DNA of 41,264 nucleotides, taken from assembly GCF_000003605.2 (NCBI RefSeq), contig NW_003150758.1, forward strand, positions 699,630 through 740,893, read 5' to 3'. This stretch comes from Saccoglossus kowalevskii (taxonomy: Eukaryota > Hemichordata > Enteropneusta > Harrimaniidae). The translations under genes and the position numbers were made by a program. The notes under the pieces were generated by a model, which saw only the letters and a program-made list of their open reading frames with translations, did no database searches and was not told where the DNA came from. This document shows positions 1 to 41,264 of this stretch, piece by piece. Position 1 is the stretch's first letter, and each line of letters begins with the position of its first letter.

Positions 1-1289
1 AATCAATGTTTATCAACACAAATGTGGCACATGCGCAGCGCGACGACTACCGCGCTTTAACCGCCGCAACAACTAGTCTGGTTGAGAAAATTAGTACAGT
101 GGGGATAAGTCATGACGGTATTAAACAGTAACTCCGCGGACAGGTTGTAATGTTACAACTCAACTGGACATTCGCGTAGTTTCGCTTACGACTCCAGTCT
201 TGAGGTATTAATTTATCGCTGTCGATACCTAGAAAGACATTAATCTCGATGTTCCATCTAAACAACGAAAGGGTAGACAATTTCTCCCACTATTTCTGCT
301 AAATTTGCTACAAATCAAAATGAGTATGGTCACAACTTCATTGATTGAACGGGGGCTGTTGTCGTTGAAAGTAACTTACAAACAAAGGCCAGTTCCACGG
401 TGACGTATCGTTTGTAATGAGAAACTAATGCAGTCAACGAAATTCTTCAACAATTCGAGCCACCCAGTCACTCAATTTAGCGATACTGTTAATTTTCCAG
501 CCCATGAAGTACTGAAAGCTAGGTCAATTACCGGCTGTGCAGGAATTCTTGTTTTCGTGTTACAAATTTATTTTCTTTGCAATTTTTCCAGATTGCGGAG
601 CAGAGCCAGACGAGCAATGTTGACATGCCCATTTGCGTTCGGTGATACTCTATTGTACGAATATCATATTCAGTTTACCTTGCAGGCTGTGGCATGAATT
701 AAGCAGATAAACACTAAAGTAGATTGGTCTGTCAGGGTCAACGATACCTTTAGTAGAACTACTGCATGTTGCACAGTTAATTCATGTTCCATTTACCACA
801 GTGCTTTTTCATAGTAATCGAATACGAGTTATGCGGTACAGAAATGAGTACTTGGCTAAAATTGCACTGGCATAAAAGGACGCGCAAGGATTTCCCACAA
901 TGGTCGTGAAGTTTGTAATAACGTTAATGCCATGTTCCATTGAACTTGTTTTTCAACTGTGTAGCACGGCAGGACGTTCCTGGCAACTTGCATTAGCAAT
1001 ACAAAAGTAAAGGCCAACCGAGTGTTAACAAGCAGTGACTGACTAACACTTTTATATCAAATATAATTGTTGATAAGTTTGACTTTTATTTACAGAAATA
1101 CGCATATCAGGGTTTCGCAAGTAACAGTTTACGTGATAGATATATGACTGGAATAACAATGGCTCTCCATGTACATACGAGTGCACAAACAAACTTTCGG
1201 CAAATGAAGATTCCTAAACATTACTTAGTTGAAGAAAGGGTATATCATTGGTCTATTTGAATAACCGTCATTTCCTCTACTATCGGGTT
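1..1289. other. No gene recognised
   Basis: Six-frame reading shows only short frames with no family resemblance. The longest, an 89-codon frame at 428-697 (+), has no domain or signal peptide I can recognise. The region could be intron of the sorbitol dehydrogenase gene to the right, whose 5' exons are not visible, or it could be intergenic. Confidence 0.5.
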
Positions 1290-2460
1290 TACCCACTTGG
1301 CTTGGCCTGGGGAAAATACTCCAAAACATAGTAGTAGATTTGTCAGTACCGCGCGACCTCGAAGGAGTTCCTAGTATTAATGAATTGATTAATAAAGAAG
1401 ATTTTTTTCTTTTCTTAAATATTCGAGTAGACGAAATCAAAAGTATCGACCCAATGGAGCAGTTGTTTAAATTGGATATTATGGACGCGTTCAAACAGAT
1501 CCTAATTTATCCATTCATTTTGAATCTTCAAGGGGAAACATGGTGAACAAATGTAACTTTTACACTATATTGATGTTTGGTTTTTGATCAAGCTCCAAAC
1601 TGTTTGACATACTAGCTCAGTCAGTGTGCTGGTTCATAGTCCATCCATCTTGATGACTTTTGAAAGTCACCAGAATCAGCACTGCATACAATAGCAGCTA
1701 CGATATCACTATTTAGGTCGTTAAATGCATCAGCTTCAAATAAAACTACTGGGCAGACATACGTGTTAGAATTTGTAGGTATTACACTTAATTCCCAAAC
1801 CATGGAAGAATCTCTGCCTTGCAATAAAATAACAAGATTGTGAATTTCATCGAAATGTGTTCAGGTGCCAAGTCCATTACTAAACTGTTGTGGGACACCT
1901 CATCAGTGATTCAGGCTAGCATTCAAAACACTTGGTCACCCGACATTTACAATCGGTGTATAACAATTTCGCGTACAGCTAGGAATGTCTTAACATTGTG
2001 CATCTTCCATTCATTAGGGTTGCCAATTATCTGTATGTATGGTAGTAGCATATTAATCATATGCAATCACTTCATTTTTAGGGTCATTCAGCAATTAATA
2101 TTGCCGAATATTTGGGTACTTAGCTCAGTAATGAGCTCAACAATCCCAAAATACACAAACAACCGGTCGGACAAGTTATCAATCACCTTTTGTGGTAGCA
2201 GCCATACATCAGAATTTGTAACTCTATCGCAGTCATGGCTTCTGCATTTCAGCTTCTACTGCAATTTATTTGACTACAATTACATGAGATAGAATGTGTA
2301 CACTCCACTACATACTATAACTAGAGACAACTTCCATTATTTGGACACCACAGTTATATCTGCACTGAACTCTATGGCAACAATTGTATGGGGTATGCGT
2401 GTAACCTCCGCTCAATACTATCGCCATATAATTTAATCTTGGTTAATCATCGGGCAGTGG
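1290..2460 (+). mobile_element. Decayed DIRS-like retroelement, reverse transcriptase / RNase H part
   Basis: Broken reading frames together read like the reverse transcriptase of tyrosine-recombinase (DIRS-type) retrotransposons. In order: VVDLSVPRD then INELINKEDF at about 1331-1400, FKLDIMDAFKQILIYP at about 1465-1515, the run SSSKLFDILAQ near 1590-1620, an HLDDF polymerase motif near 1647-1661, then KTTGQTYVLEFVGITLNSQT near 1741-1800 and a connection-region piece NFIEMCSGAKSITK near 1841-1882. Stops and frame changes separate these blocks, so nothing is functional. The RNase H part after about 1900 is too degraded to read with confidence. No terminal repeats or recombinase were found. 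The family call is from memory of family motifs; another retroelement clade is possible. Confidence 0.6.
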
Positions 2461-2942
2461 AGGTACTTTGTTTTATGTTATTTAGATCGAATTGAAAATG
2501 GCTATTTTCTTTTTACAATGCTATTCTAAATGTACATGTCTGACATGTATGCATCTTACATCATTTCGTACATATGCACATTTATGTATTTGGTGATCAG
2601 ATTTAAGATTGCCAAAAGAAGGCAATTTTACTGGTAAACAATCATTTCAGTGACAATGCTTTCTGATTTCTAATTATTTCATAGGTATTTTTGTGCAAGA
2701 CATCAGCCAAATTTGACACAAGCACAACATACAATATAACATGTACATCAAATAGCACCCATGGTTCATTAAAAAGGGTTGTTTTTAAAAGCCATTCGTG
2801 TGTGTGTGTACATTTATCGTTTTGAAGTTCAACAAATAATATAGTTGGTTTCATGATAATTGAATGGTCAAATATGCAAAACAGCAATGTGGATATGAAG
2901 TAAGCACTACATAAAAAATGTGTACATTTTGTTTTATAACAG
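2461..2942. other. No gene recognised (probable intron)
   Basis: Low-complexity AT-rich sequence with a short (GT)n run near 2798-2810, ending in a splice acceptor (TTTTATAACAG) at 2942. The 122-codon frame on the minus strand at 2642-3010 overlaps the first visible sorbitol dehydrogenase exon and is a shadow. Confidence 0.5.
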
Positions 2943-5900
2943 ACTTCCTGATCATGTGAGTTTTGAGGAGGGCGCTCTTTTAGAGCCATTGTCTGTTGGT
3001 GTTCATGCATGCAGACGTTCAGGGGTCACCCTGGGGAGTAAATTACTTGTGTGTGGGGCTGGTGAGTTCATAAATTGTACTGCAACTTAGTCTAGCTTGA
3101 AATTGGCTTTAGTTGCCATGTCATATAAAGTTTCAAATAGAGAAATATTTAGAAAACCACTATTTCAATTAACTATTACAAGTTGTTATACAATATGAGT
3201 TGTTAGCTTGTGTTGTGCATTTGTTTCAAAAAGTAATTATGTAATAGTACTTAGTACATCTCTAATTGCAAATAATATGTGGAAATATTTCTCTAAAAAG
3301 CAATAGAAAGGTTCAGAAAAATCAATCATAATCTGTAACCACATATTTGATGATAATATTTTGTATTAGGTCCAATTGGTCTGGTGAGTTTACTGACTGC
3401 TAAAGCCATGGGTGCAGCTCAGGTCATTATCACAGGTAGGCATATACCACCATACCAATGCCATATGTGTATAATCTTCCTTTTAGATAGGATTTAGCTA
3501 CTGTAAGATTGTTGTGGGAATCAGGTTTTCAATGTGCATTAATAAATGTTTTATAATACCAGGTGTTGAATAAGTATAATTAGTTTAAATAGTTAATCTA
3601 CTTTTCAATGGTTGTTCAACTTGATTTCAATGACTACTACTGGTACTACTGTTTCTGAATAATCGCAATCCATGTGGAATATACACACAAAGAGCATGAT
3701 AATTCTTCACAAATTCACCTACATATATATCTGTAACCAAAGTTATAGTTGGTTCAAGTAAACGTGAATACTACACTTATGATTTGTATCCTGTCTGATT
3801 AAAGATAATTTCAACTACAGTAACAACATTTTGTCCAATATTACAATATCAAAACTGATCAGACAGTTTTGCGTGGCTCAATTCGTGGATTATGATTTTC
3901 AACAACTTTTGAATAACAGTTTTGAAAAACAGACACGTTTAAAAAATACGAAATCACGTTGAAATTTAGAAGTGATAAAATTTAATAAGTAAAACTCAGG
4001 GAGTACTAAATCATTAAATTGCATACTTGGTACATCATTTTCATCAAAACAATCATTTTACGATGTTTCATAGCAAAACAAAAACACAGAATATGGGTAT
4101 GATTAAGTTAGAGAAAAGACTTTCAATTTATGTGTGAATAGGTAAAATACAATTATCAACACAATTATAATCACCTTTTTTAAAACACACTGTGCAGCAA
4201 AATCAACGTTTGTTCATTAATTAAAGCCTCAAAAATTGGAACTTAACTAAATGTTAGTGAAAAAAAAAATATTTTGTGATTGATCAAACTTGTAGAAGCA
4301 AATAAATTATTTATAATAAAATTACTTTTATCTTCATTTAAGTCATTATTTATATTGTATACACTGTAATAACAATTGTGACTGTTATTGTTTTATCCAC
4401 ATCATTAGATGGTTATGGACTTTCATATTACTCATATTTATTGAGACTTTAGCATTACTTGTCTCCAGACCCTACTATAAATTTACTGACTATAAGTTCA
4501 TTAATTATTTTTAATGTCACATCATGATCTTATTCAAAATGACCGAATAGAGTGGCCATTTTTACTTTCGAATTCATCTAAATAAAGCATTTTGTCATTC
4601 CTGTACTGCATCTCAGTTGTGCATAGACGAAATTTGTTCAAACTTTGTACATGCATTGAACTCAATGGGTTCTGTTGTTTTTTTAAGATTCGAAAATATC
4701 AACTTACGGACATTTTGTATTCAACAAATCTCGTTTCTGATTGCACTCAAATTGTATTCATCATGCCAAGCTTATTCAAGTTTTGATTCAAAATGGCTTG
4801 CTCATTTCAATTTTGACTTACTAATGAACAAACCAAAACTACTTATTACATATTGGAGCTGTGGACTTTTGTTGAGCTGCAATTTGACCAGTAGTTGACA
4901 TATTAACAATTATTCAAATGAGTTCCATTCTACGTTGTATATTTACCATTACACATATTTAAAATATAAATATTTGTAGATATAGACCAGGGCAGACTGG
5001 ATGTGGGCAAGCAGATAGGAGCTGATTTTACAGTGTTAGCAGACAGCGAAGATGGTCGTGAAATGGCAAAGAAAATAGAAAGTACACTAGGTTGTATGCC
5101 AGACATCTCAATTGAATGCAGTGGTGTGCCATCTAGTATCCAGACTGGGATTTATGTAAGTGGCATTATTTTGGTGATACTGGTAATTTCAGCACTTTTA
5201 TTCAATACTTCAAATTTTCGCTGTTGCTTTAAGATTCCCTTTTTTATATGTTAAGAGCTATAATGATAACTGAATTGTTTAGAGACCATTTTAACTGGTA
5301 GCATACTAGCCTGAACTGGCCTCAGGCTAGTTATAATCGGTCGGAGGACAATTTGTAGTTGCTGGTGGCTGTAAATATATATATATGTATATGCATGGTT
5401 TTAATTATGTATTTCTAGGCAACAAGATCTGGTGGGGTGTTTGCTCTTGTTGGTTTAGGACCATCAGATGTGACTTTACCAATAGTGAATGCAGCTGTGC
5501 GAGAGGTCGATATCATAGGAATCTTAAGATATGCAAATTGGTGAGTCAGCTTTGCTGATTACTCAATGACGATTAATTATTGTTTTGTTCTTTATAGCTT
5601 CATTTTTGCTAACATTTTTGAATATTTTAATACATTATGGTACCTAATGAATAAACATGTGGTAAAATAATTAGAGGATATAAACAGTAAGCTCGGGTAT
5701 TTGGTAGTGGATATAAAACTCCTCTGCAAGAAATTAGCCTATTTTTTGCGGGAATAATGACCTGGTGTAAAACAGTTCATTCAGTTTTGGGCAGGATCAC
5801 AGGCCTTCTAGCGCCAAATGTAAGACCTTGCTTCATCCAATCAGATGACTAAATACAGATTAACCATGTTAATAGGATATATGTGCTAGGCAATTTATAC

Positions 5901-6653
5901 TGTGACATTACCACATTTATTCATTTGGTAATTTTGTCCCAGTTTTATATATTAAAAATAACAATACATGCAATTTGTGCCCTTTAGGGTGACTAACTGA
6001 TGAAATATCACTGTTGAAACACAATCAAAACTGTAATAACTGTAATTATTAAAAGGTCATACCTAAAAGATAAAACCTAGCAGCCAGACCAATCAGAAAG
6101 CAGTTTGTTGACAGGTTTATTCAATGTATTAAGCCTTGTTTATATGCTTTGATTCAACTGAAACTTAACCTTATAACTTGCAAGTTCAGTACAGAATGGT
6201 AGCACAAAGATCAATCTCTTTTCTGCCAAGCCGTCAATAAAAATCATTATCTGACAGGATTTTTTTTGAAGCTGAGTATTGTCAAAGTTGTCGCGTCAAT
6301 ACGATCTCTCTTCTGCTTAAAAATCAGATTTTGATGGTAAACTAGGTAAAACTTAGTGTGGAGTCCACCCATTTTGAGTGCCCTTCACGGTGCACTCAAG
6401 AATAGACCCAAACTCGTGTTTTCCTTACCATAACTTAAATTCACTTCTGACTTGGGTAAAATATAAATGACCATAAAAATTCATGTTTTTTAGCTTTCCA
6501 ACTGCATTGGCAATGATTGCATCTGGTAAGGTGGATGTCAAGCCTCTGGTAACTCATCGGTTCACACTCGCTAAATCATTAGATGCCTTTGAAACTGCAA
6601 GAACTGGTGCAGGGGGAGCCATCAAAGTCATGATCAAGGTGGCAGATAAATAA
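2943..6653 (+). CDS. SORD: Sorbitol dehydrogenase, 3' portion (five exons)
   Basis: Zinc-dependent polyol dehydrogenase of the MDR superfamily; it oxidises sorbitol to fructose with NAD+ in the cytosol. Exons are 2943-3061, 3370-3435, 4980-5155, 5419-5540 and 6494-6653 (TAA at 6651-6653). All have GT-AG borders and joining phases, giving 213 residues. Visible features in order: [19 protein letters not shown], including the conserved Glu of the metal site; the Rossmann motif GAGPIGLV across the first intron; a TDIDQGRL segment with the NAD-ribose Asp; [40 protein letters not shown]; and the C-terminal KPLVTHRF. Family members are about 355 residues, so roughly the first 140 are missing, including the catalytic Cys/His of the N-terminal zinc domain. 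No exon for them is visible in 1-2942. They may lie left of the window, or the gene may be truncated. Identity is very secure. Confidence 0.93.
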
Positions 6654-6789
6654 TGACTATAGTTTGAGGATGCTATGTAAATTTGTTGATGGGATTTTCA
6701 ATCTCCAATATGGTCAATTGAGTACCTGCTTCCTTAATTCTGTTTTTCGTTTATACTAATACTGAATGGGCCACAGCTGGTAAATATAG

Positions 6790-6898
6790 AATAAATTTAT
6801 CTTGGATGATATCATCGTTTGCACTTTGAATTCATACGTAAACATGAATTAACAGAAGTAAGACAATGTGTTAATGCATGACAAGTTAATACAATAAA
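6790..6898 (+). terminator. Poly(A) signals for the sorbitol dehydrogenase gene
   Basis: Two AATAAA hexamers, at 6790-6795 and 6893-6898, lie 137 and 240 bases after the stop codon. Either could direct 3' end formation; the sequence does not say which is used. Confidence 0.5.
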
Positions 6899-8812
6899 AG
6901 ATACTTCTATCAAGCTTAGTTATCGTCTTGACAGTTTTTTGTAGTTGAACATTTTCATAGCTCCCATTTAAATTCGTTCATTCTATATGGATGGACACGC
7001 ATACAGTAATGTGACCTTTAATTCAGATTGTATACACTTGTTTCAACTAAAAGGGGCTTTATATCGATTGTGATGCTGCAGTACTTGCCACAGTGTCAAC
7101 ATAGTAAAAGCATCCATCGCAACAGTAAATCTTTTTTGAATACAATCTCTGTATTTATTTTTAATTTTCTTCTACCTAAGGTAAGTCAAAGAAAAAAAAT
7201 GAAATTTTCATCACTTGAGGACATTTTCCCCATTCTAGATGTACGTTGAGAGCGTAGGTCATGCACGTTGATAATAATAATTCATTGAATTTTTTTATTC
7301 AGTGCCTATGGTTGTGAATAATTTAAAATATAAATACCAACTCGTTGGGAATACATCGTTACATAACAGCTATATTCAACTTGACCAGAAAAAATTGTGT
7401 TTACCAAAATTATGTGGCATTGTTATGTTATGTTACCGTTAGGAGTTAGGCTGTTTTTGTTTTGTTTTTTATTTCCGTCACTGATCAAAATTTTGAGAGT
7501 TTACTAGTAATGGGCGAACCATTAGAAAGTGGAAAAACGGATCAATAACAGAAACAAATTCTTCACGAATAAATATTTTGAAAAAAATATTTCACATTAT
7601 GGAGAATGAATACAGCAATGTTGACATGACCAGGACCGTGCTGTAAAAGGATGAAAGGAAAAGCATAGTTGTAGTTAGAGCTCCTAACGTTCAAATTAAA
7701 CTTTTCTGGACCTAGTTGTTGATTGCAACCTTTACTCTTATCGTATTGCTATCGTTGCTACTTTTATCTATAAAATGAGGTCCGTGACACATTTGAGTAA
7801 TGTATGATGGTGACCAACCATGACGGCACAAAATGTTGCATCCTAATTGTTGCATCCTGCGTAGTCGGGTTTTCTTCTCGGCAATAGTGCGGATGTCTAT
7901 GTCTATGAGTAAACATGCACTTCTTTTGTTTTTATCTGTAAATAAATTGTCACAAATATCAGACATGTTTTTTTGGTAACAAATCATAAACTGAATTGGC
8001 AATACATTATCGAATTTAATCAAGTTTAAAGACTCCTGTCTCACATTACCATATTTCATTGTCTTGTATGCAATTTGGACTATATTTGCTGCATATTTGT
8101 TACGGGGAATTAGAATAAGTGTTTTTGTAGTAAAAAAACGGTCACGCTTTTCATGAAACTATTTTCCCTACTTAATTGTACTTTTCCAGCATAATATGCT
8201 TTGTGCTAGGTTTTGAAAGACGAGACATCGATTTTTTTTATTTTACTTTCTTTATTTTTTTTCAAACTTAAAGTGTTAGATACCAAAATGTACACAAGTA
8301 AGTGCGACAATGGAAATACACTGTAAATCTTTCCTGGTTTTCATTAAAAGACATCTTTTTATATGAAAACTCACTGATACGGGGATATAAGTGCGTCATC
8401 CAATTTTATACAAGCAGTATTAACAAAATTGAGTGAAAAGTCTGGGGACTCGTGGGTGAACATTATGGTATGTATGCCAAACAGACAATCACCAAGAGTG
8501 ACGTAATTCAACGCATAATGAGATGGGTCATGACATTACCTTCAGGAAATAATTGTATGTCAAACACCCACCTAAGTACAACGAGAAATCGTGGTGAGTC
8601 AAGTACCTCGTCAAGATTCGTATTCGAGCAAATTTTAAAAAAGAAGTGAAAGACTATTTAATCCACTGTAATCATCCTTAGTCATATTCCAATATGTATA
8701 TATAGAGGTATACAAACATGTATCGGTGTGTAAGCAAACCATTGTAAATAAGTTTTTTCTGTCTACTTGATTGCCCTTTTTAATAAATAGCTATTTAAAA
8801 ATATATTTTGAT
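6899..8812. other. No supported gene; one unexplained ORF
   Basis: Mostly AT-rich non-coding sequence. A minus-strand open frame at 7712-8059 (115 codons) is long for this base composition. It contains the cysteine/histidine-bearing stretch LGCNILCRHGWSPSYITQMC, but I recognise no domain and see no splice or promoter context. A plus-strand frame at 8452-8649 (65 codons) is equally anonymous. The part after about 8650 may be the 3' UTR of the retroelement tail that follows. Confidence 0.35.
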
Positions 8813-8971
8813 GGGAAACAGACTAGACTAGCTCTGCATGAGCTAATTTCTGTTTCCCAGCCATAGATTAATATTATTATTATTTATCAATATTTATTAG
8901 TTATTATTTATTGTTGTATTGTTATTTTTTATGTAATCTATGGCAAATAAACATTATTATTATTATTATTA
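8813..8971 (+). mobile_element. Probable LINE 3' tail with two hairpins and (ATT)n
   Basis: GGGAAACAG at 8813-8821 pairs with CTGTTTCCC at 8850-8858, with TAGCTC/GAGCTA pairing inside it. CCATAGATTA at 8861-8870 pairs with TAATCTATGG at 8934-8943. The stretch ends in AAATAAAC and an (ATT)n run to about 8971. Stem-loops followed by a short tandem-repeat tail are typical of 3' ends of some non-LTR retrotransposons. No coding part is attached, so it would be a 5'-truncated insertion. A MITE or plain structured DNA is the alternative. Confidence 0.45.
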
Positions 8972-9901
8972 ATATTGATATTTTCAATAATAAACAGCTG
9001 CTTTATTTTTCACATATTGTGCGAGTGTACATACCCTGTACCTGTCTTAGTTGAATAACCGATGGAATTAAACATGAACATCAATGATGGTGCAGCATCA
9101 TACAAGAGTTAATTTCATGTCGATCTAATCATTAGATTCATTTTCTTTATAAGTAACAATATGGTATTACTACACATCTGTGAAAATTTACGTATAATTT
9201 TAACGAGCTCCTCTAGGTCTATACTAATACATAACCATTTAACTGTTATTTATTTTTAATTCTTTGCAAAATGTTGATATACCTTTCGTAAACGACGGTG
9301 TTTGAACACTATTGAACACTAGTATATGTTGCGCACGTTCATTCAACGATTGTGTTATACCATCGGAAGTGTGTGGACAGGTGGCATATTCGTTAAAGAA
9401 GCAACAACATCTTGGACCGAATGACTTTTTCAGTGTTTCTGAGAAAAAAAGGAGACCGGAAATTATCTTAAACAAACCTGAAGGTATGACGACGGATAGA
9501 AAAGTGAAAGATAAATGAAACAGAATAAATGTAGTGCATAAATGCAGATTAGAGATTGAGTGTGCGTCGGGTCGAATTTAATGATTTTTTATTTGTTCCA
9601 CTATTCTTTCCATATCATAATGTTTACTTGTGAGTCTCCAGACTTTTCACTCAATTTTGTTAAAGTTGGATGTACTAGTCCATAAATGTATTTTTGTGTT
9701 TTTACAATGTGCCCAATTTTCATCAGAAAGTGATTTAATAACTACTCACAACACTTTTCCAAAAATTCTAAAACACTACTGTTTTGATAGAAAATACAGG
9801 TGTTTTTTTATATTATAATACATATGTTTTTAATTACAACAGTTTGCTTTCAATTAAAACGGTGTGTTTTAATGAAAAAACATGGGAGTGCTTGCACGAT
9901 T
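8972..9901. other. No gene recognised
   Basis: AT-rich spacer between the retroelement tail and the first decayed C45 copy. Overlapping short frames on both strands at 9239-9518 show no family resemblance. Confidence 0.45.
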
Positions 9902-11014
9902 TACAGTGTACTACAGGCGATGCGAGTTGGCGATGCCAAGGTAACATTTATTATATATATTACAATATATTGTTTTAATCCTCTGTGATTGCTACATCCC
10001 TGGGATAGGTGAAGCATTAATATGGACAGTTAATTTCACAAGTACTCGGTATATATTTTGTCATATAGAAAAACAGATGGCTGTATAACAACGATTTATT
10101 AGTTATTTTTCTGTCATTTTTATTCAGTTTAAAACATTCCGTGGCGTGGCTTACTCTACCGACGTTTCCAACTTCTATTATGACCAGAATATGATGCCTG
10201 TTGGTGATTGGCATCCACGCATGGAAGGCCTTGTTTACTATAGTAGTAAGTATGTTATATATTGTACGTCAATAATCCGGCAAAGCACTCCACTATCATT
10301 TGTAACAAAGCTTCCTATTGGTCGGTAAACTTTCTATAGCGCAACTACGTGACATACAAATTAGATATACAAATGAGTCAGTATCTCATTTAGAGAACAT
10401 CGAATACCCAAGATGGAACTATTGCTTGTTCTGTTTTAATCTTATATTTATTTGAGTGAATGATATGCTGATTTACTGCAATAGTTATTAATACTATGTG
10501 CTGCTATTGCTGGATAATTACATTTTAAAACCATACATTTTATATTAGGTCGAGGTTGGGTACATGCCGATTGGACTGCCGTTCTTGCTAGACAGCTGAA
10601 GAAACACTATGGTAATATCACTCCTGCAAACACAATACGGGATCTCGTGTCTAACGTTCAGACTGGCGATACACATACTGCTATTTACGACCTTAAGAAC
10701 TGAATAATGTATGAGGCAAATGGAAGAAAAGACGGCGCGTCTGGGGCCAATATGGCATTCGACAGGTAAAGCATGTGAACTCGAAAATAATTTGTCAATA
10801 TAGCCTAATTCACTGTTTTTTAAGGATCTAGGAATAAAAGATTTCCTGTTTATGAAAGTGTATTATAAAAGTGCTGTTTACTTATTATATGAAATTCATA
10901 AATTGGGCTACTGCTTTTAATAGTTTAATTTAGTCATAATGTCCCATTTCTTTCAGACCGTTTGTTCGTATGGACATGAACACATTATTCGGTAGAACCA
11001 GGCCTACCGTGTGA
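9902..11014 (+). pseudogene. Decayed partial copy A of the peptidase-C45-like gene (exons 12-14, trace of 11)
   Basis: Three exons match exons 12, 13 and 14 of the intact gene at 16062-21481 with identical lengths: 10128-10242 (115 nt), 10549-10765 (217 nt) and 10957-11014 (58 nt). Splice sites and phases are kept. Exon 12 reads FKTFRGVAYSTDVSNF and GDWHPRMEGLVYY against LNTFRGIQYSAGVANF and GDWHPKIENVVYW. Exon 13 keeps HYGNITPANTIRDLVSNVQTGD. Exon 14 keeps RPFVRMDMNTLF. A single in-frame TGA at 10701-10703 breaks exon 13. A trace of exon 11 ends in VGDAK and a donor at 9940. No exons 1-10 were found upstream, so the catalytic Cys region is absent. It is probably a pseudogene from a partial duplication. 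One stop alone could also be an assembly error, but the missing 5' half argues for non-function. Confidence 0.8.
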
Positions 11015-12962
11015 TGAGTTGTTCTCAATAGAAAACTTAATCTTATTTCAAATTTATTTTTATTTCACATTTTCTTGAACTAATTACGTACATTGTAATT
11101 ACAAAGAGATGTGATTCATACGAGTTGTGTTCAATCCACCTCTGAAAAGTGCGCTATTTTATACCTTTTTCAGTCGAATTAAAACATTAATGTGTAATTT
11201 TCAGTACTGTTTCTTTTTTATATTTATATCCAAGCAAAAATATGTTTACAACTGAATACTCCTACTGCCGTTAATAATTGCTCAATATGGTCGATGATTC
11301 CACTGAATATAAGGATGATGCCATCGGGTACTGAATTTAAGAATACTATCGGGTAATAGTAGAAAGGTTCTATTGAGTAATATTATAATGATACGTCTTC
11401 TGGCCATATAAAAATGTTGCCAACAATTCCACTGGCCGGGATTCATTCACTAACGAATTCGACTTTGGAGGTCCTTGGTTAAGCTTCGCAGATGCTTTTG
11501 TTTGACCAGGCCTGCTGATATTCAAAACATGTTGCCACGGTGTAATGTAAAAGACGATACCAACGGGCAATATTATAATGATGCACTCGGGAAATACTAC
11601 TTAAAACTATCTCAAAACACAAAATGTCACGTATAATAATAAGATATGACAACTCGTTCAGTAGATGCCATTTGTGGTGACCAATAGCAAAGGAAATATT
11701 ATAATATTCAATATAATATTCGTTGAATAGATTCTAATTGGTGACAATGTTGGCTGACAACATAAACATTGCTTGCGCACGTGCCTCATAAAATACGTCA
11801 GCAATTATCACTAGCTGTCACGTGTTTACTTGTAGTCTTATAGTCGGTCTATGACCTCCAACCTTTTGATATACAATACAGTAAGTGCTATCCAAACAAA
11901 CGAATTTGCTGACTTTGTATTTACCCCTTAACTGGGTCACAATTATATGCTCAAACGATAGATGAATAACACTTTATATATTACATTCATTGTTATATTC
12001 CAGTTTGATAAAACATTTGTTGAAACAAATGTTTCTAAAATAGTTAATATCGAGACAAGGTAATAATTATTATTCAAATTAATAAAAAAAATACATTATT
12101 TATTTTATTATTCATAAAAATTAGACTTTAGACATAACATGTAGTTTCAATAGCCAACGAGTACTCGAGGTCGAGGCTGTTAAATTAAGCTAGTCTTTAA
12201 TTTTTCTGAATATTTTGGTTGGTGATTAGTCGTCGTTAACATTCAGTATTTCAGTGTATTATTGTACTCGGTATTCTGATTGGTAATTAAGGTGTGCAAG
12301 TTGAACAAAGTCATATACGCGGACTTGTACTTATCAATCTCATTGTGTTGCACACCTTGCATAACTCACATATATTGCCATAATCTGACATGAAAACACA
12401 TTTACCGGGTTCAACGCACTCTCTATCTCTGGAGGTATGTATGGCTAGATTATTACTCATCCGACCATCTTATCTGTCATATGATTAAATGGATGGTTTA
12501 AACAGTACATTTGGCCCTCGTAATGAACAATGAAGAATGTAACACTTTTGTATGATCACAAATCATTCAAGCACAACATACGTACAATATTTTGCCAGTT
12601 TATCGTACAGAGTTGATTAAATTATTGCTCCTTGAAAATACAATTATGATGGATTAAATATGAAAAAGTGTCAACGTTTTATTAATAATGTTCTTCAAAG
12701 TTGGCACTACTCAATGATTAATTTTATGCTTTTACTATCATGTTCGATGTACGTAATTCCGTGACTTTCCGAGCCCGTTGGTAATCCTTATATTGTTGAC
12801 TTTGAGATAGAATGTTGTTCTTTTTACCATGGTTTGGACATAGTAGACTAGGTCCCTTCATTCTTATATGATGAATCAAATCTCATCACTATTTACCGAG
12901 TTACTGTAATCTTTAAATCGATGCAGTTATTAAAACTATTAGTATAACTGTTTTCTTTGTAG
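11015..12962. other. Intergenic spacer, no gene recognised
   Basis: No exon resembling the C45 gene or any other family was seen. The motif TATTATAATGAT occurs at about 11380 and again at about 11570 within loosely similar sequence, a possible diverged local duplication. Around 12060-12130 there is a long A/T-only stretch. Confidence 0.4.
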
Positions 12963-14238
12963 CTTCTTATTTTATGAAGAAATGCAAGGTTTGTCTGACG
13001 GTGCTAGAATAGATGTGAAGGTAATAATAATACATGTCAATGTTTTATTTATAGTTATTTAACATGAATTGATATTTATAAGAATGCCATTACGTATTTT
13101 CTCTACGTTTCAGAAACTTGAACGTATCCATATGTTTGGCGAATTGACGTGGACTGGGTATCTGGAGGTAATGCATTATTATATACATTATTATATATAT
13201 AATTTATCAGGAATGTATATATATATATATACAAATAACGCATATATTTAAAGATTTACCTCAATAACACACATATATTTTATATTGGTGTACGATATCA
13301 ATTGACATGTCTTCAGCACAGATGGCCGTTTGTGAGATCGGGGTTTACTTTTCTGACTTGTAGACTGAATATTTCATTTGTGCAATTTACAAAGATAATC
13401 AATTATATAAGAAAACAATTTGATTACAGCCCGGTCCTCGGACGTCAGTTGCAGAAATACCATGGTAACATAACAGCGGAAAATACAATTCGAGATGTTG
13501 TCTGTATTGTTGGAGATCTTCATGTCGCTGTATAAGACTTAACGCGTAATTACATGTTTTTTGTGGCCAATGCCAGAAAGAACGGCGCATCGGGATCAGT
13601 GGTGGCGTATAGGTATACAGTACAATAACAGTTTTGTTGTCATCAATACTAATCTGATTCATAAATCAACCCAAAAACTCATAAACAAATGTATCAGTTA
13701 CCCCCGAATTAAAGATGAATCGTCCGTAAAGTTGTTGCTGGTAGAAAGTAACTTCTTGCATTATGCAATGTACAGTAGAGATACACAATGAGTAGAAAAC
13801 TATGAATAGTAAGTTTTATTTTAGTTACATGTATTTTGAACAATTAATAATGTATGATAAACACTGTATTGTTAGCAATGATTGTTAGAAATAAAACTTT
13901 AGATTATGCAAATAAAAACTTGCATGTCTTATTGATGTGCACCGAAACGATGTATTTGCTTATTAAAATTGGTATAACTGGCCTTTGTTATAATGCATAG
14001 ACACTTACATATGATAACATGGCATGGGATAAATGATTATAAAAAACAAATGAATCTTCCTGCAACTCACTAATGCAACTAGCTTCAAATATCACAGTTA
14101 TTCAGGCTCCCGACATTGACGATGAAATATGAGTAAATGTTGCCATATCTTGACAAGTACTCGCATATTCTTGTTTTCAGAGCATTTATTCGTCTGTCCA
14201 TGACGACGCTGTTCAAAGAAGCCAAACGACAGATATAA
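12963..14238 (+). pseudogene. Decayed partial copy B of the peptidase-C45-like gene (exons 6, 7, 13, 14)
   Basis: Four pieces align to the intact gene. Exon 6-like is 12963-13020 (58 nt instead of 59, a one-base deletion frameshift), keeping EEMQGLSDGARIDVK. Exon 7-like is 13114-13148 (35 nt, KLERIHMFGEL), but its donor has become GTGGAC. Exon 13-like runs from about 13419 to 13612 with VLGRQLQKYHGNITAENTIR. It has lost its 5' end and two codons, gained one codon, and has TAA at 13533-13535. Exon 14-like is 14181-14238 (RAFIRLSMTTLF). Exons 8-12, including the one with the catalytic Cys, are deleted between 13148 and about 13419. Frameshift, stop, lost donor and deletion together make this a clear pseudogene. 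Confidence 0.85.
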
Positions 14239-14472
14239 ATGCTTTGATACCATGGACCTACAATTCCTTGAAGTATACCATGTTTAAATAAATCATAATG
14301 TAATACAAAAACATCTTCAAGAATTGAAATCATTAATAATAAAAGATAATTGTGCATATAATAGTACCATTAGGTTAATAGAGTGGCATTGTCACGGTGA
14401 CTAACTTTGCATGTTTTTTTTAAATAATTAATAAATCATACAGTCGAGCAAAAAATAACTTTTGAAAAATCA

Positions 14473-15175
14473 NNNNNNNNNNNNNNNNNNNNNNNNNNNN
14501 NNNNNNNNNNNNNNNNNNNNNNNNNNNNNNNNNNNNNNNNNNNNNNNNNNNNNNNNNNNNNNNNNNNNNNNNNNNNNNNNNNNNNNNNNNNNNNNNNNNN
14601 NNNNNNNNNNNNNNNNNNNNNNNNNNNNNNNNNNNNNNNNNNNNNNNNNNNNNNNNNNNNNNNNNNNNNNNNNNNNNNNNNNNNNNNNNNNNNNNNNNNN
14701 NNNNNNNNNNNNNNNNNNNNNNNNNNNNNNNNNNNNNNNNNNNNNNNNNNNNNNNNNNNNNNNNNNNNNNNNNNNNNNNNNNNNNNNNNNNNNNNNNNNN
14801 NNNNNNNNNNNNNNNNNNNNNNNNNNNNNNNNNNNNNNNNNNNNNNNNNNNNNNNNNNNNNNNNNNNNNNNNNNNNNNNNNNNNNNNNNNNNNNNNNNNN
14901 NNNNNNNNNNNNNNNNNNNNNNNNNNNNNNNNNNNNNNNNNNNNNNNNNNNNNNNNNNNNNNNNNNNNNNNNNNNNNNNNNNNNNNNNNNNNNNNNNNNN
15001 NNNNNNNNNNNNNNNNNNNNNNNNNNNNNNNNNNNNNNNNNNNNNNNNNNNNNNNNNNNNNNNNNNNNNNNNNNNNNNNNNNNNNNNNNNNNNNNNNNNN
15101 NNNNNNNNNNNNNNNNNNNNNNNNNNNNNNNNNNNNNNNNNNNNNNNNNNNNNNNNNNNNNNNNNNNNNNNNNNN
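14473..15175. other. Assembly gap (703 N)
   Basis: A run of N between decayed copy B and the intact C45-like gene. Frames drawn through it are meaningless. The true length and content are unknown. Confidence 1.
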
Positions 15176-16050
15176 TTTACTGGTCGTCAAAACATTGGTC
15201 ACAGAAGACTTCACTATTAACAGAATCAGTGCAGCGACTGCACTATCCATCTATCAATATTTAAATTGGTATTATTCTTTGTTCTAATTCTGACATTAAA
15301 ATGATCAATTTAAATTACTACTCGACTTACACTCAATGGATTCACTCACTTGTTTTCAGATGTGTCGAATTTATACATTCTAAAGATTTGGTTACTTGAA
15401 AACATATTCTTTTGTTATTACAAAATTATACATTAAACAAAGCGTTATGCAAAACGGCTTTAAACTCTTATGCTTTTCATATTTTATTCTACTTTTATTT
15501 TATTTATTTATTTTTCGGTTTTATTTTAAATATGCTTGGAAACTTACTTTGAGTGTTGTCAATAGGATATATGCAATAAGTAAACCATATCCTATCCCTC
15601 GGATCCGTGAATGTAATTCATTTAAATGAGTGCTGCACACAAAGCTGACATTTGGTGTGGGTAAATTAACTATCCATGACTATATATGACAGAAGTGATG
15701 TAAGTGGGAACGCACGGAGGAAATCGACCAGTGATACGTATGATACATATCCACGAAATATTTATTATGGGCGATTTTGAATAACGATTACCTGCCTGCA
15801 CATAAAAAAAATAAATTAACAATCCATAATAAAATGAATAAATCGGATTCGCAAAAAAAATCGTCGTCGGATTAATATCAGTCAGTAGTCAGTATTACTT
15901 TTTAAATCGTCAAATATTAGATCGGCAAACGAAATTCCTAAAACGCGTGGCCTTATCTGTCGACTGATGCGCATGCTAGGATCGGGTGATAAAGAAGTAG
16001 GACTCCAAACTTTGACCCGTCTCATATATCGGTCATCGATCAACACAAAC
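15176..16050. other. Upstream region of the C45-like gene
   Basis: AT-rich sequence without a recognisable exon. The last 200 bases become less AT-rich, as expected near a promoter, but I see no convincing TATA box at the right distance; CATATATC at 16023-16030 is too close to the start codon. Confidence 0.35.
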
Positions 16051-16077
16051 ATGCAACCACAATGGCTGGCAGAGTAA
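16051..16077 (+). promoter_or_regulatory. Short upstream ORF overlapping the C45-like start codon
   Basis: An ATG at 16051 opens an 8-codon frame ending in TAA at 16075-16077. It overlaps the main ATG at 16062 in another frame. The main ATG has A at -3 and G at +4 (good context). The upstream one has C at +4. If transcription starts upstream of it, main-frame translation would depend on leaky scanning. Confidence 0.4.
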
Positions 16078-19000
16078 CATTCATTGCGACGCTGGTCGTC
16101 GTGTTCGTTTTTAGCTGTCATGCAAAGGTGAGTAGTTCAGTCAATAACCAGTTTTATTTCCCATGATTGCCTTCCTCATAGGACTGTACAATATATTTGA
16201 TTATATACCGGCAAGTGGTACAAATATATCAATCAAGCAACGTGGTTTACGGCTTTAGCTAATGAGTTAATTACGTTGTGTACGAAGATGTGTTAGATGA
16301 TTGTGCGATCGAGGTGGACGGAGACTACGACAGCGCCCTCTGACCACACCATGTATAGATGACCACTAGATGGCGCTGGAAAAAAGATACATTGTAGAAT
16401 ATATAATGAATACTACTTTATTGAATGTATTGTTGTTGTGTATTTCATAGCCTGACCCACACGCCAAACCAAATCATAACCCCATCCAAACTGGTCCACC
16501 AGTGTTTGTGAAGCAGATAAAAAATGCAAAGCTGTATACCGCTGGCAAAGGAGATGACGTCATAAAAGTGTTGCATCTATGGGGTAAGGTTAATAGTCAT
16601 TTCAGTATAAATACTATTATAGAATCATTTATTGTATCTGCAATTATTTCTCAATTTTAAACTTGATATTTGTGCACAAATATATAAATAATGTATTTTA
16701 TTTATGGTTGCATATAATTAATTGTTGCCTTCATTAATTTCTAGGTGAAATTAAAATGATCTATTTTACCTGGCAAAATGACTAATATTCAGATACACAG
16801 ATTTCCAATCATATTTGATTGGGCAATGACCAGATATTTTAAAACTATTTGAGTGTTTTTTAAAGAGCTATATTAATTAGTATCTATAGTATATAATTCA
16901 ACATCCCCATGTAATATAAAAAATAATTGATATTCGTTTGTTTAAATGGTGGCAGTCGTCGCGCCGCGTCCTGTTCGATATGGGACTCATAGCGACGTAT
17001 ACATCTACATGAAATTCGAAGACAACCAATGTCCTTCTAAGCTGCATAATACTAAATCGCTTAGATTGAAAAACTTGTACTTCATGAGCGTGAAAACTTA
17101 GTATTTTATTTGTAAGACAACAATGTGTCTTTACATGTTTAGACGATTTCAGTAATAGCACATTCTTCACGGTGTCAAAACAAACCATGCATTGTACATA
17201 ATTCAGCATTTTAAAAATCTGGTAGGCACTCCATATGAGATGGGATACGCCCATGGGACCATTTTAAAAGACGAAGCCACAGACTTATTGAATGAAGTGT
17301 GGGGTTATTTAGAAAAACAGGTGGTAAGTCAGAATGCCACTATCTGAGATAAGCTGAATTTACAATATAATTTATATAATAAAATATTTTGGTCCGGCGG
17401 TCGAGACATGGTTTAAATATCAAAAGAATCTCACTGTGAATGAACAGCATTTTTCTATTGACTTATACGGTATCGTTTCATTACGTCGACATCCTACTAA
17501 TACTATTAATTGTTTTATGTACATTTTCTTTTCAATTTAGACAGACGCCATTAATGGTACTCTTCCTGGATTCTTCCAGGAGTGGTTTCTGAAGGATGTC
17601 GCTGATTTGGGGTAAGGTATAACGAATACACAATATTATATATTATGTCAGACGCTCAAAAGCAAAATATATTAATTATTTTTTTTTTTGAAGGCTAGAC
17701 ATTGCGCTTGATTTGGAGAGAGCGGCCACCAAACCATTTACACGTTAGTACAGTTTTTTTTTTACGCAATTAAAATAACTAACGCGTGTTATCAAAAACG
17801 TTCATAATACTGTCTAAAATAATAAATTATGTTCAATTTCATAGCTGATTACTTTGACGAGGAGATGAAAGGTATATCTGATGCATCTGGGGTCGATGTG
17901 AAGGTAAGTATATGTATGTATTTATGTATACATGCACCTGTCATCTCATTGTCCATTTATTAAAATATTGCGGAAACCATTTCCATTATTATTATTATTA
18001 TATTACATAATAATAAGTACACACATAGCACTCAATTTTGTTTGTATTTCTCAGAAAATAGAGAGGATTCATATGTTGGGAGAATTGACGTAAGTAAAGA
18101 AAAACATATTTTACTTCAACCTTCTGACAGCAATAATAAAAAATAAAAGCGCATTGGTGCCATAATGTGTCAACTATTGTTTACAGAAAAGGCAGTTGTT
18201 CAATGTATGGTGCTTGGGGTAAAGCTGTTCCAATGCCAGGTTCAGTCATGCAGTTACGTGCTCTGGATTGGGCTTCAGACGGTACGTCACCGTAACGTTG
18301 CAACAATGAAGAATTAACATGTTATTAAAAGTCAACTTAGTTGTCACCTTGGATTATTCAAATTCCACGATAAGCCAGTTCATTGTTTACAACAAGCAAT
18401 AGTTTGTAATTTCATTCCAATTTGAACAGAATTTTTTCAAGTAAAAAGAACTATGTGTTAATGTTAATGGAATTATACTAAGTTATGAAATCACAAATCT
18501 CAAGAAAATGCACGTGACATAGTGAAAATTGCAGCACATTAGGTTAACAGCGTTCAAAGTCACCTTTGACGTTCCATTGCATCATGGGTAAAAACAAAAT
18601 TTAAGCCTAAGGAACTTACTAATTCATAGAGTCTAGTTGTCCTTACACAGTTACGTTATTGTCTTATTGTTGACAATTTCTGTAATAAACGGTGGTACTG
18701 TAGAGTAATTTATTTTCGAGATTTTCGCTGAAGAAATAAATTAGTGAAAATAAAATCTATCTTTTTCACGATGTTTTACTTTCAACAGCTAAAATATCTT
18801 TTCAATGACAATAAATTCCAGGAAAAATCCTTCTACAGTAACCGAAAGTATATTTGTTTGTTAATTTTAAACCTTTGAACGTTAAAGGAACCGACAACGA
18901 TACGATATTCTTTATTGCAGGCCCATTTCAAAACCATCCGCAAATTACAGTTTATCATATCGACGAAACCAATAGTAATAACGGTCACACATTTGCCAAT

Positions 19001-21481
19001 GTGGGGTGGACGGGATGGATTGGTTCCATACAAGGTGTGTTTGCTTATTTCGCAAAAATAAAACAAATTACAGTTCCTGAATATGTAGAATTGTGTAAAC
19101 GTATACTATACAATAGCATATCGAAATCCAAATCACGGCATTTGAGCCAAGGGGAATTAAATGCGACACTAACATACTTCTCCACGAATTACTGGTGTGT
19201 CAGTATTGTTCGTATTGGTAACCATAAAGTGTGTGTCTAATGGAATACCCATAGCACTCAACAACTCCATTCATTGTATTTTTTTAGGAATGTCATCCAA
19301 GCAAATGGCAATCAGTGAAATTGGTGTCTCCTATCCAGATGATACATTTGTGAAAGAATCCAGATTTGGTTACCCATTTACGGTAATTTAGTCTACCGAT
19401 CAACTAGTATTATCAAGAAAAAAACAATTGTCATTATAATAATATTACTAACCATTATGTACGTGTAGGTAATGACCAATATTTCACTTACTTGTTATTT
19501 CCCCTTTTCAGTATATACTTCGAGATATTCTGCAATTTGACAATACCTTGGACGATTCTATAAACCGCATTGCCAATGCACGTAGAACATGTAATCTGAT
19601 TCTTGGAGTAGGTGATGCCAAGGTAAGACGTACAAACACTTGTATTTACAGTGACATCCAATATTATTATTATGTTAATATTATGGGAAATCGTTTATAT
19701 CTTGTGTATTTGTATTTTTCGTATTGTCTCAGTGATCATTTAATATTCAACTGCTGGTTGAATGCACTTTTCAGCTCAACACATTTCGGGGGATTCAATA
19801 TTCAGCGGGAGTTGCAAATTTCTTCGACGACATGAACTTGAGACCAAATGGTGACTGGCATCCAAAGATTGAAAACGTTGTATACTGGGGTAGGTCAATG
19901 TGTACTATGTGTACGTATATGCGTGATGTGTTCCGTTGTGCTGTCCTTTGCCGTGTCGCGTCACGTCGTGCCGCGCAGTGGTGTGTTATGTTCATTCACT
20001 GACTCTAAAACGGACATTTTAGCCAAACAGACTACATCAACATGCGACTTTCGCAACAATAGTGTATGATTGGTGTACCTCATCTCATTACATACATGAA
20101 ATACTACACAATGTGTTACAGGAATGGATTGGTTAGACCCTGATTACAGCTCGGTTCTTGGTCGTCAACTTCAGACCTACCATGGTAACATAACAGCGGT
20201 AAATACTATACGGGATATCGTGTCTATTGTACAAACTGGTGATCTACTCATCTGTGTGTATGACCTGTCCGGCAATACCATGTATGTGGCCAATGCCAAA
20301 AAAGAAAATGCCCAGGGACCAAAGAATGCATATGACAGGTGAGTTTATCGAAATTGACATAAATACTTACAATAAACATCAAAATATCAAACTAGAGTAC
20401 CTACATCTATCAATTGAGCCAAATTGAGGTTTATTCATGTTTTTTAGCGGAGGAGAGTAAACATATTTCCGCGTGGTGACTTTCGAAATGCTAGAATTTC
20501 TAACAATTTCTAGAATCTAGAATTTTTGGTTTCGGTTAATAATCACAATTTAAAGTTCAACTGTAGTTCTCAAAGTTATGCCTGTGGCGGCAACATCGCC
20601 CTTTCAAAAGTAAGATTTTAAAATGAACAACGAAAATCAAAATCTTTTTTTCAATTTGAGACTGTTCATTTTATTGACACGCTTGGGAATACTGCCAGTT
20701 ATTTTCATATTGAGTCCGCGGCCGCGGGATAAAGGAAAAACTATAATAGTTCAAAGGCAATTGCAATCAACAATGTTTCCAGTACTCACACTTCGTCAAC
20801 ATGATGATCTGATCAATTAAAATTACGCAAAAAAACAAAATATTAAAATGTTAGAAATACACTTGGCTGTCATTGGCCATGGACTTGCATTGTATGTTGT
20901 TTATGGTTCAATTGTTTGCTTGAAGTTGAACAGCAATCTATATAAAGCGCCCGAAGTTGAAAGCGCTGTCAAATGAGATATGACAGTAAATAACACAAAG
21001 ACAATACTCCATGTATTATTGGCGTCTGCAGACTCCAAAAGTACATACATGTATAACAAACACACTATTCAGTCTCCCGATATACTGGTTTGTAATATAA
21101 CATACAATTATGAATACACTTTCCTATCAATCGCGCCCTCTAGTGACAAAACGCTTCTGGCGTAAATCGGTGACACGAAGGCCGTTCAAAGCCTCAATAT
21201 TCCATCAATGGCGATAATTTTTGAGAGATTTTACTATATTCTAGATGTCAAAAAACTACACAACCAAAAGCAGTGATCTAATTGGAAGGACATTGCTCTT
21301 ATTCATATACGTAATTGTTACGTCACAGAAGCAACCCTAGAGGGCGCGATTTATAGAAATTAATAGTGTTTGGCCATGTATTTCAATCCAAATCTCAAAA
21401 TAATATTATTATCCTATTTGCAGACCATTCATTCGATTGAACATGAAAGTGTTATTCATGGAATCAAGACCAACGTTATGA
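16062..21481 (+). CDS. Peptidase C45 / acyl-CoA:6-APA acyltransferase-like Ntn-hydrolase, secreted or lysosomal
   Basis: Fourteen exons: 16062-16127, 16451-16583, 17226-17323, 17541-17611, 17694-17743, 17845-17903, 18055-18089, 18187-18281, 18921-19034, 19288-19382, 19512-19622, 19775-19889, 20122-20338 and 21424-21481. All have GT-AG borders and matching phases, giving 438 residues. Residues 1-20 are a signal peptide (hydrophobic FIATLVVVFVFSCHA). GTPYEMGYAHG at 67-77 is the N-terminal motif of the C45/dcd1A-like Ntn-hydrolase family. KGSCSMYGAWG places the likely autoproteolytic nucleophile at Cys175, followed by QLRALDW and DGPFQNHPQITVYH, typical of the family. Sequons NGT (Asn104) and NIT in exon 13 fit a secretory route. 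Family members are amide or acyl hydrolases that self-cleave before the Cys; the substrate here is unknown. Two decayed copies lie upstream. The family call is confident, the reaction is not. Confidence 0.88.
16332..16377. promoter_or_regulatory. Pair of CTCF-like motifs in C45-like intron 1
   Basis: CCACTAGATGGCGCT at 16363-16377 (+) fits the general CTCF consensus CCASYAGRKGGCRSY at every position. Only 17 bases to its left, AGCGCCCTCTGACC at 16332-16345 is the minus-strand form of the core (GGTCAGAGGGCGCT). The two are divergent. They could instead be the ends of a very short inverted-repeat element. Confidence 0.4.
21120..21360. repeat. MITE-like inverted-repeat element in C45-like intron 13
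   Basis: Terminal inverted repeats of about 24 bases share the exact core ATCGCGCCCTCTAG (21130-21143) and its complement CTAGAGGGCGCGAT (21337-21350), with similar flanks. The interior of about 190 bases has no coding frame. Size and structure fit a non-autonomous DNA transposon. I did not find a clear target-site duplication. Confidence 0.55.
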
Positions 21482-21714
21482 GAGTTTTTTATTAGTATAT
21501 ATAGACAACATAATCCGCCTATAGAAAATAACTTACGGTTGCATATATTATATTGTGAATGCACTTCGTAAATTAATATTGAGAATGTAGTACAGATTTT
21601 TGTCACGTGTTAATCAAAATGAACTTTTTATAATTTATGGATTCCATGGTTACATCTAAATTTTTATAAAAAAGATCATGGCTTGCTTAAAGAAGGGTGT
21701 TATTGGTATTTTTG

Positions 21715-21720
21715 AATAAA
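21715..21720 (+). terminator. Poly(A) signal of the C45-like gene
   Basis: AATAAA lies 234 bases after the TGA stop at 21479-21481, a normal distance for an animal 3' UTR. Confidence 0.65.
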
Positions 21721-23238
21721 GAATTCTCTGTCTGTTATTTCGTTCAAAAACTTAATTCACCGTATATTGAACATTTTGTGTAAACTAAGTCATTTGTGTA
21801 CATAAGCGTCATGTGACAGACTAAATGCTGGACGTCCGACTGGTTTAAAAGAAAAAACGTTTTTCTTTTAAATGTTCACAGGGGAGTGTTACCAGCCCTG
21901 TGATTCATAACAAGTTAACACCCTTATTCATGGGCCATAATTCCGTGACAAAGCATTGTATTTTCAAATCCTTATAAATCTACTTTTCTTATTGTCCTTT
22001 AAATCATGTGACACCAACGTAGTAGATTTGAGACAGTTGCACCCATATTTAAAAAAAACACATACAAATTGTAGCAAATTTAAACATGGTTGATTTGTTC
22101 TAATATCAGAAAAATATTTATATATTAATCATTGACCAGTCCTACTGCAGAACATATTGTCAAGAATATTTTACTTCCTGAAAATCTCTACTACACCTTT
22201 ACTATTGTAAAAGAATTGTTTACAATAGGAAATATATTATGCTGTCTTTAATTTAATTATCTTGGTATGCTTTAATCTAAACACCACAACGACAGCGTTA
22301 TATAAAAAAAAACAATTGAGAAGGATCGCTGATTGGATGAAAATTTATCAGGTGGAATGTAATAACTAACAATATATCATTTAGTTTATGTACAGCACGC
22401 AGAAAATACACTCTAAGGATGTCATCACCACAAACCACGCCAACATCTAGGTGCGTCGAATGTTCATAATCTTCCTTACTGAGATCAATACAGACTCACT
22501 GAAATAACAGAGTCTTATTGGTCTAAACACTGAGTGAGTTAACAGATAATTTCTTTAAACAGAGTGCATTAATTATGAATAACTTTATATCCCAAAGCAA
22601 TATTTTTGAAACACACAAATATGAAAAATATTTATAACCACAACAAAATTAAGCTGAAGGAGCATCAGTCAAATTGAACTTAAACTATATAGTTCTACGC
22701 GCTAGAAATACCTTTAAAATGGGGAAAGTCCCTAATCTATACGTCTTGAAAACTAACGGGCGAATTATGCCATAATTGAAGATTGATTAGCAACAATACA
22801 TTTGCATTGTAATGACACGAGAAAATAAAAACAAAGTAATTTTACATTAACCAAACCAATGCCAAGCAATGTCTCACTTTGATTGATTTATTACAAGATA
22901 CAAACAATTATTAATTACATAGAATAGCGATTGTCCGACTTCGAAAGTCATAATTGGACTGTAATTAATGTTTAATGTCCAATGATATGTGTTTCATAAT
23001 GTGATATGCTCCTCGTCATTTATACGGAAGTTTAATTGTGACCTGCAAAACAAATTCAGAGACATCACCTTTTAGTATACATTCAACACTCAAATTTAGA
23101 TCATCACGCCAAAATATATGTGTGGTCGCTCTTGATTACATACACAGTTAATGAAACTTTTTTATATACTTCTATCTCATGAGCCACAGCAGCGTGGTTG
23201 CTCACTAAAACAATGTAACGTTACATTTCCCACTAAAC
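21721..23238. other. Convergent intergenic region with small hairpins
   Basis: The spacer lies between the 3' ends of the C45-like (+) and aldehyde dehydrogenase (-) genes. No exon was recognised. It holds a 13-bp-arm A/T-rich hairpin at 21844-21872, a 7-bp hairpin CACAGGG/CCCTGTG at 21877-21902 and, close to the dehydrogenase stop, the 16-base palindrome AATGTAACGTTACATT at 23212-23227. The 3' UTRs of both genes must end in here. Confidence 0.5.
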
Positions 23239-26200
23239 CTAACTTAATAAACTAATACTCACAGTTTTAATCTCAGTATACTCATCCAGGGCACTCTCTC
23301 CCCTATAAAAACAGAAAGGTAGTATTAGTTTTTAAGAAGTGTCCAGTGATCAGGTGAGCCCGACCTACAAGTCAAATTATCTTCAGTTTTGCTTATGGCA
23401 AAATATGTTGTGTACTGCAGAAATTACTAATAAGCTGACCAAATCGATCGTGATCAAGGTTCAACAAACGGCGAATTACTAATCTACCATATACGGCTTC
23501 ATAACGAGTATTATTCAAAGGGACCATTACAAATTGCTACTGAAATCTGTTTAAGCACTCAGGTTAACTCGACATTCAATCGTCCAAATACCAAAAGCAT
23601 TTGTCGTAATTACTGAAAACCAAATAAAATTAAGTTGAAAGGTTTCATTTTCAGAAACAAGCCACTAGCCACCTGTTATCCAATATATCTAGCATATCCA
23701 TTACTCAAACCCAACATTCTACGTAAGAACCAAAACCATGCACAAACTTACAATTCTCTTCCTATTCCTGACATCTTGAAACCACCAAATGGACTCTGAG
23801 GTTGGAGAACCGTTCCCGAGTTAACCCTGTGAATGGACGATTGAAAAGTTGTATATTCTTTATCATAAAAGGAAATATTCTCGATTGTAATTTCCTTAAT
23901 TGAACAATATTTCTACTCTTACCATACGGTTCCTGCTTGAATGGAATTGGCAATTGTCAGTGCTTTATCGATATCCTTGGTGAACACATATGCTCCTAGT
24001 CCATATGTTGTTGCATTGGCTCTTTCAATTACTTCATCGATCGTCTTAAACTTCATCAACTGCATGACTGGTCCAAATATCTACAATACAACAATGTATA
24101 TAACCATATTGATGGACGGGGTCACTTTAATTTACTCCCTATTATTGTACTCGGGTTCCTCTATTCTTTAACTAATTCTCTTTTAAACAATATTGTTACC
24201 GAAATAACATCTATATGATAAGTCTGGTTTACCCGGGCAGTAGAAACTGATAAATGTGATGTGAAATATGTAAGCGACATCTTGATGCAAAATGGTCGAC
24301 TTGTATTCTTGTCCACTGTATTCGCCTATATACTTTAACAACAACTAAACTCACACATATAAATCAATTATTTCACCTGAAATAATGCCCCATCCAGAAA
24401 TATCATCTCTACATTTCTAAGTTGATACTTGACAATGAAACATGAGAGTATTTACCTCTTCTTTAGCAATACGCATGTTATCTTCAACATTTGAAAACAC
24501 TGTGCTCTCAACAAAATAGCCTTTGTCACCATGACGACCACCTCCGCATTGTAATACAGCACCTTCTTTCTTCCCACTTTCTATTAGCTCAAGAACTCTT
24601 TCAAGTTGAACTTTGCTAACCTAGAATACATAAACACGTTTAACTAAGGCACAATGTCATTTAGAGTTCAATAATATTGTGCTATGATGTGATTAGCAGA
24701 ACGGCTCCTGCGGGGGGGGGGGCAGTTGATAAATAGCTGGGTAGGGAGGTGCCCCTGAGTGCTCAAAAGTGTGACCATTTTTAGACCTGGATAGTAGCAA
24801 AATCTATACCCATATTTATACCAAAGTATCATTTCTGTCATCATTGTTTATTCCAAATAAAACAGTTACCGTATTAGTTTGCTCTATTAGAAGATCATCT
24901 CCAATAGAAGCACATGTAAGCTAACTGGTTTCACTGAGGAATGTGCGCCGTCTTCCATTCCGTGTTAAATCTCCGTGTAATGTTGATTGCCTTGTTTAAT
25001 TTCCGGGTTGATGTATATATGGATCTGAGGCCGGAATCTGAGGTAGAGATATTCGCTCATAGAATGAGCAAAAGTATACCAAATCGGAAAAAAATTACCA
25101 ATATTTATACCTATCTTAACCAGAAATAAGACAGATACTTATATCTAAAATCCAAAAAACGAGGCCAAATTTAGGTGCACGTCCCCATTAGGCAAGTTCT
25201 ATGTATTGGCCCAGGGAACGGCTATGTGTCATTGGCTCAATGCCTAGTGACTGATAACATGTTTACAAACTAAACTTAGTGTATTGATCACCTTTAGTTT
25301 GGCGAGGAGAATTCAATTAATATACCTGTGGACCAGACTCAGTCTTTTCATCGTAAGGATCCCCAATTACACGTTTTTTTGCCCGAGCTACACTTTTCCT
25401 TACGAACTCATCATAGATGTCTTCATGTACAAAAGTACGCGTGGCAGCACAGCACACCTGTCCAACGTTTCTGAATAGAGACTGATGCGAAGCCTCTACA
25501 GAAACTTCCACTGCAAACATAATTTCGAAAAAACATATCACAAATAACTGAAAAATCAGCGAAATATATTTTGATATCACTTTTACTTAGCATCAGTACA
25601 ATATGCAAATATATATTCCTAAATAAAACAACAGTAGTGTATTATCTAGATGTTAAGTCAATGTTCTTACCATCAGCGTCGGAGAATACGATGTTTGGAC
25701 TTTTGCCTCCAAGTTCCAATGTAACTCTTTTCAGATTAGATCTTGCAGACGCTGCTTGGATAATTTTTCCTACCTATCATAGTAGAAAGCAGAGATTCTG
25801 GAGGTGAACTTTTAGATGCATGAACTCACGTGTCTAAACTTAAAGGTTCACACTAAAAGTTATACAATTATACGTGTTTGGAACAATATATATTGCATTT
25901 ATACATGCCTGCATACTGCATTAACATATCATTGACAGTAAAACACTATGACCTGTTACACACCTCAGTAGATCCAGTGAATGCAATTTTATCAACATCC
26001 ATATGTTCGGCAAGAGCACGCCCTGCAGTGGGACCATACCCAGATACAATGTTGACAACTCCTGCAGGGAATCCGGCCTAGGGATAAGTATAATACAGAG
26101 TATAATTATGATATAATACCATGTGGAAGATATGAAACACATGGGCATAAAACATATCACTCACCTCCTTGATCAACGATGCACAGTAGATTGCACTCAA

Positions 26201-29200
26201 CGGAGTCTGTTCAGCTGTTTTCACAACACACGTGCACCCACAGCACAGTGCTGCGCCAATCTTCATGAAGAGTAAATAAACGGGTGAGTTCCAAGGAATG
26301 ATCTGACCACACACACCAACTGGCTCATGTCGGGTATAGCAGAAGAAAGGCCCATCTATAAAGGACAAAGTTTGTAACTAATAAGTCGCCCAATTGTCCA
26401 CCTATAATCTGAACATTTGTTTGTTTGTTCTTACTTGATACATTATAATTCACTTATCAGGGCAGATAATATTACTTGCCTATTGGAATTGTCTTTCCAT
26501 GAATTTTATCAGCATATCCTGCGAAGTAACGGCATACCTTCGATGATCCAATAACTTCTCCTAATGCTGCCATGTATTGCTTACCGTTTTCCAGAGTGAC
26601 CATTTTCTGGTTAAAAATGAGAAATTTTTTTTTTTTCAGATTACACCCAAAACCGATTCTTAAAGAATATGATTTAAATAAGTTGTATAAAACTTACTCC
26701 CAAATACTCAGCGTCCCTTTCAACCAGATCAGATAATTTGTACAGTAGCCTTCCTCTTGCTGATGCATCCATTGTACGCCACGGTGAACCAAGTTTAAAT
26801 GCTTCTTTTGCCGCGTTCACTGCAAGGTCTATATCAGCCTGAGATAGAGTAACGTAATGTAGAATACGTGTTACATACGTGATTATTTTTACGATAATAA
26901 TATTCACAGTGTTTGACCACAGTCCTTCTATCCCCGGTCTGAAAACGGTCATTGTATTAGGTGTGAATTGGCCTCCTTCCCTGGCAAAGGCGTGCTGCTG
27001 GTATGCGCAAAGTATTGTCAAGTGATCAGTACACAGTCGGTCACTATTTTTCACATCTGTATATGGTCATATTTTAGCCGGCGAGTAGTTCTTTAATTTA
27101 TCTAATTTACCAGCACATTTTCGTAACAAATTGTCATACCCAGAAATTTTTCGTGTTTGACCAATATTTGTCTTCGATTTTGACATTTTATGATCGAAAC
27201 ATATCATTAAAAATTGGTGGGCTGATTTGTTTTTGCCAAACCGCATTTTATTAATGTCTAATTTGGCGATTTTTATTGATGCTTTTTTCGACGACGTTTT
27301 GATACGCTATTCACTGCTAAACAAAATCAAAAACAAAAATTGTTTTATACTGGTGTATCGAATAAAGTCATTAGTTATTGCATAGTTTACTTGAATAGTT
27401 ATGAACCCCCAAGAATCAGAAATATCACAGGTATTTCGTTCGACCACATCGACAACCATTTTGACAAGATTTGTTTAGGAATGTCAGCATGTTGGTACAC
27501 GCCGTTTTTCCCTAGAAACTAGAAGATGAACATAATTCCCGATATTAATCTATACATGGCAGAAACTAGATGTTTATGAGTTGGTAGGCTCGTTTTGGTA
27601 CGTATAGGAGTTCAAAAATTTTCATATTGCTAATTTTGCTTACTTGTTTTGTTTACGTTGTAGTTGCCTGTAATATAAGGTCAAAGTGACGTCATACAAT
27701 AAGATATCGCTTTGCATGACGGTAAATTTACCGATTTTAATGAATATTCTGACGGTATCGTAATTTGTTGACCGGTAGAGGACGGTTTGTTTACCCACAA
27801 CGCGGTTCGAGACAAAAGAACGCTAGATATTTCCAGACCGGTGATAGAGGGACTGTGGTTTGACAATCGACTCTAACATTGTCTTTGGTTCGACTCAAAC
27901 AATATATAGTTAGCCATGGAGCAATTCGACACTTATTATAGTTGATAGGATTACGTAATTGATTTCCACTGTGTCATTGTAGAATACATATTAGTGTAAT
28001 TGAAAATTAAAAATAAAAAATAAAATATTTCCATCCTATTAGCCCAATATTATCGTTATACTTCGGCAATTTAATTCGTTGACAAGAACTAGAACAAGCT
28101 ACCACAATGCTTGATTATTGTTTTGATAATGTTGGTTCACTCACTTTATCGCCTTCCTGTACATCACATATCTTTTCTTCATTGGTTGGATTTAAAACTG
28201 CAAATGTCTTGCCACTAACAGAATTCACAAATTCATTATTTATGAAAATCTGAAAAACACAATAAATAACAAAAATACCAAAACAGACAGACTAATGATG
28301 GTCAAGTAGTAATATTAATTCAGAATTGTGCATGGCAACCTTTAAAGCTCACATTAAATATTTAAATTGGAGGACACATTTATGCTTAATATAAGATAAA
28401 CAAGAGAAATCCCGAAATTGTTTTAAACGTATTGTTATGCAAATTAATTGTAACACGTTTACAGTTATATTACATTTACATTAAATTATGTAACTATTAT
28501 TTACCTTGTACAATGAGTACATGTACTAGTATATGTATCATTGAAGCACTGTAATTGTTAGCCTGACGAGGTCGCGTGTGTTGCGCCCTCCAAATGTAAT
28601 TGTGTTCTAATAGCAAATAAATGTTTGCAAATTTTTATTTTCCATTGTTATCTTGCAAAGGAATGTCTAGACCACCATACCCTTGATATGCAGGCGGCCA
28701 TAGCGTATCGTTGTTCACAAACAAACGTCTACACATGAGCCTTTGCGTTTTTAGCGTGCGCAGTAATCGTCGGACTCAAATCATGTGCGCGCAGGTGACG
28801 ACCCCTCCGCTTTAAGTGTAACAGAAAATATTTCGCAGTTATTTATGAACTCTCATGTTATTTGGTCAACGCATGAACAGCTCTTCCAATACTGTGATTT
28901 ACTACTCCCTGTTAATTTGAAAACTGTTAATTTTATTCCGGGGTTACGTGCAAAGTACTGATTAAGATGTTTTGATTACAGGGAGGTTTTTTATACAGAT
29001 CACTGAAAGCTGGCATCGAAAGTACACAATTTACTGTTGTGCCTGGAGACGGTAGGATGGGAATCTTGTTTAAATCGGAGGGGTCGTAACTTGGGCACGA
29101 GTCCTGGGCGACGATAACAACGCAGACTAAAAACACAAAGGGATATGTTTGTAAACAGCGACACGCTGTGGCTGTTTTTGCGCATACGTAGATGAAGCAC

Positions 29201-30498
29201 ACCCCCCCCCCCCGCTTTAAATTCGACGGATTATTTGAGAGGTTGGAATGATAAAAATAATTTGCCTATAAATAAATGTCATTTATTACCGGCGATTAAA
29301 AAAATTGAACTTCATTAAAAACCTAACAACAATTTCGAATTGCACTTTATAATACTCGTGGTGAACTTTTATTGATTCGCTCCGACGACTTAACTATGAA
29401 TGGTAGATGTTATTCAACATATTTATTTTGGTGGCTCTACCGAATAAAATAAATAAATAGAGCAGCGGCGAGTTATATGCATTACAAGTGAGCTGCAGAC
29501 ACACCCGCTTATTTAAAAATCAGTGTCTAACAACATCTCCTGCAGCCCCAGTACCTAACGACGCCCTCTCGACTGGAGGTATGTGTTGAAAAGTAATACT
29601 AAGTTATTGCGGTGTGCGCAATACGATGAACAGCTTGTTATGTTTTTAAAATCACTTCACCCATTGAAGATACACCCCTAAATGAGATGATTTCATCTCA
29701 TGGAAAGAATCTGTCGTCCTGGGCGATAGCGATAACAATGAGACGAGTGTTAAGGGGTACACTGTATTATATGATAATGATAGACCAACTATCACACGAA
29801 ACAAAATACAAATCATTCTAAAATAACTTACTAATACCCTATTCTGGATTCATTGACCCGAATGAAAAAAATAGCTTTGCGATAAATATGCAAAGTTGAT
29901 TGTAACTTCGGGTTGAAACGAAATTTAAATATGTCGTAAATTATCTAAGGTAATAACCCCCAAAGTAGGACGTAGAGGTTACAACTTCCAAAGATAGTCT
30001 GTTTCGATGGATTGTCACTTAAGCCTTTCTTCAGAATAATAAATTCTCAATGTTGGTCGGTCTTTCTTCAAAGGATATGTTTCTTCCAACTGAATGTATC
30101 CCGTTTATAGCTTGACAGGTGTCAACAAGCGAGAAAATAAAAAAGCAATAGGGAAGGAGTCCAGAGACGGAACAGCCATCACCATCATCGACATTGGCTG
30201 TTTATCCTATTGATTTAGCATTTTAGCTGACTGATAACAAATGTCAAACTATCTGCACGTTCTGAATAGGATTAAAACAGGAGTTGTAAGCGGAAATTGT
30301 CACACGTCGATGTAAACACTGACACTTTCCCGCATAGTGGCAGAATAACCCAACCTCGGCTGTAGTGGCGGAGATGATACTAGATTTGACCGTATTGTTG
30401 TTCATATAAACGCTTCTTTCATTCTCATTCTGAGGAACAAAACATAGATACTTCACCTGGGTGTACTTCACATCTGGCTTGTCTACTTTTGCAGTCAT
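23239..30498 (-). CDS. Aldehyde dehydrogenase, ALDH1 type, complete
   Basis: NAD(P)+-dependent oxidation of aldehydes to acids; the short N-terminus without a targeting peptide suggests the cytosol. Twelve exons, in order of transcription: 30498-30457, 28249-28145, 26838-26698, 26606-26480, 26355-26165, 26077-25964, 25773-25671, 25510-25326, 24620-24456, 24080-23923, 23826-23752 and 23302-23239. They give 489 residues, against about 500 for the family. Conserved residues: Asn161 (PWNSP), Lys184/Glu187 (VVKTAEQTP), general base Glu260 (LELGGKSP), catalytic Cys294 (GQVCCAATR), Glu391/Phe393 (KEEIFGPV), then [10 protein letters not shown]. The segment around 165-186 is unusual ([20 protein letters not shown]). 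Intron 4 has a GC donor. The last exon contains a GTGAGT that could be a donor, so an alternative C-terminus is possible. The ATG is chosen because [14 protein letters not shown] joins in phase to IFINNEF. Retinal versus general aldehyde substrate cannot be told here. Confidence 0.93.
26356..26479 (-). other. GC-AG intron 4 of the aldehyde dehydrogenase gene
   Basis: The donor reads ATAG|GCAAGT and the acceptor TTTATAG|ATGG. Only this GC donor joins the exons to give the family-expected TIPIDGPFF in frame. The alternative GT four bases downstream breaks the frame. AG|GCAAGT is the known strong context for GC donors. Confidence 0.8.
26839..28144 (-). other. Intron 2 of the aldehyde dehydrogenase gene, with CRE-like site
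   Basis: No extra exon was recognised. A full CRE-like palindrome TGACGTCA lies at 27687-27694, directly after AGGTCAAAG (a nuclear-receptor half-site-like string). The 61-codon frame at 27681-27866 has no family resemblance. Confidence 0.3.
28250..30456 (-). other. Intron 1 of the aldehyde dehydrogenase gene
   Basis: A 2.2 kb intron separates the 14-codon first coding exon from the rest. It contains a C-rich run at about 29202-29214, a 9-bp-arm hairpin ATGAGATGA/TCATCTCAT at 29682-29701, and less AT-rich stretches near 28560-28820. No exon was recognised. Confidence 0.45.
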
Positions 30499-30689
30499 TT
30501 TTCGTTTATACGTTGGGGTATATTAATCTTGTCTATTCGTCCTACAACAGTGCCTACTGACGCACGAAGTCACCTGATATATCAGCTGTTTGACCTCGTG
30601 ACAGGGTTCATGGCCGTTGTTCAACTGGAAAAGTGCCTAGTATTTGAGTTGGTTGTCGTGGTATGATTTTTTAACAATATAGTATGGTT

Positions 30690-31235
30690 TTAAACATTGT
30701 AAAAAATATGGATAAATTAATCAATGAAGGTCAAACAGCATTTATTAAGAATAGATCAATAGGTGACTGTGTTCGTGTCATTGAGGGAATTATGAATACA
30801 CAAAAAATTATGAAAAATATGGGGTGCTTTTAACTATTGATTTCCAAAAAATCTTTGATAGTCTTGAATGGGATTTTATGTTCAGTTGTCTACGTAAATT
30901 CAACTTTGGTCCCTCTTTGTTAGGTTGGTTACAGGCCTTTTATTTAAATCCATCTGGTTGTGTGATGAATAGTGGACAGTCAACAGGTTATTTTCCCTTT
31001 CTAGGGGAGTCAGACAGGGGGATCCCCTATCGCCCATTTTTTTCATCCTGTCTTTAGAAACACTTTTGATAAAGCTGCAATATGACAATGGAATCAGGGG
31101 GATTAATATTGGTGGTTTTGAAATAAAACATTCTGCGTATGCTGATGACCCCACCTGCTTTATGTCAGACCTTCGTGCTGCTGAGAACCTCTTCACTCTT
31201 CTTCACCAATTCTCAGTTTTTCATGTTTAAAAATA
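30690..31235 (+). mobile_element. LINE reverse transcriptase remnant
   Basis: Frames interrupted by stops and shifts read as a non-LTR reverse transcriptase. In order: INEGQTAFIKNRSIGDCVRV near 30722-30780, LLTIDFQKIFDSLEWDFMF at about 30827-30880 (first catalytic Asp region), a block at about 30990-31060 where a frameshift splits the usual RQGDPLSPI-like motif, IFFILSLETLL, the catalytic AYADD at about 31137-31151, and a partial LKINKS-like thumb near 31228. Upstream endonuclease and 3' tail are absent. The L1/Tx1-like flavour is from memory. It lies about 200 bp upstream of the aldehyde dehydrogenase start codon, in opposite orientation. Confidence 0.8.
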
Positions 31236-31679
31236 AACAAAAGCGTATGTACGTCCTAGGTATGGCATAATACAGTTTCATGTCGCAACAATATAACAGC
31301 AGTCGCCCAATAATCGATCAGATGAGAACACTACTTTATAAACTTTAATAGTAATCATTTTTGCACTACTAGACTACATGCAATATATATCAAATTTTGC
31401 GAGCAAGCACTTTGCACGATTGCACAGTAATCGTAACATGCATAAAAAACACATGATCAAGTGACTACAACCATCAATAAGTCATGTTTGTGTGTATTTT
31501 TTTTAAAACGATATACATATATAGTTTTTTGTAAAGAATAATCATGTTTTTACTGAACTTCAAACCTTTCGTGATCAAATAATTGTGACCTTCAAAACTT
31601 AATTCAAATTAATAAACTGAAACATACAATAACATCTTTAAACTTATTTTTGTTGATATAAATTAACGTGCCAATCTCT
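31236..31679. other. Spacer, no gene recognised
   Basis: AT-rich sequence between the LINE remnant and the first unit of the acidic-peptide array; nothing recognisable. Confidence 0.4.
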
Positions 31680-31844
31680 TGCAAAGCGACCTCCTAAATT
31701 ACAAAAGAATCACTTTTAAATCTCTCATGGTAATCACAATCGTGGTTGCACAGCTTAGCAACGTAGTTCAAAAACGAAATGAACGACGAAATGACATATG
31801 TATACGCTTTGTATGAAGAAACGAATACACGAACAAACAAACTG

Positions 31845-31886
31845 GCAACCGGCGGTATCATCCTACGCACATTCATATACATATAA
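31845..31886 (+). promoter_or_regulatory. Core promoter of acidic-peptide copy 1
   Basis: GGCGGTATCATCCTACGCACA followed by a TATA-like TATACATATAA at 31876-31886. The same arrangement precedes all other copies. Transcription should start about 30 bases downstream. Confidence 0.6.
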
Positions 31887-31909
31887 TGATTGACAGAACT
31901 CAAAAAAAA

Positions 31910-31995
31910 TACCACATCAGTTTGTGAACAATATACAGGTATCCTGAATTCAGTGTGCATTATCATTGTTTCGTCACAGAAAAACAATCAGCAAG
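31910..31995 (+). other. Non-coding exon 1 of acidic-peptide copy 1
   Basis: Conserved segment containing TACAGGTATCCTGAATTCAG and no ATG, ending AGCAAG before the donor GCAAGTAAT. The start is estimated from the TATA position. The intron is 31996-32445, ending TTTACACAG. Confidence 0.55.
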
Positions 31996-32459
31996 GCAAG
32001 TAATATTTAGTTTATATAATAATGCTATGTGATCACTTTCACTTTCTTTGAATGTGGCCATACATACATTGTGACAAAAAAGAGATTGAGAACTGTTACG
32101 CGCAGATTGAGAACTGTAACACGCAAACATCTGTTCTGCAGCTTTTATCTTGTAAAAATTAGCATTTGTGTGTAAAAGAACATGAGCGCGACGTGACATT
32201 TTCAATTTATCATAGCCACGATTACCAGGAGATTTTTGTGTAATAGCATTTAATAAATATAGCCCAGGAGTTGTGGCATAGGTACTCACTTCGTGCAGTC
32301 ATGAATTATTTGAATAAAATAGCCATCCTATATGCGTTTCAGACATAATAACAACGCACTATGGAACAATGTTTCATAAACCTGACTATATAATAATATA
32401 AATAAAAAACATGACACTTTCTATATATTGTACATATTTACACAGGGTTCATCAATAAC

Positions 32460-32654
32460 ATGGCAGCAAGACGACTGATTCTGTTGTTAGCAATTATCGG
32501 CATAGCTGTGGCCTTAGAAGACCTACAGGAAGCTATAGCGTTTTGGGCCGAGGAACAAGGGACATTGATGGAACATCACCCAAATGTTGCAGAAGAATAT
32601 TGGTCAGAGGTCGAAAATATTTTAGAAAATGATGCAAATGTTAATGGTGCGTAG
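32460..32654 (+). CDS. Acidic secreted peptide, copy 1 (64 aa), unknown family
   Basis: I do not recognise this family. Residues 1-18 (MAARRLILLLAIIGIAVA) form a typical signal peptide: a basic n-region, a hydrophobic core and an AVA cleavage motif. The predicted mature 46 residues contain 10 Glu, 2 Asp, no Lys or Arg and no Cys. Net charge is about -12, with helical-looking spacing and an aromatic pair around the EEYW segment. No dibasic processing site is present. Start context is AACATGG (A at -3, G at +4). Coding is confined to one exon, behind a 5' UTR intron. The three other copies support the reading frame. The function may be extracellular (ion binding, partner to a cationic peptide, defence, secretion product); none of these is shown by the sequence. 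Confidence 0.8.
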   Translation: MAARRLILLLAIIGIAVALEDLQEAIAFWAEEQGTLMEHHPNVAEEYWSEVENILENDANVNGA

Positions 32655-32717
32655 ATGCTGAATACAACTACCTTCCAATGACTGGCAGAGAATGTCTTAG
32701 ATACCCTGAAGCGTTGA

Positions 32718-32728
32718 AATAAAATAAA
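32718..32728 (+). terminator. Poly(A) signals of acidic-peptide copy 1
   Basis: Overlapping AATAAA hexamers at 32718-32723 and 32723-32728, about 65 bases after the stop, in a 3' UTR that is conserved with copy 4. Confidence 0.7.
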
Positions 32729-32729
32729 T

Positions 32730-34120
32730 GGAAATGAAATATATTATTGTTTCACATATTTAGTGAGTTGGTGAATGAGTGAGCGGTTGGTGGACGTACA
32801 TAAAAGTTGACTTATTTGAATGAATACAATAAATAGACGCAATAATTTTTTGAATATAATATAATTTTAAGAGATACGTATCTTGGTATTTGGTTTAGCA
32901 TGCATAAATATTTCCTGACTTAAATAATAAATTTAAATTTAAGTTAATTTTACGATATGCAGTTTGATAAAACTGTGTAAATATCTGCAAATTATTTGAG
33001 TTCAATTAAACTGCAAAAAAATTGAATGACTCCACTTATCAGATCAACCAAGGTGTGAGCGCATGGGTGTACACGCGCACATTGTTTTTATGTTGTGGTA
33101 GTAATTTCTAGGCATATTAGATAGAGAATGGATGACCGTGCGTTGCATAATTGTCAGACCCATGCCCCAATATTAGCCCTCCTTTGTGTGGTCATTGGTT
33201 TACTAAAGCAACACGTCACCCATCTGTCGTTTATCTCAGGTCAAAGCTACCTAAGAGTACAAAATCAAAGACAACGGGAGCAGAGTCAACGTAAAAAGCA
33301 TTGTCAATGTGACAAATGTGTCGGATTTGTTTTCAAAGCAGGGATTTTGAATGTACGCTTTGATTAACCACCCAAGATTCCCAGCAGGTGGAATAGTTTG
33401 GCAATTTCTAAATACCTAAACCTACAATCTATTATTACCTGAATACCACGTGATCTATAGAAGCGGGATCAGTCTCTCTTCAAATGTTTTCGCTACGTTC
33501 TGTGATATATTAATTTTAACTTGGTCTTTTGGGCTTTCACACTCTTTGAATTCAGGGACCCCAAATATATTTCAGATCTCTCCACGAACATCGGGTCAGA
33601 CTTTTGGGGAGGTAACAGACATGAATAAAACAAAAATCATTGACACGGAAATTGCAATACAAAATAACAACTTGGATTAATTTACATCTAATATAAATAT
33701 TATTCAGCATATAGTTGGCCTGTGTGACGAGGCAGTAGCCATCCTGGTTGTATAGTTAAAAATTCAGCATTCACTTGGTAAAAAAAACGAACACACTAAA
33801 AAAACTAGCAGAAATGATGTGAATGTAAAGAAACTATATACAATTAAGATAAAGACATGAGTAACTATACACAGAAAGCTCAAAATAAATGAGGCTTTAC
33901 CCTCCTTGACCTCAGGGACCTCCATAATTACAAAATAATCGAGATCTTTCCATGAACACATGGCCCAGGCCCATTGGTGTGATATGGCAATCGCCACTTT
34001 GGTTGCACTAGTTAGCAAGCCAGTTCTTGCTTGGAAAACTAAATGAACACAACTAAATCATGCCCAAATATCTAGCAGAGACGAAACTAAATAAATGAAA
34101 AAACAAACAAACTAACAACT
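32730..34120. other. Spacer between copies 1 and 2, itself repeated
   Basis: It contains the shared downstream block (33122-33270) and two related upstream blocks in succession (about 33480-33780 and 33890-34060). This suggests that the upstream part of unit 2 was duplicated on its own. The open frames seen here lie in these non-coding repeats and are not conserved between units. Confidence 0.5.
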
Positions 34121-34153
34121 GGTGGTATTATCCTACGCACATTTATATATACA
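34121..34153 (+). promoter_or_regulatory. Core promoter of acidic-peptide copy 2
   Basis: GGTGGTATTATCCTACGCACA then TATATATACA at 34144-34153, matching copies 1, 3 and 4. Confidence 0.6.
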
Positions 34154-34174
34154 TTGATTGACAGAATTCAAGAA

Positions 34175-34268
34175 TATCACAGCAGTTTGTGAACATTACA
34201 CAGGTATCCTGAATCCAGTGTGCATCATCGTTCGCTTGTCACAAAAAACTATTACCAGCATTACCAAG
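34175..34268 (+). other. Non-coding exon 1 of acidic-peptide copy 2
   Basis: Matches the first exons of the other copies (CACAGGTATCCTGAATCCAG) and ends ACCAAG before the GC donor GCAAGTAAT. Intron 34269-34635. Start estimated. Confidence 0.5.
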
Positions 34269-34649
34269 GCAAGTAATTTTTAGTTTTATTTACTAATTAT
34301 ACATAATAATTTTCACATTCTTTGAATGGAATCATACACTTGAATCTGGCTGTGGCAGTTTTTGTAGGGTAAAGAGCAGACATTTTGTGAAAAACAACAT
34401 GAGCAGTCATGAGTACCGGGCAATGTTGCTAGATCATTGAGTAATAACCTTAAATAAGAATCGTCTGAGAGATATGGCATTTGAGCTCATGGCGAAAAGC
34501 CACTTCACGTAAATAATTTTTTAAAAATAGCAATTTCCTCGGCACTCGAAGCATGATAACAACACATAATGGAACAATATTACAAAAACATGATTATAAT
34601 ATTTAAGTATTGAAACATTACACATATTTACACAGGTTTTTTTAATAGC

Positions 34650-34846
34650 ATGGCAGCAAAACGAATTATATTCTGTTGTTGGCAATTATCAGCATAGCAG
34701 CGGCCTCAATTGACCTTCATGCAGCTGAAGTGGAATTTGCTGAAGACGACGCAAAATTTATGGAAAATTATCCAATAATTTCAGGACAATTCTTGTCAGA
34801 GCTCGAAGACGATGTGGAGAATGCTGAGGCAAATAATGACTGGTAG
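34650..34846 (+). pseudogene. Acidic-peptide copy 2, frameshifted in the signal peptide
   Basis: The start codon and first codons match the family, but two extra bases around 34666-34671 shift the frame. Translation from the ATG then ends at a TAG after 15 codons. The remaining sequence, read in the shifted frame, still looks like an acidic mature peptide and runs open to TAG at 34844-34846. Promoter, first exon, GC donor, acceptor and AATAAA (34917-34926) are all still present, so inactivation looks recent. An assembly indel is the alternative. Confidence 0.8.
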
Positions 34847-34916
34847 AGGCTAAACACAACTACTTTTGATTGACAGGTATAAAATGTTGTAGATAATCTG
34901 CTGATGTATTGAATTA

Positions 34917-34926
34917 AATAAATAAA
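34917..34926 (+). terminator. Poly(A) signals after copy 2
   Basis: Two overlapping AATAAA hexamers at 34917-34922 and 34921-34926, in the family-conserved position. Confidence 0.55.
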
Positions 34927-34929
34927 TAG

Positions 34930-36500
34930 AAGAACAAAAAAATAATGTTTCACAGTTAATCGATGAGCTAGCTTTGGGAGGGGTTGGCTTAGGCGTACAT
35001 GAAAAGTGAAGTTATTGTGTGTGGGTGTGTGTGGGTGTGTGTACCCGCATTTGTTATGTTGTGGCAGTAATTTCTGACCAACTTAGAAAGACTAGCGTCA
35101 CTGGAAGACGATGTGTTGTATAATTTACTAACCTACGTCTAACTAGTAGCCCTCCATTTTGTAGCAGCTGGTTTATTATAGCACCACGTTGCATTCTGTC
35201 CTCGTTCATCTAAGGTCAATGATTTCTCCGTGTACAATATAATGACACCAAGAGCAGCCTCTGCTTTAAAGCCGCATTTACTACATTATCTATCGAATTC
35301 CATTCTGACAGCATATTGAAAGGAACAATTTCAACTGTAGCATTATATTTATTTTAGATTTGTCATCGACGTAACGCGTTCGCCAGGACACGTCAATTAA
35401 TTAGCAATGCTTCCCAACTAATGTAAAACAGTTGAACGCTTATCAGAATTCGTATTCTAATAACCATAACCAGGGAGAGATCTTATTAGGGGAAGGGCAA
35501 TAGACCCAAATAAATCTGCAACCTACGACTAGGGTTCCCCTGCTATTCCTGGGGACAAAGAGATTTGAAAAAAAAAAATGACATACGGTCAGTCAACCAT
35601 CCTTTGTGTTCCAATCAATGTACCCTCTCATGACGATAATGGAACATATAATTCATCCTGTCAGATACAATACACGTTTAATAACTTATTACAGCATTAA
35701 TTAATTTTAAAATGTTTTGATTTGATTGTTTTTTTCTTCTAAAATAGCTTAAGTGGATACGAGATTCAAAATATAACTTCTTTTGCGAGACTGAGTTGAA
35801 CATTGGCTCCCTATTCGTGAGGTTTTCGGTACATCACTAATGAGGATTTTTTTTTTTTTTTACCCTGTTCCAGATTAGACAATACAAAATTATTCATTAT
35901 TCACATAAGTAAATTTTAGACCATGGTTGTCCGGAACAACCCCAGCGACTTTCATCGATTTTCGTCTCTATGCAATGTATTATTATGACCATTTCTGAAG
36001 GCTGGACCAAAATATGTTCATTGTCCTCCAATAACAACTTGAAACGCGACTCTCACGGAGTTCGTGTGATGGGTAAGTGATGGCAACGTTACTATTATTG
36101 GCGACACAGCTAACTAATTCAGTATTCGGCATAACTCACCTATTGCTAGAGCCCCATAGCATAATGACTAATATATAGACATTTAATTCGTTAAAATGTG
36201 GATAGTGACCTGGTATAATGCGTGTGTTGTCATATAATTTTTAGAGAAGGGGGAATTAATTTCCCTTAAATTGATTGCGCCCGTTTACACTCTTTGAATT
36301 CTGTGACCTCCTAATTTTCAAAAATTCTCTATGAACACATGGACCAGGTCGTTTGGTCTGACGTGGCAATCGTCTTCTTGCTCGGTAAACAAGCTCAAAT
36401 AACGAGCATAGATGATTTGGAAGTCGAGGTGTGTCCGACGACGAAATACTACGTCATATAATACGCGTGTGAGCTGAATGAAGAAACGAACAAACAAACA
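34930..36500. other. Spacer between copies 2 and 3
   Basis: It contains the shared downstream block (about 35095-35260), then about 1 kb not obviously shared with the other units (about 35300-36270), then the shared upstream block (about 36280-36500). No coding feature was recognised. Confidence 0.45.
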
Positions 36501-36537
36501 ACCAGTGATACTATCCTACGCACACTCATATATATAC
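36501..36537 (+). promoter_or_regulatory. Core promoter of acidic-peptide copy 3
   Basis: CAGTGATACTATCCTACGCAC then CATATATATACA at about 36527-36538, matching the other copies. Confidence 0.6.
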
Positions 36538-36559
36538 ACAATGATTGACAGAATTCAAA

Positions 36560-36654
36560 ATTATCACAGCAGTTTGTGAAAATTATACAGGTATCCTGAA
36601 TTCAGTGTGCATCATCGTTGGCTTGTCATTGTAAAGAAATTCACCAGTTACAAG
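36560..36654 (+). other. Non-coding exon 1 of acidic-peptide copy 3
   Basis: It contains TACAGGTATCCTGAATTCAG like the others and ends TTACAAG before the GC donor GCAAGTAAT. The intron 36655-37392 is longer than in the other copies because of an inserted hairpin-bearing segment. Start estimated. Confidence 0.55.
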
Positions 36655-37017
36655 GCAAGTAATGTTTAATTCTATATCTTCATTTTCTTTCTTTTGAATC
36701 CGACCACACACTTGAATTGTGAAAACCACAGATGAAGCAGTGTAACACGCGAATCTCAGGTCTGCAGCAGTGTTTGTATGGTAAAGAGCAGTAATTGTGT
36801 GCAAAACAACTTGAGAAAGATTTGAACGCATGACGAAAAGTCTCATTGTAATGCAGTCATGAAATATTGGAATACAACAGCAATTCTATATGCATTCCAT
36901 ACATGATAACAACATACTATGGAAAAATATTAATATAAATTGATTAATATTAAATATTAATTAATATAAAAAATACTATAATATTTAATACTCCAAACAG
37001 GACACTCTCTATATAAT

Positions 37018-37127
37018 ATGAGGTTATTATGAGAATACCTCAAAGTATGCACGAAGACAGTACAACGGAAGTATCGAGGGCGTACTGTCTGAGTGCATAC
37101 TTTGAGGTATCCTCGTAATAACCTTAT
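37018..37127. repeat. Near-perfect 46-bp-arm hairpin in the intron of copy 3
   Basis: The left arm 37018-37063 and right arm 37082-37127 are complementary at 41 of 46 positions, plus two G-T pairs, around an 18-base loop. The shared arm core is ATACCTCAAAGTATGCAC. No counterpart is seen in the introns of copies 1, 2 and 4, so it was inserted after duplication. It could be a foldback transposon or a hairpin RNA source. Confidence 0.85.
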
Positions 37128-37407
37128 TATTATTATACATATTTAGAACAAGTTTAGAACAAAATCAGAGAACTTCTTTATGTGGAGTCCAGTCAAACCC
37201 TGGTGGCAGCTATGTTCGTTTTTATTATTAGAGGACGCTTACGCGCGTAATCATAACATTTGGAATTTGTATTATCTTATATGGCAGGTTGAAAATACCC
37301 CGTAAAATACCGAAAAATCACGGCACGCTGTAACTTACGGCGTTACGGTCACAGATGTATAATAATAGTATATATTGTATATATTTACACAGGCGTTTAC
37401 CAATAGC

Positions 37408-37614
37408 ATGGCAGCAAGACGAATGATCCTCTTGTTGGCAATTATCGGCATAGCAGTTGTTTTCAGTTTAGAAGAACAACAGCTGACAGCTGAAGAGTAT
37501 TTGATTGGAGAAATAGCACAAGAAATGGTAGATCACCCAGAAATTGCAGATGAATATTTGTCACTGGTCGAAAATGATATAAAAAATGAACTGGCAAATG
37601 ATAATAGCGTTTAA
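37408..37614 (+). CDS. Acidic secreted peptide, copy 3 (68 aa), unknown family
   Basis: Same architecture as copy 1. The signal region MAARRMILLLAIIGIAVV is followed by FS and then a 48-residue acidic part with 10 Glu, 4 Asp and one Lys (net about -13), without Cys. It is four residues longer than copies 1 and 4: the junction after the signal has an extra VFS, and the middle carries TAEEYLIGEIAQ. An in-frame ATG at 37375 lies upstream of the splice acceptor inside the intron, so the start at 37408 (AGCATGG), which matches the other copies, is preferred. Function unknown. Confidence 0.78.
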   Translation: MAARRMILLLAIIGIAVVFSLEEQQLTAEEYLIGEIAQEMVDHPEIADEYLSLVENDIKNELANDNSV

Positions 37615-37651
37615 ATATGTACCTTTGGTTGTAGAGGACCTAATGGATTGA

Positions 37652-37657
37652 ATTAAA
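37652..37657 (+). terminator. Variant poly(A) signal of copy 3
   Basis: ATTAAA about 40 bases after the stop, where copies 1, 2 and 4 have AATAAA. Confidence 0.5.
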
Positions 37658-37659
37658 AT

Positions 37660-38500
37660 ATATAGAAAAGTAAAATATGAATGTTCCACATATTCAATGA
37701 GTTGTAGAGATAGCGGATGGCGAGAGTGTGTGCGCGCTTTTTGTTTATGTTGTGGCAGTACTTGTGGCTTCTTAGATATAGAAACAACACTGGATGACCG
37801 TGCATTGTACAATTCTCCTTTGTGTGGCCATTGGTTAACTATAGCAACACATCGCCCATCTGTCGTATCGTTTAAGGTCAGTGCTACCTAAGAGTACAAA
37901 TCTAAGGCAACGGAGGCAGAATATGCTTCAAAAGCCGCATTTACGACATTATCTAAAATCGAATACCGTTCTGAGAGGCTATTCGATGCGACAAAATGAA
38001 TATGCACCAAGGCGAGAATGGATGAATCATGTTTTTTTGAGAGACTTGTTACATTCAGAATATTGTAGTTCTGTTTTACCATACTGTACATTTTGATAGT
38101 ATTATTGTGTACTGATTTATTCTTATTTGGGTAGTGATAGAGTACCGCGTGTTCAATTGGACCAGGTTCGCCCTCCCTTCAAATAATTGCGCCACGTTCT
38201 GAAATAAATTGCAACCGGATTGGTCTTTTGGGGCTTTACTTTTTGAATTTATGCACCAAACCTCGTTAAGCCCCCTCCACAAACATTCGGGTGAGATTTT
38301 TTGGAAGGCAACAGACTTGAATGAACCCCAAAACATTAATATTTTTCTGACACGATAAGTGCAATACACAATAACTGCGCGAATGATTTTACATCTAATA
38401 TCACTATTTCCGGTCAGCATACGACATGACATGTATGTGTGACGTGGCAGTAGCCATCTTGCCTGCATTGCTTAGCATGTTATTACTCAGAACCACCGGT
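37660..38500. other. Spacer between copies 3 and 4
   Basis: It carries the shared downstream block (37785-37920) and the shared upstream block (about 38130-38345), the latter resembling 33440-33650. Frames here are not conserved between units and are treated as non-coding. Confidence 0.5.
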
Positions 38501-38534
38501 GGTATTATCCTACGCACACTCATATATATATATA
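38496..38534 (+). promoter_or_regulatory. Core promoter of acidic-peptide copy 4
   Basis: CCGGTGGTATTATCCTACGC then ATATATATATATA at about 38522-38534, matching the other copies. Confidence 0.6.
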
Positions 38535-38554
38535 GTATGATTGACAGAATTCAA

Positions 38555-38649
38555 AAATATCACATCTGTTAGTGAACATTATACAGGTATCCTGAATTCA
38601 GTGAGCATCATCGTTGTCACAGGAAGACAATAATTACTAGCATTACAAG
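38555..38649 (+). other. Non-coding exon 1 of acidic-peptide copy 4
   Basis: It contains TACAGGTATCCTGAATTCAG and ends TTACAAG before the GC donor GCAAGTAAT. Intron 38650-39066, ending TTTACACAG. Start estimated. Confidence 0.55.
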
Positions 38650-39080
38650 GCAAGTAATATTTAGTTTAATTTAATAATTCTATGTCTGATGACTCATCAC
38701 TATCACATACTTTTAATGCGACCATACACTTGAATTGTATAACGCAAACATCACGTTAGCTAAATTATGTGTACGGTAGAGAGCAACAATATTTGTGTAA
38801 AACAACCTGAGCGCGGCATGACATTTTATTTTTGATTTCAAGTGTCCATAGTCATGAGTTTCAGGCGATATTACTTGATTTTTGGTGTAAGTTTGGCCCG
38901 TGAGTTGTGAAATTTGAACGCACCGTGAAATATTGTCACTTCATGCAGTAATGAAAGATTTGAATAAAATAACATTTCTATAGGCGTTCCAGACATAATA
39001 TCAACACACTATGGAACACTATTACGAACACGAGACTTCATATATATATTGTACATATTTACACAGGAATTATCAATAAC

Positions 39081-39275
39081 ATGGCAGCGAGAAGAATGAT
39101 TCTGTTGTTGGTCATTATCGGCGTAGCAGTGGCTTTGGATGACCTACAGGCAGCTGAAGAAGAACTGGCTGAAATCCAAGCACATTTTATGGAAAAATAC
39201 CCAGAGGGTGCACAACAGTATATTCCACTGCTCACAGAAGATTTAGAAAATGATGCAAACAGTATTGGCGTGTAG
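39081..39275 (+). CDS. Acidic secreted peptide, copy 4 (64 aa), unknown family
   Basis: Signal MAARRMILLLVIIGVAVA, then a 46-residue mature part with 8 Glu, 4 Asp and one Lys (net about -11), no Cys and no dibasic site. It shares DLQ near the mature N-terminus, the ME..P turn and the C-terminal LENDAN with copy 1, while the residues between differ widely. Start context is AACATGG. Downstream AATAAA is at 39344-39349. The 75-codon minus-strand frame over this exon is a shadow. Function unknown. Confidence 0.8.
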   Translation: MAARRMILLLVIIGVAVALDDLQAAEEELAEIQAHFMEKYPEGAQQYIPLLTEDLENDANSIGV

Positions 39276-39343
39276 ATGCTGAACACAGCTACCTTCTATT
39301 GACGGGCCGAGAATGTCGTAAATAACCTGATGTGTTGAATTGA

Positions 39344-39349
39344 AATAAA
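39344..39349 (+). terminator. Poly(A) signal of copy 4
   Basis: AATAAA about 70 bases after the stop, in a 3' UTR conserved with copy 1 (shared strings CTGAACACA-like, GAGAATGTC and TGTTGAA). Confidence 0.7.
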
Positions 39350-39773
39350 TGGGCGATGAAAAAAATATGTTTTACATATTCAGTGAGTTGGTGAGTGAGT
39401 GGGTGGTGGAAGTACATTGTTATTTCACTGAATACTTTAGTGAAAGTTAATTTCCACCATAGAAGTGAAACCGATTGAAATAACTAAATATTCTAATATA
39501 ATTTTCGGAAATACGTGTTCGGTTTAGCATAAAAAAACGTTTCTTTACTTTAAACATAAATTCCAATTTAAATAAGTTATTTTTTACTATATGCAGTTTG
39601 ATTAAACTGAGTAAATATCTGCCAATTGTCTGAGTTCAATTGAACTGACTAATATGCAATATAATTGAATGACTTCAGTGAGATTCAGAATTCAGTGAGA
39701 TTTCTCCATGTACACACGCCAGGCCTTGTGATTTTATGTGGCAATCGCAATCTGTGTTGCTGCTTACCATGCC

Positions 39774-39823
39774 AATACCGGTGGTGTTATCCTACGCACA
39801 CTCGTATATATAAATATATATAT
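39774..39823 (+). promoter_or_regulatory. Orphan fifth promoter of the acidic-peptide array
   Basis: CCGGTGGTGTTATCCTACGC at 39779-39798, followed by a TATA-rich stretch to about 39823. It is a close match to the promoters of copies 1-4. Upstream sequence (TGGCAATCGCAAT near 39739) is also shared. No matching first exon, GC donor or coding exon follows before 41264, so the unit is truncated. Confidence 0.7.
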
Positions 39824-39959
39824 GCAACGATCAATCAAAACAAACTTTGTAACCACTACGTTCTGCTGCAGATGTGGGAAATCGCTTTTGGAGTTATTAC
39901 CGAAGAAAATGCACGCTATGTGAAATTCGTTAGTACAATTATGTAGGTGCAATCGGTAC

Positions 39960-41264
39960 AATCGTGTCATGCTCGAAATTTATTGTTCATCAACTTGGAA
40001 TATTTATCGCAAAAGTCTTTTTTTCCTCGGGTCAATGAATTCGGAATCAATTGGGTATTAGTACTTTATGTTAGAATGTTTTTTAATCGGTTTAGTGTAA
40101 CACTAGCGTTGGTCTAGCATCATCATATGATAGCATTACAAACATGAAGTGCACGGTATTGGTCACGGTGTACCCCCGACCGATATTATCGTTGTCGACC
40201 ACACGAGAGTGGGGGACAGTTATAACTTTCAGATGTATGAACTGGGGAAGTCACAATGTGGATTGTGGGTATGAATAGAAAATGTATGCCGATGACTTTG
40301 TGATTATTTGGAATTTTGATTTTTAACAAGTTGCTCCTCGTCTTACGTACACTGCAACAATAAATGACTATTTTTAACACAACCCGAGGTCGTCGAGAGC
40401 GGCGTTAGGTACTGACGTTGCCTGTCATTTTTATAACACGCTGCTGTTTTTTTTTTTTTTTTTATCAAATTCGGTATCACCTCGTGAATAATTATTGATG
40501 TACCACCTACCATTCATTGCTCAGTCGTCGCAGCGAATTAATAAAGTTCACCATGAGTATTATCAAGAAATCGATTCGAAATTGTTCTGTTTGTACGAAT
40601 TTTATATTCATTAGATGTCGGTAACAAATGCCCTTTTTCATAGACAAATTTATATTTATGTTAAACCTTTTGAATAATTCACCAAACCGAAACAAATTTA
40701 CATCCTACCATCTACCGTCACCACAGTCAATTGGCTGGTTCCCGCCTCAAGTGTCATGGCGCACCAAGCCACAAGAGGTTGGTAACTAGTAATGCGTCCA
40801 GCATTCTGATTGGTTGATAAAGTTCTCATTCTTTGTTTATTTTCTCTTGGTTACCTGACGTCAGCGCTTACGCTCGTGGCACTTCTAAGTATGGAGCATA
40901 GCTTTATTTTTTGATATCACGGATATAGAACTATTTCTTTTGTTATCACTTTGAACAAAAATAGCGAAAAACGCTACAACCACATCCAGTATCAACGGTA
41001 TAAGCAAGTGGAATGAATGGACGCGGCGTATTACACACACGTTAACGGAAAACGGGACTTTTTTTATATTTAATAAACTTTTATTGAGTCTTAGTACAAT
41101 AGTACAACAACTTACAAGTAGCACATACATTGTTTCATAGAAAAATTACATCTTAGAAAAGTAACTGTTCATACACTATGTCAGACATTAAAATGTGATT
41201 AATACAATTGTGGTCTTATTACTTTGCCAATACTGCAAGGAACTTGCCCCATTTTTTAGGTGCT
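39960..41264. other. No gene recognised at the right edge
   Basis: It contains a long T run at about 40447-40463 and short anonymous frames, the longest being 81 codons on the minus strand at 40885-41130. None resembles a known family. Confidence 0.45.
40808..40864. promoter_or_regulatory. Possible promoter: inverted CCAAT box and full CRE
   Basis: ATTGG at 40808-40812 and the palindrome CTGACGTCAG (CRE core TGACGTCA) at 40855-40864 lie in a locally less AT-rich stretch. This is suggestive of a promoter for a gene starting beyond the window, but no transcript is visible. Confidence 0.25.

Follow-up and report, generated by a model that had tools for sequence, protein, structure and literature searches.

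A tandem family of genes for small, strongly acidic, secreted-type peptides in the hemichordate Saccoglossus kowalevskii

Secreted peptide families in which a frozen signal peptide precedes a freely changing mature part are mostly cationic or cysteine-rich. Acidic and lineage-restricted counterparts have been described in several animals. The scorpion peptide HAP-1 has 19 residues and a predicted pI of 4.25 and, according to the cited passages, is not antibacterial itself yet inhibits a cationic antimicrobial peptide; its authors state that no acidic scorpion peptide had been functionally characterised before it (PMC6321396). Hydra arminins and periculins are presented as lineage-restricted, small secreted precursors with tandem-duplicated paralogues, and most Hydra antimicrobial peptides are said to combine a bipartite charge with a complex cysteine pattern (PMC10945409). 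Related phrynomantin transcripts of frog skin are reported to predict strikingly diverse processed peptides (PMC7070584), and Galleria AP2 is listed as an anionic, defence-related peptide (PMC7139982).

We analysed a 41,264-nucleotide stretch of S. kowalevskii contig NW_003150758.1 (hereafter the window) that holds an array of genes comparable to each of these systems in part. Like HAP-1, the products are short, acid-rich, disulfide-free precursors of secreted type, a likeness of description in which our signal peptides were assigned by rule, but the mature peptides are longer (46–48 residues versus 19). Small precursors and tandem paralogues recall the arminins and periculins, whereas the bipartite charge and cysteines of most Hydra antimicrobial peptides have no counterpart here: mature A, C and D combine 0–1 Lys/Arg with 12–14 Asp/Glu, with no cationic part and no cysteine. 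The resemblance to the phrynomantins, which come from a vertebrate, lies in the diversity of related products and that to AP2 in the anionic charge, and both are again likenesses of description. In the array, the part that is free to change is cysteine-free and has kept a charge of −11 to −13.

Four tandem units, A to D, span 31.8–39.8 kb of the window on the forward strand, each with a promoter, a putative 5′-UTR exon, an intron, a single coding exon and a poly(A) signal, in that order; units A, C and D are intact and B is frameshifted. The promoter block of unit A (CCTACGCACA plus a TATA-rich stretch; 31848..31904), which was traced by a genome-wide DNA search, is 83–91% identical to the blocks of B–D. 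By alignment, it is followed by a putative exon 1 (31905..31995), a GC donor (AAG/GCAAGT) after 31995, and exon 2 (32446..32735, with an approximate 3′ end), which is preceded by the acceptor TTTACACAG, contains the coding sequence (32460..32654) and carries AATAAA at 32718. Unit D is built in the same way, with a promoter block at 38495..38552, putative exon 1 at 38553..38649 with a GC donor, an intron from 38650, exon 2 at 39067..39365 (aligned, 3′ end approximate), the coding sequence at 39081..39275 and AATAAA at 39344. Self-alignment and genome search placed the promoter blocks of units B, C and D, and in B (34118..34169) and C (36501..36556) alignment placed a putative exon 1 with a GC donor directly downstream (34170..34268 and 36557..36654). 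The coding sequence of C lies at 37408..37614, in an exon 2 predicted to begin at 37393, followed by ATTAAA at 37652, and the intron of C has taken up an inverted-repeat, MITE-like insertion (37013..37133; opposite-strand self-match, 79% over 122 columns). In B, the coding sequence (34650..34846, AATAAA at 34921) loses its frame within the signal peptide, with the rest open in a different frame. A fifth unit survives as a promoter-only relic (39777..39816, forward strand) with 92.5% identity to unit D by self-alignment and 93% in the genome search; it matched the profile at E = 1.2e-07 although the relic itself was outside that profile. In all units, putative exon 1 would be spliced to the coding exon. 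The window ends where its contig, C4069, ends.

This layout bears out the initial annotation, which had described three intact copies and one broken copy encoding 64–68 residues, with whole units duplicated from promoter to poly(A) signal. Units A and D match over 1,286 columns at 68% identity (blastn, E = 3e-122) and B and D over 915 columns at 68% (E = 2e-73), while the A–B, A–C, B–C and C–D matches each fall into several pieces. Promoter blocks are conserved above introns in all six unit pairs (Fisher p = 0.0003–0.036). Repeats and a reverse-transcriptase remnant surround the units.

The intact precursors of 64 (A), 68 (C) and 64 (D) residues have signal peptides assigned by rule to residues 1–18 in A and D and approximately 1–20 in C, leaving mature parts of 46, 48 and 46 residues. 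Their net charge, previously estimated at about −11 to −13, was computed as −12 (A), −13 (C), −11 (D) and −13 (B piece), with 0, 1, 1 and 1 Lys plus Arg, respectively. The reported lack of cysteines and dibasic sites also held, both in the array and in two intact relatives on another contig, L016 and L022: KK, KR, RK and RR sites, a hallmark of neuropeptide prohormones, are absent from all five mature peptides, as is the conserved cysteine framework of toxins and defensins (0 Cys in five of five), and mature A, C and D have no cationic end. A content of 12–14 Asp plus Glu in 46–48 residues would suit a structural, calcium-binding or storage role, as in an acidic matrix or mucus component, but the peptides are short and without long acidic runs, hydrophobic residues are interspersed as in helices and none of the five mature peptides has an N-glycosylation sequon, making such a role very unlikely. 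A low-confidence structure model (mean pLDDT 69, pTM 0.40) predicts helices at residues 3–20 and 22–42.

Comparison with public collections agreed with the view that the family is an unrecognised one, within the scope of those collections and the papers searched. Best Pfam scores stayed well below the cut-offs and were discarded (14.8 bits versus 27 for A, C and D; 17.3 versus 32.2 for L016; 12.8 versus 34.5 for L022), as was the best NCBIfam score (13.5 versus 125) among the three intact array precursors and the B piece. Against the PDB, phmmer with D and L016 and a profile of A, C and D gave a best E of 0.11, and Foldseek with the model gave nothing at E ≤ 0.001, its 11 matches lying at E = 8.2–9.6; all of these were discarded. 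Searches seeded with two short patterns, which can reach close relatives only, gave 56 matches in viral contigs and 96 in bacterial and archaeal genomes, among which tblastn yielded no relative. Nine peptide strings were absent from the papers searched.

The family had been described as a tandem array; that array is present, but it is not the whole family, since contig C3898 of the same 572-Mb genome carries a second cluster (131–140 and 222–236 kb) with two intact relatives and several relics. Protein searches identified L016 as a 106-residue precursor with two tandem modules and L022 as a 64-residue precursor with one. Of six loci scanned with an exon-1 profile built from A–D alone, L017 matched at E = 5.6e-06 and L016 at E = 0.0023; a profile widened with these two matched L022, which was outside it, at E = 6.6e-23. 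The GC donor of the array, as seen for exon 1 of unit D, aligns with an ordinary GT donor in L016. Among the ten promoter/exon-1 copies, the coding exon is missing or fragmentary in four and frameshifted in one. No coding exon fitted behind two orphan copies of exon 1 (L019:9201-9362 and L026:6378-6269) in a search for same-strand ATG frames of at least 40 residues over 3.5 kb. A further candidate paralogue, L020:5846-5730 (tblastn E ~0.027), was rejected; its frame, read by eye, had neither signal nor module. In the mitochondrial DNA of this genome (contig C4830), COX1 uses TGA for Trp, with seven TGA codons in frame; its eight ATA codons align with Ile (five), Val (two), Leu (one) and never with Met in the best PDB relative, and its 447 codons include neither AGA nor AGG. 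ARAGORN, run with the bacterial code, detected six tRNA genes. With genes named by eye, ND6 and COX1 share a strand and the remaining genes lie on the opposite one, with ND3-ND4L-ND4-ND5 consecutive. These features would suit an ambulacrarian, hemichordate-like animal, and the apparent use of ATA for Ile speaks against an arthropod.

With repeats and a reverse-transcriptase remnant around them, the units might be repeated or transposon-derived DNA in which a frame stays open by chance. This is hardly credible given the synonymous bias in the signal peptide, the indels of 3 and 6 nt that separate the intact, open coding sequences and the homologous coding exons on another contig. Moreover, the promoter block of unit D occurs in five places in the 572 Mb and that of L017 in four, so the block is not an abundant dispersed repeat, and an Rfam scan of the window at the gathering score returned no match.

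Divergence among the copies is sharply partitioned. The signal peptide, described earlier as shared, is strongly conserved (dN 0.03–0.09, dS 0.49–0.72), whereas the mature part changes at approximately the neutral rate (dN 0.44–0.53, dS 0.32–0.53) and its identity to D drops to 37–47%. The excess of dN over dS was not significant (bootstrap P(dN > dS) of 0.82, 0.46 and 0.80 for the three intact pairs), so constraint may be relaxed for properties other than charge. In the best-aligned pair, A–D, the mature part is less conserved than the intron (63% versus 75% identity; Fisher p = 0.008); in the other five of six pairs the two did not differ significantly. Conserved signal, diverged mature part and tandem paralogues together form the general pattern of diversifying secreted peptides.

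Charge behaves differently from sequence. After 50 simulated neutral substitutions, which pull strongly toward Lys, the expected net charge is only −2.2 to −2.5, and a net charge of −11 or below is retained in 0.28, 0.20 and 0.65% of 4,000 runs starting from A, D and C, respectively; all four array copies are observed at −11 to −13. The test is weak with 25 substitutions, when 4.3–11.7% of runs reach that value. Since identity of the mature part falls while charge is kept, charge itself appears to be under selection. Mature frames remained stop-free after 50 substitutions in just 4.9–8.6% of simulations per copy, indicating that the open frames are not due to chance. In another reading the family is decaying and nearly neutral: once useful, it would have a mature part that is no longer constrained and signal and promoter sequence conserved only for now. 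The mature dN/dS of ~1 and the coding exon lost, broken or fragmented in half of the promoter/exon-1 copies agree with decay, but the strongly conserved signal peptide, the open frames of A, C and D, the improbable charge retention and the two further intact genes on C3898 do not, and we consider it unlikely.

We favour, with a probability of about 0.45, a lineage-specific family of secreted acidic-peptide genes shaped by tandem duplication and loss, whose products would be anionic peptides that bind a cationic partner. The gene family is well supported; what its peptides do is inferred. The family would evolve by birth and death, with tandem duplication and loss of genes. In each intact gene a TATA-type promoter block precedes a non-coding first exon and a single coding exon. 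Cleavage of the array precursors after an AVA or VFS site would release an anionic peptide of 46–48 residues, weakly predicted to fold as a hairpin in which a conserved (H/Y/N)P turn links two helices, and one relative carries two such modules in tandem. Production would most likely take place in an epithelial or exocrine secretion. The peptide would probably act through its negative surface by binding a cationic partner, such as an antimicrobial or toxic peptide, a protein of a microbe or a metal, and the residues that face this partner would be free to vary or under pressure to do so.

A fixed signal peptide followed by a released part that changes freely except in charge is typical of defence or secretion peptides, and these peptides may be effectors of defence or of an exocrine secretion that work by means of their charge. 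A bolder proposal, unlikely as it stands, is that charge and the two-helix outline are selected rather than sequence, and that the peptides are evolvable polyanionic decoys or antagonists that check cationic antimicrobial or toxic peptides, whether the animal's own or those of an enemy, amplified by duplication of genes and of modules within them. The favoured action on a cationic partner has a precedent in HAP-1, an acidic peptide reported to act on a cationic one (PMC6321396). If expressed, the five intact genes, one of them with two modules, would offer a natural series for probing the role of strongly anionic secreted peptides.

Membrane-active peptides are expected to be far less negative than these mature parts, and the helical amphipathicity is modest and mostly weak, with two of eight helices exceeding shuffles at p < 0.05. 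Both points count against an anionic antimicrobial role in which the peptides target microbes directly, for instance by contacting their membranes via metal or salt bridges. That role is quite unlikely, even though the peptides are small, of secreted type, multigene, fast evolving and partly amphipathic, and anionic defence peptides are on record (PMC7139982). A reproductive or pheromonal role, as peptide signals of gametes, of semen or released into the water, with sexual selection or selection for species recognition behind their diversity, has a parallel in the rodent Esp and Mup families, described as duplicated, diversifying and secreted (PMC3477143), but dibasic processing sites are absent and such a role does not require that charge be conserved, so we regard it as distinctly improbable. 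A point against the favoured binding of a cationic partner is that the two C3898 relatives hold five and three Lys/Arg, so the near absence of basic residues is a property of the array only.

The array comprises four tandem units, A to D, at ~31.8–39.4 kb of the window, spaced 2.0–2.4 kb from start to start. As the initial annotation had it, three copies are intact and one is broken: A (32460–32654), C (37408–37614) and D (39081–39275) encode precursors of 64, 68 and 64 amino acids, and B loses its frame inside the signal peptide, the remainder staying open in another frame until a stop codon at the equivalent position. With the mature start set by eye under the (−3,−1) rule (after AVA or VFS; after AAA in the B piece), computed net charges of the mature parts were −12 (A), −13 (C), −11 (D) and −13 (B piece); A has no Lys/Arg and the other three have one such residue each, and none of the four contains Cys. 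This agrees with the annotated charge of about −11 to −13 and lack of cysteines. The duplication of whole units from promoter to poly(A) signal also held up, with block, exon 1, intron, coding exon and poly(A) signal recurring in all four units. Each has a conserved block carrying CCTACGCACA and a TATA-rich stretch upstream of the exon-1 region, which ends in AAG followed by GCAAGTAAT in every array copy, then an intron of ~370–740 bases with the acceptor TTTACACAG (4/4) and, downstream of the coding exon, AATAAA (A, B and D) or ATTAAA (C). A 40-base promoter remnant marks a fifth unit (39777–39816), and the unit C intron holds a MITE-like inverted-repeat insertion (37013–37133).

The GCAAGT at the exon-1 boundary would be a GC-type donor, giving apparent GC–AG introns that start at 31996, 34269, 36655 and 38650. 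This predicted splice site is supported by two loci on contig C3898, because the position aligned to it is a normal donor, GTGAGTAAT, in L016 and likewise a GT donor, GTGAGTA, in L022.

We compared the intact copies using Nei–Gojobori counts (pairs AC, AD and CD, in that order). For the signal peptide, dN was 0.03, 0.09 and 0.05 versus dS of 0.49, 0.49 and 0.72 (bootstrap P(dN>dS) = 0.01, 0.02 and 0.00); for the mature part, dN was 0.44, 0.50 and 0.53 versus dS of 0.32, 0.53 and 0.35 (P = 0.82, 0.46 and 0.80). On these figures purifying selection clearly acts on the signal peptide and not on the mature sequence, for which positive selection is not proven. Relative to the intron, the mature part was more diverged in A–D (63% versus 75% identity, p = 0.008) and did not differ from it in the remaining five; the promoter block was conserved above the intron in all six pairs (p = 0.0003–0.036) and exon 1 in three of six (p < 0.05). 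In neutral simulations with the intron's base composition and transition bias (4000 runs per starting copy), 50 substitutions, a setting compared with the 42–56 of 138 pairwise differences observed in the mature part, moved the expected charge from −11 to −13 to about −2.2 to −2.5, and runs ending at −11 or below made up 0.28% of those started from A, 0.20% from D and 0.65% from C. The figures were weaker after 25 substitutions (6.1, 4.3 and 11.7%, respectively). All four array copies, broken B included, lie at −11 to −13, and we take net charge to be the conserved property of the mature part.

Whole-genome protein searches with D, A and C each recovered the four array copies, and those with D and A gave one weak further place on C3898 (E = 1 and 6.5). 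There, L016 encodes a 106-amino-acid precursor (1495–1815) whose start is signal-like and which carries two modules (acidic mature-peptide segments) in tandem. The array coding profile matched it at E = 7e-17 (nhmmer, within the 3.2-kb locus), and in all eight local alignments of an L016 module with an array module the score was reached by 0–9 of 1000 shuffles; it is a real family member. Its modules are less diverged from each other (dN 0.19, dS 0.28) and represent an internal duplication. As a query, L016 recovered L022 (E = 3e-9), a 64-amino-acid, one-module gene lying 97 kb off on the opposite strand, together with the fragment L023; L022 in turn recovered L016 (E = 2.6e-9). L022 (1486–1690, minus strand) has GTG at its relatives' ATG position, and the ATG that seems to open its frame lies three codons downstream. 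An ATGA microsatellite lies directly downstream of both genes (L016:1900–1970; L022:1323–1400).

Among six loci scanned, an array-only first-exon profile detected L017 (E = 5.6e-06) and L016 (E = 0.0023). Widened by these two, it detected the first exon of L022 (E = 6.6e-23) along with orphan first exons in L019 (E = 1.7e-12) and L026 (6378–6269; E = 3.9e-07), none of these three being part of the profile. Genome DNA searches placed the L017 block at four sites, all on C3898, and the D block at five, all in the array. At least ten copies of the promoter/first-exon block exist, with the coding exon intact in five (A, C, D, L016 and L022), broken in one (B) and missing or fragmentary in four (window position 39777, L017, L019 and L026/L023), these family counts being lower bounds from searches that score only the best candidates. 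L026/L023 (L026:6378–1901, minus strand), a first exon followed 4.3 kb on by a 25-residue module end, seems to be one split unit; the module end adjoins coding sequence that is retroelement-like by eye. Because the C3898 modules carry 2–3 Lys/Arg each (five in all in L016, three in L022), a near lack of basic residues characterises the array, and what all five intact genes share is strong net acidity (about −10 to −18).

For the D mature part, modelled with the four array modules, AlphaFold2 predicted helices at residues 3–20 and 22–42, with the break adjoining a conserved Pro (mean pLDDT 69, pTM 0.40). The hydrophobic moment exceeded shuffles in two of eight helices (p < 0.05), and the model had no fold match in the PDB below E = 8; we regard a helical hairpin as plausible rather than established.

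The family had been called unrecognised, and our searches are consistent with this: no Pfam or NCBIfam family scored above cut-off, the PDB held no convincing relative, no relative was found in viral and prokaryotic contigs, and a literature search for nine of the family's peptide strings returned no paper containing any. We file it under a known kind, diversifying secreted-peptide families, within which it is unusual in being cysteine-free and charge-conserved. A conserved promoter and signal, a free mature part, gain and loss of units and internal module duplication form a pattern that secreted effectors show. Retention of the negative charge points to an electrostatic mode of action. The closest functional precedent found comes from scorpion venom: HAP-1, acidic and free of disulfides, is described as lacking antibacterial action and suppressing a cationic antimicrobial peptide (PMC6321396). 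By analogy, and with modest confidence, we favour a HAP-1-like role in which the peptides, present in a secretion, would bind cationic partners; plain decay of the family, direct anionic antimicrobial action and reproductive signalling are live rivals.

The window (G000:C4069:699630–740893; 34% G+C) ends at the end of its contig in a 572-Mb assembly of 4830 contigs, and contains 703 N, with an assembly gap at ~14.4–15.2 kb. Its neighbours to the array are a zinc-type alcohol dehydrogenase exon (4970–5251, plus strand; 27.4 bits, just under the cut-off of 31.8), aldehyde dehydrogenase exons (26.1–27.1 kb, minus strand) and a reverse-transcriptase remnant (30785–31054, plus strand; 24.9 bits versus a cut-off of 29.6). 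Mutually inverted stretches at 29251–29900 and 39989–40659, with matching pieces 73–78% identical, flank the array and are possibly copies of one mobile element. Elsewhere in the assembly, C4830 (17037 bases; L043 and L044) is a mitochondrial contig in which TGA encodes Trp, ATA apparently encodes Ile, none of the 447 COX1 codons read is AGA or AGG, and COX1 and ND6 lie on one strand and the remaining genes, as read by eye, on the other; we take this code and gene order, as a lead rather than a result, to fit an ambulacrarian, for instance an acorn worm.
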